Assembly: GCF_017794765.1 (NCBI RefSeq)
Contig: NZ_CP051236.1
Coordinates: 3,052,176 to 3,116,175 of the forward strand
Direction: 5' to 3'
Source: Nitratireductor sp.
GTDB lineage: Bacteria; Pseudomonadota; Alphaproteobacteria; Rhizobiales; Rhizobiaceae
Length of the DNA stretch: 64,000 nucleotides
How positions within the stretch are numbered: position 1 is the first letter of the stretch; every line of letters begins with the position of its first letter. Shown piece by piece: positions 1 through 64,000 of the stretch. The notes beneath the pieces were generated by a model that worked only from the letters and a program-made list of their open reading frames with translations, was not told where the DNA came from and searched no databases. The position numbers and the translations under genes are program-made.

Positions 1-366
1 TTCCACCGTGCAATCCAGATCTTCGGTATTGACCGACAGGATGCGGTTCATGTTCATCAGGTCCAGCGAGATCCCGCCACCTGGCGCATTCACATGTCCC
101 TCCAGGGAAGACCCGGTTCCGAAAGGGATGACGGGCACACGATGCTCTGCGCACATGCGCACCACATCCTGAACCTCCTCGACAGTATGCGGCGCGAACA
201 CCGCATCCGGCAGCTGCGGAGGAATATAACTGGTGGAATGGGCATGCTGCTCGCGAACCGAATGTCCGGTAGCAAGTCGCTCCCCGTAACGCTGACGCAA
301 AAGGTTCAGCACAAGCCGAACACCTTCTTCGTTCCTTGCTACCTGTTCCAGTTCCGCAAGCGCCAT
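1..366 (-). CDS. FAD-binding oxidase, GlcD/D-lactate dehydrogenase type (N-terminal part)
   Basis: The gene runs off the left edge, so only about the first 122 residues are present, starting at the ATG whose complement lies at 364-366. The visible part is the start of an FAD_binding_4 (PCMH) domain: residues near 80-100 read PVIPFGTGSSLEGH, the pyrophosphate-binding loop of D-2-hydroxyacid (D-lactate, glycolate) dehydrogenases, followed by a GGGISLDL strand. Family members oxidise D-2-hydroxyacids at the membrane or with an electron-transfer partner. The substrate cannot be told from this fragment. It is divergent from the thioesterase at 478. Confidence 0.82.
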   Translation of the reverse strand, partial: MALAELEQVARNEEGVRLVLNLLRQRYGERLATGHSVREQHAHSTSYIPPQLPDAVFAPHTVEEVQDVVRMCAEHRVPVIPFGTGSSLEGHVNAPGGGISLDLMNMNRILSVNTEDLDCTVE

Positions 367-477
367 TCAGCTTCTCCAATCAGGTGGTCCAACCCTTGCC
401 GCACAGGATCGTTTTCGTTTCTATCCGAATCTGATGCAAGTCGAACATAGTCCGCAGACCAGGGATAGAGAAACACA

Positions 478-966
478 ATGCCAGACGAAGCACCTCATTG
501 CTCATCTGTCTTCGAGCTGCAGAAGGACTGGATCGACTTCAACGGTCATCTGAACATGGCCTATTACACGGTTCTTTTCGACCGCGCCTATGAAGAAGTG
601 TCTGAGGGGTTTGGAATGGGTGCGCGCTATGCGGCAGAGCGGCGCCTGACCACCTACACGGCAGAAATCCACCTTTGCTACCTGCGCGAACTTCATCTTG
701 AAGACAAGGTTCGTGGCACCTATCAGCTGCTTGATCATGACGAAAAGCGCCTTCATTCCTATCAGGAGCTGCGCCATGCGGAGGAAGGCTGGCTGGCGGC
801 CACCTGCGAGACGCTGACGCTGCACATCGATATGTCAGGCCCGAAGGTCACGCCCTTTCCCGCAGATGTGCTTGGCCGCATCGAAACGATGTACGCGATG
901 CACAAATCGCTCCCGCAACCGGAACAGGCCGGCCGCTCCATCGCCATCCGCCGCCGGACGCGCTAG
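478..966 (+). CDS. Hot-dog fold acyl-CoA thioesterase family protein
   Basis: This 162-aa single-domain protein has the 4-hydroxybenzoyl-CoA thioesterase (hot-dog) pattern. An aromatic-acid segment near residues 18-34 reads DWIDFNGHLNMAYYTVLFDR, where the Asp, Asn-Gly-His and Met-Ala positions form the usual active-site region at the start of the long central helix. It probably hydrolyses a short- or medium-chain acyl-CoA in the cytoplasm. The arrangement is close to thioesterases linked with carnitine dehydrogenases, but no carnitine genes lie nearby, so the substrate is open. The ClC gene follows after 8 bases and is likely co-transcribed. Confidence 0.75.
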   Translation: MPDEAPHCSSVFELQKDWIDFNGHLNMAYYTVLFDRAYEEVSEGFGMGARYAAERRLTTYTAEIHLCYLRELHLEDKVRGTYQLLDHDEKRLHSYQELRHAEEGWLAATCETLTLHIDMSGPKVTPFPADVLGRIETMYAMHKSLPQPEQAGRSIAIRRRTR

Positions 967-974
967 GGTTTCGC

Positions 975-2612
975 ATGCCTCTTCTCAAGCTGATACAGCG
1001 CCTGCCACAGATTCTGCGAACGTGGATCGAGCCGAATATCAGCGCCTTCCTCGAGGCGCGGCTACCACTCGTTTGGCTCCTGTCGCTGTTTCTCGGCCTT
1101 GCAGTGGCGGTCGCGGCCATTGCATTCCGCGAGCTGATCGGCTTCTTCCAGCTCTTCTGGCTCGGCACCAGCTCTGAACGCGTGTTTACAGCGGCCCTCT
1201 CCCTGCCCTGGTACTGGATCATGGCAGGTCCAGTTGTCGGTGGTCTCCTGGTCGGCATTCTCCTCACACGCCTTGAAGCGCGGCGCACCGGCGCCGTGGC
1301 CGATGTGATCGAAGCCCGTGCCTTGTCAGGGCGCAAACTGAGATTTCGTGAGGGCCTGCTTTCCGCTTTCGTCACCGCACTGTCACTCGGCTCAGGCGCA
1401 AGCGCAGGACGCGAGGGCCCTGTGGTCCATCTGGGCGCCGTTCTGGCAACAGCGATTGCATGGCGCGCCAGTCTTCCCGAATGGTGCCGGCGCACCCTCT
1501 TGGGTGCAGGTGTTGCCAGCGCGATTTCCGCCTCCTTCAACGCCCCCATTGCCGGTGTTCTTTTTGCCCATGAGGTCATCCTCGGCCATTACGCCATGCG
1601 CTCCTTCGTCCCCATCGTCATCGCGTCAGCTGCTGGCGCGGTGGCATCCCGGCTGTGGTTCGGGAGCGCCGCCGCGTTCCTGGTCCCCACACACCAGATC
1701 AGCTCATTCTGGGAATTCCCGGCCTTCGCCCTTCTGGGAGTCACGGCTGCCGTGGTGGCGATCCTCTTTCAGTTCTCGCTCTTCGTCTCGGATTATGCGG
1801 CTCGTGGGATCCGTATCCCGCTCTGGACGCGTCCCCTTGTCGGCGGTCTGATTGTCGGGGGCATCGCCGTCATCTTCCCGCATGTGCTGGGCGTGGGCTA
1901 CGAAGTTACCGACATGGCTCTGTGGAACCGTCTGCCGCTCATGACCATGCTGGCGCTGATCGTTGTCAAAACGGCCGCGACGTCCATAACGCTCGCCATG
2001 CGCTTTGGTGGCGGCATCTTCTCGCCTGCCCTTTTTCTCGGCGCGCTCACCGGCGGTGCGTTCGGGATCATTGCCGCATCGGCTTTTCCCACCATGGCCT
2101 CGAGCGAAGGGCTCTACGCCATCCTGGGCATGGGAGCCGTCGCCGGCGCTGTTCTCGGCGCGCCCATCTCCACAACCGTCATCGTGTTCGAACTGACCGG
2201 CGGCTATGAACTCTCAATCGCGCTTTTGCTGACCGTTGCAGTGGCTCACGGCATCACCCAGACCATTCACGGCCATTCCTGGTTCCAGTGGCAGCTCGAG
2301 ATGCGCGGTCTTTTCCTCGTCGAAGGCCCTCACCGGGCCCTCGGCCAGTCCATTCGCGTCATGGATTTCATGGAGCCGCTGGATGATGAGGACGAGCCGG
2401 TCACCTATGACCCCGAAACTGGTGCCCCTTCACTCAAACCGACCGATACGCTGGAAGCTTCGTTGCGCGCATTCGACAAGGGCGGGCACGACCGCCTGCC
2501 GGTGGTCGATCTGAAAGATCCGAGCAAGGTCATCGCCTTCGCCAGCCATGTCCGTGCCCTGCGCTTCTTCAACCGCGCGCTCGTGGATATGAGCGAGGAA
2601 GAACACCGATAG
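975..2612 (+). CDS. ClC-family chloride channel or H+/Cl- exchanger
   Basis: This 545-aa membrane protein has many hydrophobic helices and the ClC signature. Residues 139-149 read GSGASAGREGP, so the gating-glutamate position (E147) is kept, which in the family allows proton-coupled transport or gating. A second signature, GGGIFSPALFLGA, lies near residues 345-357. After the membrane part (to about 460) there is a soluble tail with one CBS-like segment (about 487-540, DRLPVVDL). Role: anion transport across the inner membrane, possibly in acid or osmotic adaptation. Residue 142 is Ala where GSGPS is usual; this can affect anion selectivity, but the effect is not predictable here. Confidence 0.88.
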   Translation: MPLLKLIQRLPQILRTWIEPNISAFLEARLPLVWLLSLFLGLAVAVAAIAFRELIGFFQLFWLGTSSERVFTAALSLPWYWIMAGPVVGGLLVGILLTRLEARRTGAVADVIEARALSGRKLRFREGLLSAFVTALSLGSGASAGREGPVVHLGAVLATAIAWRASLPEWCRRTLLGAGVASAISASFNAPIAGVLFAHEVILGHYAMRSFVPIVIASAAGAVASRLWFGSAAAFLVPTHQISSFWEFPAFALLGVTAAVVAILFQFSLFVSDYAARGIRIPLWTRPLVGGLIVGGIAVIFPHVLGVGYEVTDMALWNRLPLMTMLALIVVKTAATSITLAMRFGGGIFSPALFLGALTGGAFGIIAASAFPTMASSEGLYAILGMGAVAGAVLGAPISTTVIVFELTGGYELSIALLLTVAVAHGITQTIHGHSWFQWQLEMRGLFLVEGPHRALGQSIRVMDFMEPLDDEDEPVTYDPETGAPSLKPTDTLEASLRAFDKGGHDRLPVVDLKDPSKVIAFASHVRALRFFNRALVDMSEEEHR

Positions 2613-2746
2613 GCTGCCAGATCACGAGGTCGCCGGCTCGCATCATGAAAGCAGGGTTTCATTAACCATATCGGTTAAGGCAGCATCTTTGCACAAGTTT
2701 AACCATGCCCTCCGCTTGAAGCGTTTGAACGGCACGCTGACCATCC

Positions 2747-3016
2747 TTGGTAAATCCATTCGATTCGCGGTTGGCGGAAAACCCGGTGTTGAACGAGGAA
2801 GCCAAAGCCCTGTCAGACGGTCTCGCGCGCTCACACGAGTTCACGGATTACGACTTCTGGCGCGCGCTGAAATCCATTGAGGACGAACTCTATTGGCTCG
2901 AACGAAACCGCAGGCCAATTCCCATCGACCTGATCTATGTCCGCGCCATCGTCCGCACCGCGCGCCAGAAGCGTCTTTTCATCGCCTGGGACCCGGCGCC
3001 ATTCGACGCCTTTTGA
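2747..3016 (+). CDS. Conserved-looking small hypothetical protein
   Basis: This is an 89-aa acidic and basic soluble protein with no signal peptide or membrane segment and no fold I can name. The aromatic run FTDYDFWRALKSIEDELYWLERNRRPIP suggests a helical protein. The reading frame opens with TTG at 2747, just after an in-frame stop at 2738; GTG at 2786 is an alternative start. Codon use resembles the neighbouring genes and no overlapping ORF on either strand looks better, so it is probably real. It lies between the ClC gene and the convergent dienelactone-hydrolase gene. Confidence 0.55.
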   Translation: MVNPFDSRLAENPVLNEEAKALSDGLARSHEFTDYDFWRALKSIEDELYWLERNRRPIPIDLIYVRAIVRTARQKRLFIAWDPAPFDAF

Positions 3017-3019
3017 GTT

Positions 3020-3898
3020 TCAGGACAGGTGTTCCTTCAGGAACGCCACCGTTCTCTCCCAGGCCAGATCAGCGGCTTCCTTGTCATAGCGGGCTTCCGA
3101 CGTGTCGTTGTTGAACGCGTGGTTCACGCCCTCATAGACATGAATGGTGAAGTCCTTGCCTGCCTCTTCGAGCGCGGTGCGATAAGCGTCGATCCCTGCG
3201 TTGATCCGCTCGTCGAGCCCGGCATAGTGGAGCAGCAGCGGCGCTTCGATCTTGGCAACTTCAGCTGCATCAGCCTGGCGTCCGTAATAGGCAACACCTG
3301 CGTCAAGCTCTGGATCGTTCACGGCAAGCTGGTTGACCAGCCCTCCACCCCAACAGAAACCGATGGCACCGACATTCCCGTTGGACGCATCGTGTCCGGC
3401 CAGATACGCCTGCGTTGCAACTGCATTGCGCAGGGTCTGGCCGCCGTCGAGCTGACCGATCATTTCGCGCGCCTTGTCCTCGTCTTCCGGCGTGCCGCCG
3501 GAGGGAGAAAGAAAATCGGGTGCCAGCGCAACGAAGCCCTCAAGCGCCATGCGCCGAGCGACATCGCGGATATGTGGATTGAGGCCCCGGTTTTCGTGGA
3601 TGACAATCACCGCCGGAAGTTTTCCCTCCGTTCCGGTCGGGCGCACGAGGTATCCCGCCATATCGCCGCCATCGCCCGGGTAAGTGATATCCTCCGCCGC
3701 AAGGCGATCATCGTCCTCGGCGACCATGGCCGCCCGCGCAGAATTGGCGGCGAGCAATGGCACGATAGCCGCAGCCGCGGCTCCCGAACCTGCAAGCTTC
3801 GTCATCTTGTTCATGAAAGCGCGGCGATCGAGTGTGAGATGCGTGTATTCGTCATACGCATCAATCATCGCCTGTGTGATCTTGGGCTGATCCTGCAT
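3020..3898 (-). CDS. Dienelactone hydrolase family protein with Tat-like signal
   Basis: This is a 292-aa alpha/beta hydrolase. The ATG at 3898 is preferred over the upstream one at 4060 because GGGAGTG precedes it and the longer version would run into the merR gene. Residues about 24-60 contain DRRAFMNKM, then an Ala-rich hydrophobic stretch ending in Ala-Arg-Ala, which looks like a twin-arginine export signal. The hydrolase part has the nucleophile elbow GFCWGGG (Cys nucleophile typical of dienelactone hydrolases) and the His in GVNHAFNND. It probably acts on lactones or esters in the periplasm. It is divergent from a MerR regulator, which may control it. Confidence 0.82.
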   Translation of the reverse strand: MQDQPKITQAMIDAYDEYTHLTLDRRAFMNKMTKLAGSGAAAAAIVPLLAANSARAAMVAEDDDRLAAEDITYPGDGGDMAGYLVRPTGTEGKLPAVIVIHENRGLNPHIRDVARRMALEGFVALAPDFLSPSGGTPEDEDKAREMIGQLDGGQTLRNAVATQAYLAGHDASNGNVGAIGFCWGGGLVNQLAVNDPELDAGVAYYGRQADAAEVAKIEAPLLLHYAGLDERINAGIDAYRTALEEAGKDFTIHVYEGVNHAFNNDTSEARYDKEAADLAWERTVAFLKEHLS

Positions 3899-3937
3899 GA
3901 ATTCACTCCCGATTGTGATTGGCCCCCGCTGTGCAAA

Positions 3938-3947
3938 GACTATAGTC
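3938..3947. promoter_or_regulatory. Candidate promoter element between dienelactone hydrolase and merR genes
   Basis: GACTATAGTC is a perfect 10-bp palindrome in the divergent intergenic region. On the minus strand TATAGT could serve as the -10 of the hydrolase gene, with GTGAAT 19 bp upstream as a weak -35. A 19-bp spacer is the unusual spacing typical of MerR-controlled promoters, but I see no clear MerR dyad inside it. Confidence 0.25.
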
Positions 3948-4049
3948 CGTGTGGCTGAGGTCCATTCACACCCGCGTGAGCGACGGCAGACTTTCGCTCC
4001 TGACCGCCAATCCCTATATCTCCGGCAATAAAAGTTAGGAGCGATCCTC

Positions 4050-4463
4050 ATGTGGTCCATCGGAGAACTATCGAAGCGGGTGGGCGTGAAAGTACCGACA
4101 ATCCGGTACTACGAAGAAACCGGCCTGATCGAACCGCCCGAACGATCTTCGGGCAATCAGCGGCGCTATGGCCGGGAAGCCCTGGATCGCCTGACCTTCA
4201 TCCGGCATGCCCGCGATCTCGGACTCGGCATAGACGCCATCCGCTCGCTCATAGAACTGAGCAGCCACCCCGAAAAACCGTGCGAGGCAGTCGACAGCAT
4301 TGCACAGGAGCACTTGCGGGAAGTGCGCCAGCGCATTGCGCGCCTCCGGAAACTTGAACATGAACTTCAACGCATCGTTGATAGCTGCGACAGCGGCACA
4401 GTCTGCGATTGCTATGTCCTGAGAGCGCTGGCCGACCATTCTCTTTGCGAGAGCGAACACTGA
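4050..4463 (+). CDS. MerR-family transcriptional regulator, metal-responsive type
   Basis: This is a 137-aa regulator. An N-terminal winged helix-turn-helix (residues 1-70, IGELSKRVGVKVPTIRYYEETGL) is followed by a long dimerisation helix. The C-terminal region carries Cys residues in the arrangement CDSGTVCDCYVL, plus a Cys near residue 76 and a terminal LC. This is close to ZntR/CadR-type Zn/Cd/Pb sensors, so a thiol or metal effector is likely. AGGAG precedes the ATG by 9 bases. It is divergent from the dienelactone-hydrolase gene; no metal exporter lies nearby, so the target is uncertain. Confidence 0.8.
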   Translation: MWSIGELSKRVGVKVPTIRYYEETGLIEPPERSSGNQRRYGREALDRLTFIRHARDLGLGIDAIRSLIELSSHPEKPCEAVDSIAQEHLREVRQRIARLRKLEHELQRIVDSCDSGTVCDCYVLRALADHSLCESEH

Positions 4464-4577
4464 TTACAGGCGCGGATGGATTTGCCGGCTGTCAGCATCT
4501 TGGTTCAAGGTCCGCAAACCGGTACAAATGGAAAACATCCTTGGGCTTTGCCCCCCGAATCACCATATGCAGGTCCG

Positions 4578-7076
4578 ATGTCCGGCTTTCCTGACGATAT
4601 TCCGTTCTTCGATGAGGACGACCCGACCCCGCCTCCCCCGGCTGCGCAAAAGCCTTCCGGCATTGCAGCGCGTGCCATGGCGGCGCGCACGGGTGGTCCT
4701 GACACACGCTATCTCAATGCGCTCAATCCCGAGCAGCGGCTTGCCGTGGAGACCACCGAAGGACCCGTCCTGGTGCTCGCCGGCGCCGGCACCGGCAAGA
4801 CGCGCGTACTGACCACCCGCATCGCGCATATCCTCGCATCGGGCCGCGCCTATCCCTCGCAGATCCTCGCCGTGACCTTCACCAACAAGGCCGCGCGCGA
4901 GATGAAGATGCGCATTGGCACCCTGGTCGGCGAGGCCATCGAGGGCATGCCCTGGCTCGGCACGTTCCACTCCATCGGCGTCAAGATCCTGCGCAAGCAT
5001 GCAGAGCTGGCGGGACTGAAAAGCTCCTTCACCATTCTCGACACCGATGACCAGATCCGCCTCATGAAGCAGATCATCCAGGCCGAAGGTCTCGACGACA
5101 AGCGCTGGCCGCCGCGCCAGTTCGCGCAGATGGTCGATGGCTGGAAAAACAAGGGGCTCGCACCCAGGGAAATTCCCGAGGGCGACGCCCGCGCCTTTGC
5201 CAATGGCAAGGGCCGTGAACTCTACGCCGCCTATCAGGATCGGCTGAAGACGCTCAACGCCGTCGATTTCGGCGATCTCCTGTGCCATCCGATCCGCATT
5301 CTGCGCGACAATCCGGATGTGCTTGCCGACTATCATCGAAAGTTCCGCTACATTCTCGTCGACGAGTATCAGGACACCAACACCGCGCAGTATATGTGGC
5401 TCAGGCTTCTGGCTCAGCGGCCGAAGAGCACCGAACCCGTCAACATCTGCTGTGTGGGCGATGACGACCAGTCCATCTATGGCTGGCGCGGTGCCGAGGT
5501 GGACAACATCCTGCGTTTCGAGAAGGATTTTCCCGGTGCCGCCGTCATCCGGCTGGAGCGTAATTACCGCTCCACCGCGCATATTCTGGGCGCCGCCTCC
5601 CACCTCATCGCCCACAATGAGGGGCGGCTCGGCAAAACGCTTTTCACCGAACAGTCCGATCCCGACGATCCCAAGGTAAAAGTCCATGCCGCATGGGATT
5701 CGGAAGAGGAAGCCCGCGCCGTCGGCGAGGAAATCGAAGCGCTTCAGGCCAAGGGCCACGCGCTGAACGACATCGCCATCCTGGTCCGTGCCTCCTTCCA
5801 GATGCGCGAATTCGAAGACCGTTTCGTCACGCTGGGCCTCAATTACCGCGTCATCGGCGGACCCCGCTTCTACGAGCGCATGGAAATCCGCGACGCCATG
5901 GCCTATTTCCGCATCGTCGCGCAGGCCGCCGACGATCTCGCCTTCGAGCGTATCGTCAACACACCCAAGCGTGGATTGGGCGAAGCCAGCGTCCGCCAGA
6001 TCCACGATGTCTCCCGCATGCGTGAGGCAACGCTCCTGCAGGCCGCGCGCGATCTCGTCGGCACCGAGGAAATGAAGCCCAAGCCGCGCGCCTCGCTGCG
6101 CACGCTCGTCGACAATATCGAACGCTGGCAGGGCATGCTCGACCGCACGCCCCACACCGAACTTGCCGAGATCATCCTTGAAGAGTCCGGCTATACGGAC
6201 ATGTGGAAGAACGACCGCTCCGCCGAGGCACCCGGCAGGCTTGAAAACCTCAAGGAGCTGATCCGCTCCATGGAGGACTATGACAGTCTGCGCGGCTTTC
6301 TCGAACATGTCGCGCTCGTCATGGATGCCGAACGCGACGAGGAACTCGACGCCGTCAGCCTGATGACGCTTCATTCCGCCAAGGGTCTCGAATTCCCCAC
6401 CGTGTTCCTGCCCGGCTGGGAGGAAGGCCTCTTCCCTCACCAGCGCGCGCTCGACGAGGGTGGCCGCTCGGGCCTCGAAGAAGAGCGGCGCCTGGCCTAT
6501 GTCGGCCTCACCCGCGCAAAGAAGAACCTGCACATCTGGTTTGCTTCCAACCGGCGCATTCACGGCCTGTGGCAGTCGACCATCCCCTCACGCTTCCTCG
6601 ACGAGCTGCCCGAAGCGCATGTGGATGTGGCCGAGGAAAGCAACAGCTATGGCGGCTATTCCGCCGGCCAGCCCGGCCGGCCCAACCCCTATGGCAAATC
6701 CCGCTTCGACGATCAGCCTGCCTTTTCAAACAGCTATGCCACGCCCGGCTGGCAGCGCGCGCAGAAAAACAGGACTGAAGCAACCACCCGCAACTGGGGC
6801 AACCGCTCCGGCCATCAGGTGGAGCGCATCGGCTATGGCGAGGCGGATTCGGGCTATGGCGCAGGCCGCGGCTCGGTCAAGGGGCGCGTGATCGAAGGCG
6901 AACTTGTCGCCAAATCCGTGTCCGACACGCCCTCTGCCTTCAAGGTCGGTGACCGGGTGTTCCACCTCAAATTCGGCAATGGCAACGTCTCGGCGATCGA
7001 GGGCAACAAGCTCACCATCGATTTCGACAAGGCAGGCCAGAAGCGCGTACTTGATGGCTTTGTCGAACGGGTCTAG
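4578..7076 (+). CDS. uvrD: ATP-dependent DNA helicase UvrD/PcrA
   Basis: This superfamily 1A helicase has 832 aa from the ATG at 4578, which has AGG close upstream and begins an acidic N-terminus ahead of the helicase core; an in-frame ATG at 4476 would add 34 unlikely residues. Walker A GAGTGKT is at residues 69-75. DEYQDT (motif II), GDDDQSIYGWRG (motif III), LERNYRS (motif IV) and the C-terminal TLHSAKGLEFPTVFL and VGLTRAKK motifs all follow in order. A Gly/Tyr/Arg-rich linker leads to a C-terminal Tudor-like segment (VGDRVFHLKFGNGNV). It unwinds DNA 3' to 5' in nucleotide excision and mismatch repair. Confidence 0.95.
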   Translation: MSGFPDDIPFFDEDDPTPPPPAAQKPSGIAARAMAARTGGPDTRYLNALNPEQRLAVETTEGPVLVLAGAGTGKTRVLTTRIAHILASGRAYPSQILAVTFTNKAAREMKMRIGTLVGEAIEGMPWLGTFHSIGVKILRKHAELAGLKSSFTILDTDDQIRLMKQIIQAEGLDDKRWPPRQFAQMVDGWKNKGLAPREIPEGDARAFANGKGRELYAAYQDRLKTLNAVDFGDLLCHPIRILRDNPDVLADYHRKFRYILVDEYQDTNTAQYMWLRLLAQRPKSTEPVNICCVGDDDQSIYGWRGAEVDNILRFEKDFPGAAVIRLERNYRSTAHILGAASHLIAHNEGRLGKTLFTEQSDPDDPKVKVHAAWDSEEEARAVGEEIEALQAKGHALNDIAILVRASFQMREFEDRFVTLGLNYRVIGGPRFYERMEIRDAMAYFRIVAQAADDLAFERIVNTPKRGLGEASVRQIHDVSRMREATLLQAARDLVGTEEMKPKPRASLRTLVDNIERWQGMLDRTPHTELAEIILEESGYTDMWKNDRSAEAPGRLENLKELIRSMEDYDSLRGFLEHVALVMDAERDEELDAVSLMTLHSAKGLEFPTVFLPGWEEGLFPHQRALDEGGRSGLEEERRLAYVGLTRAKKNLHIWFASNRRIHGLWQSTIPSRFLDELPEAHVDVAEESNSYGGYSAGQPGRPNPYGKSRFDDQPAFSNSYATPGWQRAQKNRTEATTRNWGNRSGHQVERIGYGEADSGYGAGRGSVKGRVIEGELVAKSVSDTPSAFKVGDRVFHLKFGNGNVSAIEGNKLTIDFDKAGQKRVLDGFVERV

Positions 7077-7112
7077 CCTCGCACCGCGCAGCGGTCGATC
7101 CTGCCTCCGCGC

Positions 7113-7574
7113 TCAGTCAGTCCCCGGCTTGACGTAAACGAACTTGCCGTCGGCATTCTTCTCCCGCGACAAGACGCCCGTGCGCGCATGGCGCGAGAGC
7201 GGTCCTGAAAAGGCATTCGACTTGTAGCGCATGCCGAATGTCTCCTGGCAGCGAGCAACAATATCGCCGATGGTTCGGGGGGTATCGAAAAAGTCGCTCT
7301 CAAGCAGATCGTTCAAGGCAGCCACGGCGCCCTTGGCACTGTCAGTGGTTGTCTTGCGTCGACCGGGGCGAGGCGTGCTGCGCACGACATTCATCATGCC
7401 GGGACCGGCGATGAAGTCGTTGATCCCCCCCTCGGAAAACCCGCCGGGTCGAGCATCGTTCTGGCCCAGTACCAGTTCAACCACACGCAACTGCACGGCT
7501 TCCGACTCAAACTTGTTCACTGCCTCCGAAAGCTCGTTGAGCTGCTGCTTGAGCTTGTCGAAATCCTTGATCAT
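7113..7574 (-). CDS. Hypothetical protein, coiled-coil N-terminus and possible winged-helix C-terminus
   Basis: This is a 153-aa protein from the ATG at 7574 (GGGGCGGA upstream; the longer frame to 7625 is less likely). Residues 1-45 are a heptad-like helix (KLKQQLNELSEAVNKFESE). A Gly/Pro/Arg linker follows. Residues about 85-153 (ALNDLLESDFFDTPRTIGD ... GPLSRHARTGVLSREK) have the spacing of a small winged helix. A role in DNA binding or oligomerisation is only inferred. CTTGAC with a -10-like ACATAT about 18 bp further lies upstream on the minus strand. It stands alone, convergent with uvrD. Confidence 0.6.
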   Translation of the reverse strand: MIKDFDKLKQQLNELSEAVNKFESEAVQLRVVELVLGQNDARPGGFSEGGINDFIAGPGMMNVVRSTPRPGRRKTTTDSAKGAVAALNDLLESDFFDTPRTIGDIVARCQETFGMRYKSNAFSGPLSRHARTGVLSREKNADGKFVYVKPGTD

Positions 7575-7683
7575 AAAATCCGCCCCAACACCGTAATTAC
7601 CACCATAAACAGGTGAAACGCGCACATATGTCTCTATAAGTATTCAGTAAGTCAAGAGCGCGACAGGGCTGTATAGGCTAAAC

Positions 7684-7700
7684 GCCTACGCCGCGTAGGC
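7684..7700. repeat. Short perfect hairpin palindrome in intergenic DNA
   Basis: GCCTACG-CCG-CGTAGGC forms a 7-bp stem with a 3-base loop. A second small hairpin, GCCCT-ATC-AGGGC, lies at 7728-7740. They sit between the promoter side of the 7574 gene and the 3' end of the DUF488 gene. Neither has a T-run, so a terminator or protein-binding role is undecided. Confidence 0.4.
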
Positions 7701-7767
7701 TCGTCCCCTGATTTCCCGCTTTCCATGCCCTATCAGGGCAGAAACAATCAGTGGTTGAGGTCAGGTT

Positions 7768-8136
7768 TCAACGCGAATCGCTTTTTTCCTGCAACAGCTG
7801 GCGAACGACCACAGCCTGGTTGCGATCGCGATTCGTTGCGGAAAACAGCAATGTCAAAGGCCCCTCCTCCGCCGCTTCCATCAGTTCCTGCAAAAGCTCA
7901 GTCCGACGGGCCAGTTCCTCCCGATATCGCTCGCAGAATTCGCTCCAGCGCTCGGGTCTGTGCGCATACCACTTGCGCAACTCATGGCTCGGCCCGATAT
8001 CAGGCAGCCACGCATCGAGTGCCGCGCGCGTCTTGCTCATGCCACGAGGCCATAGTCTGTCAATGAGGATTCGCTTCCCGTCATTGCCCCCTACGGGGTC
8101 ATATATCCGCTTTACCCGAATATCGGCATTCGCCAT
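7768..8136 (-). CDS. DUF488 family protein (YeaO-like)
   Basis: This 122-aa protein is full length for the family. The hallmark IDRLWPRGMSK lies near residues 25-35, and WLPDIGPSHELRKWYAHRPERWSEF and RYREEL follow, as in YeaO-like DUF488 proteins. The biochemical function of the family is not settled; members are small cytoplasmic proteins often seen near stress or redox genes. It is divergent from the small-protein/SenC/PrmA operon across 280 bp. Confidence 0.85.
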   Translation of the reverse strand: MANADIRVKRIYDPVGGNDGKRILIDRLWPRGMSKTRAALDAWLPDIGPSHELRKWYAHRPERWSEFCERYREELARRTELLQELMEAAEEGPLTLLFSATNRDRNQAVVVRQLLQEKSDSR

Positions 8137-8283
8137 GGCAAACCTCCCGCAGCCACTCGATGCTATCGATTACACGCACTGATTGAAGCCCGCGCCAATC
8201 ATTTCCAAACCATATATCGTTAAAGTGCATATGTGGGGTTGACCCGTCCCCATAGCCGTTATGGCAACTTAACCTCAACCCTG

Positions 8284-8316
8284 AACCTCCCGTCGGCCTC
8301 CAGGCGGCGGGAGGTT
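8284..8316. other. Strong intergenic hairpin in the 8137-8419 gap, possible small RNA end
   Basis: AACCTCCCG (8284-8292) pairs with CGGGAGGTT (8308-8316), and an inner GCCT/AGGC pair extends the stem. The tail GCTTTC is only weakly T-rich. No flanking gene ends here: DUF488 is read away from it and the 43-aa gene starts 100 bases later. It could therefore close a short independent transcript from the upstream AT-rich stretch (8200-8230) or be leader structure for the 8420 operon. Confidence 0.35.
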
Positions 8317-8419
8317 GCTTTCAGGCCCGCTCCCACTTGCGACAAGATGAGGCTTTGCGCGAAGCCCGAACTTGCGCCTATTATGGGGTATGAAAACAGA
8401 GCACTCAGGGCACACAGCC

Positions 8420-8551
8420 ATGTGGTTCAAGTTGGGCGTGGCGACGCTGCTTTTGGCCGCGTTCACCGGGCTGGCCTTCGCCATGTGGCTGGAAAACGGG
8501 GCCGGGATTTTCCTTGCACTCGTCGAATCCGGGTTGTCCTGGTGCTTTTGA
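8420..8551 (+). CDS. Small single-pass membrane protein upstream of SenC
   Basis: This gene encodes 43 residues, MWFKLGVATLLLAA onward, ending SGLSWCF. AGGG lies 9 bases before the ATG; an in-frame ATG at 8390 would add ten residues but has poorly placed ribosome-binding bases. One hydrophobic helix spans residues 4-22, and the rest is short and amphipathic with Trp-Cys-Phe at the C-terminus. It precedes the SCO1/SenC gene by 37 bases in the same direction, so a link to copper or cytochrome oxidase assembly is a guess from position. No family recognised. Confidence 0.6.
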   Translation: MWFKLGVATLLLAAFTGLAFAMWLENGAGIFLALVESGLSWCF

Positions 8552-8588
8552 CGCTGCCTTCCAGCATTCTCGTTTCAGGTAAACATCA

Positions 8589-9167
8589 ATGATGCGATCC
8601 ATTCTCATCGGCATCCTGGCGGTCATGGCCGTCGGCGTCGGCCTTCTCACGTTTCAGTGGTACCAGCAGCAGAATTCGGGCGAAGCCTTCGGCGTCCCGT
8701 TCGAACTCGTCGATCAGGATGGCAACACCATCACGGAAGCCGCATTCAAAGGCGGACCCAGAGTCGTCTTCTTTGGCTTCACCCATTGCCCGGAAGTATG
8801 CCCTACCACCCTGTTCGAGCTTGACGGTTATCTCGAGCAACTGGGAGATGAAGCCGCCGACATCAAACCCTATTTCGTCTCCATTGACCCGGAGCGCGAT
8901 ACTCCCGAGGTCATGAAGACCTACCTGTCGAATTTCTCGGACCGTATCACCGGCATCACCGGCGACCCCGAAGAGGTCGCCGCCATGGCCAAAGGCTTTT
9001 CGATCTATGTACGCAAGGTCGAGCTTGAAGACGGTGATTACACGATGGATCACACTGCTTCGATCCTTCTGCTCGACAGCGATGGCGACTTTTTTGGCAC
9101 GATCGCCTATGAAGAAAACAGTGAAACTGCCATCGCCAAGCTGAAGCGTCTGGCAAACGAAACCTGA
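8589..9167 (+). CDS. senC: SCO1/SenC copper chaperone
   Basis: This 192-aa protein has an N-terminal membrane anchor (residues 4-22) and a periplasmic thioredoxin-like domain. The copper ligands are present: HCPEVCP gives Cys67 and Cys71, and the distal His155 is in TMDHTAS. The FVSIDPERDTP strand-loop is standard for the family. It delivers Cu to the CuA site of cytochrome c oxidase or acts as a thiol-disulfide factor there. It is followed after 12 bases by prmA and preceded by a small membrane protein gene. Confidence 0.92.
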   Translation: MMRSILIGILAVMAVGVGLLTFQWYQQQNSGEAFGVPFELVDQDGNTITEAAFKGGPRVVFFGFTHCPEVCPTTLFELDGYLEQLGDEAADIKPYFVSIDPERDTPEVMKTYLSNFSDRITGITGDPEEVAAMAKGFSIYVRKVELEDGDYTMDHTASILLLDSDGDFFGTIAYEENSETAIAKLKRLANET

Positions 9168-9179
9168 CATCGGAAATTC

Positions 9180-10052
9180 ATGGGCCAGACACGACTTTAC
9201 CTGACGGCGCCGCGCGAGCAGGCCGAAACGATTTTTTCAATTCTCGACACGCATTTTGAGGATGATGGGCTGCCGATCAGTATTTTCGAGCCCGAGGAAG
9301 ACAGTGGCATCTTCCAGATATCTATTTATACCGAGGAGGACGCCGACAAACTTGAACAACGGGTGCTGGAAAGCCTCTCGGATGTTTCCCCTCTCCCCCC
9401 GCTCGAGCGGGAAGAGGTTCCGGAGATAGACTGGGTCAGCCACTCGCTAGAAGGCCTACGCCCGGTCCGTGTGGGCCGTTTTCTGGTCCACGGAAGCCAC
9501 GACCGGCATTTGCAGCGTATCGGCGACATCGCCATAGAGATCGATGCCGGCCTCGCTTTCGGCACCGGTCATCATGGCACCACGGCCGGCTGTCTGTGCG
9601 CGCTTGCCAACATTCTGAAAAGCGAGCACCCGCGCAATGCGCTGGATCTGGGCACCGGTAGTGCCGTGCTGGCCATCGCAATTGCAAGGGCCGCCCGTAT
9701 TCCGGTTCTGGCAACCGACATTGACCCCATCGCCACAGAAGTGGCCGCGTCAAACGTCCGCCTCAACCGCGTCGCTGATCTGGTCGAGACGCACACCGCG
9801 CCCGGCTTTCATCACGCTGTCTTTGCCCGCAGGAAGCCCTTCGACCTCATCGTCGCGAACATTCTTGCCCGTCCGCTCATGGCTTTGGCTCCCGCGATGG
9901 CAAATCACATAACTCCGGGTGGTTCACTTGTCCTGTCGGGCATTCTCGAGCGGCAGAGGCGGGCAGTCGTTGCCGCTTATGGCGGACAGGGGTTCCGCCA
10001 TGTGCGCACTCAGGCGCGGGAAGGCTGGGTCACAATCCACATGAAACGCTGA
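9180..10052 (+). CDS. prmA: Ribosomal protein L11 methyltransferase
   Basis: This 290-aa enzyme methylates ribosomal protein L11 using S-adenosylmethionine. The N-terminal substrate-recognition half (1-115) precedes a class I methyltransferase domain with [13 protein letters not shown] (motif I, about 156-168), the acidic TDIDPIA (motif II) and ANILARPLM (motif IV). Length and layout match rhizobial PrmA. It is the last gene of the small-protein/senC/prmA run and is followed by a bidirectional terminator at 10078. Confidence 0.93.
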
Positions 10053-10077
10053 GTGAGCGCGGGCCTCCGACAAGCAA

Positions 10078-10106
10078 AAACCCCGAAAGCTGGGCTTCCG
10101 GGGTTT
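10078..10106. terminator. Bidirectional intrinsic terminator between prmA and DUF1127 gene
   Basis: AAACCCCG and CGGGGTTT form an 8-bp outer stem, with AAGC/GCTT inside and a 3-base loop. The minus strand continues in TTTTTGC, making it a good terminator for the DUF1127 gene; the plus strand has a shorter TTTG tail serving prmA. Confidence 0.8.
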
Positions 10107-10129
10107 GAATCAACGCTCTTTAAAGCGGA

Positions 10130-10309
10130 TCAGAACATGTGGGAAACGCTGCGGTTGCGCTTCAGTTCGTCACGGTTGTATCCGTGTGCACGCAGTGTTT
10201 CGTCGTCCAGCATCAGAAGCGCGCCGTTCACATAGCTCCGGACCTGCTTCTGACGGGCTTCGATCAGCGCGTCGAATGCGCCACGGAAAAAGCCACGCTT
10301 TTGGGCCAT
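10130..10309 (-). CDS. DUF1127 family small protein
   Basis: This is a 59-aa basic protein starting at the ATG at 10309, with a strong ribosome-binding site AAGGAG six bases upstream. Residues 1-40 (FFRGAFDALIEARQKQVRSYV) and the C-terminal LRAHGYNRDELKRNRS correspond to DUF1127, the short YjiS-type family common in Rhizobiales. Some members act in phosphate and carbon metabolism by binding RNA, and others are stress-induced. The shared terminator at 10078 ends its transcript. It is single-gene and divergent from the aminopeptidase P-like gene. Confidence 0.85.
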   Translation of the reverse strand: MAQKRGFFRGAFDALIEARQKQVRSYVNGALLMLDDETLRAHGYNRDELKRNRSVSHMF

Positions 10310-10539
10310 CTGATTTCTCCTTGAATTCTTGCAACGAAAGCTCCGTTGCTCATGGTCTCAAGATAGGCCTGAAGAGCCCTCTCAACCAGCGCCGTTTGCG
10401 CATGGCTACCATCTTATTTTGCATTGCAACAAATCGATTGTGCAGCGCGGCAGAGATATTCCTTTGTCGGGGCCCGTTCCGCTTTTCTCAGCCATGCTAT
10501 AGGTTCGGCTCGATTTTTCAGACCAAGCGGCAAGGCTCC

Positions 10540-12369
10540 ATGTTTCAATCTTTCGATGTTACCGCCGACCCCAGCCAGGGCATCGCCCGCGTCAGACGTC
10601 TCCGTGATGCAATGGCGAAAGCAAATCTGGACGGCTATCTCGTTCCCCGTGCAGACGAGCATCAGGGCGAATATGTCGCTCCCTCATCCGAGCGGCTCGC
10701 CTGGCTGACTGGCTTCACCGGATCGGCGGGCACAGCCCTGATCCTCAAAGATCGCGCCATTCTCTTCGTCGATGGTCGCTACACACTTCAGGCCGCTGAA
10801 CAGACGGACCCGTCGATTTTCACCATAGAGAGCCTGATCGACAATCCGCCGCGCGAATGGATCGCCAGAAACGCGAAGACCGGCTGCCGCATCGGTTTTG
10901 ATCCATGGCTGCACACCATTGCAGAGCTTCGCGCTCTCCGTGGCAAGGCCGAAGCGCGCGGCATCGAGCTCGTGCCCACCGACGACAATCTGGTCGATGG
11001 GATTTGGGAAGATCGCCCTTCCCCGCCACTGGCGCAGGCCCGTATCCATCCGAAAGACCATGCTGGAGAACGCGCCACCTCAAAGCTCGACCGCATTGCA
11101 AAAGCCATCGGCGAGGCCGGCGCTGCATGTTCTGTCCTTACCGATCCCTCATCGATTGCCTGGACATTCAACATTCGCGGGCAGGACGTGCCCCATACAC
11201 CACTGGCCCTCGGCTTTGCCACAATCGTGGCCGAAGGGCGGCCCTCGCTGTTCCTCGACAGGCGCAAGCTCAACCGCGAAACCGAAGCCTATCTGACCCA
11301 GCTCGCAGATCTGAAAGCACCTTCAACGCTGGAAGCGGAACTCTCGGCTTTGGCCGGAAACCCGGGTTCGATCGGCCTCGATCCATCGCTCGCAGCCGAG
11401 CGGCTGCGGCTGGTTGTGGAGGAGGCTGGCGGCCGCATCGCGGATCTTGACGATCCGGCCCGGCTTCCTCGGGCCATTAAAAACCCCACCGAGCTGGAAG
11501 GCGCTCGATCTGCCCATCTCAGGGATGGTGTCGCCATGGTACGCTTCCTCGCCTGGCTCGACCGGCAGGAACCGGGCACGGTCGACGAGATCAGCGCTGT
11601 GCGAAAGCTGGAGGAGAGCCGTACAGAGACAGGCCAGAGCCTGCAGATGCCCCTTCGCGACATCTCCTTCGACACGATCTCCGGTGCTGGCCCCAACGGC
11701 GCGATAATCCACTATCGCGTGACAACAAAGACCAATCGCACCCTGAGGGCAGATGAGCTCTATCTCGTCGATTCCGGCGCGCAGTATGACGATGGAACCA
11801 CCGATATTACCCGGACCATCATTATCGGTCGTCCCAGTGATGAGATGCGGGAACGCTACACGCGTGTTTTAAAGGGACTGATCGCGCTCTCCGCAACACG
11901 CTTTCCCAAAGGCACACGTGGTATGGATCTTGACCCGTTCGCACGCCACGCCCTGTGGCAGGCCGGTCTCGACTATGCCCATGGCACCGGTCACGGCGTC
12001 GGATCCTATCTCGCCGTCCATGAAGGACCGCAGCGCATCGCCAAAACCGGAACGCAGGTTCTGGAAGCGGGCATGATCCTGTCCAATGAACCCGGCTACT
12101 ACAAGCCTGGCGGCTATGGCATCAGGCTAGAAAACCTGATCGTCGTGGAACCAACGACCGCTATCGCTGGCGGAGACATCGACATGCATGGTTTCGAGAC
12201 ACTGACGCTCTGCCCGTTCGACCGCCGTCTGATCGACACGGCCCTCCTCTCCTCCAGCGAGCGTGCCTGGCTTGATGCCTATCATGATCGCGTTCGCGAA
12301 AACCTGACGCCGTTGCTCGACGGCGAAACCCTTGGCTGGCTCGAAAAAGCGACCGCCCCTCTCCGTTAA
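10540..12369 (+). CDS. Aminopeptidase P family metallopeptidase
   Basis: The protein is 609 aa from the ATG at 10540, chosen because AAGG precedes it and the upstream extension (to 10105) crosses the DUF1127 gene. Two creatinase-like N-terminal domains (about 10-310) are followed by a pita-bread M24 domain. Metal ligands are visible: Asp in LVDSGAQYDDGTTD (two Asp), His in GTGHGVGSYL, Glu in LSNEPGYY and Glu in RLENLI. It removes an N-terminal residue preceding proline. The long form resembles eukaryote-like cytosolic aminopeptidase P (about 600 aa) common in alphaproteobacteria. Confidence 0.9.
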   Translation: MFQSFDVTADPSQGIARVRRLRDAMAKANLDGYLVPRADEHQGEYVAPSSERLAWLTGFTGSAGTALILKDRAILFVDGRYTLQAAEQTDPSIFTIESLIDNPPREWIARNAKTGCRIGFDPWLHTIAELRALRGKAEARGIELVPTDDNLVDGIWEDRPSPPLAQARIHPKDHAGERATSKLDRIAKAIGEAGAACSVLTDPSSIAWTFNIRGQDVPHTPLALGFATIVAEGRPSLFLDRRKLNRETEAYLTQLADLKAPSTLEAELSALAGNPGSIGLDPSLAAERLRLVVEEAGGRIADLDDPARLPRAIKNPTELEGARSAHLRDGVAMVRFLAWLDRQEPGTVDEISAVRKLEESRTETGQSLQMPLRDISFDTISGAGPNGAIIHYRVTTKTNRTLRADELYLVDSGAQYDDGTTDITRTIIIGRPSDEMRERYTRVLKGLIALSATRFPKGTRGMDLDPFARHALWQAGLDYAHGTGHGVGSYLAVHEGPQRIAKTGTQVLEAGMILSNEPGYYKPGGYGIRLENLIVVEPTTAIAGGDIDMHGFETLTLCPFDRRLIDTALLSSSERAWLDAYHDRVRENLTPLLDGETLGWLEKATAPLR

Positions 12370-12375
12370 GGGCTC

Positions 12376-12678
12376 TTATTGGCCGATCAGGTGGCGGAGC
12401 AGGATAAGCACCGCCGCCGAGGAGAGGAACATCGGCATCATCCCACCGGCAACGAGCGAAACCACCACGCCGACCGTCAGAGCAGCGATTTCAGGGATCC
12501 CGCCATTCATGGCAGCCGGCGCGACCAGCGTGGTCAGAACGGCGGCGGGCACGGCATTCAGCCCCGCTTCCACACGCGGGTGAATACGCTCGAAGCGGGA
12601 TAGCACCATGTGGCCGCCGATGCGCGTCAGGAAAGTTAGCACGGCACCGGCAAGAATGATCCAGACCGTGGTGCTCAT
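12376..12678 (-). CDS. azlD: AzlD branched-chain amino acid exporter subunit
   Basis: This 100-aa membrane protein has about three or four helices and the AzlD pattern (ILAGAVLTFLTRIGGHM, then AVPAAVLTTLVAPA). It forms an exporter for branched-chain or similar amino acids with AzlC. Its ATG overlaps the AzlC stop by 4 bases, indicating translational coupling. It is convergent with the aminopeptidase P gene, six bases away. Confidence 0.88.
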   Translation of the reverse strand: MSTTVWIILAGAVLTFLTRIGGHMVLSRFERIHPRVEAGLNAVPAAVLTTLVAPAAMNGGIPEIAALTVGVVVSLVAGGMMPMFLSSAAVLILLRHLIGQ

Positions 12679-13403
12679 CGCGCTTGCCTGCCTTTGCGCG
12701 CGTCCGGCGCCATGATCGCCGCCAGAGCAACACCGGCGATGGCGCCGATGGAAACATGCCAGGGTGAGCCGACAGTGCGATAAGCCAGCATGGAAACAGC
12801 CGCGCTCATAAGCACCACCGGGAGCCAGAAGGAGCGCTTGCGGAAACTCATGACCAGACCCAGAAAATAGATTGGCAGCAGAAAATCGATGCCCAGCGCA
12901 TGTGGATCGGGAACCAGATTACCGAACAATGCGCCGAGCCAGGCTTCGGCAATCCAGCAAATGTAAAGCGGCAGCGCCGCTCCCATATACCAGCCGAAGG
13001 ATACGGTTCCATGCGTCTCGCCACGCCGCTCGGCCTCAGCGAACATCGGGTCGACCAGCATGAAGAATCCGAGCAACCGCTGGACAGGCCCCCAATGCGC
13101 GATCCGCCGCCCCGTGGTTGCGGAATAAAGAACATGCCGAAAATTCACCGCAAGGATCGAGAGAACGATCAGCCACGGAGCCACTTTCTGCCCGAACAGG
13201 TCGATCCCGACCATCTGACTCGCACCGGCGAAAATCGTGGCGCTCATAAGCACGGCCTCGAAAACCGAAAAATTGTTCTCCACCGCCAGTGCGCCAAACA
13301 GCAGCCCGAACGGCATTGCCGCAACCACCACGGGCACGCTGTCGCGCACCCCTTGCGCAAAATCGCGCGGGCGCGCGCTGTCCTTGGCAATGTCGGCTGT
13401 CAT
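12675..13403 (-). CDS. azlC: AzlC family branched-chain amino acid exporter, large subunit
   Basis: This 242-aa polytopic protein carries the AzlC signature near residue 30 (AMPFGLLFGALAVENNFSV) and MSATIFAGASQMVGIDL, followed by several further helices. It pairs with AzlD, encoded directly downstream with a 4-base overlap. The family exports branched-chain amino acids or their analogues. No regulator of the AzlB type adjoins it. Confidence 0.9.
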   Translation of the reverse strand: MTADIAKDSARPRDFAQGVRDSVPVVVAAMPFGLLFGALAVENNFSVFEAVLMSATIFAGASQMVGIDLFGQKVAPWLIVLSILAVNFRHVLYSATTGRRIAHWGPVQRLLGFFMLVDPMFAEAERRGETHGTVSFGWYMGAALPLYICWIAEAWLGALFGNLVPDPHALGIDFLLPIYFLGLVMSFRKRSFWLPVVLMSAAVSMLAYRTVGSPWHVSIGAIAGVALAAIMAPDARKGRQAR

Positions 13404-13496
13404 GAATCCTCCAGAGGACCTGATCTTAGGTCAACAAGGCTGACCAGTCATATGAATTCCATTGAGCCACGCATCAAAGCGGATGACAGGGATTGC

Positions 13497-15614
<2,118 letters not shown>

Positions 15615-15733
15615 CTATCCGGATGTGAACTGGAACGCAGTGTAGTCGATCTGCGCACGGTTTTTGCAGTCGTCTTTTTACGTGGCTCATCCCTGCTGAC
15701 AAGGCCAGCCACCGGACCGTGAACAGAAACCCG

Positions 15734-17407
15734 TCAGGAAGCGGCTCTGCTTCCCTGCAAGAGGCGCTGGGCGGCGGCGCGCGCCTCGTCGGTCACGGTG
15801 GCGCCGGCCAGCATCCGGGCGATCTCTTCCTGGCGCGCATCCGTATCCATGACCGAAACCCCGGTCGCGACCCGGTCGGTGTCGCCGCTCTTGGCTATCA
15901 GATAATGTGTCCCCGCACGCGCGGCCACCTGGGGGGCGTGCGTCACCGAAAGCACCTGGATACGCTCGGCGAGCCGCGCAAGACGCTGGCCGATGGCGTC
16001 CGCAACCGCGCCACCCACGCCCGTGTCGATCTCGTCAAACACGAGCGTCGGTGCCGATCCACGATCAGCCAGCACCACCTTGAGCGCCAGAAGAAAGCGT
16101 GAAAGCTCACCACCGGAGGCGACCTTCATCATCGGGCCGGCCCGCGTTCCGGGGTTGGTGCGCACCCAGAACTCCACGTGATCGATGCCATCTTCACCGC
16201 GGTCATCCGCCTCCGTGGCAATCTCGACGATGAATTCGGCCCGTTCCAGTTTCAGCGCCGGCAGTTCGGCCATCACCGCCCTGCTGAGTGAGGCCGCCGT
16301 CTCCCGACGCACTTGGGAAAGCTCCGTTGCCGCAGCGTCATAGGTCTCCACCGCTGCCTTGGCTTGCTGCTCCAGCGCCGCCAGACGCTCCTCGCCGGCA
16401 TCCAGCTCATCCAGATCACCCACCATACGGGCACACAGTTCGGCGAGATCGTCGACCTGCACATTGTGCTTGCGGGCAACGGCGCGCAGCGCAAAAAGCC
16501 GTTCTTCCGTATCTTCCAGACGTTGCGGATCGAACTCCGTCGCCCGCATTGCCTCATCCACCGCAGATTGCGCGGCATCCAGCGAGAGAAGCGCTGAATC
16601 GAGCGGCTCGATGATGCCATCCAGCAGGCCCGGTGCATCCTGCGCCTTACGCTGCAGGCGGCGCAGGAGGCCGGAAAGCTGTGACACGGGCGAAGCGTTG
16701 CCCGAAAGCACCTCCTGTGCGTCGGAAATATCACTGGCGATCTTTTCGGCGCGCATCATGCCGGCGCGCTCCTCAGCCAGCACCGCTTCCTCATCAGGCC
16801 GTGGATCGAGCTTGGAAAGCTCCTCCACCGAGGCTCTTAGAAAATCGGCCTCCCGTGCGGCCGCCTCCACACGCGCCCTGTGCCGCGCCAGCTCCTGTTC
16901 GCATTTGCGCAGATCCCGCCATGCAAGCCGCACCCGCGCGACAGCCTCGCCATGCCCGCCAAACGCATCGAGGAGTTCGCGGTGGATGCCCGCATCCACC
17001 AGCGCACGCTCGTCGTGCTGGCCATGAATTTCCACAAGCTGACGTCCCACCTGGCGCATCAGCGCCACGCTGGAGGGCTGGTCGTTGATGAAAACCCGCG
17101 TGCGCCCGTCAGCGCTCTGCACGCGGCGCAGGATGATGTCACCCTCATCGTCTATTGCGTTTTCTGCAAGCAGGGCCCGCACGGGGTGCGAGGCCGGCAG
17201 GTCGAAAACGGCGATCACCTGTCCCTGATCCGCACCATGGCGCACCAGTGACGCATCGCCACGCCCGCCAAGCGCCAGCGAGAGGGAATCGAGAAGAATG
17301 GATTTGCCGGCGCCGGTTTCACCGGTGAGCACGGAGAGCCCCCCGGAGAAATCCATGTCGAGGCGTTCAATCAGGACGATATCGCGGATCGACAGGTGAG
17401 ACAGCAT
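15734..17407 (-). CDS. recN: DNA repair protein RecN
   Basis: This is a 557-aa SMC-like ATPase from the ATG at 17407, where the conserved start MLSHLSIRDIVLIE begins. Walker A GETGAGKS is at residues 29-36, a coiled-coil middle region follows, and the signature VASGGELSRFLLALK and Walker B TLVFDEIDTGVGG lie near 420-480. It acts in double-strand break repair by bridging and presenting ends. It lies 8 bases downstream of bamD, as in other Rhizobiales. Confidence 0.95.
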   Translation of the reverse strand: MLSHLSIRDIVLIERLDMDFSGGLSVLTGETGAGKSILLDSLSLALGGRGDASLVRHGADQGQVIAVFDLPASHPVRALLAENAIDDEGDIILRRVQSADGRTRVFINDQPSSVALMRQVGRQLVEIHGQHDERALVDAGIHRELLDAFGGHGEAVARVRLAWRDLRKCEQELARHRARVEAAAREADFLRASVEELSKLDPRPDEEAVLAEERAGMMRAEKIASDISDAQEVLSGNASPVSQLSGLLRRLQRKAQDAPGLLDGIIEPLDSALLSLDAAQSAVDEAMRATEFDPQRLEDTEERLFALRAVARKHNVQVDDLAELCARMVGDLDELDAGEERLAALEQQAKAAVETYDAAATELSQVRRETAASLSRAVMAELPALKLERAEFIVEIATEADDRGEDGIDHVEFWVRTNPGTRAGPMMKVASGGELSRFLLALKVVLADRGSAPTLVFDEIDTGVGGAVADAIGQRLARLAERIQVLSVTHAPQVAARAGTHYLIAKSGDTDRVATGVSVMDTDARQEEIARMLAGATVTDEARAAAQRLLQGSRAAS

Positions 17408-17415
17408 GGCTAGGG

Positions 17416-18282
17416 TCAGCCGCCCAGAATCGCCGCCCCGGCCTTGGATATCCACGAACCGGTGTTCTCACGCGGTTCCAGTCCGCCAGACTGAAGAAGG
17501 GCATAGGAATCCTTATACCAGTCGCTGTCCGGGAAGTTGTGTCCAAGAACAGCGGCAGCCGTCTGCGCTTCCGAAACGAGCCCCATCGCATAATAGGCTT
17601 CCGTCAGGCGTGCCAGCGCTTCCTCGACATGGCGCGTGTTGGGATAACTCTCAACCACACCACGGAAACGACGCACCGCGGCAACATACTCACGCCGCTC
17701 CAGATAATAGCGCCCGATCTGCATTTCCTTGCCGGCGAGCTGATCTCGGGCAAAGCGAATCTTGGCCTGCGCATCCTCGACATACTCTGAATCGGGCCAA
17801 CGCTGCACAACCTCTTCCATCGCTTCGAGCGTCAGGCGCGCCTCACGCTGATCCTGGGTGACGTCGCGAATCTGGCGGAAATAACTCAGTCCCACGAGAT
17901 ACTGTGCGTAGGCCGCATCTTCCGTGGTCGGGTAAAGGGCGACATAGCGTTTACCGCCATTGATCGCCTCATCGTACTTGCCCTGCCGATAGTTGGCGAA
18001 TGTGTTCATCACCATCGCCTTGCGGGCATATTCCGAATAGGGATGCTGCCGGTCGATGGATTCGAACTTGGCACTGGCCTCCTTCAGACGGCCGGCATTC
18101 ATGTTCGCCAGGCCCTGATTGTAAAGCACATCCGCCGGATCGGTCTGCTCGACATACGTCGACAGATCCAGGTCTTTCTCGGCATTGCACGCAGCGAGAA
18201 GAAGCGAAACACCAAGCACCGAAGCCGTGGTAACGGCTGCCCTGCCTGTCCTGGTCATGCCGGCAACAAAAGTTGAACGCAT
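17416..18282 (-). CDS. bamD: Outer membrane assembly lipoprotein BamD (ComL)
   Basis: This 288-aa lipoprotein has an N-terminal signal ending in a lipobox LAAC with the acylated Cys at residue 32 (Cys27 or so if the internal ATG is used). The mature part is built of TPR-like repeats, for example [22 protein letters not shown] and [19 protein letters not shown]. BamD is the essential partner of BamA in inserting outer-membrane proteins. It lies between lpxC and recN, the normal place in this group. Confidence 0.94.
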
Positions 18283-18387
18283 TTCGCCTCTCGCAAACGG
18301 AAAATCAATTTCGGAACGCAGTCATAGAGCAAATGACCGCCACGCGGCAACGCTATTGCCCGCCAATCGTACAATTTTGTGGCGTTT

Positions 18388-18409
18388 GAGCGGGAAAGCC
18401 CGTTCGCTC
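18388..18409 (-). terminator. Possible terminator after lpxC
   Basis: On the minus strand GAGCG-aac-GGG-cttt-CCC-GCTC forms an interrupted stem 19 bases after the lpxC stop. The T-run after it is weak, so this may only pause or protect the 3' end. Confidence 0.35.
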
Positions 18410-18427
18410 TTGCAGCAAAAACCGGGT

Positions 18428-19366
18428 TCAGAGCATCCAGGGCGCGTAAACCGGCGCGCTTACGGCAACCATCTCGGCCCGACGACCCTGCTCACGGCGT
18501 GTGGTCTCGACGATCTCATAGGCAGAGCGATCGGTCAGAAGATGCCGCAGCGCCGCTGCATTGAGGCGGTGGCCACCCCGATAGGAACGGAAGCAGCCGA
18601 TGAAGCGGGCTCCGGCGAGAGCCAGGTCGCCGACCGCATCGAGCATCTTGTGGCGCACGAATTCATCGGGATAACGAAGGCCTTCCATATTGATGACCTT
18701 GTGATCCTCACCGATCACGACCGAGTTTTCCAGCGAAGAACCCAGCGCATACCCAGCGGCCCAAAGGCGCTCGACATCCTTGATGAACCCGAAAGTGCGC
18801 GCGCGCGCGACTTCCTGACGGAAATTCGCGGCATTCAGATCGAGGCCAAGCGACTGGCGACCGATTGCCGGCGTCTCAAAATCGATTTCGACCTCGAAGC
18901 GCGTACCGTCATAGGGACGAAACTCCGCCCAGGAGCCGCCATTGTCGATCCGCACCGGTTTCACGACACGGATATACCGGCGCTTGACGGCAAGTGTGGC
19001 GATGCCGGCCTGCTCAAATGCATCCACAAAGCCGATGGCACTGCCGTCGAGAACAGGAACCTCGCTGCCATCAATCTCAATGACGACATTGTCGATCCCG
19101 ACAGCCAGGAGAGCGGCCATGAGGTGTTCAACCGTGGCGACGGATTCGCCGCGCGCGTCACCAAGAGCAGTGCAAAGATCGGTCTGGCAAACTTCCGAGG
19201 CAAGTGCGCGAATCACACGGCCCGTGCCGTCCTCATCGATGCGCTGAAAGACAATGCCGGTGTCGGCCTCGGCCGGGGAGAAATGAATGGAGACAGGCTT
19301 GCCGCTATGGACACCAATACCCGAAAGTGAGCAGCGTGCTTTGAGTGTCGTCTGATATTCGAGCAA
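18428..19366 (-). CDS. lpxC: UDP-3-O-acyl-N-acetylglucosamine deacetylase
   Basis: This 312-aa zinc enzyme catalyses the committed step of lipid A synthesis. The zinc ligands correspond to His81 (in TVEHLMAAL), His239 and Asp243 (in FVRHKMLDAVGD), one position from the E. coli numbering. The start codon is TTG at 19366 with GGGGA upstream; no in-frame ATG or GTG lies before the conserved EYQTTLK segment. A rare start on a dosage-sensitive enzyme may keep translation low. It follows ftsZ after 275 bases that include a terminator, so it probably has its own promoter. Confidence 0.95.
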   Translation of the reverse strand: MLEYQTTLKARCSLSGIGVHSGKPVSIHFSPAEADTGIVFQRIDEDGTGRVIRALASEVCQTDLCTALGDARGESVATVEHLMAALLAVGIDNVVIEIDGSEVPVLDGSAIGFVDAFEQAGIATLAVKRRYIRVVKPVRIDNGGSWAEFRPYDGTRFEVEIDFETPAIGRQSLGLDLNAANFRQEVARARTFGFIKDVERLWAAGYALGSSLENSVVIGEDHKVINMEGLRYPDEFVRHKMLDAVGDLALAGARFIGCFRSYRGGHRLNAAALRHLLTDRSAYEIVETTRREQGRRAEMVAVSAPVYAPWML

Positions 19367-19586
19367 AATGGTCCCCGTGAGCTCTTCAAGGCCGCGCTTC
19401 TCAGCGCTGGCTTGTCCAACGTTTCAGGACGACACCCCCAAAATGCGTCCCACACCCCACCGTTATTCGCAACGCAAGATAATGTTGCGGAATACAGACT
19501 CCAAATCACGCTTTCTTACTTCATGTTACGGCATAAGAAAAACACGAGTGTCTTATAACTTTCTGAATTGTTTACTGAATTTTAAC

Positions 19587-19612
19587 GAAAAGGGGGATGC
19601 ATCGCATCCCCC
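19587..19612 (-). terminator. Intrinsic terminator of ftsZ
   Basis: On the minus strand GGGGGATGC-GAT-GCATCCCCC forms a perfect 9-bp stem followed directly by TTTTCGTTAAAATT. It lies 30 bases after the ftsZ stop and separates the division operon from lpxC. Confidence 0.85.
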
Positions 19613-19641
19613 CATCAAACGTTTGTAACAGAGTCTTTCGC

Positions 19642-21336
19642 CTAGTTTGCTTGCCGGCGAAGAAACGCGGGAATCTCCAGGTGGTCCTCTTCCTGGATGT
19701 TCCGGGCCTGTGTGGTGAGTCGGCCATGCTCATCCAGCCGCCCCTGACGCGGTGCGTAGAGCTGCCCTTCGCTTTCCGCCGCGCGACGCGGCTGAGGCGC
19801 TGCCTGACGCAGCTTGGGTTCGCGGGGCTGCTCGGCATAACCTTGATCGCCGTCGCGGCGGGAAAGCCCGTGGGTAAGGCGCTTGATCAGCCCCATCGGG
19901 CCACGATCTTCATGCTCCTGCGATTTCGCTTCCATCTCGGCTTTCACCACCGGTGGGAAGTCTTCAACGCGGGGCATCCGGGGAGCGGAGACCTGTTCCT
20001 CCTGAACCCGCATCTGGGGCTGCGGCTCGAGGTGCTCGGCCACCGGTGCCGATTGGACCGGCTTGGGTGCCGGAGCAGCGGCTCGCGGAGCCGGCTGTAC
20101 CGGCTGGGCACTGCGAAAGAGCGAGCTTTGCGGCTGAAAACCGCCATTGCTCATGGCCGGTCGCGCAGCCTGAGAGGCTGCTGGAGCCACTGCAGGCGCA
20201 GAGGCAGGCTCTGCCGTTGTACGCTCAGCCTGGCGAATGGCCTCGGCCACCGGATCGGCAGCAGGCTGCGGCTTCGGTTCAACGGAAGCGGCCGCCGGCC
20301 GCTGCGCCTCGATCGCTCGCGGTTGCTGCATTGGACGCGTAGCCGTAGCAGGAGCGGAAATCTCGGCAGCGGACTTGTCGATGCCTGTCGCCACCACAGA
20401 AACGCGGATCACACCTTCGAGATCTTCGTCGAACGTCGCACCGAGAATGATGTTTGCGTCCGGATCGACCTCCTCGCGAATGCGGGTAGCTGCCTCGTCC
20501 ACCTCGAACAGTGTCAGGTCGCGGCCGCCGGTGATCGAGATCAAAAGACCGCGAGCACCCTTCATGGAGCTCTCGTCCAGCAACGGATTGGCGATTGCCG
20601 CCTCGGCAGCGGCCATTGCACGGCCTTCGCCGGAAGCCTCGCCCGTGCCCATCATGGCCTTGCCCATCTCGCGCATCACCGAGCGAACGTCGGCGAAGTC
20701 GAGGTTGATCAGGCCTTCCTTGACCATCAGGTCGGTGATGCAGGCAACGCCTGAATAGAGCACCTGGTCAGCCATCGCGAAAGCGTCGGCGAAGGTGGTC
20801 TTGTCATTGGCGATGCGGAAGAGGTTCTGGTTCGGAATGACGATCAGCGTATCGACGCATTTCTGCAGTTCCTCGATACCGGCTTCCGCCGTCTTCATGC
20901 GGCGCTGGCCTTCGAAATGGAACGGCTTGGTGACGACGCCGACAGTCAGAATACCCTTCTCACGGGCAGCGCGCGCCACAACGGGAGCAGCACCGGTGCC
21001 GGTACCGCCGCCCATGCCTGCGGTCACGAAGCACATATGGGTGGAGGACAGGTGATCGACCAGCTCGTCGATGCATTCTTCGGCGGCGGCTTTGCCAACT
21101 TCGGGCTGCGAACCGGCACCCAGCCCCTCGGTCACGGCAGCACCAAGCTGGATCAGGCGTTCGGCCTTGGATTGGGTCAGAGCCTGTGCGTCCGTATTGG
21201 CGACGACGAACTCGACGCCACGCAGGCCGGCATTGATCATGTTGTTGACGGCGTTTCCGCCCCCGCCTCCGACACCGAACACGGTGATGCGTGGCTTCAG
21301 CTCGGTAATATCCGGCTTCTGCAGATTGATAGTCAT
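19642..21336 (-). CDS. ftsZ: Cell division protein FtsZ
   Basis: This 564-aa tubulin-like GTPase forms the Z-ring. The tubulin signature GGGTGTG is at residues 109-115 and the T3 loop [13 protein letters not shown] is at 21-33. The GTPase core ends near residue 320. It is followed by an unusually long Pro/Ala/Gln-rich disordered linker and the conserved C-terminal peptide ([12 protein letters not shown]) that binds FtsA. The extended linker is typical of Rhizobiales and Caulobacterales FtsZ. It follows ftsA after 66 bases and ends at a strong terminator. Confidence 0.97.
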
Positions 21337-21402
21337 TGTCCTCGTCCTTTCCGCCTTTGCCGCCGCCTCGCCGCCGCGGTCGTCATTTGGGGCGCGCCCC
21401 CG

Positions 21403-22719
21403 CTAGAAGTTGCTTTTCAGCCATTGGCTGACGCGCTGGAACCGGCCGCCAGTGCCGGTTGCGCGAGTGAAAATGCCGCTCTTGCCGCTGCGGCCACGGT
21501 TTTCGAACTCCGCTACCTGCGGATAAATCAACAGCCCCACGGACGCGGAAAAAGCCGCCCCCTTGGCCGCTTCGGGCAACCCCGCCACGCCGAGCGGACG
21601 CCCGAGCCTGACATTGCGCCCGAACAGTCGCCGGGTTGCTTCCGGCAAACCGACGAGCTGGCTCGCGCCCCCCGTCAGAACCACCCTGCGCCCGACAAGG
21701 CCGCCGTAGCCGGAGCGGCTGAGCTTGTCGCGAGCCATCTCCAGCGTTTCCTCGATGCGCGCACGGATGATCCTTGTCATAACCGCACGTGGCACCTGTA
21801 TCGGCTGTTCGCTCGGATCAGCCCCCATCGGGTGGATCGAAACGATATCCCGGTCGTCGCTCGAAGACATGAGCGCCGAACCGTGCATCACCTTGAGCCG
21901 CTCGGCATCCTCGAGCCGCGCCGAAAGGCCACGCACCAGATCCATGGTCACATGGTTGCCTCCCACCGGCAGCGCGTCGGCCCACACGAATTTTCCTTCT
22001 GCGAAAACAGAGATCGTCGTCGTGCCGCCACCCATGTCGATACAGGCAGCACCCATCTGCGCCTCATCGTCCACCAGTGCTGCCAGACCGCTCGCATAGG
22101 GTGTTGCCACCATACGCTCGACCGAAAGATGCGAACGGTTGATGCAAAGCTCCAGATTGCGCAGCGGCGCCGCATCCGCCGTCAGGATGTGCATGTCGAC
22201 ACCAAGCTCCGCGCCGACCATCCCGCGTGGATCGCGAATGCCGCGCTCTGCATCGAGGCTGAACCCTGTTGCCAGCGAATGCACCACTTCACGCTCGGTC
22301 TCGAGCCCCTGCCGCGCACCGGCCGCGAGAACACGGTTGATGTCGGACTGGGCGACTTCGTGACCGCCAAGATTGATCGACGCCGAAATCGTCTCGCTGC
22401 GCAGCCGCCCCGCCGACACGTTGACGATCAGCGAATCCACGGTCAGCCCCGCCATGCGCTCGGCCGCATCCACAGCCAGCCGGATCGCCTCCTCGGCCCG
22501 GTCGAGATCGACGATCACACCGGACTTCATGCCCTGCGACTGCTGATGGCCGATGCCGATGACTTTCACACGGTGAGTGCGGTGCCGCAGCGCCCGCCCC
22601 TCTTCCGCCGGCATGAGCCTGGCTATGATGCAGCAGACCTTGCTCGACCCGACGTCAAGCACAGTGATGATGCCGGAGCGGCGGGCAGCGCCTTTCTTGG
22701 GATCTGATAACCAGCTCAT
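21403..22719 (-). CDS. ftsA: Cell division protein FtsA
   Basis: This 438-aa actin-fold protein tethers FtsZ to the membrane. The ATPase phosphate-1 loop ITVLDVGSSKVCCII is near residues 18-32 and ACIDMGGGTTTISVF is the phosphate-2 region. The final residues (RFQRVSQWLKSNF) form the amphipathic membrane-targeting helix. Its ATG overlaps the ftsQ stop by 4 bases. Confidence 0.96.
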   Translation of the reverse strand: MSWLSDPKKGAARRSGIITVLDVGSSKVCCIIARLMPAEEGRALRHRTHRVKVIGIGHQQSQGMKSGVIVDLDRAEEAIRLAVDAAERMAGLTVDSLIVNVSAGRLRSETISASINLGGHEVAQSDINRVLAAGARQGLETEREVVHSLATGFSLDAERGIRDPRGMVGAELGVDMHILTADAAPLRNLELCINRSHLSVERMVATPYASGLAALVDDEAQMGAACIDMGGGTTTISVFAEGKFVWADALPVGGNHVTMDLVRGLSARLEDAERLKVMHGSALMSSSDDRDIVSIHPMGADPSEQPIQVPRAVMTRIIRARIEETLEMARDKLSRSGYGGLVGRRVVLTGGASQLVGLPEATRRLFGRNVRLGRPLGVAGLPEAAKGAAFSASVGLLIYPQVAEFENRGRSGKSGIFTRATGTGGRFQRVSQWLKSNF

Positions 22720-23636
22720 ATCTGCGCCCCGTCTGCAATTCGCGTCTTGTAGCGCTCACGCATCGCGTCCTGGTGCGCCTTGGCAGCTTCTTCCGAAAGA
22801 CCGATCGCCATACGATCGGCGAGCCGCATATCCACCGAGATGATATCGCGCGACAGAAGGCCGTTCTTGCGATCAAGCGCGGCAAGCGTTGCCAGTGTCA
22901 GCGCCTCGTTATTCTCGGGCAGCTTCACGGTCACACCGTTCTTAAGCCGCAGATCCCAGCGCCTGTCTCCAACACGGATATAGGCCCGCACCTCGTTTGC
23001 GATGGCTGGATGCCGGGCAACCTTGGCGATGAATTCAGGCCCGGCCTCGCGCGCGCCAACGCCGATCACCATCGGCAGCGCCGCATGACGTCCGCCATCG
23101 AACGGCGCGATCACAGCTCCGTCTTTCTCGATCAGCGACAGCTCATTGCCATGCTGCCAGATCGCAAAGGGCCTCTTCTCGGTGATGTCCACTTCGAGAG
23201 TGGCCGGATAGACCTTGCGCACGGCAACGCCTTCGACCCAGGGCAGACCGGAAAGACGCTGCCTGGCATCCTCGGCATTGAAGCCCACCAGAGCCGTCCA
23301 GCCGTTCAGGCCGACTTCCTGCAGAACATCGATCTCCGAGGTTTCCTGATTGCCGATCACGTTGACCTGCGCGATGGCAAGCCCCGTGCGCGCGGTGACG
23401 CTCTGCAGAACCTGCGGCAGATGCCCGCCCGCAACGATGCCGTAAACCGCCGTGGTTCCAAGCAGAACCGCAGTTGCGATCGTAGCGCCATAGCGTGGCG
23501 CTTCGACTTCCCCTGCATTGACCCTGTGCATGAAGCGCGCCGGACGGCGCAACCAGCGCGGCAATACGATGTCGCCTCCGCGAAAGCGTCCGCCGCTCCG
23601 GCCCGTTCCGGCTTGAGATGACGTCAGCGAGAACAC
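22716..23636 (-). CDS. ftsQ: Cell division protein FtsQ
   Basis: This bitopic divisome protein is 306 aa from a GTG at 23636. That start has the ribosome-binding site GGAGGA six bases upstream; an in-frame ATG at 23657 would add seven residues with no such site. A transmembrane helix (about 50-70) is followed by a POTRA domain beginning [15 protein letters not shown] and the FtsQ beta domain ([21 protein letters not shown]). It overlaps the ddlB 3' end by 13 bases, so translation is probably coupled. Confidence 0.93.
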
Positions 23637-24550
23637 GAGGCGTCCTCCACAATCCAACTCAACAATTCACCAAACCCAATTCCCGCCGCAGCGGCGATCT
23701 CGGGCACCAGAGAGGTTGGCGTCATGCCGGGCTGCGTGTTTACCTCCAACCAGACAAGCTCCCCATCATCGGATTTGCGATCGTCGAAACGGAAGTCGGA
23801 CCGGGACACGCCCCGGCAGCCAATAGCCTTGTGTGCCTTAAGGGCCAGTGTTTCTATTTTTTGGTAAATATTTGGTGAAAGTTTTGCCGGGCATTCGTGT
23901 TTTGAGCCGCCGGGAACGTATTTTGAATCATAATCGTAGAAGGCGTGCCCGACCGGAATGATCTCCGCGATGCCAAGCACCCGGTCCCCCATCACCGCGC
24001 AGGTGAATTCACGCCCGGCAATGTAGCGCTCCACCATCACGCGCTCGCCGTATTGCCACTCGGTGGACCCGATAATCTGCGGCGGGTTGCTCTGCCCTTC
24101 GGTGACAATGACCACACCGAAGCTCGACCCCTCATTGACAGGCTTCACCACATAGGGCGGCGCCATGGGGTGCTCGTTGCCGATCTCGAAACGGTTCACC
24201 ACCAGCGCATCGGCAACGGGAATACCCTCAGCCTTCGCCACCGTCTTGGCGAGCTGTTTGTCCATAGCCAATGCGGATGCGAGCACTCCCGAATGCGTGT
24301 AGGGGATGTCGAGATATTCGAGAATCCCCTGGATCGCCCCATCCTCACCGAACGGACCGTGCAATGCATTGAAGGCGACATCCGGGTTGAGTTCGGACAG
24401 AACACGCGCCACATCGCGCCCGACATCGACGCGCGTGACGGCATATCCCTCAACCTCGAGAGCATCGGCGCAGGCAGTGCCGGAAGAAAGACTGACCGGC
24501 CGTTCAGAGGAAAAACCTCCCATAAGTACGGCAACGTTCTTTCTCTTCAT
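23624..24550 (-). CDS. ddlB: D-alanine--D-alanine ligase
   Basis: This is a 308-aa ATP-grasp ligase making D-Ala-D-Ala for the pentapeptide precursor. It shows the N-terminal [14 protein letters not shown], the ATP-grasp core ([14 protein letters not shown]) and the C-terminal metal site [12 protein letters not shown]. It is the first gene of the ddlB-ftsQ-ftsA-ftsZ unit; upstream lies 308 bp of non-coding, GANTC-rich DNA that probably carries the promoter. Confidence 0.95.
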
Positions 24551-24858
24551 GGTCCGGCTACCCCCTTGTCCGGCCGCCCAGAATTTTGGGCGATAAGCTG
24601 CATTGGCCGAGTGAGACCTCCTCGATTAGGAAAGCCCCCGACCCGAACGCCGCGACTCAAATCAGTGATTACTTATGAGCCAAAGAATCAGAGGTTTGAT
24701 TCCATGGCAAGGGCTTGAGATTCCCGACGATTCAATTTTCTGAAAATTTTACACTTTGTGAACGCGAACACCCGTGTCGCGCAACTTGACACGGCACGGC
24801 TGTATGAGCGTCAAAATCGTAAGAGAACCTTGCGTCGCGCGAAAAGTCGCATGCGAGC
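24551..24858 (-). promoter_or_regulatory. Non-coding control region before ddlB-ftsQAZ with clustered GANTC sites
   Basis: This is the largest gap inside the division cluster, and I found no convincing gene in it. GANTC sites are at 24654, 24685, 24698, 24719 and 24729, five within 80 bp, in a visibly AT-richer stretch. An inverted repeat CCGTGTC (24772-24778)/GACACGG (24788-24794) lies 65 bases behind murB and could end that transcript, though no T-run follows. GANTC is the CcrM methylation site read with GcrA in alphaproteobacteria, so cell-cycle control of ddlB-ftsQAZ is the likely meaning. No exact -35/-10 pair could be assigned. Confidence 0.65.
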
Positions 24859-25821
24859 TCAGAGCATCTGCCCCAACAGCGGATCGATCTCGCGCCCCGG
24901 CCTGAATTCGCCAATGCGCTTGATCTCCCAATCCAGGCGAATCCCTGAATGCTCAAGCACACGAGCCCGGACCGTTTCACCCAGATATTCAAGGTCGTAC
25001 CCGCTCGCCGTACCCGTGTTGATCATGAAATTGCAATGCATGGGCGACATCTGCGCCCCGCCGATGGTGAGGCCGCGGCATCCCGCCTTGTCGACCTCTT
25101 TCCAGGCCGATGACCCGGGAGGGTTCTTGAACGTTGAACCGCCTGTCTTTTCACGTATCGGCTGCACGGTCTCGCGATGATGCTGCACGGCATCCATCTC
25201 TTTCTGGATCGTCTCCCGGTCTTCGGGATAGCCCTCCATCAGCGCAGAGGTGAAGATCAGATCTTTCGGCACCGAGGAATGGCGGTAGTCGTATCCCATA
25301 TCGGCGTTCGAGAAGATGTGTAGTTCGCCCTTCCGGTCAAGCGCGCGCACTTCCACGACCCGCTCCCTGGTCTCGACGCCATTGGCGCCCGCATTCATGC
25401 GCAGCGCACCACCCAGCCCGCCCGGTATGCCGTGGTAAAAGTGAAATCCACCGATGCCCGCCTCCAGCGCCGCGGCTGCGAGACGTTTGTCGGGGATGGC
25501 CGCTCCTGCACGGATTCGCGTATCCGAAACAATCTCTGCCTGCCCGAAGCCCTTGGCCGACAGGCGAACCACAAAACCACGAATGCCACCTTCGCGCACG
25601 AGAAGGTTCGAACCGATCCCCACCATGGTCACCGGAATGTCTTCCGGCACCGCCTTCAGGAAGGCAGCCAGATCCTCTTCATCAGCAGGCTGAAACAGCG
25701 CGTCGGCGGGCCCGCCGGCGCGAAACCAGGTGATCTTGTCCATGCCGGCGTCGGGTGTCAGACGCCCCCGCAGCCCCGACAGACGATCCCCGAGACGGTC
25801 GAGCAGAGCGGCCCCACTCAT
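24859..25821 (-). CDS. murB: UDP-N-acetylenolpyruvoylglucosamine reductase
   Basis: This 320-aa FAD enzyme reduces enolpyruvyl-UDP-GlcNAc to UDP-MurNAc. The FAD-binding segment [18 protein letters not shown] and the [13 protein letters not shown]-like [14 protein letters not shown] are visible, and the active-site serine region [15 protein letters not shown] is of the type I pattern. It overlaps murC by 4 bases and closes the upstream half of the cluster. Confidence 0.95.
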
Positions 25822-27221
25822 CCCTTTGCCCCCAGCTCGTCAGGAAGCGCATAGGCCCATTGCGTGATGTTGCCGGCGCCCAGATAGACGATAAAATCGC
25901 CCTCTTCCGCCCAGCTTCGCACTATGGGTTCCACCGCTTCCGGCCCTTCGATATGGGCAACGTCTCGATGTCCGGCCGCACGGATCCGTGCCACTAGCGT
26001 TTCAGACGACACGCCTTCGATCGGGTCTTCACCGGCAGCATAGACCGGGGCAATCAACACCTTGTCGGCCTCGTTGAAACATGCCGCAAAATCATCGTAG
26101 AGATCGTGCAGCCGCGAATAACGGTGCGGCTGAGCAATGGCGAGAATACGCCCCTTGCAGGCTTCCCGGGCGGCTTTCAGAACCGCACGGATCTCCACCG
26201 GATGATGCCCATAATCATCGAAGACGCTCACGCCGTTCCAGCTTCCGGTGAGCGTGAAACGGCGTTTGACGCCGCCAAAGCCCGCAAGGCCAGTACGGAT
26301 CGCCTCATGGTCGATGCCCAGTTCATGCGCCACGGCGATCGCCGCCGTCGCGTTCGAAACATTGTGTTTTCCGGGCATGGGCAGGCGCAGTCCTTCGAGC
26401 GTTTCCGTGCCACCCGTCTTGCGATCGCGAAAGGTCACGTCAAACACGGAAACCGGCCCATCCATCCGGTGATTGGCAAAGCGCACATCCGACTGCGGGT
26501 TTTCGCCATAAGTGATAACCCGGCGATCCTCGATCCGCCCGACAAGCGCCTGAACCTCGGCGTGGTCGATACACATGGCAGCAAAGCCATAAAACGGTAC
26601 ATTCTCGACAAACTGGCGAAACGCTGCGCGCAGTTTGTCGAAATCACCATAATGATCGAGATGCTCCGGATCGATATTGGTGATGACGGCAATTTCAGCC
26701 GGCAGCTTCAGGAAGCTTCCATCGCTTTCATCGGCCTCCACCACCATCCAGTCACCTTCGCCCATACGCGCATTGGTGCCATAGGCGTTGATAATCCCGC
26801 CATTGATCACGGTTGGATCGAAACCGCCCGCATCGAACAACGCGGCCACCATCGACGTGGTTGTGGTCTTGCCGTGCGTTCCGCCAATGGCGACCGCCTG
26901 GCGAAAGCGCATCAACTCGGCCAGCATCTCTGCGCGACGCACGATTGGCAGGTGTTTCTCGCGCGCAGCCACCAGTTCCGGATTGTTCTTCCTGATGGCA
27001 GTGGAGACGACGATGACTTCAGCCTCTCCCAGATTCTCTGCGGAATGACCGACGAAAACCTCGATCCCCTTATCGCGCAGCCGCACGACATTGGGGTTTT
27101 CGGCCTGGTCCGAGCCCTGCACCTGGTACCCCAGCGTATGCAGCGCTTCCGCGATACCACTCATGCCGATGCCGCCGATGCCGACGAAGTGCACGGTTCC
27201 GATCGTCTCCGGCATTTTCAT
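25818..27221 (-). CDS. murC: UDP-N-acetylmuramate--L-alanine ligase
   Basis: This 467-aa Mur ligase adds L-Ala to UDP-MurNAc in the cytoplasm. The Rossmann start [14 protein letters not shown] (about 12-25), the ATP loop GTHGKTT at residues 114-120 and the central [14 protein letters not shown] are all intact. It overlaps murG and murB by 4 bases on each side. Confidence 0.96.
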
Positions 27222-28342
27222 GCGTGGCTTCCTTCTTTCACTGATTTGGCAGATTGGCCGGAGGCAATAGCCTCAACGAGGTCCGCAAGCAACGTAGCCG
27301 CATTCGTTTTACCCACGCCTTGCGCTGCCACAGCCATGTCGGCGAGGCGTTGAGGCTGCTCCATCGCTCCGCCGATCAGTTCGGCAAGCCGCTCCACGCT
27401 GAGCGTGGCCTGCGGATGGAGTTCAGCTCCCCCGGCGCGCTCCAGCGCTGCTGCATTGGCTGCCTGATCGTGGTCGAGAGCATGTGGATATGGCACCAGA
27501 AAGGCCGGTCGGCCAATCGCCGCAATCTCCGAAACGGTCGAGGCACCCGAACGCGATATCACCAGATGGCTCTCGGCAATGCGCCGCGCCATATCGTTGA
27601 AAAATGTCGAAACCTCTGCCGGCACACCGAGCTTGTCATAAGCGGCACGAACATCCGCTTCGTCTTCCGGCCGCGCCTGTTGAGTGACGCGAAGTCGTTT
27701 GACCTGCTTCGGTGCGAGTTTTGCAATGGCCGTCGGGATGGCGTCGGAAAAAAACTGCGCGCCCTGGCTGCCGCCAAAGACAAGCAGACGAAACACCTCT
27801 TGAGAACCCGCCGCGCGATAGGTCTCGCCAGCCGCCTCGATAACCGCCGGACGGACCGGATTGCCCGTGGCGATAATTTTGTCCGCAAACGGTCCTTCAT
27901 CGGCCAGAAAACCACCGGCAATGGCCTGAACACGCGATGCCAGCGCCTTGTTGGCGCGCCCCATCACGGCGTTCTGTTCATGGATAAGTGCCGGAATGCC
28001 TCGCCGCGTCGCCGCCCAGAGCGGCGGCAGGGTCGGGTATCCGCCGAAACCGACCACCGCGGCTGGCTTCAGCCGTTGCATCAGCGCCGAAGCCTGCTTG
28101 ACGCCACGCCAGATGGTCCAGCCTGCTTTCAGGAGCGCTACCGGGTTTTTCGAACCGAATGTGGCGCTCTCGATGATATGGGTTTCCTCGGCCGGAAAAT
28201 CGCCTGAGAAACGCGCCGCCCGCTTGTCAGTCGCCAGGTGCACCTGCCAGTCACGCGCGCGTAGCGCATGTGCCAGCGCTTCGGCCGGAAAGAGATGACC
28301 GCCGGTCCCACCGGCGGCAAGAAGTATCGCGCCTTTACCCAT
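27218..28342 (-). CDS. murG: Undecaprenyl-PP-MurNAc-pentapeptide N-acetylglucosaminyltransferase
   Basis: This is a 374-aa GT28 glycosyltransferase making lipid II on the inner face of the membrane. GGTGGH at residues 11-16 is the N-terminal G-loop, and [12 protein letters not shown] and [11 protein letters not shown] follow. The ATG at 28342 is used because it places the G-loop normally and falls one base after the ftsW stop; the frame opens further upstream inside ftsW. Confidence 0.95.
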
Positions 28343-28343
28343 G

Positions 28344-29498
28344 TCAGTTCGCAATCGCCTCGTGTCCCGCTGGGGGCGCATAGGACACCGGACGGCGCTT
28401 TTCAGGTTTGCGACGGGTCAGCGCAAGGACAAAGCCCATGGAAATGGCCATGGCGATCAGCGAAGAACCGCCATAGGAGATGAAGGGCAGCGTCATGCCC
28501 TTGGCCGGCAGCATGCGGACATTCACGCCCATATTGATAATCGACTGAAAGCCAAACAGTATGACAAGACCGCTCACCGCATAGCGTGTGAAGTCGTCCT
28601 CCTCACGCCGCGCTTTCGTCAGCCCGCGCAACACCACAAAGGCAAACAGCCCAAGCAGGATCAGACACAGGATGATGCCGAACTCCTCACCGGCAACCGC
28701 AAAGACAAAATCCGTGTGGCTGTCGGGCAGGATACGTTTGACGGTCCCTTCGCCAGGACCACGTCCAAACCAGCCGCCGCGGGTTATCGCCTCGATGCTC
28801 ATATCCACCTGATAGGTGTCGCCCTCACCGGTCAGGAAGCGGTCGATGCGGTCGGCCACGTGAGGGAAAATCGTGTAGGCAAGAAAGGCCCCGCCTGCGC
28901 CCAAAGCGCCAAGCACCGCAATCCACAGCCACGGCATGCCGGCGATGAAGAACATCGCCCCCCAGGTGCCGAGAACCAGCATGGTCTGACCGAGATCGGG
29001 CTGGGCCACCAGAAGCGCGATCACAAGCCCCAGAAGAAGCATGGCGAACAGGTTGCCCGGGATCTCCGGCTGTCTGGCGTGCTCGTGAAAGAGCCATGCG
29101 CAGATCACCACAAAGGCCGGTTTCAGATATTCGGAAGGCTGAATGGAAACGCCGAACACATAAAGCCAGCGCCGCGAACCCTTGACTTCCATGCCTGCGA
29201 AAAGGGTGACCACCATCAGAACCAACGCGCCCGCAAGCATGACGAGAGCGACCCGACGCACCTGACGCGGACTGAGGAAGGAAATCGCGATCATGACCAC
29301 CAACGCCGGCAGCATGTAAACGATCTGGCGCGTGACAAAATGAAAACTCGACAGGCCGATGCGCTCCGCCACGGCGGGGCTTGCCGCGAACGACAGGACC
29401 ACGCCCAGCCCCATCAGCATGAGAAAGGCCGCGAGAAACCAACGGTCGATGGTCCACCACCAGTTTGCCACCGGGCTGCGATCGGTGCGGCTCACCAT
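28344..29498 (-). CDS. ftsW: Lipid II polymerase FtsW
   Basis: This 384-aa SEDS-family glycosyltransferase has about ten transmembrane helices and works with FtsI to make septal peptidoglycan. The SEDS motifs [21 protein letters not shown] and the C-terminal [11 protein letters not shown] are present. It lies one base from both murD and murG, as part of one transcript. Confidence 0.95.
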
Positions 29499-29499
29499 G

Positions 29500-30897
29500 T
29501 CACTTGCTCCCCATCATTTCGGTACCGGCGAGCGAACGCACCGCCTCGCGGAAGGCATCGCCGCGCACCTCAAAATTTCTGAACTGGTCGAAACTCGCAC
29601 AGGCTGGCGAAAACAGAACCACAGCCTCCGGCGCGGGATCGCCCGCCGCATCGCGCGCCGCGTGGTCTACGGCTTTGTCTATCGTACCCGAAATCTCGAA
29701 CGCCGTCGCCTCCCCGATGGTGGCTGCGAAAGCCGGTGCCGCCTCGCCAATGAGGTAGGCCTTGGCGATCCGCGGGAAGAAACTCTTCAGCGTCTCGATC
29801 CCGCCCTCCTTGGGCAGGCCGCCGGCGATCCAGTAGATGCGCTCAAAACTCGCCAATGCTCGTTCTGCTGCGTCGGAATTGGTGGCTTTCGAGTCATTGA
29901 CGAAGAGGACCCGCCCCCGGCGCGCCACCTGCTCCATCCGGTGGGCGAGCCCCGGGAAACTGTTGAAACCGGCCTGGATATCGTCCGCCGTCAGGCCGCA
30001 CTCGATACAGGTCGCGAGGGCCGCCAGCGCGTTCTGAGCGTTGTGTGCGCCACGCAGAGAACCGATGCCTTCAAGCGTCGCCAGTTTCTCCGCAACGCCA
30101 TCGACAGCCCGCATGAGATCGAAACCCTTCAGATAAAACCCATCGGAAAGCGATGATGTCGCCGAGATGCGCTGAAGCTTCCGCCCATTTTTTTCAAGCC
30201 GGTTGGCGATGTGCCGGCAGTCGGGATCGTCGACACCGATAATCGCCAGCCTGCTCTTGGCCACCAGGCGTTCCTTGATACCAGCGTAATTCTCGAAGGA
30301 GCCGTGCCGGTCCAGATGGTCGGGCGAAAGATTGAGCAGAATGCCGACCGAAGGATCAAGCGTGGGAGCAAGATCGATCTGATAGGAAGAACATTCCACC
30401 ACATGGTATCGATCAGCAGCAGGAGGTTCGAGCGTCATCACGGCCCGGCCGATATTGCCACCCATCTGCGTGTCGCGTCCCGCACTTTTGAGAATGTGGG
30501 CGATCAGAGCCGTTGTCGTGCTCTTGCCGTTGGTGCCAGTGATGGCAACAAACGGTGCCTCAGATGCATGGGCCCGGCGCTCGCGTGCGAAAAGCTCCAC
30601 GTCGCCGATGATTTCCACTCCCGCTGCCCGCGCGAGATCCACGCTCCAGTGCGGACGCGGATGGGTCAGAGGTACGCCCGGCGATAGAACCAGGGCCTCC
30701 TGTCCGCTCCAGTCGATGTTCCGCAGGTCTTCTGTCGGCACGCCTTCGCCCGCCGCGCGCGCCACGCTGCCGGGGTTGTCGTCAAAAGCCGTCACCCGCG
30801 CCCCGCCGGCCATCAGCGCGTGGGCGGTGGCGATACCCGAACCGCCGAGCCCGAAAAGGGCGATGGTTTTGTCCTTGAAAACCGTGGCCGGAATCAT
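29500..30897 (-). CDS. murD: UDP-N-acetylmuramoylalanine--D-glutamate ligase
   Basis: This 465-aa Mur ligase adds D-Glu. It shows the N-terminal [13 protein letters not shown], the ATP loop GTNGKST at residues 121-127, the [12 protein letters not shown] motif and the C-terminal [20 protein letters not shown] typical of MurD. It lies 9 bases after mraY. Confidence 0.96.
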
Positions 30898-30906
30898 TGG
30901 CGACCC

Positions 30907-31989
30907 CTAACGCAGCTTGAGAGTGGAAAGCCCGATCAGGGCGAGCAGCACCGCGATGATCCAGAACCGGATCACCACCTGGCTTTCCGTCCAGCCGAGC
31001 TTTTCGAAATGGTGATGGATCGGTGCCATCAGGAACACGCGTTTGCCGGTCATCTTGAAGACCGCCACCTGGATGATCACAGACAGGATTTCAACCACGA
31101 ACAGCCCGCCGATAATGGCGAGCACGATCTCGTGCTTGGTCGCCACCGCCACCGAGCCGATCAGGCCACCCAGTGCCAGTGATCCGGTGTCTCCCATGAA
31201 GATCGCCGCCGGCGGCGCGTTGAACCACAGGAAGCCGAGCCCCGCGCCGATCACAGCACCCAGGATCACCGCCAGCTCACCGGTGCCCGGCACGAAATGG
31301 ATCTGCAGATAGTTGGCGAAAATGGCGTTACCGGAGAGGTAGGCGATCACGCCGAACGAAGCCGCCGCCACCATCACCGGCACGGTGGCAAGCCCGTCGA
31401 GCCCGTCCGTCAGGTTCACCGCATTGCCCGCTCCCACGATCACAAAGGCCGCGAACGGGATGAAGAAAATGCCCAGATTGAGCAGAAAATCCTTGAAGAA
31501 CGGAAAGGTCAGCGAGGAGGAAAATGGCGCCTGCCCCGCCTGCATGATGGTCCATGCGGCAAGCCCCGCGATCAGGAACTCCGCCGAAAGCCGTGCCTTT
31601 CCCGAAAAACCCCGGTGAGACTGCTTCGTCACCTTGAGGTAATCGTCATAGAAACCGATCGCGCCAAAACCCACCGTCACCATCAGCACCACCCAGACAT
31701 AGACGCTGGAAAGGTTTGCCCACAGCGCGCACGAACCCAGAATGCCCGACAGCATCATGAGCCCGCCCATGGTGGGCGTGCCAGCCTTCTTGAAATGGGT
31801 CTGCGGTCCGTCGGCACGGATCGGCTGTCCCTTGCCCTGCCGCACTCTTAGCGAGGCGATGATCATTGGCCCGAACAGAAACACGATCAGCGCCGAGGTG
31901 ATCAGCGCTCCGCCGGTGCGGAAAGTGATGTAACGGAATACGTTGAAGACCGAAACTTCATCGGCCAGTTCAACGAGCATCATGAGCAT
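30907..31989 (-). CDS. mraY: Phospho-N-acetylmuramoyl-pentapeptide-transferase
   Basis: This is a 360-aa integral membrane enzyme with about ten helices, forming lipid I from UDP-MurNAc-pentapeptide and undecaprenyl phosphate. Signature segments are [11 protein letters not shown], the Asp-Asp pair in [22 protein letters not shown] and the C-terminal [19 protein letters not shown] precedes the ATG at 31989; the ATG at 31983 is also possible. Confidence 0.96.
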
Positions 31990-31992
31990 GGA

Positions 31993-33417
31993 TCAGTCCC
32001 CCGTCGCCGCGCCCGGATAGGTGTTGATAAAGGCGTCGACCAGTTTGTTGAAGCCGATGCTCTTCGAAGATTTGATCATCACGGCGTCGCCCGGCTTCAC
32101 CGCGTTGATCACAAGATCGCGCAATTCGTCTGTCGTCTCGCGGTATTCGACCGGCAGCCCGTCCGGCAGCGCCTCTGCCAGCGCCTTCATCTCGCGGCCG
32201 GCAAGAAACACGCAGTCCGTTCCCGCCCCGGTGACAAGGTCGGCCAGCCCGGCATGCAGTTTTGGCGCATGCGCGCCAAGCTCAGCCATGTCGCCGAGAA
32301 TGGCGATGCGCCGCCCTCCCTCGCCCACTTCCGCGCGCTGCAGCAGATCGAACGCGGCACCCATCGAGGCAGGATTGGCGTTGAAGCTCTCGTCAATCAG
32401 CGTGAATGTTCCGCCGGGAAGCGTCAGCCGCCGCCGCGCGCCGCGCCCGGCTTCCGATCCGAAGGAGCCGAGCGCCATCGCCGCCTTCTGCACATCCGCG
32501 CGCGCCAGGTGCACGGCGCCCAGCGTCGCAAGCGCATTTTGAACCATATGCCGCCCCGGTGCACCGAGACGCACTTCCGTTTCCTCGCCTTCGATCTTGA
32601 TGGCAAAGGTGGAGGAGTGCGCGCCGCATTCGGCATGCATCAACCGTATATCGGAGCGCGCATTCTCGCCAAAGCCGGCGATGGTTTTCACCCCTGCTTC
32701 CTCCGCAATCGCCGAAAGCAGCTTCCAGCGTTTGTCGTCGCGATTGATCAGCGCAGCACCGCCCTTCACGACACCTTCGAAAATCTCGCCCTTGGCGCGC
32801 GCGATCTCGTCGACGCTCTTGAAGAAACCCAGATGCGCCGCCGCTACCAGCGTGACAACGGCGATATGCGGACGAACCATCTTCACCAGAGGGCGAATTT
32901 CGTCCGGGTGGTTCATGCCGATCTCGAAGATCGCAAAATCGCAATCGGCCGGCATTCTGGCGAGCGTCAGGGGCACACCCCAATGGTTGTTGAAAGAGCG
33001 GTCCGCCGCATGAACGCTCCCGCAGGCCGAAAAGGCCTGCCGCATCATGTTCTTGGTAGACGTCTTGCCGACCGAACCGGTCACCGCCACGATCTTGGCG
33101 CGGCTGCGCAGGCGCGCGGCACGGCCCAGATCTTCCATGGCCGTCTGCACGTCCGGCACCACGAGCTTCGGCACGGCCAACCGCCCGAGCGCAGGCAGCT
33201 TCGCCTCGGAGACCACCAGCACCGAAGCCCCTGCCGCCATGGCGGCGGTGGCAAAATCATGCCCATCGAACCTCTCCCCCTGAATGGCGAAGAACGCGTC
33301 GCCCGGCTGCAGCGTCCGCGTGTCGATGGAAATTCCGGTTATTGCCGTTGCCGGCTGGCCGAGCGGCCTGCCACCCGTTGCCTGCACCAGCGCATCATGT
33401 GTCCACAACACGCTCAT
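31993..33417 (-). CDS. murF: UDP-N-acetylmuramoyl-tripeptide--D-alanyl-D-alanine ligase
   Basis: This 474-aa Mur ligase attaches D-Ala-D-Ala, the product of DdlB encoded in the same cluster. GSVGKTS at residues 114-120 is the ATP loop; [10 protein letters not shown] and [11 protein letters not shown] follow as in MurF. It overlaps murE by 4 bases and is 3 bases from mraY. Confidence 0.96.
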
Positions 33418-34868
33418 CCGGCCCGCTCCGCGAGTGCGGCCCGCACTTCCTCATGATCCGAGAAATGATGCTTTTGGCCGGCGATCTCCTGACCGGTTTC
33501 GTGACCCTTGCCGGCGACAATCAGCGTATCGCCCTCTTCAAGCATCGAAACCGCGGACCGGATCGCTTCATGTCGGTCCCCGATCTCACGTGCACCCGGC
33601 GCCGCAGCCATTATGGCCGACCGGATCGTAGCCGGGTCTTCCGAACGCGGATTGTCGTCGGTAACGATCGCCACATCCGCCAGTCGCGCCGCGATCTCGC
33701 CCATGATCGGTCGTTTTCCCGTGTCGCGGTCACCGCCGCAGCCGAAAACGACGATAACCCGCCCTGTCGTGAACGGACGCACCGATTTCAGCACGTTCTC
33801 CAGCCCATCCGGCTTGTGCGCATAATCCACATAGACCTGAGCGCCGTTTTCTGCCGTCCCCACGAGTTCGAGGCGGCCCGAGGCCCCCTTGAGCTTTTCC
33901 AGAGCCGCAAACGCCGTCTCGACCGCCGTACCGGTGCTGATTGCCAACCCGGCCGCAACCAGTGCATTGGCCACCTGGAAATCGCCGGCAAGCGGCAGGT
34001 CGACTTCGTAAATGACGCCCTCGACATCCACCTCCGCCCGCTGACGGTGGCGCTCGTGCTCCACTCGCTTCAGCGTCAGGAATGCCCCCTGCCGGCCCAC
34101 CGTACGTACGTCAAGACCGGCCGACCGCGCGGCAGCCACCGTTGGCTCGGTCCATGGATCGTCGGCAAAGACCACCGCAGGCGTTCCCCTCGGCATGAGT
34201 GTATCGAACAGCCGGAGCTTGGCCCTGTGATACTCCTCAACCGTTGGATGATAATCCATGTGATCGCGGCCCAGATTGGTAAAACCACCAGCCGAGAGCC
34301 GCACCCCATCGAGACGGCGCTGATCGAGGCCATGGCTTGAAGCCTCCATGGAGGCATGGCTCACACCTTCACCCGCCAGTTCATCGAGTAGCCGATGCAG
34401 GGCGATTGGATCGGGTGTCGTCAGTTCGCCATATTCGTCCCGTCCCGGCGCCACCACGCCCGTCGTGCCGATGCTCGCGGCCGGCAGTCCTGAGTGTTCC
34501 CATATCTGACGCGTGAAAGAGGCAACAGAGGTTTTGCCACTGGTTCCGGTCACCGCAACCATCGTAGCGGGCTGGCGCGGAAAAAGCTGCGCCGCACACA
34601 GGGCAAGCGCGCGCCGGGGATCGTCTGTTTCAATGACCGGCACTCCGGGCTCGGAAGAAAGCGCTCCGGGAGCGGCAATGACGGCAATTGCACCCTTGCG
34701 GGCAGCTTCCTCGGCAAAGACTGCCCCATTGGCCTTTGTTCCTGCCAGGGCGAAAAAAAGGTTCCCCGCCTCGACTTTTCGCGAATCCGCCGAAATCCCC
34801 GAGATTTCCGCTTCCGCAGACAACAATCCCTGTAGAGGAAGAATTTCCGCCAATTCACTGAACTTCAT
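33414..34868 (-). CDS. murE: UDP-N-acetylmuramoyl-tripeptide synthetase (meso-diaminopimelate adding)
   Basis: This 484-aa Mur ligase has the ATP loop GTSGKTS at residues 108-114. The DNPR motif (in [10 protein letters not shown]) is present and marks enzymes that add meso-diaminopimelate rather than lysine, as expected for a Gram-negative wall. It starts 62 bases after ftsI and overlaps murF by 4 bases. Confidence 0.96.
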
Positions 34869-34930
34869 GAGGCCCCGGTACTTTCAATTGCGTTTGTTTT
34901 CTCGGCACATGGCCGTCTCACTGCGCCGAC

Positions 34931-36655
34931 TCACTGCTGCGAAATCAGCAAGGCATCACTTTCTTGACCGAATTCAGGCTTGACGCCAAGCAGCGGCGCG
35001 GAACGGCGGATGATGTTGCGCACCATCGGCGCAGCGTTCAGACCGGCAGTCGCGCCAATCCCCTCCCGCTCAGGCTTGGGTTCATCCACAAAAACCAGCA
35101 CGATATATTCGGGGTCATCGACCGGGAAACCGGCGATAAATGCATTGAAGCGGACATTCTTGGAGTAGCGGCCGTTGACGACCTTTTCCGCCGTACCTGT
35201 TTTGCCGCCCACATAATAGCCTTCGACCTCAGCCCGCCGGCCGGATCCCTTTTCGGAGTTGAGGCGGAAAAGATACCGCATCTGGGCGCTTGTCTTGGGC
35301 GAAATCACCTGCTCTGCGATTTCGTTTGCCTCCGCCTCCGAGCGCGGCAGAAACGTTGGCGGGATAAGCTTGCCACCGTTCAGCATGGCCGCGGCCGCCA
35401 CCGCGGTTTGCAGCGGCGTCGTGGCGACACCATGACCATAGGAGATCGTGATCGAGTTGATCTTCTTCCACTCCTTCGGTTCTGTCGGCAAGGCAACTTC
35501 AGGCAGCTCCGTGGACATCCGCCCCAGAAGACCGATCTTCTCAAGAAACGCCCTGTGCCCCTCGATACCCACCACATCGGCCATCTTTGCTGTGCCGATA
35601 TTGGAAGAGTAGATGAAGATTTCGGGCACGCTCAGGACGCGGCGTTTTCCATGAAAATCGTTGATCGTGAAACCACCGATACGGATGGGCCGTGTCGCAT
35701 CGAAACTGTCGTTGATGCTCACCAGACCAGAATCCAGCCCCATCGCGGTGGTGAAGATCTTGAAGGTCGAGCCCATCTCGAACACGCCGGCCGACATGCG
35801 GTTCAACCTGTCTTTGTCGAGCGCGTTCACCGGGTTGTTGGGATCGTAATCGGGCACGGATGCCATCCCCACCACTTCACCGGTATTGGCGTTCAACACC
35901 ACGGCACCGGCTGCAATCGCCTGATACCGGTCAAGTGCCTGAACCAGTTCATCGCGGATGATGTGCTGTACACGCAGGTCGATCGACAGCTTGACGGGCT
36001 CCAGATGCCCTTCCACCGCAAGCCCCGTGGCCTGCAGGTCTGCAAGGCCCTGATCATCGACGAATTTTTCGATACCCGCGATGCCTTTATTGTCGATGTT
36101 CACGAGCCCAAGGATATGCGATGCGGTCGGTCCGCCCGGATAGAAACGCCGCTTTTCCGTGCGAAAACCAAGCCCTGGCACTCCCAGGGCCAGAATATCC
36201 GCCTGCTGGCGCGGCGAGAGCTGACGGCGCAGCCACACGAAGCCCGCATCGCTGTCTAGTCTCCGGTAGGTCTGCTGATAGTTGAGGTCGGGAAGAACCG
36301 TGGACAGTTTTTCGATCGCCTCGTCGATGTCCACAATACGCCGCGGTTCGGCGAACAGCGAGGCTGTCTTGATGTCCGTCGCGAGCACTTCACCATTGCG
36401 ATCCACCAGGTCTGGACGCGAGGCGGTCACGCGGGCTGCCGGAACGCTTGGCTCGGGCTCATCCTGCAGGGCGAGATGAACCAGCCGCCCGCCGAGCGCC
36501 GCATAGATACCGAACATGACGGCCATCGCCATCACCACCCGGTTCTGGGCCCGCCCCCCACGGGATTTGGCGGTTCCATCCATCACGATCGTTGCAGCCC
36601 CCCGGCGAACGGCCGAGGATGCCAGGTCGTCCGCATATCCGCTCGAGCTCATCAT
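34931..36655 (-). CDS. ftsI: Septal peptidoglycan transpeptidase FtsI (PBP3)
   Basis: This 574-aa class B penicillin-binding protein has a cytoplasmic tail of about 38 residues, one membrane helix (about 40-60), a pedestal domain and a transpeptidase domain. The active-site triads are Ser296-x-x-Lys299, Ser350-Ser351-Asn352 and Lys485-Thr-Gly. It cross-links septal murein with FtsW. It overlaps ftsL by 4 bases. Confidence 0.95.
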   Translation of the reverse strand: MMSSSGYADDLASSAVRRGAATIVMDGTAKSRGGRAQNRVVMAMAVMFGIYAALGGRLVHLALQDEPEPSVPAARVTASRPDLVDRNGEVLATDIKTASLFAEPRRIVDIDEAIEKLSTVLPDLNYQQTYRRLDSDAGFVWLRRQLSPRQQADILALGVPGLGFRTEKRRFYPGGPTASHILGLVNIDNKGIAGIEKFVDDQGLADLQATGLAVEGHLEPVKLSIDLRVQHIIRDELVQALDRYQAIAAGAVVLNANTGEVVGMASVPDYDPNNPVNALDKDRLNRMSAGVFEMGSTFKIFTTAMGLDSGLVSINDSFDATRPIRIGGFTINDFHGKRRVLSVPEIFIYSSNIGTAKMADVVGIEGHRAFLEKIGLLGRMSTELPEVALPTEPKEWKKINSITISYGHGVATTPLQTAVAAAAMLNGGKLIPPTFLPRSEAEANEIAEQVISPKTSAQMRYLFRLNSEKGSGRRAEVEGYYVGGKTGTAEKVVNGRYSKNVRFNAFIAGFPVDDPEYIVLVFVDEPKPEREGIGATAGLNAAPMVRNIIRRSAPLLGVKPEFGQESDALLISQQ

Positions 36656-37020
36656 GGCTGCACCGCCCCGGTTGTCGTCTGGTCAGGTTCGCCTCCGGCC
36701 TCCGCCATGCCGCCGACGAGCCCTTCAATGGTCAGGGATTTTTCCGGAAGGTCGGAGAATTCGGCGATTTGCGGCGCCTCCACGGGCTGCAACCCAAGTT
36801 CGTCCTTGTATGTCTCGGCCAGTCGCTGCAGGCGAGCAGGCTGGGTCAGAAGGCTCCAGTCGGCCTTGAGGAGATCGATTGAATCCTCCTCCAGCTCTGC
36901 CTGACGCTCGATCTTGCGCAGTTCCTCATATTTGGCTTCAGCATCGTGCTTGGTCTTGTAGGTAAACGCCGCCGCCGCCATCATGACCGTGATCAGCACA
37001 ATATCGCTCGTGCGAAACAT
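36652..37020 (-). CDS. ftsL: Cell division protein FtsL
   Basis: This 122-aa bitopic protein has a membrane helix at residues 6-22 followed by a coiled-coil stretch (KHDAEAKYEELRKIERQAELEE), then LKADWSLLTQPARLQRLA, the conserved FtsL ending. It scaffolds FtsW/FtsI with FtsB. Family sequence conservation is low, so the call rests on layout and on position between rsmH and ftsI. Confidence 0.9.
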   Translation of the reverse strand: MFRTSDIVLITVMMAAAAFTYKTKHDAEAKYEELRKIERQAELEEDSIDLLKADWSLLTQPARLQRLAETYKDELGLQPVEAPQIAEFSDLPEKSLTIEGLVGGMAEAGGEPDQTTTGAVQP

Positions 37021-37028
37021 CTTTGCCT

Positions 37029-38048
37029 CTACCTCTCACCAGCACGCGTCGGTCGCGGAAAGCGCGAAAGACCGACAATGTCGAAATCAACCTCTCCGGC
37101 TTGTGCCTCACTGCGCACTGCCAGTCTGAGGCGCGCCGAGCGAGCCCTCGGGTTTTGCTCAGTCTCTTCCCGCGTCGGCGCAACGGGCTTGGCCGGTTTG
37201 TGAAATGTGGGAGCGGCGTCATGCACCTCAGGCAGATGGCGGGAGCCGCCCTGCCCCCCGGCGCGCTCAACCATGAAGCGTTTCACGATCCGGTCTTCCA
37301 GAGAATGAAATGTCACCACGACCAGCCGCCCGCCGAGTTTCAGAACCCGCTCGGCCGCAAAAAGCGCCCGTGCCAGTTCACCGAGCTCGTCATTGACGTA
37401 GATACGCAACCCCTGAAAGACGCGCGTTGCAGGATGAATTTTCTCCTGCGGTCGACGGCCAACGATCTTTTCGACGGCACGCGCCAGATCCAGCGTTGTC
37501 TCGAAAGGCTTTTCGGCCCGGAGCCGCTCCAGGCCCCGTGCGATACGCCCCGCCTGACGCTCCTCGCCCAAAATTCCGAAGATGCGCGCCAGATCGCCCG
37601 CCTTCATCGTGTTGACCACATCGGCCGCGCTCAAACCCGAGCGCTCCATGCGCATGTCGAGTGGTCCATCCTTCTGGAAGGAGAATCCGCGCACCGCCTG
37701 ATCGATCTGCATGGAGGAAACGCCGATATCGAGCACAACACCGTCGACCTGGCCATCGACAACCTCATCGAGCCTCGAAAACCGGTTCTCCACCAGTCTA
37801 AGACGTCCGTCCCATTTCTCCACAAGTGCCTGACCTGCTTGGATGGCTGTCGGGTCACGATCGATCGCCGTGACCGATGCACCGTCTTCAAGCAGCGCGG
37901 TTGTGTATCCGCCAGCACCGAAAGTCCCGTCGATGAAATGCTGGCCATCGAGAGGCTGAAGAGCTTCGAGAACTTCGCGCAAAAGAACCGGAATGTGGCG
38001 GACCGGTCCGCCACCGGCCGGGCTTTCGCCGCCGGGGCCCGCCATCAT
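37029..38048 (-). CDS. rsmH: 16S rRNA (cytosine1402-N4)-methyltransferase RsmH (MraW)
   Basis: This is a 339-aa methyltransferase. The ATG at 38048 forms an ATGA overlap with the mraZ stop; the frame stays open far upstream through mraZ but that part is not the gene. [13 protein letters not shown] (18-30) and the SAM loop [11 protein letters not shown] (40-50) are characteristic, followed by [16 protein letters not shown] and the C-terminal [13 protein letters not shown]. It modifies C1402 in the ribosomal P site. Confidence 0.95.
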
Positions 38049-38512
38049 TCCGACTGTCCGGCAGCACGGGCCGATGTGGCCGCCTGCCGAAGCTTGAGAA
38101 GCCGTTCGCGCACCGCTTGCCCATGGGCCTTCAGCCGCTCCGGCTCCCAGATCTGAAAGAAATGCCCGCGCCCAACGAAGGCTACATCCTTCGTGATGCC
38201 GGTGTGCTCGCGAATGAAATCCGTCACGGTGATGCGTCCATCTTGATCGAGTTTCAGGAACGCGCCATCGCCATGCACGAAAAATGACATGTCGTCCGCG
38301 GTCTGCAGAAAAGGGTCTTCCTGCGCGATCCTCTCCTCGTAGCGATCGAGCAGATCGAGACCGCCCACATCCATCGCAGGAATGTCGAGCGCCCGAAGCC
38401 CGTAGAGTTCGGTAAAACCACGCTTTTGAACGACGGAGCGAAAATGCGCCGGCACCGAGACCCGACCCTTGGAGTCGATCTTGTTTACTGCATTCGACAG
38501 AAACCGGTCCAT
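38045..38512 (-). CDS. mraZ: Transcriptional regulator MraZ
   Basis: This 155-aa protein is the first gene of the dcw cluster. Two AbrB-like halves are visible: [14 protein letters not shown] near residues 13-26 and [16 protein letters not shown] near 84-99, carrying the D-x-x-G-R pattern. MraZ binds direct TGGGN repeats in its own promoter and represses the cluster in species studied; matching repeats lie at 38695-38729. Confidence 0.95.
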
Positions 38513-38694
38513 GACGCGTTGTGGCCAAAAGGCCCATGCCCCTCTGCATCTCTTCAGCCGCGCTCAGATGCGGCTCTCCGAACATTTGCCCGCCCCCCTG
38601 CAAGGGTGAATCCCAGCTGCCACGCCGCCCTGAAAAAGAGGTCGACATGGGAGGAACCCGTACTCCAACTGCAACGAAACGCTGATTTGTTATA

Positions 38695-38729
38695 TGGGGT
38701 ACCATGGGCCAGTATGGGCGTCAACGGGA
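38695..38729 (+). promoter_or_regulatory. Candidate MraZ box upstream of mraZ
   Basis: Three pentamers TGGGG (38695), TGGGC (38705) and TGGGC (38715) lie exactly 10 bp apart, and a near-match CGGGA follows in phase at 38725. This is the TGGGN-N5 arrangement described for MraZ. The repeats read on the plus strand, opposite to mraZ, about 183 bp before its start; TTGACG on the minus strand (38724-38719) may be a -35 inside the box. The 362-bp gap 38513-38874 also holds a CTAAC/GTTAG inverted repeat near 38807 and the leader of the 38875 gene, and no other gene was found in it. Confidence 0.6.
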
Positions 38730-38874
38730 TTAAGCTTCACAAATGCCGCAATGACAGGCGTTTTGGACATGCATCGGGCCATCGTCATTTATCGTGCATT
38801 AAGGCTAACAAAAGGTTAGGAAGAGCTTCGCGCCGCCCGGCCCGCACCCACCCGTCATGACCGCGAGGAGCCCA

Positions 38875-39984
38875 ATGTCCGACAGCCAGAACACGCGCGC
38901 TGCAAGCCTCTCACACCTTCATTCGGGCAGCCTTCTAAAAGGCGACCCGCTCTCCACGCCGATCGTCATGAGTTCGGTGTTTCATTTGCCCGGCGACCCG
39001 GCAGGCGCGCGTCAATATGGCCGGTTCGACAATCCCACCTGGGAAGCGGTGGAGGCTGCCTTCGCCCATCTGGAGGATGCCGAAGCAATCGCGTTCCCCT
39101 CCGGCATGGCCGCCATCTCGTCGGTTTTTTTGGCCCTGCTTTCAGCTGGAGACCGGGTGCTCCTGCCCTCGGATGGCTACTACACACCCCGCGTCCTGCT
39201 TGAGAAGCATCTGAACCGGCTTGGCATCCGGTACGACACCCGACCGACCGCATCGTTTCTCGAAGGCGGGTTTGCCGGATACCGGATGGTACTCGTCGAA
39301 ACACCTTCCAACCCGGGGCTTGATGTCTGCGATATCAAGGCGGTGGCAGAGGCCGCCCATGCGGCAGGCGCAATCGTTGTCGCCGACAACACAACCATGA
39401 CGCCCTATGGCCAGCGCCCGCTGGATCTCGGCGTCGATCTTGTGCTTGCCGCCGACACCAAGGCCCCCAACGGACATTCCGACGTGCTTTTCGGCCATGT
39501 CGCAAGCCGCGACGCGGCGATGATCGAAACGATCCGCGAGTGGCGCAAACTTGCCGGTGTCATCCCCGGCCCCTTCGAAGCATGGCTGGTCCTGCGCGGG
39601 CTTGAAACGCTCGAGGTGCGTTTTGACCGCATGTGCTCATCCGCCGAGACCATTGCAACGCGTCTAGCCGATCATCCGGCGGTCCGGTCGGTACGCTACC
39701 CTGGCCTGAAGAGTGACCCCTCGCACGCACTTGCCAAAACCCGGATGCTCCGTTTCGGTTCGCTCGTCGGACTGACGCTCGACTCGAAAGAGCAGGCAGA
39801 GCGCTTCATCAACACCTGTCCGCTCATCGAGGCGACCACCTCGTTCGGCGGCGTTCACACCTCGGCCGAACGGCGCGCGCGATGGGGTGATGATGTGGCC
39901 GAAGGGTTCGTTCGTCTGTCGGTCGGATGCGAGCCGACAGAAGCTCTCTGGAAGGCGATCGACGCTGCATTGAAAACGGCGTGA
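38875..39984 (+). CDS. Cys/Met metabolism PLP-dependent enzyme (cystathionine beta-lyase/gamma-synthase type)
   Basis: The protein is 369 aa from the ATG at 38875, which has GAGGAG six bases upstream; the ATG at 38857 lacks this. The family pattern is complete: YGRFDNPTWEAVEAAFAHLE, FPSGMAAISS, VETPSNPGLDVCD and the PLP-binding Lys196 in ADTKAPNGHSD. It is likely a cystathionine beta-lyase (metC-like) or a trans-sulfuration enzyme; sequence alone does not settle which. It is monocistronic, divergent from mraZ and convergent with rnpB. Confidence 0.85.
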   Translation: MSDSQNTRAASLSHLHSGSLLKGDPLSTPIVMSSVFHLPGDPAGARQYGRFDNPTWEAVEAAFAHLEDAEAIAFPSGMAAISSVFLALLSAGDRVLLPSDGYYTPRVLLEKHLNRLGIRYDTRPTASFLEGGFAGYRMVLVETPSNPGLDVCDIKAVAEAAHAAGAIVVADNTTMTPYGQRPLDLGVDLVLAADTKAPNGHSDVLFGHVASRDAAMIETIREWRKLAGVIPGPFEAWLVLRGLETLEVRFDRMCSSAETIATRLADHPAVRSVRYPGLKSDPSHALAKTRMLRFGSLVGLTLDSKEQAERFINTCPLIEATTSFGGVHTSAERRARWGDDVAEGFVRLSVGCEPTEALWKAIDAALKTA

Positions 39985-40059
39985 AACTGTTCGGAATTTT
40001 CTGAAAAGGAGCCGAAATCCGTCGAATTCCGGAAAAATCGGCAAATTCCGGAAAACGGT

Positions 40060-40498
40060 GCCAGCCGGTCTGTAAGCCGGGTTCTGTATGGCTGCAACGC
40101 CCGAAAACGATGCAACGTGACGGCCATTCCTCTGGGTCCGATGTTGCCATCGGCCTCAAGCAACCTACCCGAACGGCTGGGCCGGAAACGCCCTGAGGGT
40201 CGCCCCTCGCGCCATTCCTATTCGGTCTTGCTCCCGGTGGGGTTTACCATGCCGTCTTCGTTACCGTCGACGCGGTGGGCTCTTACCCCACCCTTTCACC
40301 CTGACCCCGCCAGTTTTTCGGTTCTCGGCAAATAGCTGAAAAACAACCGAAAAACAGGCGGGGCGGTCTGCTTTCTGTGGCACTTTCCCTGGGGTTGCCC
40401 CCGCCGGATGTTATCCGGCACCGTTTTTCCGTGGAGCCCGGACTTTCCTCGCAAACAGCCTTTCGGCTCTCGTTCGCGCGGCCGTCCGACCGGCTGGC
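40060..40498 (-). ncRNA. rnpB: RNase P RNA, bacterial type A
   Basis: The minus strand gives GAGGAAAGTCCGGGCTCCA, the canonical P4 5' strand, near its start, GGGTGAAAGGGTGGGGTAAGA in the middle and ACAGAACCCGGCTTACAG near its end. The two ends pair as helix P1: GCCAGCCGGTC (40498-40488) with GACCGGCTGGC (40070-40060), 11 perfect pairs. This RNA is the catalytic part of RNase P, which matures tRNA 5' ends. Short AATTCCGGAAAA repeats follow the 3' end. Confidence 0.95.
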
Positions 40499-40504
40499 AG
40501 GACG

Positions 40505-40533
40505 TATAAAGGGTTTCGTGCGACAAAACGCAA
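40505..40533 (-). promoter_or_regulatory. rnpB promoter
   Basis: On the minus strand TTGCGT (-35, 40533-40528), a 17-base spacer and TTTATA (-10, 40510-40505) stand six bases before the folded 5' end of RNase P RNA. The spacing fits a housekeeping sigma-70 promoter. Confidence 0.75.
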
Positions 40534-40577
40534 CTCAAAACAGACACCTGCGCGCACGAAACCCCGTATTCCCGGAA

Positions 40578-41267
40578 CTAATGCCCGAGAATCCGCTTCA
40601 CCTTCGAGCAATACCGCGAAGAAATCGGGTTCATGCGCTTTGCGCCATGGCCCGCATTGTATTTGAGAATCGTACCGCAGGTCGTTCCGCCACCAAGCTT
40701 GTGGGCCTTGGCGAGATACTTCATGCCGTACTTGATGTTGGTGTCGGGATTGTAGAGCCCCTTGGCCGAGCCGCGATAGCCCATCATGCGAGCCGTGGCC
40801 GGTTTGATCTGCATAAGGCCGATTTCGCCGGCCGCACCACGTGCATTGGCACGGAAGTTACTCTCGACCCGAACCACCGCATTGGCCAGTGAAACCGGTA
40901 CACCGTACGCCGAAGCGTATTGTGCGATAATCGTCTGATAGGAACCGCCCTTACCGCTCGAACGGACGGTCGATTTCACGGAGGTCTTCTTCCTGGCGGA
41001 CTTTGTAGCCGCTTTCTTGGTGGCCTTTGCTGGCTTGACGGACGCGGTGGTGGTCATATCGACCTTGCTCGCCTGGGAACCTTTTCCACCACGAATGATT
41101 GTCCGAAGCAGATTGGGAGCATCTTCGCCTTTGGCTGCTTTCTCCGTACTCTTTTTGGCAGATTGCTGAGCAATCACCTGTGCGTAATTCGCCTTCTCAC
41201 CAGCATGAGACAAAGAAGTTGCAGCGCCGACAGCGATCGCTGCCGCGAGTAAGGTTGTGATTTTCAT
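40578..41267 (-). CDS. Lytic transglycosylase, SLT domain
   Basis: This 229-aa exported protein starts at the ATG at 41267, where a signal peptide (1-22) begins. A Lys/Thr/Ser-rich linker (about 35-108) leads to an SLT domain with the catalytic Glu135 in VRVESNFRA, then GEIGLMQIKPATARMMGY and the substrate-groove LKYNAGHG. It cleaves murein with 1,6-anhydro product formation in the periplasm. The basic linker may bind the wall. It is monocistronic, upstream of rnpB. Confidence 0.88.
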   Translation of the reverse strand: MKITTLLAAAIAVGAATSLSHAGEKANYAQVIAQQSAKKSTEKAAKGEDAPNLLRTIIRGGKGSQASKVDMTTTASVKPAKATKKAATKSARKKTSVKSTVRSSGKGGSYQTIIAQYASAYGVPVSLANAVVRVESNFRANARGAAGEIGLMQIKPATARMMGYRGSAKGLYNPDTNIKYGMKYLAKAHKLGGGTTCGTILKYNAGHGAKRMNPISSRYCSKVKRILGH

Positions 41268-41453
41268 TTCGACCCGTAACTCTGAGCCGCGGCATTTTGC
41301 GCGGCAGGTTTTCCTTTTCACGAGGCCGGGACCAGGTCCCACGACCTCAACACGGGTCGGTGTGTTGCAGGCGAAGGGGAAACAAAAAAGGCGCTTCAAT
41401 TCAAAAAATATGAATCGATGAAATTTTGCGCCAGTCTTGGGAGTGAGTGATCG

Positions 41454-42245
41454 TCAGGGAGAAGAATCAATCACAGTTGAATTATACAACAATTTCCGCA
41501 GAATTATGCATGTTGTCGCATCGGCCAGGCCACTAACTTCTAAAGGCCTGAAATGTCTTTGAAATTCTCGGACGACCGTTTGTGTCTGCCCATCGTAAAC
41601 ACCGTTGACCTCGATGTTGTACCCATAACGCTTCAGCAATCTCTGGAGCGCCTGAACAGCTGGCCCGTCATCCTCCGGGCCAAGGACGCGTCCACCTGAA
41701 ACCGGTGATATTGCGACAAATTGGCCAAGTCCCGCCCGAGCCAGACGCTCCCAGGGGAACCGTTCTCCCGGATCCACCTTGCGGCCTGGGGCGATGTCGG
41801 AGTGGGCAAGCACTCGATTTTGCGAGATGCCGTGACGCCTGCAGATATCCCGCCCGAGTTTCAGAACGGCATCGACCTGAATCTCCGGGAATTCAGGCAA
41901 TCCCTTGGGGTGCCCGGCGTTGGCAATCTCTATGCCGATGGACCAGGAATTCACGTCATCGCGCCCCTGCCAGGTGCCGCGACCCGCATGCCATGCACGG
42001 TCAGCCTCGCGGACCATCTGCACGATGCGTCCATCCTCATGAACGAGATAATGACACGAAACCTCGCTCTCCGGAGCGCAAAGCCAGTCCTGCGCGCTCT
42101 GGCCCGTCTCCATTCCGGTGTAATGAAGGATGAGAGCATCGGGAGTGTAGCCATTCCGCCGCTCGCCAAAATTAGGGGACGGGCAAATCTCCGCCCCTTT
42201 GAAATCCGGCTCAAATGAGGCTTCTTTCAGGACGTCCACACTCAA
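41454..42245 (-). CDS. N-acetylmuramoyl-L-alanine amidase (AmpD/AmiD-like) with peptidoglycan-binding domain
   Basis: This 263-aa protein has an Amidase_2 domain (LILHYTGMETGQSA, zinc His; VREADRAWHAG, second His; LAHSDIAPGRKVDPG, third ligand and acid) followed by a PG_binding_1 domain (about 185-245). No signal peptide is seen, so it may be the cytoplasmic recycling enzyme AmpD. The start is TTG at 42245, overlapping the djlA-like stop, or GTG at 42239. It is likely co-transcribed with the DjlA-like gene. Confidence 0.85.
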   Translation of the reverse strand: MSVDVLKEASFEPDFKGAEICPSPNFGERRNGYTPDALILHYTGMETGQSAQDWLCAPESEVSCHYLVHEDGRIVQMVREADRAWHAGRGTWQGRDDVNSWSIGIEIANAGHPKGLPEFPEIQVDAVLKLGRDICRRHGISQNRVLAHSDIAPGRKVDPGERFPWERLARAGLGQFVAISPVSGGRVLGPEDDGPAVQALQRLLKRYGYNIEVNGVYDGQTQTVVREFQRHFRPLEVSGLADATTCIILRKLLYNSTVIDSSP

Positions 42246-42952
42246 GCGCGCACCTGCGCTTTCTCAATACTCTCATAGGCCGCATTGATCGCGGCAAGAC
42301 GGGTGTTCGCGATGGCCAGAAATTCTTCGGGAACGCCACGGGCGATAAGCCTGTCCGGGTGGTTCTCCGCGACCAGTTTCCGATAATGGCGCTTGATCTC
42401 ATTGAACGGCGCGCCCTGCTCGACCCCCAGCACAAGATAGGGATTGCCGTCTCCCTTGATCGCATGCCGTGAAAGGATCTGTTCGAAATGGTCTTCGCCA
42501 ATTTCGAAGATCTCTGCGACGCGTTGCAGAAACGCCGCCTCCCGTTCGTGTATCACACCATCGGCCTTTGCAATGTGGAACAGCGCATCGAGAATGTCCT
42601 CAAGAACCATGCAGTTGGGTCCGCCATAGCCGCACAGATTCGCCATCTGATGAGCGTAAGCCTCAAAGCCTGCCACATCCTGCTGGGCAAGGCTGTAAAG
42701 ACGCGCAACATTGGCCTGCTCATTGCGCGGAACAGAAAATATCTCGTGAAACGCCTGCACCTCGTCCTGCGTGACGATACCATCTGCCTTGGCCATTTTG
42801 GCTGAAAGAGCAATGATCGCGACTGAAAAGGCGACGCGCCGGCGCAATTGCGGATCGCCTTCGAACACCGTTCGGATTGCCTCGACCATCGCCGACAGCG
42901 CATTGCCCGGCGCGCGTGTGATAAAATCTGTTATACGGTCCCAAAACGTCAT
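42242..42952 (-). CDS. DjlA-like co-chaperone (TerB + DnaJ domains)
   Basis: This 236-aa protein has a TerB-like helical domain (about 35-150) and a C-terminal J domain (about 165-233) with the HPD tripeptide in AENHPDRL, which stimulates DnaK ATPase. No clear N-terminal membrane helix is seen, unlike E. coli DjlA. Its position directly before an amidase gene is the usual rhizobial arrangement. Confidence 0.86.
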   Translation of the reverse strand: MTFWDRITDFITRAPGNALSAMVEAIRTVFEGDPQLRRRVAFSVAIIALSAKMAKADGIVTQDEVQAFHEIFSVPRNEQANVARLYSLAQQDVAGFEAYAHQMANLCGYGGPNCMVLEDILDALFHIAKADGVIHEREAAFLQRVAEIFEIGEDHFEQILSRHAIKGDGNPYLVLGVEQGAPFNEIKRHYRKLVAENHPDRLIARGVPEEFLAIANTRLAAINAAYESIEKAQVRA

Positions 42953-43003
42953 GTCGGTTTTGTAACCGCAAACGCTCGGGATTTCGAGGCGCAGTTTGGC
43001 GCA

Positions 43004-43037
43004 AGCAAAACCGGATGGTACCTTCGCACCATCCGGT
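43004..43037 (-). terminator. Intrinsic terminator of the small lipoprotein gene
   Basis: On the minus strand ACCGGATGGT and ACCATCCGGT form a perfect 10-bp stem with an 8-base loop, followed by TTTTGCTT. Confidence 0.8.
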
Positions 43038-43121
43038 CTCTGGTTCAGGCACTCAATACGCAGCCTGACGGGTCATGTTCCTTTTGGCTGACCCTTGTTG
43101 GCTGGCCTTGGAGGCTGGCCT

Positions 43122-43307
43122 TTATTGGCTCGTCGTATCCTGATCCTGCATCGGCTCAGCTTCCGGAGCAGCAGCCGGCGGATCCATCGGGGTCGCATCC
43201 TGCTGCTCGGGCTCGATGCTCTGGGTGGTCGTGTTGTCGCCTTCGCTGCAGGCAGCAAGTCCAAGAAGGGCGAGGCCCGAAACGGTGGCGGCTAGGAACT
43301 TTTTCAT
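43122..43307 (-). CDS. Small lipoprotein of unknown function
   Basis: This 61-aa protein starts at the ATG at 43307 (GGAGAGTGG upstream). Its signal peptide ends in the lipobox LAAC (Cys at residue 20), and the mature peptide is acidic and rich in Pro, Glu, Gln and Thr, with no fold. It is probably anchored in the outer membrane. Imperfect GGCTGgCCTT direct repeats follow the stop, and a terminator lies at 43004. Confidence 0.7.
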   Translation of the reverse strand: MKKFLAATVSGLALLGLAACSEGDNTTTQSIEPEQQDATPMDPPAAAPEAEPMQDQDTTSQ

Positions 43308-43450
43308 ATCCACTCTCCATACAAAGCGCATCTCAAAAGCGCGTCGCCGCGCTCACAACAGGGAAATGCGCACGCCGGCATGGAGTTTCGTCACGTTGAG
43401 TGACCATCCGTAACGATGTGAGATTGTGGCCATATCGACAGGGCCTGCCT

Positions 43451-43972
43451 CTAAAGGCTGGTCGCACTGCGAGCGGCCTGATCGTATTGCCCGGAGAGCG
43501 CATGCATCACGGCCGCGATGCCAGACAGCGCCTCCTCATCGAGTTTGAGCCGCTTGGTGCTGGCAACAAGCAGAGCCTCGCGAACCTCATGGTAGCGCTC
43601 ACAGGCCGCCGCTCCTTCCGCAGTAGCCTTGACGGTCTTTTCCTTGCCCCTGCGCCCGGTCTTGACCAGGCCGAGCGCCGCTAGTTTCTTGATGGCATAG
43701 GAAGCGACGTGCACATCTTCGATGTTGAACATCATGCACAGTTCCGAAAGCGTCTTTTCCCGATTTCGATGATTGACGGCGTGCAGGATCTGTACGGCAG
43801 TGGGCTGAAGCCCGGGAACGCCCGCAGCCGCCATGCACCGCACCATCCAGCGCTCGAAAGAATGGCTCATCACGGTCATCGCAAATTCGATCTCCGACAG
43901 CGCCGGCATGGCACCGGCGGCCAGATGGGCCGCAGAGACAACCGGTCCGACTTTCCTATCCGCGTTCGACAT
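43451..43972 (-). CDS. Winged-helix (MarR-type) transcriptional regulator
   Basis: This is a 173-aa regulator from the ATG at 43972, two bases after the dctM stop. Residues about 65-125 (PTAVQILHAVNHRNREKTLSE, then SYAIKKLAALGLVKTGRRGKEKTV) form a MarR-like winged helix with the wing Arg-Arg-Gly-Lys-Glu. It probably controls the transporter operon and the divergent oxoprolinase gene from the palindrome at 46989. The effector is unknown. Confidence 0.8.
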   Translation of the reverse strand: MSNADRKVGPVVSAAHLAAGAMPALSEIEFAMTVMSHSFERWMVRCMAAAGVPGLQPTAVQILHAVNHRNREKTLSELCMMFNIEDVHVASYAIKKLAALGLVKTGRRGKEKTVKATAEGAAACERYHEVREALLVASTKRLKLDEEALSGIAAVMHALSGQYDQAARSATSL

Positions 43973-43974
43973 TA

Positions 43975-45279
43975 TCACCTCGCGAGCATGGTTTGCGGCA
44001 GCCATAGCGCCAGTTGCGGGAACAGGACGATCAACACCACGGCGACGATCATCATGAGGAAGAACGGCAGTGTCATGCCGGCGACCCTGAGAATGTTGTG
44101 ACCGGTCAGCCCCTGAATGACGAACAGGTTGAACCCCACCGGCGGTGTGATCTGGCTCATCTCGACCACGATCACGAGATAGATGCCGAACCAGATGATG
44201 TCGAGCCCCGCAGCCTCGACCATCGGCAGAATCACCGAAGCTGTCAGCACAACAATGGAAATGCCATCCAGAAAACAGCCCAGAACGATAAAGAATAGCG
44301 TTAGCGCAGCAAGCAATGCATAGGGCGAATAGCCCTGCCCGGCGATGAACTGAGCCAGCGCCCGTGGAATGCCCGTGTAGCCCATGGCCACCGTCAAAAC
44401 CGATGCGCCAGCCAGAATGAGCACGATCATGCAGGAGGTGCGTGAGGCGTTCCGCAGGGCATCGGAAAAGGTCGCGCGATTGAGCGTACCGGTGAACCAC
44501 GAGAGTGCGAGCGAGAGGACCACCCCTACGACTGCCGCCTCCGTGGGAGAAGCGAAGCCGCCATATATGGAACCGATAACGCCGATAATCAGCGCGAGGA
44601 TCGGAAACAGACGACGAGTCTGCCAGATGCGCTGGAGATAGGGAACGCGCGGATCGGCTTCAGGCATACGCCTGCGATTGATCAGCGACCAGGCCGCCGT
44701 ATAGCCCATGAAGAGCGCTGCCAGCATCAGGCCGGGAATGACCCCGGCAATAAAAAGCCGCGCAATGGACTGCTCGGTCGCCGCCCCATAGACGATCAGG
44801 ATGATTGACGGCGGGATGAGCAGGCCGAGCGTGCCGGAACCGGCAAGAGAGCCGATGGCCATGCGTTCGTCATAGCCACGCTTCTTGAGTTCGGGCAGTG
44901 ACATGCGCCCGATGGTGGCCGTGGTGGCGGCAGACGAACCGGACACGGCGGCGAAGATGGCGCAGCCAAGAATGTTGACATGCAGAAGCCGCCCGGGCAG
45001 GCGCCGCATCCATGGCGCTAGTCCCGCGAACATGTCTTCTGCAAGCCGCGTGCGGAAAAGGATTTCTCCCATCCAGATAAACATGGGAAGAGCGGCAAGG
45101 TCCCAGGAATTGATGGAGCCCCAGACTGTGGTGGCCATCACCGCCCCTGGTGGCACGGGGACCATGAGAAAGATTGCCGCAAGACCGGCAATCATGAGCG
45201 CCAGGGCTACCCATAGGCCTGCCGCTAGCAGAACGAGAAGCAGGCCGCCAAGCGTCAGGGAAATGGTGAGAAGATCCAT
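43975..45279 (-). CDS. dctM: TRAP transporter large permease (DctM)
   Basis: This 434-aa protein with about 12 membrane helices is of the DctM type (VSGSSAATTATIGRMSLPELKKRGYDERMAIGS reduced here to the SGSSAA and KKRGYD signatures). It is the ion-coupled transport subunit. The ATG at 45279 shares a base with the dctQ stop (TGATG), so the two are coupled. Confidence 0.92.
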   Translation of the reverse strand: MDLLTISLTLGGLLLVLLAAGLWVALALMIAGLAAIFLMVPVPPGAVMATTVWGSINSWDLAALPMFIWMGEILFRTRLAEDMFAGLAPWMRRLPGRLLHVNILGCAIFAAVSGSSAATTATIGRMSLPELKKRGYDERMAIGSLAGSGTLGLLIPPSIILIVYGAATEQSIARLFIAGVIPGLMLAALFMGYTAAWSLINRRRMPEADPRVPYLQRIWQTRRLFPILALIIGVIGSIYGGFASPTEAAVVGVVLSLALSWFTGTLNRATFSDALRNASRTSCMIVLILAGASVLTVAMGYTGIPRALAQFIAGQGYSPYALLAALTLFFIVLGCFLDGISIVVLTASVILPMVEAAGLDIIWFGIYLVIVVEMSQITPPVGFNLFVIQGLTGHNILRVAGMTLPFFLMMIVAVVLIVLFPQLALWLPQTMLAR

Positions 45280-45830
45280 CACACTTCCTCCGCCGCGCCA
45301 TCTTCATTTCCCAGATAGGAGGGGGACTTGCCGGTAAGAGCAGCGAAGAGGTCGTCGAGCAAGGCAATGGCAAAAATGCCAACTCCAAGGGCCATCATCG
45401 CCTGCGGGATCCAAAGCGGAATGGCGATGATACCGTAGGACAGCTCATTGAAGCGGTAGCTGTCAAAGGCGAGTCTTGATGCATAGTAGAAGAAGAATCC
45501 CGAGAGCGCAGCGCCAATGACAAGTACGAACACCTCGGCCAGCCGCCGCACTCGATCGGGCATGGCCGTCAATCCCAGTGTCACGCGGATCTGCGCACCG
45601 CCGCGCAGTGAGCCGGCAAGCGCCATGAATGATGCGCCCACAAGCAGAAAGCCCGCGATCTCTGCCAGCGACGGCACGAGAAATCCGAAGGGCGGCAGGC
45701 CGAAAAGGCCTATCACGGCGTCGATCACACGCCCGAACACCTGCGCGAACACCAAAAGAGCGATCACGCCGAGAGCAGCCATGGCCAGCCATTCGGCCGC
45801 ACCATAGAGCCCGTTTATTGTCTTTCTCAT
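45279..45830 (-). CDS. dctQ: TRAP transporter small permease (DctQ)
   Basis: This 183-aa protein has four membrane helices in the DctQ pattern, with GGAQIRVTLGLTAMPDRVRRL between helices 2 and 3 and IPLWIPQAMMALGV in helix 4. It binds DctM in the membrane. It follows dctP after 99 bases with no clear terminator. Confidence 0.88.
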   Translation of the reverse strand: MRKTINGLYGAAEWLAMAALGVIALLVFAQVFGRVIDAVIGLFGLPPFGFLVPSLAEIAGFLLVGASFMALAGSLRGGAQIRVTLGLTAMPDRVRRLAEVFVLVIGAALSGFFFYYASRLAFDSYRFNELSYGIIAIPLWIPQAMMALGVGIFAIALLDDLFAALTGKSPSYLGNEDGAAEEV

Positions 45831-45929
45831 TGTTGTCGTCTCCGCTTCGACGGTCAGATTGCGGTTGCACGCGGCAACGCGTCTACAGGCAGCGGGGTGC
45901 TCCGCCGCCTGCAGCGCCTGTCAAAGCGT

Positions 45930-46901
45930 TCAGTTCTTGTAGGCTTCGAGTATGGCCTTGCCTTCATCGCCGGCATTATCGGCCCACTCAGCAGACATTT
46001 CAGCGCCGATGGCGGCCAGCCCTTCCTTGAGCTCGGCACTGGGCGCAGTCACGGTGATGCCGTTGTCTTTCAGGACCTGGGTCTTTTCCATGGTCTCCTT
46101 GACGGAAGCCTCCCAGCCCCGGGTCTCCGCAGTGGCGGCCGCCTCAAGCACGGCTGCCTGCTGTTCCTCCGGCAAAGCGTCGAATGCGGCCTTGTTTACG
46201 AAAACCATGTTACGCGGCAGCCAAGCCTGCGCGTCGGAATAATGTGAGAGAAAATCCCAGACCTTGGAGTTGGCGCCGGTAGATGGCGACGTGATCATGG
46301 CCTCGACACGTCCGGTGGCGAAGGCCGTTGGCAGGTCCGGCACCTCGACCTGGGTCGGCAACGCGCCGGCAAGCTGCGCCAGACGCTCAGTGGCGGCATT
46401 GTATGCGCGCATCTTCAGGCCCTTGAGGTCATCGACAGATGAAATCTCCTTCTTGGTGTAGATTCCTTGCGGCGGCCACGGCACCGAGAAGAGCAATTGC
46501 AATCCCTGCTCCTCAAGCTTGGCCGCAAGCTGATCTTTCGATGCGTCATAAAGCTTCTTCGCGTCATCATAGCTGGTTGCCAGGAAGGGAATGGAGTCCA
46601 CTTCATAAACCGGGTCTTCGTTGGAAAGACGCGAGCCAAGGATCTCACCAATCTGGACGAGCCCTTGACGCACCGCGTTCTTGATGTCCGGATGCTTGAA
46701 GAGTGACCCGTTTGAATGCACGGTTATCTCGAGCCCTCCGTCGGTGGCGGCTTTCACATCTTCAGCGAACTGAGTGATATTCTGGGTGTGGAAGTTGGTG
46801 TCGCCATAGGGCACCGGCATATCCCACTTTGTCTGCGCCGACGCAGATGTGGCAAAGCCGAGCGCGGCTGCGGCCAGAACGAACTTGACGGAATGATGCA
46901 T
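45930..46901 (-). CDS. dctP: TRAP transporter substrate-binding protein (DctP)
   Basis: This 323-aa protein has an N-terminal signal peptide (1-22, ending in Ala-Ser-Ala). The DctP signature region LKGLKMRAYNAATERLAQLAGA carries the Arg that usually grips a carboxylate. It therefore likely binds an organic acid in the periplasm; given the divergent oxoprolinase, 5-oxoproline or a related cyclic amide acid is a reasonable guess. Confidence 0.9.
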   Translation of the reverse strand: MHHSVKFVLAAAALGFATSASAQTKWDMPVPYGDTNFHTQNITQFAEDVKAATDGGLEITVHSNGSLFKHPDIKNAVRQGLVQIGEILGSRLSNEDPVYEVDSIPFLATSYDDAKKLYDASKDQLAAKLEEQGLQLLFSVPWPPQGIYTKKEISSVDDLKGLKMRAYNAATERLAQLAGALPTQVEVPDLPTAFATGRVEAMITSPSTGANSKVWDFLSHYSDAQAWLPRNMVFVNKAAFDALPEEQQAAVLEAAATAETRGWEASVKETMEKTQVLKDNGITVTAPSAELKEGLAAIGAEMSAEWADNAGDEGKAILEAYKN

Positions 46902-46988
46902 GTTGATCTCCCATTTCTATAATGCAACGGAGGCGTTCCCTCACCTTCTTCGCTGCGACTTAAGAAGCGTGGCACATTCAGATAATAT

Positions 46989-47005
46989 GTCAATAAATTA
47001 TTGAC
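46989..47005. promoter_or_regulatory. Perfect palindrome in the dctP/oxoprolinase divergent promoter region
   Basis: GTCAATAA-A-TTATTGAC is a perfect 8+1+8 inverted repeat. Each arm contains TTGAC, a -35-like core, pointing outward: TTGACG toward the oxoprolinase gene and TTGACA toward dctP. It may be an operator of the winged-helix regulator, two back-to-back promoters, or both. Confidence 0.6.
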
Positions 47006-47057
47006 GTTTTATCCGAGACATGGTTCTCCTTCCGGCAAGGATAATGCGAAGGAACCG

Positions 47058-50000
47058 ATGATGACAGCAGGCAAATGGGATTTTTGGATCGACCGCGGCG
47101 GCACGTTCACCGACGTTATCGGCCGCGCCCCTGATGGCGGCCTGTTCGCCCGCAAGCTGCTTTCTGAAAACCCGGAAGCCTATGCCGATGCCGGCATACA
47201 GGGCATTCGCGATCATCTCGGCATAAAAAAGGGCGAGGCCATGCCCTCGCATCTGATCGGCGATGTGAAAATGGGCACGACCGTCGCCACCAACGCTCTT
47301 CTGGAACGCAAGGGCGATCGAGTGGCGCTTCTCATCACCAAGGGCTTCCGGGATGCGTTGAAGATCGCCTATCAGGCGCGGCCCGACATCTTCGCCAAGG
47401 AAATCATCCTTCCCGAGCAGCTCTATGAACGCGTGATCGAGGTGCCGGAACGCCGCCGGGTCGACGGCACGGTGGAAACGGAGCTCGACCTAGACGCCGT
47501 GAAAGACGAGATTGAGGCGGCGAAGGACGATGGCATCGACGCGGTGGCCATCGTCTTCATGCATGCCTGGAAATATCCGGAGCATGAAAAAGCCGCTGCA
47601 AGCCTTTGCCGCGACTCCGGTTTCTCGCAGGTCTCCGTCAGCCACGAGACATCACCCCTGATCAAGCTTGTGGGGCGCGGCGATACCACGGTCGTGGATG
47701 CCTATCTCTCGCCGATCCTGTCGCGCTATGTGAGCCGCGTGGCGGCTGAACTTGGCGTTGACGAGAACGGCAATGGTCCCAGCCTCAAATTCATGATGTC
47801 GTCGGGTGGCCTGACGGCAGCCGACAAATTTCAGGGCAAGGACGCGATCCTGTCCGGCCCCGCCGGCGGCGTGGTCGGCATGGTGGAGACGGCGCGGCTT
47901 GCCGGCTTCGACAAGGTGATCGGCTTCGATATGGGCGGCACCTCGACGGACGTAGCCCATTATGACGGCGAATATGAACGTGCCTTCGACACGGAAGTCG
48001 CCGGCGTGCGCATTCGCGCGCCGATGATGCGCATTCACACCGTGGCCGCCGGTGGCGGTTCGGTACTGCATTTCGAGGACAATCGGCTCAAGGTCGGCCC
48101 GGACTCGGCAGGCGCCAACCCCGGTCCTGCCTGCTATCGCCGTGGCGGGCCGCTGGCAGTGACCGATGCCAACGTGATGCTGGGCAAACTACAGCCCGAC
48201 TTCTTCCCGGCCATTTTCGGCCCCGAGCAGAACCAACCGCTCGACGTGGACGCCGTGCGTGCGCGTTTTACCGAGCTTGCCGAAAAGCTCGGCGATGGCC
48301 GCCCCGCGGAAGCCGTGGCCGAAGGGTTTGTCACCATTGCCGTCGAAAACATGGCCAATGCGGTGAAGAAGATCTCCGTGCAGCGCGGCTATGATGTCAC
48401 CGGCTATCTCCTCAACTGCTTCGGCGGCGCTGGCGGCCAGCATGCCTGCCTCGTGGCCGACGCACTCGGCATGGAAGCGGTGCTGATCCACCCGATGTCG
48501 GGCCTGCTTTCAGCTTATGGTATCGGGCTTGCGACGGTCTTCGCCTCGCGCCAGCAGGCCCTGATGAAGCCTTTTTCGGAAAGTTCTCTCGACGCCATCG
48601 ACGCGCTTTCGGCGTCGCTGCGTGAAGAGGTGCGCGCAGAGCTCGCCGATCAGGGCATTACCGGCGACAAGATCGCCTGGGCCATCAGGCTTGAAATCCG
48701 CTACGAAGGCACCGATACAACGTTGCCTGTCGCCTTCGACGGGACGCTGGAAAACGCCAGGGCTGCATTCGAAGCCGCACACAAGGCGCAATTCGGCTTC
48801 GTCTATGACGACAAGCCAATGGTGGTGGAAGCCGTCAGTGTCGAGGGGCTGGACGCCGGCGACGGCCGTCCTGTCGAGCAGAAAAAGGCGACCACCGAGG
48901 CAATGCCGCAGCCCGGCGAGACGCGAGCCATCTTCTGCGACGGCGCATGGCACGATGCCGGCATCTACCGCCGCGAGACGCTGTCGCGCGGCGCGAAGGT
49001 CAACGGCCCTGCCCTCATCATCGAGGCCAATCAGACGGTTGTCGTGGAGCCCGGCTGGCAGGCCGAAATCACTGCGCTCGATCATATCCTCATGCGCCGC
49101 GTGGAGAAAAAGGCCCGCATGGCGGCACTCGGCACCGAAGCCGATCCAGTGATGCTGGAGGTCTTCAACAACCTCTTCATGTCGATTGCCGAACAGATGG
49201 GCGTGACGCTGCAGAACACCGCCTATTCGGTGAACATCAAGGAGCGGCTCGACTTCTCCTGCGCGGTCTTCGACCAGAACGGCGCGCTGGTGGCCAACGC
49301 CCCGCATATGCCGGTGCATCTGGGCTCCATGGACCGCTCGGTGGAAACCGTCATCCGGCTGAACAAGGGCAATATCCGCCCCGGCGACGTGTTCGCTCTG
49401 AACGCGCCTTACAATGGCGGCACGCATCTGCCCGATATCACGGTGGTCACGCCCGTGTTCGACGACAAGGGCAAGAACATCCTGTTCTACACTGCCTCGC
49501 GCGGCCACCATGCCGATGTCGGCGGCACCGCCCCTGGCTCCATGACGCCGCTGGCGACCACCGTGGACGAGGAAGGCGTGCTGTTCGACAATTTCAGGCT
49601 GGTCGACGGTGGCAGGTTCCGGGAACAGGAGCTGCATACGCTTCTGACCGACCACCCCTACCCGGCGCGCAATCCGCACCAGAACATTGCCGATCTGAAA
49701 GCGCAGATCGCCGCCAACGAAAAGGGCGTGGCGGAACTGCGCAAGATGATCGACCAGTTCGGCCTTGACGTGGTGCAGGCCTATATGGGTCACGTGCAGG
49801 ACAATGCGGCAGAAGCCGTGCGCCGCGTGCTCGAACGCCTGCCGGATGCTTCGGAATATGAATATCCGACCGACACCGGCCAGGTGATCAGGGTGAAGAT
49901 AACCGTCGACCGCGAAAAGCGTGAGGCAACGGTGGATTTTACCGGCACGTCGGCTGTCCAGAAAAACAATTTCAACGCGCCCGAACCGGTCACCCGTGCA

Positions 50001-50687
50001 GCCGTGCTGTATGCCTTCCGCGTGATGGTGGAAGGTCAGATCCCGATGAATGCGGGCTGCCTCAGACCCATCAACATCATGATCCCGGAAGGTTGCATGC
50101 TGCGACCCTCCTACCCGGCGGCGGTTGTGGCAGGCAATGTGGAGACGTCCCAGCACGTCACCAATGCGCTATTCGGCGCGATGAAGGCCATCGCCAACAG
50201 CCAGGGCACGATGAACAATCTGACCTTCGGCAACGAAGAATATCAGTATTACGAGACCATCTGCTCCGGCGCGCCGGCAGGCCGCATGAATGACGGGCGC
50301 GGCTTCGATGGTGCGTCGGGCGTTCATGTCCACATGACCAATTCGCGTCTGACGGATCCGGAAATCCTCGAACTGCGCTTCCCGGTTCTGCTTGAGGACT
50401 TCCACATCCGCGAAGGCTCGGGCGGCAAGGGCAAGTGGAGCGCCGGCGACGGCACGCGCCGCACGATCCGCTTCCTGGAAACCATGGAGTGCGCCATCCT
50501 CTCCTCCCACCGCAGCCGACCGCCGCGCGGTGTGGAAGGCGGCGGCGACGGCGAGATGGGCAAGACCGAGGTGCGCCGCAAGAATGGTCACGTCGAAACG
50601 CTCAAGGGCTGCGACCAGACGGTGATCGAGGCCGGTGAAGCGGTGATCGTCACCACGCCAACCGCCGGCGGGTTCGGCAAGGCGTAA
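47058..50687 (+). CDS. 5-oxoprolinase/hydantoinase, fused HyuA-HyuB
   Basis: This is a 1209-aa single chain from the ATG at 47058, preceded by AAGGAAC. Residues 1-690 are the HyuA/OplahA-like ATP-binding half ([16 protein letters not shown] at the N-terminus, [12 protein letters not shown] and [18 protein letters not shown] later). Residues about 700-1209 are the HyuB half ([37 protein letters not shown]). It hydrolyses 5-oxoproline or a hydantoin with ATP in the cytoplasm. The TRAP operon opposite probably supplies its substrate. Confidence 0.9.
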
Positions 50688-50810
50688 AGCACTCGGAACT
50701 GCGGGCGGGGAGCACACTTCTCCGCCCGTATCGTCACAAGAGTCCCGGTTCACGGCAGTCCGCCTTTGGACAGGCTGTGCGCAGATCCTACATCCCGCCT
50801 TTAACAGCAC

Positions 50811-50848
50811 CGTCACACTCGGTCATTCAGCGTTCACGCGCCTGTCAT
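50811..50848 (+). promoter_or_regulatory. Candidate Pho box upstream of btaAB
   Basis: Four NTCA half-sites, GTCA at 50812, GTCA at 50822, TTCA at 50833 and GTCA at 50844, repeat at 10-11 bp. The last reads CCTGTCAT, close to the PhoB half-site CTGTCAT. The array ends 45 bases before the btaA ATG. The 205-bp gap 50688-50892 also holds an imperfect hairpin (50702-50729) behind the oxoprolinase stop. Confidence 0.55.
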
Positions 50849-50892
50849 GGAAGCGCAGTAGCCCCTCAGAGAAAGATTGAGGGGAGAGACCC

Positions 50893-52137
50893 ATGACAGA
50901 TCTTTCAGCCGGCACCGGCCTTTCCACACGCCGCCATCTCGGCAAGGCGGTTTATCAGAACCGGGCCACGACACGCGAAGGACTTTCCGAGCGGCTGTTC
51001 GCCCTTCTCTTCTCCGGCCTGGTTTACCCGCAAATCTGGGAAGACCCGGAAGTGGACATGGCGGCGATGGAACTCGACGAAAGCCACCGGATCGTCACCA
51101 TCGCATCGGGCGGCTGCAATGTTTTGGCCTATCTTACGCGTCAGCCCGCAAGGATTGACGCTGTGGATCTGAACGCCGCTCACGTGGCGCTGAACCGGCT
51201 GAAGCTCACCGCCTTCAAGACATTGCCGGGTCACAGCGATCTGCTGCGCTTTTTCGGCACCACCAACCAGCGCTCAAACAGGCAGGCCTATGAGCGCTTC
51301 ATCGCACCCGCACTCGATACCCGGTCGCGCCGACACTGGGAGAAACGCGGACCGCTCGGTCGCCGTCGCATCGACGCCTTTTCCAAGAACTTTTACCGCA
51401 AGGGCCTGCTCGGCTTTTTCATAGCCACCGGTCACACGGTTGCAAGGCTCTATGGCGTAAACCCCGCTGACATCATGAAATCGCACTCGATCCGCGAGCA
51501 GAGGATCTTTTTCGACGAGCAATTGCGCCCGCTTTTCGATCGCAGACTTGTGCGCTGGGCGACATCACGCAAAGCCTCCCTATTCGGCCTGGGCATTCCG
51601 CCTGCACAGTATGATTCACTCATTACCGCCGGCAACGGCACCATGGCAGACGTGCTCTCGAGCCGCCTTGAAAAACTCGCCTGCCATTTTCCGCTCAAGG
51701 AAAACTATTTCGCATGGCAGGCTTTTGCACGCCACTACCCCGCACAGGACGAGGCCGCCCTGCCCGCCTATCTGGAACGCCGCAACTTTGAGACAATCCG
51801 CGCAGCAGCAGGCAATGTGACCGTGCATCACGCCAACCTGATGGATGTGCTGGGTAAAAAGCCGGCACAGAGCGTGGACCGCTATGTGTTGCTCGACGCC
51901 CAGGACTGGATGAACGATGATCAGCTCAACGCACTCTGGAGCGAAATCACGCGGACCGCGGCACCGGGCGCACGCGTCATCTTCCGCACGGCCGCAGCGC
52001 CGAGCCTGCTGCCCGGGCGCGTGCACGACAATATCCTGAACCAGTGGCACTACGAGAAAATCCGCTCACGCGAACTTTCAGCCAATGACCGTTCGGCGAT
52101 CTATGGTGGCTTCCACCTTTATGTGAAAGCGGCCTGA
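50893..52137 (+). CDS. btaA: S-adenosylmethionine:diacylglycerol 3-amino-3-carboxypropyl transferase BtaA (DUF3419)
   Basis: This 414-aa protein is of the DUF3419 family. YPQIWEDPEVDMAAMEL (about 52-68), the methyltransferase-like IVTIASGGCNVLAYL and DAVDLNAAHVALNRLKL, and the late LLDAQDWMND segment are characteristic of BtaA. It transfers the aminocarboxypropyl group of SAM to diacylglycerol to make diacylglyceryl homoserine, a phosphorus-free lipid. GGGGAGAG precedes the ATG. It is followed after 2 bases by btaB. Confidence 0.92.
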   Translation: MTDLSAGTGLSTRRHLGKAVYQNRATTREGLSERLFALLFSGLVYPQIWEDPEVDMAAMELDESHRIVTIASGGCNVLAYLTRQPARIDAVDLNAAHVALNRLKLTAFKTLPGHSDLLRFFGTTNQRSNRQAYERFIAPALDTRSRRHWEKRGPLGRRRIDAFSKNFYRKGLLGFFIATGHTVARLYGVNPADIMKSHSIREQRIFFDEQLRPLFDRRLVRWATSRKASLFGLGIPPAQYDSLITAGNGTMADVLSSRLEKLACHFPLKENYFAWQAFARHYPAQDEAALPAYLERRNFETIRAAAGNVTVHHANLMDVLGKKPAQSVDRYVLLDAQDWMNDDQLNALWSEITRTAAPGARVIFRTAAAPSLLPGRVHDNILNQWHYEKIRSRELSANDRSAIYGGFHLYVKAA

Positions 52138-52139
52138 AC

Positions 52140-52817
52140 ATGGCCATGCCGGAGACCGCTGGCCACGCGAGCCTGATGGACGGCGTTTACCGCCGCCAGC
52201 GTCACATCTACGACCTGACGCGCAAATATTATCTGCTTGGGCGTGATGGACTGATCACCGGGCTAAACGTGCCGGAGGGCGGCGCAGTGCTGGAGCTCGG
52301 TTGCGGCACCGGACGCAATCTGGCGCTCGTTTCGGACCATTATCCGAAGGCGCGGCTCTTCGGCCTCGACATCTCGCAGGAGATGCTGGTCACCGCAAGG
52401 CGTCGCATGGAGCGCGATGGGATCGATGCCCGGCTGGCTCAGGCCGACGCATCGTCTTTCGATGCCGAAGCGCTGTTCGGGCAAACCCGGTTCGACCGGG
52501 TTTTCATTTCCTATTCGCTGTCGATGATCCCGCCATGGCGCGAGACCATTGCAGCCGGCCTCGACTGCGTCGCGCCGGGTGGCTCGCTGCACATCGTGGA
52601 TTTCGGCCGGCAGGAGCGGCTGCCCGGCTGGTTCCGCGCAGGACTGCGGCGCTGGCTTTCAGCATTCCACGTGACGCCGCGTGATTCACTGCGTGAAGCA
52701 CTGGAATCGGAATGCGAGAAACGGGGCGCAAGCCTGCGTTTCGATTCGTCTTTTCGCGGTTACGCCGCGCAGGCGATTGTGGAAATGCCTGCGGTGCATG
52801 ACACCCCGTTGCGTTGA
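52140..52817 (+). CDS. btaB: Diacylglyceryl homoserine N-methyltransferase BtaB
   Basis: This is a 225-aa class I methyltransferase with SAM loop VLELGCGTGRNLAL near residues 49-62, LFGLDISQEML (motif II) and FISYSLSMIPPWRE. Next to btaA it is expected to methylate diacylglyceryl homoserine three times, giving the betaine lipid DGTS, which replaces phospholipids under phosphate starvation. It ends 4 bases before the inverted repeat that begins the accessory islet. Confidence 0.9.
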   Translation: MAMPETAGHASLMDGVYRRQRHIYDLTRKYYLLGRDGLITGLNVPEGGAVLELGCGTGRNLALVSDHYPKARLFGLDISQEMLVTARRRMERDGIDARLAQADASSFDAEALFGQTRFDRVFISYSLSMIPPWRETIAAGLDCVAPGGSLHIVDFGRQERLPGWFRAGLRRWLSAFHVTPRDSLREALESECEKRGASLRFDSSFRGYAAQAIVEMPAVHDTPLR

Positions 52818-52821
52818 CGTG

Positions 52822-52851
52822 GTGCGTGGTTCGACAAGCTCACCATGAAGG
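52822..52851 (+). repeat. Interspersed repeat, copy 1
   Basis: A 30-bp stretch containing GTTCGACAAGCTCACCATGA matches the reverse complement of 54158-54187 at 29 of 30 positions. The two copies face each other and enclose the 53069 gene. The outer edge is within 5 bases of the btaB stop. Confidence 0.85.
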
Positions 52852-52885
52852 AAGTGAGTTTCGCAAAACTGTTCACCAATTGATC

Positions 52886-52913
52886 GTAGGTTCGATCCCT
52901 ACCGCCAGAGCCA
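52886..52913 (+). other. tRNA 3'-end remnant (T arm, acceptor strand and CCA)
   Basis: GTAGG (52886-52890), loop TTCGATC and CCTAC (52898-52902) form a standard T arm. CGCCAGA, a discriminator G and CCA complete the 3' end at 52913. No matching 5' acceptor (TCTGGCG), D arm or anticodon arm lies within 100 bases upstream, so this is not a working tRNA. Such 3' fragments are usual relics of integration at a tRNA gene. Confidence 0.55.
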
Positions 52914-52980
52914 AAATCACAAAACAAATCAAAGACTTACGAGACACATCAGCGAGGTGGCTCAGGGGGTGCTTGGCTTT

Positions 52981-52999
52981 AGTAAGCACATAGTAAGCA
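52981..52999 (+). repeat. Direct repeats resembling integrase arm-type sites
   Basis: AGTAAGCA occurs at 52981-52988 and 52992-52999, an 11-bp period, and a reverse-orientation relative (CGCTTAC) lies near 53025. Short helical-phase repeats next to a tRNA 3' end are typical of attachment-site flanks, but no integrase gene is present. Confidence 0.35.
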
Positions 53000-53068
53000 G
53001 ACACCTAGCTCCTACCATTCTATTCGCTTACCTTTGTCGGCAAGAAATTCAGTGATTTTGAGGCTGCG

Positions 53069-53998
53069 ATGACAAGTGACGGCAGCGATAAGCCGAAAAC
53101 CTCAATAGATGTAAGCGTCGGCAAAGAGATTGATGCCGCACTTGGAGACGTGATCCGAGGTTTGCTACAGAAGCCGTCCGAGGCCGTTGGCGACCTTGTT
53201 GCCGATGGGATCGGTATCCTTGGGGACCGGGTAAGAAGAAAGCGCGAGCTTAACGCAAAGCTTGGGATGGAAGAAGTTCGCAAGCGTTTGGACGCGGATG
53301 GGGTGGATATGAAGGACATCACCCCGCCGAAAGAGGAAGAGCTTCACCTTCTCATGAACGGCATGTCATTGGCCGATGACGAAAGCATTCGGGAATTGTG
53401 GTCGGGCCTTTTCGCGAAAGCACTTGAACCCAATTCAGAGACCGAGGCGGAACGCCCTTTTATCAGTGTCTTGGACAGCCTTTCTCCACTAGATGCAAAA
53501 ATTATTGATCTTCTATCCTTCATTCAAAGAACCGAAAACGAGTTGCAAGCCAAGTCAATCAAGTTTTCTCCGCGTGACTTTAGGAAGGTTACGGATGAGG
53601 AGAAAGCGCAGGCCGAACGCGCTCAAAAGGAAAACGCAGCTTTGCAGAAAGCGGCAGTATCGTCAATTCGTCAGAAGGCAGAGGAATACAGCCTATCCGA
53701 GCCAAGTGCGCCCGGCTGGTCCGATAACCTTATGCGGCAAGGCGTAATTGAAAGAACACCCATCCATCGGTTCGGGCACCTTTCAGCGTTTGGGCCGACC
53801 ATTCGCGATGAACGAGATTTGGCTAACGCTTTAGGTGAGTTTCACAAGACGTTGCGCGAAATGGAGGAAGTATCGAAGCGGCAAGCATCGCCGCCAGAAC
53901 GCCTTTTTTCACAACATGCTTTCGGCCCTCGGCTAAACCTAGAGGTCCAATTGACCGCTTTTGGCAAACGATTTGCATCGGCATGTGGCCTCATTTGA
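53069..53998 (+). CDS. Putative Abi-alpha/DUF4393-like protein in accessory islet
   Basis: This is a 309-aa soluble protein with no signal or membrane helix. Residues about 85-145 (MSLADDESIRELWSGLFAKAL and ISVLDSLSPLDAKIIDLL) resemble the core of Abi-alpha (DUF4393) or DUF2806 proteins, families loosely tied to abortive phage infection. A charged coiled-coil (about 165-200) and a C-terminal LTAFGKRFASACG, also Abi-alpha-like, follow. Base composition is visibly lower in GC than the btaB or hydrolase genes, which suggests recent transfer. It is alone, with no partner gene, flanked by inverted repeats and a tRNA remnant. The family call is from memory of its pattern, not a search. Confidence 0.5.
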   Translation: MTSDGSDKPKTSIDVSVGKEIDAALGDVIRGLLQKPSEAVGDLVADGIGILGDRVRRKRELNAKLGMEEVRKRLDADGVDMKDITPPKEEELHLLMNGMSLADDESIRELWSGLFAKALEPNSETEAERPFISVLDSLSPLDAKIIDLLSFIQRTENELQAKSIKFSPRDFRKVTDEEKAQAERAQKENAALQKAAVSSIRQKAEEYSLSEPSAPGWSDNLMRQGVIERTPIHRFGHLSAFGPTIRDERDLANALGEFHKTLREMEEVSKRQASPPERLFSQHAFGPRLNLEVQLTAFGKRFASACGLI

Positions 53999-53999
53999 C

Positions 54000-54032
54000 G
54001 ATCTTAACCGCGCCCAACTTGGGCGCAAGATC
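54000..54032. other. Hairpin directly after the islet gene
   Basis: GATCTT (54000-54005) and AAGATC (54027-54032) bracket GCGCCCAA-C-TTGGGCGC. The long stem begins two bases after the stop codon. No T-run follows, so termination is possible but not proven. Confidence 0.5.
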
Positions 54033-54157
54033 ATGGATCTGATTTGCCTTTATTTTCATGGCAATGGGAGGCTTTTTGAGGGAATGGGCGGGAAGCGGAT
54101 AAACCCTAAAATCATAACTGTTAATCAAATGCACGACAGGCCTGTAGCCAGTTCCAT

Positions 54158-54187
54158 CCCTCATGGTGAGCTTGTCGAACCACGCAC
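54158..54187 (-). repeat. Interspersed repeat, copy 2 (inverted)
   Basis: The reverse complement of 52822-52851 is found here with one mismatch. It lies 46 bases after the hydrolase stop codon and closes the islet on its right side. Confidence 0.85.
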
Positions 54188-54233
54188 AACGCTGCCACCT
54201 TCAAACAGAACATCGCCAAAATTGGCGTTCCCC

Positions 54234-55631
54234 CTATTCCATCTCGCCCGGAAGTTTCGCCAGAGCCTCGATCAGCGCCTGTGGCTTGTAGCCGAGGCGT
54301 GAGGGCGTGAGGCCCATGCGCACAACCACCATGCGCAGCGAGGGGATGACCGTGATGGTCTGGCCATCATGGCCGAGCATCCAGAATGCATCAGAAGGCA
54401 GGTCGAAACCCTCGTCTTCCGGTACGCCGCGCGGTGTGTTGGCGCGCGGGCCGTGCAGCCAGACATGACGGCCATATTCACCGCCCGAAGCCTCGGTGGG
54501 GGTGCGCATCCACCGCACCCAGCCTTCGGGCAGAATGCGTTCGCCCTTCCACACGCCATCCTGAAGGAGAAGCTGGCCGAACTTCGCCCAGTCACGCGCA
54601 GATGCATAAAGGTTTGAGGACCCGACATAAGTGCCACGCGTATCGGTCTCGAAGACGGCGCTGTCCATGCCGAGCGGACCGAACAGGGCCTCATAGGGCC
54701 AGGCCAGCGCATCCTGGGGCGCGCTGAACGTGTCCTGCCACACACGCGACAGGAGAACGCTCGTGCCACTCGAATAGTTGAAAACCTCGCCGACCGGGCT
54801 TTCAAGCTTCTGGTCAGCCGCGAAGGCCGGCATGTCCGAGGCGAGATAGAGCATGCGCGTGACATCGCTCACATCGCCATAATCCTCGTTGAAGTAGAGA
54901 CCGCTCTCCATGGCGAGAAGATCGGCAACGGTGATCTGCGATCGTTCGTCATCCGCCCATTCGGGGAACAGATTGCTGTCCTCGACAGACAGGCGGCCAG
55001 CCTTGACGCGGGTGCCGATGAGGACGGCGGTAACGGTTTTGGTCATGGACCAGCCGATCAGGGGCTGCGTGTAATGGGCGACGTCCTCGCCAAAGCGCTC
55101 ACCAATGATGCGGCCATCCTGCACGACGACCACGGCGCGCATGCCGGGGCCGGTGAGCGCGGGATCACCAAGCAGTTTGGCCACCAGCTCATGCCCCTTT
55201 ACGTCGATGCGCGGGCCATCCGGCCACAGATCCCTCCCCTGAGGCGAAGGCTCCTGCCTGTCGAAACGGGCGCCCAGTGCCGCATCCACATCACCATCGG
55301 GCACGGCGGCGCAGCCGGTCGCACCGCGATAGACGGCAAGCCCCCCGCCAAAAACACCGAAGAGGCCAGTGTGAACCGTGGCATCGGACGGCTCGACACG
55401 CACGCGCATGAGCTTCAGGAGCGGGTGACCCGGCGCCTGAACATCCTGCTCAAGCACGGTCTGCGGGTCGCGCCCCGCTACAAAGACATTCGAGCAGATA
55501 ATTTTGGCCGCGTAATTGGAACCAACGCGGATAAGAGCGGGGGGAGCAAGATACAGCCACAAAGCCCCCCCGATGAGCACGATCAAAATGAGGCTGAGAA
55601 GCCACTTGAAAAGCCTGAAAATCAGCCGCAT
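54234..55631 (-). CDS. Serine beta-lactamase-fold hydrolase, membrane anchored
   Basis: This is a 465-aa protein from the ATG at 55631, where a membrane helix (8-27) begins. The beta-lactamase family (class C/esterase type) pattern is seen: Ser-x-x-Lys in GWSMTKTVT, the Tyr motif in FNYSSGTS and a late LGHDGQTI in place of the KTG box. Family members are esterases, D-amino-peptidases or penicillin-binding-like hydrolases facing the periplasm; true beta-lactamase activity is unlikely. It is divergent from the GH25 lipoprotein. Confidence 0.82.
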   Translation of the reverse strand: MRLIFRLFKWLLSLILIVLIGGALWLYLAPPALIRVGSNYAAKIICSNVFVAGRDPQTVLEQDVQAPGHPLLKLMRVRVEPSDATVHTGLFGVFGGGLAVYRGATGCAAVPDGDVDAALGARFDRQEPSPQGRDLWPDGPRIDVKGHELVAKLLGDPALTGPGMRAVVVVQDGRIIGERFGEDVAHYTQPLIGWSMTKTVTAVLIGTRVKAGRLSVEDSNLFPEWADDERSQITVADLLAMESGLYFNEDYGDVSDVTRMLYLASDMPAFAADQKLESPVGEVFNYSSGTSVLLSRVWQDTFSAPQDALAWPYEALFGPLGMDSAVFETDTRGTYVGSSNLYASARDWAKFGQLLLQDGVWKGERILPEGWVRWMRTPTEASGGEYGRHVWLHGPRANTPRGVPEDEGFDLPSDAFWMLGHDGQTITVIPSLRMVVVRMGLTPSRLGYKPQALIEALAKLPGEME

Positions 55632-55759
55632 TCCCACATCCAATCCTGCATTTCGTATCGCTGCCCGGCTTGCCGTGGTGACTGGGCCACCATCTTCGCC
55701 TATTTCTGTCAGCAACGTTCAATTTCGCTGATTCGCACCCGGGGGAGCCTCTGCTCATC

Positions 55760-56560
55760 ATGCGTCGATTGATGATCGCCAGTCTATCCGCCTTGCTCGT
55801 TGGCTGCTCCACGGTCGACTATGATTTTTCCGACGTGACTCCCAAGGTCCAGGCACCCGCTTCAACCAGCCATGGCCTGCGGTTTGCCGACACCGACCCG
55901 CACGAATGGAAAGGCCGGGCACCCTGGCACTATGCGATCCATGGTACGGACGTGGCCAAGTATCAGGCTGAAATTGACTGGAAGAAGGTGGCGCGTAACA
56001 ACATCTCTTTCGCTTTCATCAAGGCGACAGAAGGCGGCGACCGGGTGGACGACTTTTTCGCGCGCAACTGGCGCGAAGCCAAGGCCGCGGGTGTTCCACG
56101 CGGAGCTTATCACTTCTTCTATTTCTGCCGACCGGCCATCGAGCAAGCGCAGTGGTTCATCCGCAATGTACCGCGCGACGCCTCGGCACTGCCGCCAGTG
56201 CTCGACATGGAATGGAACCCCTTTTCACCTACCTGCACGATCCGCCCACCGGCTGAGAAGGTGCGCGCGGAGATGCGCGTTTTCCTCAATGCGGTAGAAC
56301 GGCACTACGGCAAACGCCCCATCATCTACACATCGATCGATTTCTTTGACGACAACGGCCTGAGCAGTTTCAAGGGCTATCCCTTCTGGTTACGCTCGGT
56401 GGCCGGTCATCCGGATGACAAATATTCGAACCATCCTTGGGTCTTCTGGCAGTATACGGGCACCGGCGTGATCCCGGGCATTGAGGGGAAGGCCGATATC
56501 AACGTGTTCAACGGCAATGCCAGAGCCTGGAAGAACTGGCTCAAGGCCAATGCCGACTGA
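55760..56560 (+). CDS. GH25 muramidase-like lipoprotein
   Basis: This 266-aa protein has a short signal ending in the lipobox LLVGC (Cys16). The glycoside hydrolase 25 fold is clear: GTDVAKYQAEIDWKKV with the first Asp, FAFIKATEG, the catalytic Asp-x-Glu in LDMEWNPFSPTC, PIIYTSIDFF and the closing QYTGTGVIPGI. It hydrolyses the MurNAc-GlcNAc bond of peptidoglycan in the periplasm. It precedes another murein hydrolase gene by 43 bases. Confidence 0.9.
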   Translation: MRRLMIASLSALLVGCSTVDYDFSDVTPKVQAPASTSHGLRFADTDPHEWKGRAPWHYAIHGTDVAKYQAEIDWKKVARNNISFAFIKATEGGDRVDDFFARNWREAKAAGVPRGAYHFFYFCRPAIEQAQWFIRNVPRDASALPPVLDMEWNPFSPTCTIRPPAEKVRAEMRVFLNAVERHYGKRPIIYTSIDFFDDNGLSSFKGYPFWLRSVAGHPDDKYSNHPWVFWQYTGTGVIPGIEGKADINVFNGNARAWKNWLKANAD

Positions 56561-56603
56561 CAACGCGAAACGCCATCGTTGGGCGTTTTCAAGGAGAGTA
56601 GAC

Positions 56604-57782
56604 ATGCGCAGAAAATCCATTTTGCTCGGAGTGCTCTTTGCCTTCGGCATCGCCGGCAGCGCCCTGGCGCAGCAGTGCGGCGGCGATTTCAACGCCTGGC
56701 GAGAAGCCGTACGTGAAGACGCGGCCGCGGACGGTGTGGGCGAGCGTGGCCTCTCCGCGCTGAACGGTGCGAGCATCGACCAGAAAGTTCTGGAGCGCGA
56801 CCGGGCACAGGGCGTGTTCAACCAGACCTTTGCCGAATTCGCCGGCCGCATGATCAATGATTACCGGCTGAAGAACGGCGCGGCCAATCTGCAGAAATAT
56901 GCAGACATCTTTGCACGGGCAGAGAACGAGTTCGGCGTCCCGGGGCCGGTGATCGCCTCCTTCTGGGCGCTGGAGACGGATTTCGGCGCCGTTCAGGGCG
57001 ATTTCTCGACCCTCAACGCGCTCGCCACGCTGGCGCATGACTGCCGCCGTCCGGAAATCTTCCGCCCGCAGCTGATCGCGCTGCTGCACCTGATCGATCA
57101 GGGATGGGTGCAGGCCAACGTGACCGGCGCGTGGGCCGGCGAGATCGGCCAGATGCAGATGCTGCCATCCGACTATTACACAAAGGGCGTCGATGGCGAC
57201 GGCGATGGCAAGGTTGACCTCAAGGGCAGCTCTCCCGACGCAATCCTGACGGCAGCGAAAAACCTTCAGTCGCTCGGCTGGAAACCCGGCGAGCCGTGGA
57301 TGGAAGAGGTGCGCGTGCCCGATCAGATGCCCTGGGAGCAGACTGGCCGCGTGACCAAGCTACCGCGCTCGGAATGGGCGGCGATGGGCGTGACCTATCG
57401 CGATGGCAGCCCGCTGCCCTCTGACGGGATGCCGACGGCCGTGGTGCTTCCGATGGGGCACAGGGGACCAGCCTTCCTGGTCTATGACAATTACGACATT
57501 TACCTGGAATGGAACCAGTCGCTCATCTACACGCTGACGGCGGCGCATCTGGCCACACGGCTTGCCGGAGCACCGCGCTTCGATGTGCGCTCACCCGAGC
57601 AGGGGCTCGCGCCCGAGACGATGAAGCAGTTGCAGACCAAGCTTGCCGCACGCGGTCACGATGTGGGCAAGATTGACGGCATTCTGGGGGCCGGTACGCG
57701 CGAAGCCGTGCGCCAGGAACAGCTGCGCCTCGGCCTGCCCGCCGATGGCTGGCCGACGCCGACACTTTTTTCGAACCTCTAG
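56604..57782 (+). CDS. Lytic murein transglycosylase, MltB type, with peptidoglycan-binding domain
   Basis: This is a 392-aa protein from the ATG at 56604 with AAGGAG upstream. The signal peptide is 1-22. An SLT_2 domain (about 28-320) has the catalytic Glu124 in FWALETDFG and IGQMQMLPSDYY. A PG_binding_1 domain occupies about 330-390. It cleaves glycan strands in the periplasm and probably works with the GH25 enzyme encoded just before it. Confidence 0.92.
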   Translation: MRRKSILLGVLFAFGIAGSALAQQCGGDFNAWREAVREDAAADGVGERGLSALNGASIDQKVLERDRAQGVFNQTFAEFAGRMINDYRLKNGAANLQKYADIFARAENEFGVPGPVIASFWALETDFGAVQGDFSTLNALATLAHDCRRPEIFRPQLIALLHLIDQGWVQANVTGAWAGEIGQMQMLPSDYYTKGVDGDGDGKVDLKGSSPDAILTAAKNLQSLGWKPGEPWMEEVRVPDQMPWEQTGRVTKLPRSEWAAMGVTYRDGSPLPSDGMPTAVVLPMGHRGPAFLVYDNYDIYLEWNQSLIYTLTAAHLATRLAGAPRFDVRSPEQGLAPETMKQLQTKLAARGHDVGKIDGILGAGTREAVRQEQLRLGLPADGWPTPTLFSNL

Positions 57783-59236
57783 ATTTTTGCCTTCGACGCC
57801 CCGGTAGCCTGCCCTCCATCCGGTTGCCGGGGCGTGGTGTTCTCTTCATCAGCTTCGGCCGCCACCACCATGGGCTCCTTCTCCCCCTCTTCCCGCTCCC
57901 TCATTGCAGCCTTGGCAGCCTTTTCAAGCGCGCGGCGCGCACGCCATTTGCGCAGGGTCATGCGGCCTGCCCGATAGCGGGCGCGCACCCACCAGAGCCC
58001 CTCACCCACATTCTCGATCTCATCGGCATAGGCTTCCGAAAGTGCTTCGCGATAGGAAGAAAAGCCCTTGGCCGCAACGTCTTCGATGCGGCGCATGACC
58101 GACATCCAGGCCGGCGAGAACAGAAGCGAAATCGCGGTGACGGCGATGGCGAGACGATAACTGTCCTGCGCCAGCGCGCCGGCTGATAGCCCGGCTGCCG
58201 CGAGCACGAAGGAAAACTCGCCGATCTGGGCCATGGAAAGACCGCCGATCAGCGCCGTGTTGCGGTCATGCCCGGTGGCGCGCAACAGGAAGACGTTAAG
58301 CAGCGTCTTGGCGGCGATGACAAGGAGCGCGGCTCCCAGCACCATCCAGAGATTGTTCCAGATATAGGTCAGGTCGAACAAAAGGCCTATGGACAGGAAG
58401 AAGATCACGACGAGGACACTCTGGATCGGCTCGATCACGGGAATGATGCGCGCGCGCAGATTCGAGTTGCCGACCAGAATGCCGGCGACGAACGCGCCAT
58501 AGGCCGGCGAAAGGCCGAGGAAACCCGAGAGGGCCGCCACGCCGAAGCAGACACCCAGGGCACCAAGAGCGAGAATTTCCACATTGTCGGCAATCGCATC
58601 GGCAAAGGGCATGCGCAGCTTGCCCCGCCGCCCGAGCCACCAGAGAAGCCAGCCGAGAAAGCCGACCGCCAGAGCCACTTTTGCAGCGATGGCAACAAGG
58701 CTGGTTTCAGCTCCGCCCAGCGCGGAAACGATGATAAGCATCGGCACAACGGCAATGTCCTGCGCGATCAGAACGGCGATGGCGATGCGGCCCGCATCGC
58801 GGCGCAATTCGTCCATGTCGTCGAGCATCTTCATGGCGACGACCGTGCTGGAAATGCCGATGATGAATCCGAAGATGATGCCCTCGGCAAACCCCGTTCC
58901 GCTCATCCACGCGATGGACAGACCGATGGCCAGCGCCACGGACAATTGCCCGACGGCCACAAGCACGGCGGGCCTGAGGCTCATGATAAAAGCTCTGAGC
59001 GACAACTCCATGCCGATGAAGAAGAGCAGCATGAGGACGCCCATCTCGGCAAGCGCGATCACGTTTTCGGAATTGCCGATGAGGCCGAATCCGGTTGGCC
59101 CCATGACCACGCCGGCCAGAATGAACCCCACCAGCGGCGGCTGCTTAAGGCGCATCAGGCCAAGCCCGAGCGCAATGGCCACGAGGAGGACGAAGGCGAC
59201 CTCCGTCAAGGGAAAGGCATGTGCTTCCGCTTCCAA
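57779..59236 (-). CDS. Cation:proton antiporter, CPA2 family
   Basis: This 485-aa protein has about 12 membrane helices in the Na_H_Exchanger (KefB/YbaL-like) pattern, with GLMRLKQPPLVGFILAG-like helix 1-2 and the ISSTVVAMKML and LIAQDIAVVPML motifs. The last 85 residues are a charged cytoplasmic tail (ARRALEKAAKAAMREREEGE) without the TrkA-N nucleotide-binding domain found in Kef proteins. It exchanges K+ or Na+ for protons. Its stop overlaps the end of the convergent mltB-like gene by 4 bases. Confidence 0.88.
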   Translation of the reverse strand: MEAEAHAFPLTEVAFVLLVAIALGLGLMRLKQPPLVGFILAGVVMGPTGFGLIGNSENVIALAEMGVLMLLFFIGMELSLRAFIMSLRPAVLVAVGQLSVALAIGLSIAWMSGTGFAEGIIFGFIIGISSTVVAMKMLDDMDELRRDAGRIAIAVLIAQDIAVVPMLIIVSALGGAETSLVAIAAKVALAVGFLGWLLWWLGRRGKLRMPFADAIADNVEILALGALGVCFGVAALSGFLGLSPAYGAFVAGILVGNSNLRARIIPVIEPIQSVLVVIFFLSIGLLFDLTYIWNNLWMVLGAALLVIAAKTLLNVFLLRATGHDRNTALIGGLSMAQIGEFSFVLAAAGLSAGALAQDSYRLAIAVTAISLLFSPAWMSVMRRIEDVAAKGFSSYREALSEAYADEIENVGEGLWWVRARYRAGRMTLRKWRARRALEKAAKAAMREREEGEKEPMVVAAEADEENTTPRQPDGGQATGASKAKI

Positions 59237-59266
59237 AAACTGGTCCCCTTTTCCGTATGCGCCCGA

Positions 59267-60487
59267 TCAGTCCGCCATGGTTTCGAGGCTGGCAAACCCT
59301 TCCGGCGCCGAGCCAGCATCGAAAGGTGTTTTCACCTCGACGAACGTGTCGGGATAAAACCCGTTGAAACGGGTTCTTAGCGACAGGGAATAGGCACCAA
59401 TATGGCCGATCTCGATCCAGTCGCCCGTATCCACTGTTTCCGGCAGCCAGAATGGCCGCGAGAGGATGTCCACGGAATCGCAGGTCGCGCCGCAAACCTT
59501 GAACGGAACGAGTTTTTCGGGATCGCCATTGCGGTTGCGGATCGCGGGATCGGGAATGAAGCGGGCTGGCAGCGTGATCTTGCCGGTCCAGGAATCCGAG
59601 AGTGACGCCCAGATGCCGTCATTGATATAGAGCCGGCGACCCTTGCGCAGTAGAACGCGTACGATGAGCGAAAAGGCGCGCGCAACGATGACGCGGCCGG
59701 GCTCCGCCACAAGCGGCATGTCGTCAAAGCCCCATTCCACGATGTCGGCCCGCAGCCGCGCCATGATCTCCTCAAGACTCGGCATTTCCGGCTTTTTGCG
59801 GTTGGGGTCATGACCATATTCAGCCGGAAAGCCGCCGCCGACATCGAGGACCGCAAGCTCCACGCCGGCCCTGCCCCGCACCCAGTCGGCTGAGGCGAGC
59901 GCACGCTCATAGGTATCCGGATCCTGGATCTGGGAACCCACGTGAAAGCAAAGGCCGAGCTTGTAACCATGCCGGTCGAGCCGTCGCAGAAGCTCGACCG
60001 CCTGCGCCGGCCCCGCACCGAATTTCTTCGAGAGTTCATAAGCCGCATGGCCTTTGGTCTGAATGCGCACGAAAACGGTGAGCGAACCGGGGTCGATGTC
60101 GAGGGCACGGACCACCCGGATGAGTTTCGTCACCTCGTCCTCATGGTCGACCACGATGACGCGAATACCGTACTCCTCCAGGGCGAGACGAATGTCCGAC
60201 TGCGCCTTGACCGGATGCATGTAGAGCATCTCGGCATTGGGCGCGACAGCGCGAACGGCGGCGAACTCTGCCGGGGACGCCACATCGAAGGCTTCAACAC
60301 CGGCCTCCGCCAGGGTTTTCAGTACGAGTTTCTCGCCATTGGTTTTTACCGCATAGGCTGTCTTGCCGGGAAACTGCCCCATGAAATCGCGTGCATCGGC
60401 TTTAAGCACTTCTGGCCGGAAGCAGTAGACCGGGTCATCGGGACGAAGCTTGAGGGCAGCGTCTCGGGCGGTCTCAAAAATCTGCAT
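59267..60487 (-). CDS. Type III PLP-dependent decarboxylase (ornithine/lysine/diaminopimelate type)
   Basis: This 406-aa alanine-racemase-fold enzyme carries the PLP Lys48 in TAYAVKTNGEK, the dimer-domain Gly loop VLDVGGGFPAEYG, the PLP phosphate segment VAEPGRVIVARAF and the catalytic Cys in CGATCDSVD. It is somewhat longer than the classical rhizobial ornithine/lysine decarboxylase (about 377 aa) and may be a distinct subfamily. It probably makes a polyamine from ornithine or lysine. An AAACGCT/AGCGTTT inverted repeat lies upstream at 60554-60574. Confidence 0.82.
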   Translation of the reverse strand: MQIFETARDAALKLRPDDPVYCFRPEVLKADARDFMGQFPGKTAYAVKTNGEKLVLKTLAEAGVEAFDVASPAEFAAVRAVAPNAEMLYMHPVKAQSDIRLALEEYGIRVIVVDHEDEVTKLIRVVRALDIDPGSLTVFVRIQTKGHAAYELSKKFGAGPAQAVELLRRLDRHGYKLGLCFHVGSQIQDPDTYERALASADWVRGRAGVELAVLDVGGGFPAEYGHDPNRKKPEMPSLEEIMARLRADIVEWGFDDMPLVAEPGRVIVARAFSLIVRVLLRKGRRLYINDGIWASLSDSWTGKITLPARFIPDPAIRNRNGDPEKLVPFKVCGATCDSVDILSRPFWLPETVDTGDWIEIGHIGAYSLSLRTRFNGFYPDTFVEVKTPFDAGSAPEGFASLETMAD

Positions 60488-60684
60488 TGGCAGCTCCTGG
60501 TTCGAATGAACGCAAAGGGCGGGAGGAAAGCGTAGTGGATTTGCGTTGCATGTAAACGCTCCACCGCAGCGTTTCCGGTTGAAAAACGCGACCGCCTCGG
60601 CACTGGCAGGTTTCGGGTGGCTGCTCCTCTCCCCGCAATTTAACGCATGAAGCGCGCGAATGATCCAAAACCGAGAGACAGGCC

Positions 60685-61608
60685 ATGACAGCTCAAGCGC
60701 CCGACCAGACGACCGCCCCTCGAATGTCGGCGCAAGACTGGGGTCTTCTCATCCTGCTCGGGGCCGTATGGGGCGGGTCGTACTTCTTCGCCCGCATCGC
60801 TGTCAGCCAGATGCAGCCATTAGTGCTTGTCATGTTTCGCGTTTCGATCGCAGCCCTTGCACTCCATCTTTTTCTGACCATCCGCGGGCCGTCCTTTCGC
60901 GCCGCTTTGCCGCTCGCCGGTAGCTTTGTCGTTTTGGCACTCCTCAACAACGTCATTCCCTTTTCGCTTATCTTTATGGGGCAGACGCAACTGGGAGCCG
61001 GGCTCGCATCCGTGCTGAATGCCACGACACCATTCTGGACCGCGCTTCTTGCCAACATCCTCACTGCCGATGAGAGGCTCACTCCGGCGAAGCTGACCGG
61101 CATCGCGTTCGGCATCGCCGGCACGGGGGTGATGATCGGTCCGGGGGTCCTTTCCGGGTTTGGTGGTCCCTTATGGGCCAAGGTCGCGCTGATCGGCGGC
61201 GCAATCTCCTATGGTCTCGCCTTCATCCATGGGCGTCGATTTCGCGGCGTGCCCCCAACGATTGTCGCCACGGGCCAGCTTACCGCCTCGAGCGTGATCA
61301 TGATCCCTCTGGTGCTCGCACTTTACGGGCCGGAAGACCTATCGGGCTTTTCCGGCGACATCTGGTCCGCAGTCATCGGCCTCGCCGTGCTTTCCACGGC
61401 TTTTGCCTATCTGATCTATTTCCGTATCCTGGCAAGCGCCGGCGCCACCAACGCATCACTGGTGACCTTCCTGAACCCCGTTAGCGCCATTTTGCTTGGA
61501 AGCCTGTTCTTGGGTGAACGGCTGGCCTCGTTTGAAATCATCGGGATGGTGCTTATCGCCACCGGATTGATCATCATCGACGGAAGGCTTCCGGCTCGCA
61601 TCCGTTAA
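60685..61608 (+). CDS. DMT-superfamily exporter, EamA family
   Basis: This 307-aa protein has ten membrane helices as two EamA repeats (LLGAVWGGSYFFARI in the first and TFLNPVSAILLGSLFLGE in the second). It is an inner-membrane metabolite or amino-acid exporter; the substrate is not predictable. It lies alone, divergent from the decarboxylase gene. Confidence 0.9.
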   Translation: MTAQAPDQTTAPRMSAQDWGLLILLGAVWGGSYFFARIAVSQMQPLVLVMFRVSIAALALHLFLTIRGPSFRAALPLAGSFVVLALLNNVIPFSLIFMGQTQLGAGLASVLNATTPFWTALLANILTADERLTPAKLTGIAFGIAGTGVMIGPGVLSGFGGPLWAKVALIGGAISYGLAFIHGRRFRGVPPTIVATGQLTASSVIMIPLVLALYGPEDLSGFSGDIWSAVIGLAVLSTAFAYLIYFRILASAGATNASLVTFLNPVSAILLGSLFLGERLASFEIIGMVLIATGLIIIDGRLPARIR

Positions 61609-61709
61609 CACAAAGTGAATCAAACCAATTGCCCAATGATTTCAAATGAGCGCGATGAGAACTGGTTGGTTTTTTCACAAACCTACCGCAGCGCAGCATA
61701 AAAACCGCT

Positions 61710-61740
61710 TGCCGGATGGCTGTCCATCCATAGAATCCGG
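61710..61740 (+). other. Nested hairpins in the leader of the 28-aa peptide gene
   Basis: GCCGGAT (61710-61716) can pair with ATCCGGC (61734-61740), while GGATGG (61713-61718) can instead pair with CCATCC (61723-61728). The two pairings exclude each other. They sit 29 bases before the start at 61769. Confidence 0.35.
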
Positions 61741-61768
61741 CTTGCAAATAAGCAGAGGAGGCTTTGGC

Positions 61769-61855
61769 ATGGGACTGACACGGCCTGTGAATGCACTGAT
61801 GATTTGCGCGGCATTCGTGTTTATCGGCGCCCTGGTAATGGGCGTGTTGCCGTAA
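61769..61855 (+). CDS. 28-aa single-helix membrane peptide
   Basis: The gene encodes MGLTRPVNALMICAAF onward, ending VMGVLP. Residues 8-26 are one hydrophobic helix after a short basic N-terminus. The ribosome-binding site AGAGGAGG eight bases upstream is among the best in the window, and a terminator follows at 61916, so this looks like an expressed small gene rather than noise. No family recognised. Confidence 0.55.
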   Translation: MGLTRPVNALMICAAFVFIGALVMGVLP

Positions 61856-61915
61856 ATCCATGATCGGAGCAGCCACCGCGAAGGCAGCGCTTCCGAATTT
61901 GTTGATATGATACGA

Positions 61916-61940
61916 AAAGGGCCGGTTCATCCGGCCCTTT
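61916..61940. terminator. Bidirectional intrinsic terminator
   Basis: AAAGGGCCGG and CCGGCCCTTT form a perfect 10-bp stem with loop TTCAT. It is followed by ATTTC on the plus strand and TTCG on the minus strand, ending the 28-aa gene and metF. Confidence 0.8.
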
Positions 61941-61961
61941 ATTTCATGCAGCGTAAGGAAT

Positions 61962-62885
61962 TCACGCGGCCGCAGGTTGCTCCACCTTCGTGCCCGACTG
62001 CGGACGAATGCCGATCATGTGACAGACCGCATAGACAAGATCGGCCCGGTTCATCGTGTAGAAGTGGAAATCGTCAATCCCGCGCTCCATAAGGTCGAGC
62101 ACCTGTTCGGCCGCGACTGCCGAGGCGACGAGCGCATGAATCTGCGGCTCGTCTTCAAGCCCCGCGAACCGTTCGGCAAGCCAACCGGGAATGCTGGCGC
62201 CACAGCGCCCCGCGAAATTGGCGACCTGTGTGAAATTGTGTATCGGCAGGATGCCCGGAACGATGGGAATGTAAATGCCGGCACGACGTGCGCGCTCGAC
62301 ATAGCGCTCATAAAGATCATTGTCGAAGAAGAACTGGGTGATTGCGCGCGTGGCCCCATTATCGACCTTGCGCTTGAGCATGTCGATATCGGTTGCAAAG
62401 TCCGGGCTCTCCGGATGTTTCTCGGGATAAGCCGAAACCGAAATGTCGAAATCGCCCTGACGCTTCATCGCACCGACCAGTTCGGCGCCGTTGGCGTAGC
62501 CATCTGGATGCGGGCGGTATGCTGCTCCAACACCCGCGCTCGGATCGCCGCGCAGGGCCACAAAGCGCTTAACGCCCATATCCACGAACTCGCCCACCAC
62601 CTGGTCGACATCTTCGCGCGATGCATCCACGCAGGTCATGTGCGCAGCCGGCGTGAGGCGCGTTTCCTCAAGGATGCGCTTGACCGTGCGCGCAGTGCGC
62701 TCACGCGTGGAGCCACCGGCACCATAGGTCACGGAGACGAAAGACGGGGCGAGCGGCTCAAGCCTCTTCACCGTCTCCCACAGACGCGCCTCCATGGCAT
62801 CCGTCTTCGGAGGGAAGAACTCGAACGATACACGGAGCTTGCCAGCGACATCGGGCTGGCGGGAAAAACGCTGTTGCGGCATCAA
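61962..62885 (-). CDS. metF: 5,10-methylenetetrahydrofolate reductase
   Basis: This is a 307-aa FAD-dependent TIM barrel. FEFFPPKTDAMEARLW near residues 22-37, FVSVTYGAGGSTRERT near 51-66, FVALRGDP and ITQFFFDNDLY are all family hallmarks. It makes 5-methyl-tetrahydrofolate for methionine synthesis. Its start overlaps the upstream regulator gene by 4 bases, so regulator and enzyme share a transcript. Confidence 0.95.
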   Translation of the reverse strand: MMPQQRFSRQPDVAGKLRVSFEFFPPKTDAMEARLWETVKRLEPLAPSFVSVTYGAGGSTRERTARTVKRILEETRLTPAAHMTCVDASREDVDQVVGEFVDMGVKRFVALRGDPSAGVGAAYRPHPDGYANGAELVGAMKRQGDFDISVSAYPEKHPESPDFATDIDMLKRKVDNGATRAITQFFFDNDLYERYVERARRAGIYIPIVPGILPIHNFTQVANFAGRCGASIPGWLAERFAGLEDEPQIHALVASAVAAEQVLDLMERGIDDFHFYTMNRADLVYAVCHMIGIRPQSGTKVEQPAAA

Positions 62886-63901
62886 GCCGTCTCCTTTTGA
62901 GCAAATGACGGCACTGCGCCGTCAGCAATCTGCATGCGCCGGTCGCGGGCAAGCCAGAGCTTGACCGTGAGGCCTTTTCCAGCCTCGCCCTGCGGCGCAA
63001 ATTCAAGTGTTTCGGCGAGGTCAAGTTCGGCCTCATCGAGCCATTCGGCAATCTGGCCATCGGCCAGGCCAAGACGCATATGGGCGTGCTCCTCACGCAG
63101 GAACTCATGCTCATGCGGCGCGAAATCGACGATCACCAGCCGCCCGCCCGGCCTTAACAGCCTAGCAGCTTCACGAATGGCAATGCCTGGCCGGTCGATA
63201 TAGTGCAAGACCTGATGGATAGTCACCAGATCATGGGCGTCACGCTCGAGCTGCGGGGCGGAAATGTCACCGAGCCGCACCTGCGCATGGCCAATGCCGG
63301 CGCGGTCGAGATTGGAGCGGGCGACGGCAAGCATCTCCCGCGAAAGATCGATACCGACAGCACGCTGATAGAGCGGCGCAAAAAGCTCCAGCATACGGCC
63401 CGTACCGGTGCCAAGATCGACCATGGACTGGAACGGTCGCGCGCCAATGAGCTTCAACAGCTCTTCTTCTACCGATTTGTCGGGAACATGGAGCGAGCGA
63501 ATCTGGTCCCAGCTCGCCGCATTCTGCGAAAAATACTCCGCTGCCCGTTCTTCGCGGCGACGTTTGATGGCACCCAGGCGCTCCAGATCGCGCTCTATGA
63601 CAGCATCTGCCTGATCGAGCCGACCAACAACACCTCCGACAAACTCGCGCGCTGCGTCAGCATCGGACAGACGGAAGTAGGCCCAGGATCCTTCCTGATA
63701 CCGAACTATGAGCTGGGCTTCGAGCAGAAGCTTGAGATGGCGGGAAACACGCGGCTGCGACTGACCGAGGATTTCGGTCAGGTCGGTCACCGTCAGGTCA
63801 CCCTGCGACAAAAGCACAAGGATGCGCAGGCGGCTGGTTTCTGCCGCCGCCTTCAACGTGTCGACCATCTGGTCGAGTTGAATTGCCGGACGCATAAGCA
63901 T
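62882..63901 (-). CDS. ArsR-family regulator fused to a SAM-dependent methyltransferase domain
   Basis: This 339-aa protein has an ArsR winged helix (residues about 10-85, RLRILVLLSQGDLTVTDLTE then SQPRVSRHLKLLLEAQL) without the usual metal-binding Cys pair. A class I methyltransferase domain (about 120-310) follows, with MVDLGTGTGRMLEL as its SAM loop. It sits directly before metF. This matches the described SahR-type regulators of the methionine cycle, which sense S-adenosylhomocysteine; the methyltransferase domain may be the ligand sensor. GGGAG precedes the ATG at 63901. Confidence 0.85.
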   Translation of the reverse strand: MLMRPAIQLDQMVDTLKAAAETSRLRILVLLSQGDLTVTDLTEILGQSQPRVSRHLKLLLEAQLIVRYQEGSWAYFRLSDADAAREFVGGVVGRLDQADAVIERDLERLGAIKRRREERAAEYFSQNAASWDQIRSLHVPDKSVEEELLKLIGARPFQSMVDLGTGTGRMLELFAPLYQRAVGIDLSREMLAVARSNLDRAGIGHAQVRLGDISAPQLERDAHDLVTIHQVLHYIDRPGIAIREAARLLRPGGRLVIVDFAPHEHEFLREEHAHMRLGLADGQIAEWLDEAELDLAETLEFAPQGEAGKGLTVKLWLARDRRMQIADGAVPSFAQKETA

Positions 63902-63916
63902 GCGCTTCTCCCAATA

Positions 63917-63938
63917 GATATAAAGATATGTTTATATC
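63917..63938. promoter_or_regulatory. Palindromic operator at the arsR-methyltransferase/metF promoter
   Basis: GATATAAA-gatatg-TTTATATC is a perfect 8-bp inverted repeat 16 bases before the regulator start. AT-rich palindromes of this size are typical ArsR-family operators, and on the minus strand TATAAA within it could be the -10 with TTGCCA 15 bases upstream, so binding would block its own promoter. Confidence 0.65.
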
Positions 63939-64000
63939 GTTTCGGCTTGCTTGGCAAGATGACACGGTCCAGTGTGCACAAGCACCAAAACGCGCAACTT

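Follow-up and report, generated by a model that had tools for sequence, protein, structure and literature searches.

The division operon ddlB-ftsQ-ftsA-ftsZ raises the question of what a dense run of GANTC sites is doing directly in front of it. The window (the whole 64-kb stretch of DNA analysed) carries these genes in this order on the minus strand with murB ahead, as identified by Pfam, and the original prediction placed five sites before the operon, GACTC at 24654, GAATC at 24685 and GATTC at 24698, 24719 and 24729, all of which were found. On the analysis given here, the array probably constitutes a σ70 promoter of ddlB-ftsQ-ftsA-ftsZ that would be activated by GcrA on CcrM-methylated DNA.

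The upstream neighbour murB (24859–25821) is followed on the same strand by ddlB (23624–24550), which encodes the D-Ala-D-Ala ligase Ddl, ftsQ (22716–23657, from its predicted start codon), ftsA (21403–22719) and ftsZ (19642–21336). All five GANTC sites are located in the murB-ddlB gap (24551–24858, 308 bp). With the open reading frames as used, ddlB overlaps ftsQ, ftsQ overlaps ftsA by 4 bp, and the 66 bp gap between ftsA and ftsZ contains no GANTC. Given the shortness of this gap and the overlaps among ddlB, ftsQ and ftsA, the murB-ddlB gap is the closest sizeable non-coding DNA upstream of ftsZ, the distance from the ddlB promoter region to ftsZ being about 3.3 kb. The ftsZ-lpxC gap (19367–19641, with the LpxC reading frame as used), originally credited with a single GANTC, has two, at 19497 and 19631. 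Among loci with full flanks, ftsQ is downstream of ddlB in 136 of 136, ftsA in 134 of 136, and murB is upstream in 111 of 136; this gene-order set (30 relatives, 80 named loci and 26 from the family) differs from the set of 136 regions used for conservation below. As ftsQ and ftsA keep their order after ddlB, the murB-ddlB gap heads the same operon throughout the locus set.

The array had been called unusually dense against a background of about one GANTC per 256 bp, and this background is an overestimate. A sample of the genome made up of the window, which was itself chosen for its cluster, and 40 further stretches contains 1151 GANTC in 864 kb (23% of the 3.70 Mb genome), or 1.33 per kb, and the window has 90 GANTC where dinucleotide shuffles average 315. 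Across these 864 kb, five GANTC fall within 80 bp only in the array before ddlB, the runners-up having four. Among 5000 shuffles of the gap, one placed at least five sites inside 80 bp and 66 placed at least five anywhere in the gap. By a Poisson estimate a genome would hold 0.02 such clusters if GANTC occurred at its genome-wide frequency, 0.6 if twice as frequent and 45 if five times; with 0.6 to 45 clusters expected at two- to five-fold rates, density alone is not decisive and conservation is the proper test. What distinguishes the array is less its number of sites than the fixed geometry of its core and an extended motif.

Other clusters are present in the same genome. The dnaG-rpoD gap, upstream of rpoD, has five GANTC in 86 bp (L130:7946–8031, in the stretch from 3195001); the rpoD promoter is bound by Brucella CtrA, as cited in PMC2877005. 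The interval between pepN and a histidine kinase gene has four in 51 bp (L123:9271–9321, in the stretch from 1900001), some of which read TGATTCG, and the best NCBIfam match of this kinase is DivJ, far under the cut-off.

The sites persist in relatives, a check proposed with the original prediction. All five, numbered here from the one farthest upstream of ddlB, are present in 10 of 10 genomes of the genus (the window genome and nine others), with spacings equal within 1 nt, and sites 3–5 form a core that is found in many genera of the family. Within the genus, strong conservation covers about 215 bp ahead of ddlB and does not extend to the murB-proximal part; because this whole block is conserved, the sites are indistinguishable from their surroundings and more distant relatives were compared. 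The core, CTTGCCA-N2-GAATC-N8-GATTC, is present in 88 of 136 ddlB upstream regions (88/129 in the family and 0/7 outside it), an uneven sample composed of 30 loci from a search of 40 relatives' genomes, 26 from a search of 161 family genomes and 80 family stretches. It is absent from the other 48, including most of the Rhizobium-type regions in the tree described below. Scoring used a profile from 49 non-redundant regions chosen for GANTC-N8-GANTC after CTTG, with both sites masked; each region was left out of its own profile, close relatives were kept in, and the threshold was the best reverse-strand score of any region, 7.2 bits.

As the training rows were selected for the pair formed by sites 3 and 4, the counts for site 3 (24698–24702; 62/88 core regions) and site 4 (24685–24689; 86/88) are biased upward. 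Site 1 (24729–24733) and site 2 (24719–24723) occur together in 26 of the 88 core regions, sites 3, 4 and 5 together in 61, and all five in 25, 10 of which come from the window's genus. In two small family genomes of one genus (L025, 1.1 Mb, and L235, 1.5 Mb) the core is degraded, scoring 1.8 and 11.5 bits respectively, and TGATTCG is still located at the expected site 5 distance, 43 nt.

Site 5, which took no part in choosing or scoring the regions, reads TGAGTCG with its flanks (24653–24659; CGACTCA on the plus strand) and is present in 80 of 88 core regions, 42–45 nt from site 3. Its spelling is TGAGTCG in 62, TGATTCG in 15, CGATTCG in one and something else in two, so that 78/80 match YGAKTCG; with the window's genus excluded, site 5 is found in 70/78 core regions and YGAKTCG in 68/70. 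YGAKTCG/K is quoted as the motif of GcrA-activated promoters in Caulobacter (PMC7987155). Sites 1–4 of the window do not match YGAKTCG and site 5 does, and only 143 of the 1151 GANTC in the genome sample match it on either strand. Across 73 non-redundant regions, conservation stops at the final G of YGAKTCG (1.46 bits, followed by 0.06 in the next column); the N position is G or T, and GA, TC and the outer T and G are constant, although the outer T run, GA, TC and G served as the anchor in placing the site and are therefore inflated, with the N column and the downstream columns unaffected.

The core can be read as a promoter on the minus strand. The proposed −35 element is TTGCCA (24705–24710, inside CTTGCCA at 24705–24711), whose first three letters, T-T-G, are invariant in 73/73 regions, the TTGCCA columns having been included in the profile; rhizobial −35 elements read CTTGAC. 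Sequence and column counts point to TGATTCTTT (24682–24690; TG, one base, TTCTTT) as an extended −10 element, which site 4 overlaps. The combination TTGCCA-N17-TTCTTT, in which TG stands one base ahead of TTCTTT, has σ70 geometry with a weak extended −10, the −10 being far from consensus, and GANTC would fall within 40 bp of the start predicted from the hexamers.

Two other candidates were considered. The sole promoter-like pair in a consensus scan, TTCACA/GAAAAT (24762–24735), lies outside the family core and was rejected as the main promoter; its TTCACA is intact in 8/10 genus genomes, and the pair may be a second, genus-level promoter. A combination of TTTGG and TGATTT between sites 4 and 5 was rejected on its spacing of about 13 nt. 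An alternative arrangement without site 3, in which a CTTG-type −35 is combined with AACTCTCTGATTC, was observed in L015, L053, L054, L180, L188, L190, L193, L194, L205 and L209; several of these regions have GAATC 13 nt past site 4 and a later TGATTC, and several have TTAACC boxes farther downstream.

The same scan of the 80 named loci found the core in 23, with site 5 in 23/23 and YGAKTCG in 22/23. These include Mesorhizobium, Aminobacter, Oryzicola, Pseudaminobacter, Aliihoeflea, Phyllobacterium, Chelativorans and Ochrobactrum (L069), together with two Rhizobium records and two metagenome bins. Among the same 80 loci, no core was found in the other Rhizobium records or in those of Roseibium, Labrenzia, Methylobacterium, Pleomorphomonas, Aureimonas, Martelella and Ahrensia, with the Rhizobium loci L051 and L075 scoring slightly below the threshold. 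A metagenome bin titled Sphingomonadaceae (L037) has the core and its ddlB groups with Rhizobiaceae rows, which looks like a wrong record label or a misbinned contig.

TTAACC is a CtrA half-site, and the window genome has neither it nor GGTTAA within 400 bp ahead of ddlB. A tree of Ddl was built from 135 rows, some of the named ones duplicating numbered ones. All members of one 58-row group (local support 86, below the 95 mark) have the core, with site 3 lost in three, and one of the 58 has TTAACC; among the 30 rows of a Rhizobium-type group, 3 have the core and all 30 have TTAACC. Mutual exclusion of the array and CtrA boxes did not reach significance on this tree (four independent pairs; sign test median p 1), and, since only four independent pairs exist, the contrast between core and TTAACC rests on few branches. 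Among 90 hexamers of the same composition, TTAACC ranks first both in the 26 core regions without site 3 and in the 48 coreless regions, and 23rd in the 62 core regions with site 3. The CtrA box is TTAA-N7-TTAA (PMC4287350), exact copies of which number zero in the 26 and the 62 core regions and average 0.25 per region in the 48 coreless ones.

The window genome encodes GcrA and a RAMA-domain methyltransferase of CcrM type (Pfam, over the cut-off), and the best NCBIfam matches of these proteins are the GcrA and CcrM models, with scores below their cut-offs. GcrA and a RAMA-domain protein are present in 39 of 39 relatives, so that absence of the factors does not account for the contrast between core and coreless regions. 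The Pfam GcrA model also scores over its cut-off in Sulfolobus acidocaldarius, and a Pfam match alone is thus not fully specific. GC skew of the sampled stretches has its minimum at about 0.65 Mb and its maximum at about 2.5 Mb, with ddlB at 3.08 Mb; if these mark origin and terminus, ddlB would be copied fairly late and would spend much of the cycle fully methylated.

The original proposal of methylation-timed operon expression is strengthened by the conservation, by the flanks of site 5 and by the GcrA- and CcrM-type genes, while the timing by methylation itself is what we infer. Promoter data on GANTC and GcrA from Caulobacter, together with GcrA data from Brucella, point to GcrA activation on methylated DNA at this locus. 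In Caulobacter ftsZ and mipZ, CGACTC, the reverse complement of GAGTCG, is required for activation by CcrM (PMC3708114), and in Brucella, GcrA depletion impairs division and GcrA ChIP peaks are rich in GANTC (PMC6813329).

In the proposed mechanism, the promoter elements, start site, methylation and binding are predicted, as are the sign of the effect and its timing. Polymerase carrying the housekeeping σ would use the fair −35 TTGCCA and the poor extended −10, and GcrA bound to σ and to the methylated sites would compensate for the weak −10. Site 3 would be located in the spacer, site 4 would overlap the −10, and site 5 (TGAGTCG), which of all the sites most resembles a GcrA-activating one, would be near +18. 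Replication would leave the sites hemi-methylated and CcrM would restore them late in the cycle, so that division-gene output would track replication.

Several published observations count against this mechanism. In Agrobacterium, of the same family, ftsZ is reported to be hardly lowered by CcrM depletion (PMC11514494); in Brevundimonas subvibrioides, GcrA-activated genes are reported to lack an extended motif (PMC7987155); Ensifer cell-cycle gene promoters are described as lacking GANTC enrichment (PMC8725594); and the main text of the Brucella GcrA paper leaves ddl and the fts genes unmentioned (PMC6813329). GcrA and CcrM regulons are reported to diverge fast between genera (PMC7987155). Further points against it are the 48 coreless regions, the poor match of the −10 to consensus, and the NCBIfam scores of GcrA and CcrM under their cut-offs.

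The same sequence might instead be a conserved housekeeping σ70 promoter in which GANTC is incidental to the promoter letters and methylation is neutral, which is judged unlikely. Such a promoter would fit the conservation of the entire block in the genus, and the N position of site 4, on the −10, is T in 73/73 non-redundant regions, as if its letters matter to σ; yet neither site 3 nor site 5 falls in a hexamer, site 5 being past the proposed start, and the N of site 5 varies between G and T while the surrounding letters hold. GANTC is rare genome-wide, yet the 82 upstream regions with site 3 hold on average 6.5 copies per 400 bp, against 0.55 to 3.3 for seven palindromes of the same composition. 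The placement of site 4 on the −10 also suits regulation of the opposite sign, in which full methylation, or GcrA on the −10, would block the promoter and hemi-methylation after replication would free it. Activation of Caulobacter ctrA P1 was thought to need hemi-methylation, and GcrA occupies positions −35 to +7 of that promoter when it is fully methylated (PMC3667746); repression is nevertheless very improbable here, as the motif of site 5 is linked to activation and Caulobacter ftsZ peaks in activity when fully methylated (PMC3708114).

There is still less reason to expect a shielded switch, in which a DNA-binding protein such as MucR would cover the cluster and keep its sites unmethylated. 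Caulobacter P169, which is bound by MucR and has four GANTC, is hypomethylated, and S. meliloti MucR likewise shields sites (PMC5172544), but the flanks of site 5 fit GcrA. That the cluster arose by chance or is a piece of an RNA leader element is scarcely credible. The roughly 0.6 clusters per genome expected at twice the genome-wide rate would allow for chance, which is rejected not for the density but for the conservation spanning many genera. An RNA leader or terminator is rejected on negative results throughout: Rfam gave nothing at E up to 1 over 24400–25000, the proposed leader showed no folding advantage over shuffles (z −0.60), no terminator-like site was found, and conservation falls off past site 5 rather than continuing into the leader.

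With GcrA activation of a methylated σ70 promoter as the preferred reading, a broader proposal can be made, tentatively and with considerable doubt. In a group comprising Mesorhizobium, Aminobacter and Phyllobacterium and including the window's genus, the division operon may have moved from CtrA to GcrA/CcrM control, with a three-site methylation-dependent promoter in place of the CtrA boxes of Rhizobium type. The supply of FtsQ, FtsA and FtsZ could then be one reason why CcrM is needed in these bacteria, against what has been supposed in print for Rhizobiales, and clustered sites might give a sharper switch than a single site. If true, a single essential operon would have been rewired between CtrA and GcrA/CcrM.

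Methylation of ftsZ and mipZ was judged in 2013 to be an unlikely reason for CcrM essentiality in Rhizobiales, whose promoter regions for these genes seldom contain GANTC (PMC3708114), and the Agrobacterium study examined 200 bp ahead of each open reading frame (PMC11514494). Tight operons may place the promoter several genes upstream, here before ddlB. Among open-licence papers, no main text was found to link GANTC or CcrM to ddlB or ddl, or CtrA to ddlB and ftsQ.

The closest parallels are in Caulobacter crescentus, where the ftsZ and mipZ promoters likewise serve division genes and contain CGACTC/GAGTCG. The mipZ copy of the motif is carried by the reverse strand, close to the start, and has another GANTC nearby, as proposed here; in ftsZ CGACTC is located between −35 and −10 (PMC3708114). 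In contrast to both, the promoter proposed here precedes ddlB, about 3.3 kb upstream of ftsZ, and has a fixed core with three to five sites and no TTAACC-type CtrA boxes. Caulobacter ctrA P1 resembles it in having GANTC adjoining the −35 and methylation-dependent GcrA binding, which is predicted here, but has one site by the −35 rather than a run of three to five (PMC3667746, PMC4287350). Of the Caulobacter cell-cycle starts that have a GANTC no more than 50 bp upstream, some share its placement between −35 and −10, a position that accompanies activation at 40–60 min; just 11 of these 96 starts have two or more sites, unlike the array described here (PMC4287350). In a related bacterium, the Agrobacterium repABC-Ch2 promoter also has three GANTC and its expression is CcrM-dependent, although it serves replication from a second origin rather than division genes (PMC11514494).

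If the proposed mechanism is correct, a large rhizobial group couples division-protein supply to methylation as Caulobacter does, via a different promoter. The comparison suggests a promoter that works like those of Caulobacter mipZ and ftsZ but is separate from them, with its own fixed architecture, in bacteria where such control had been judged unlikely.
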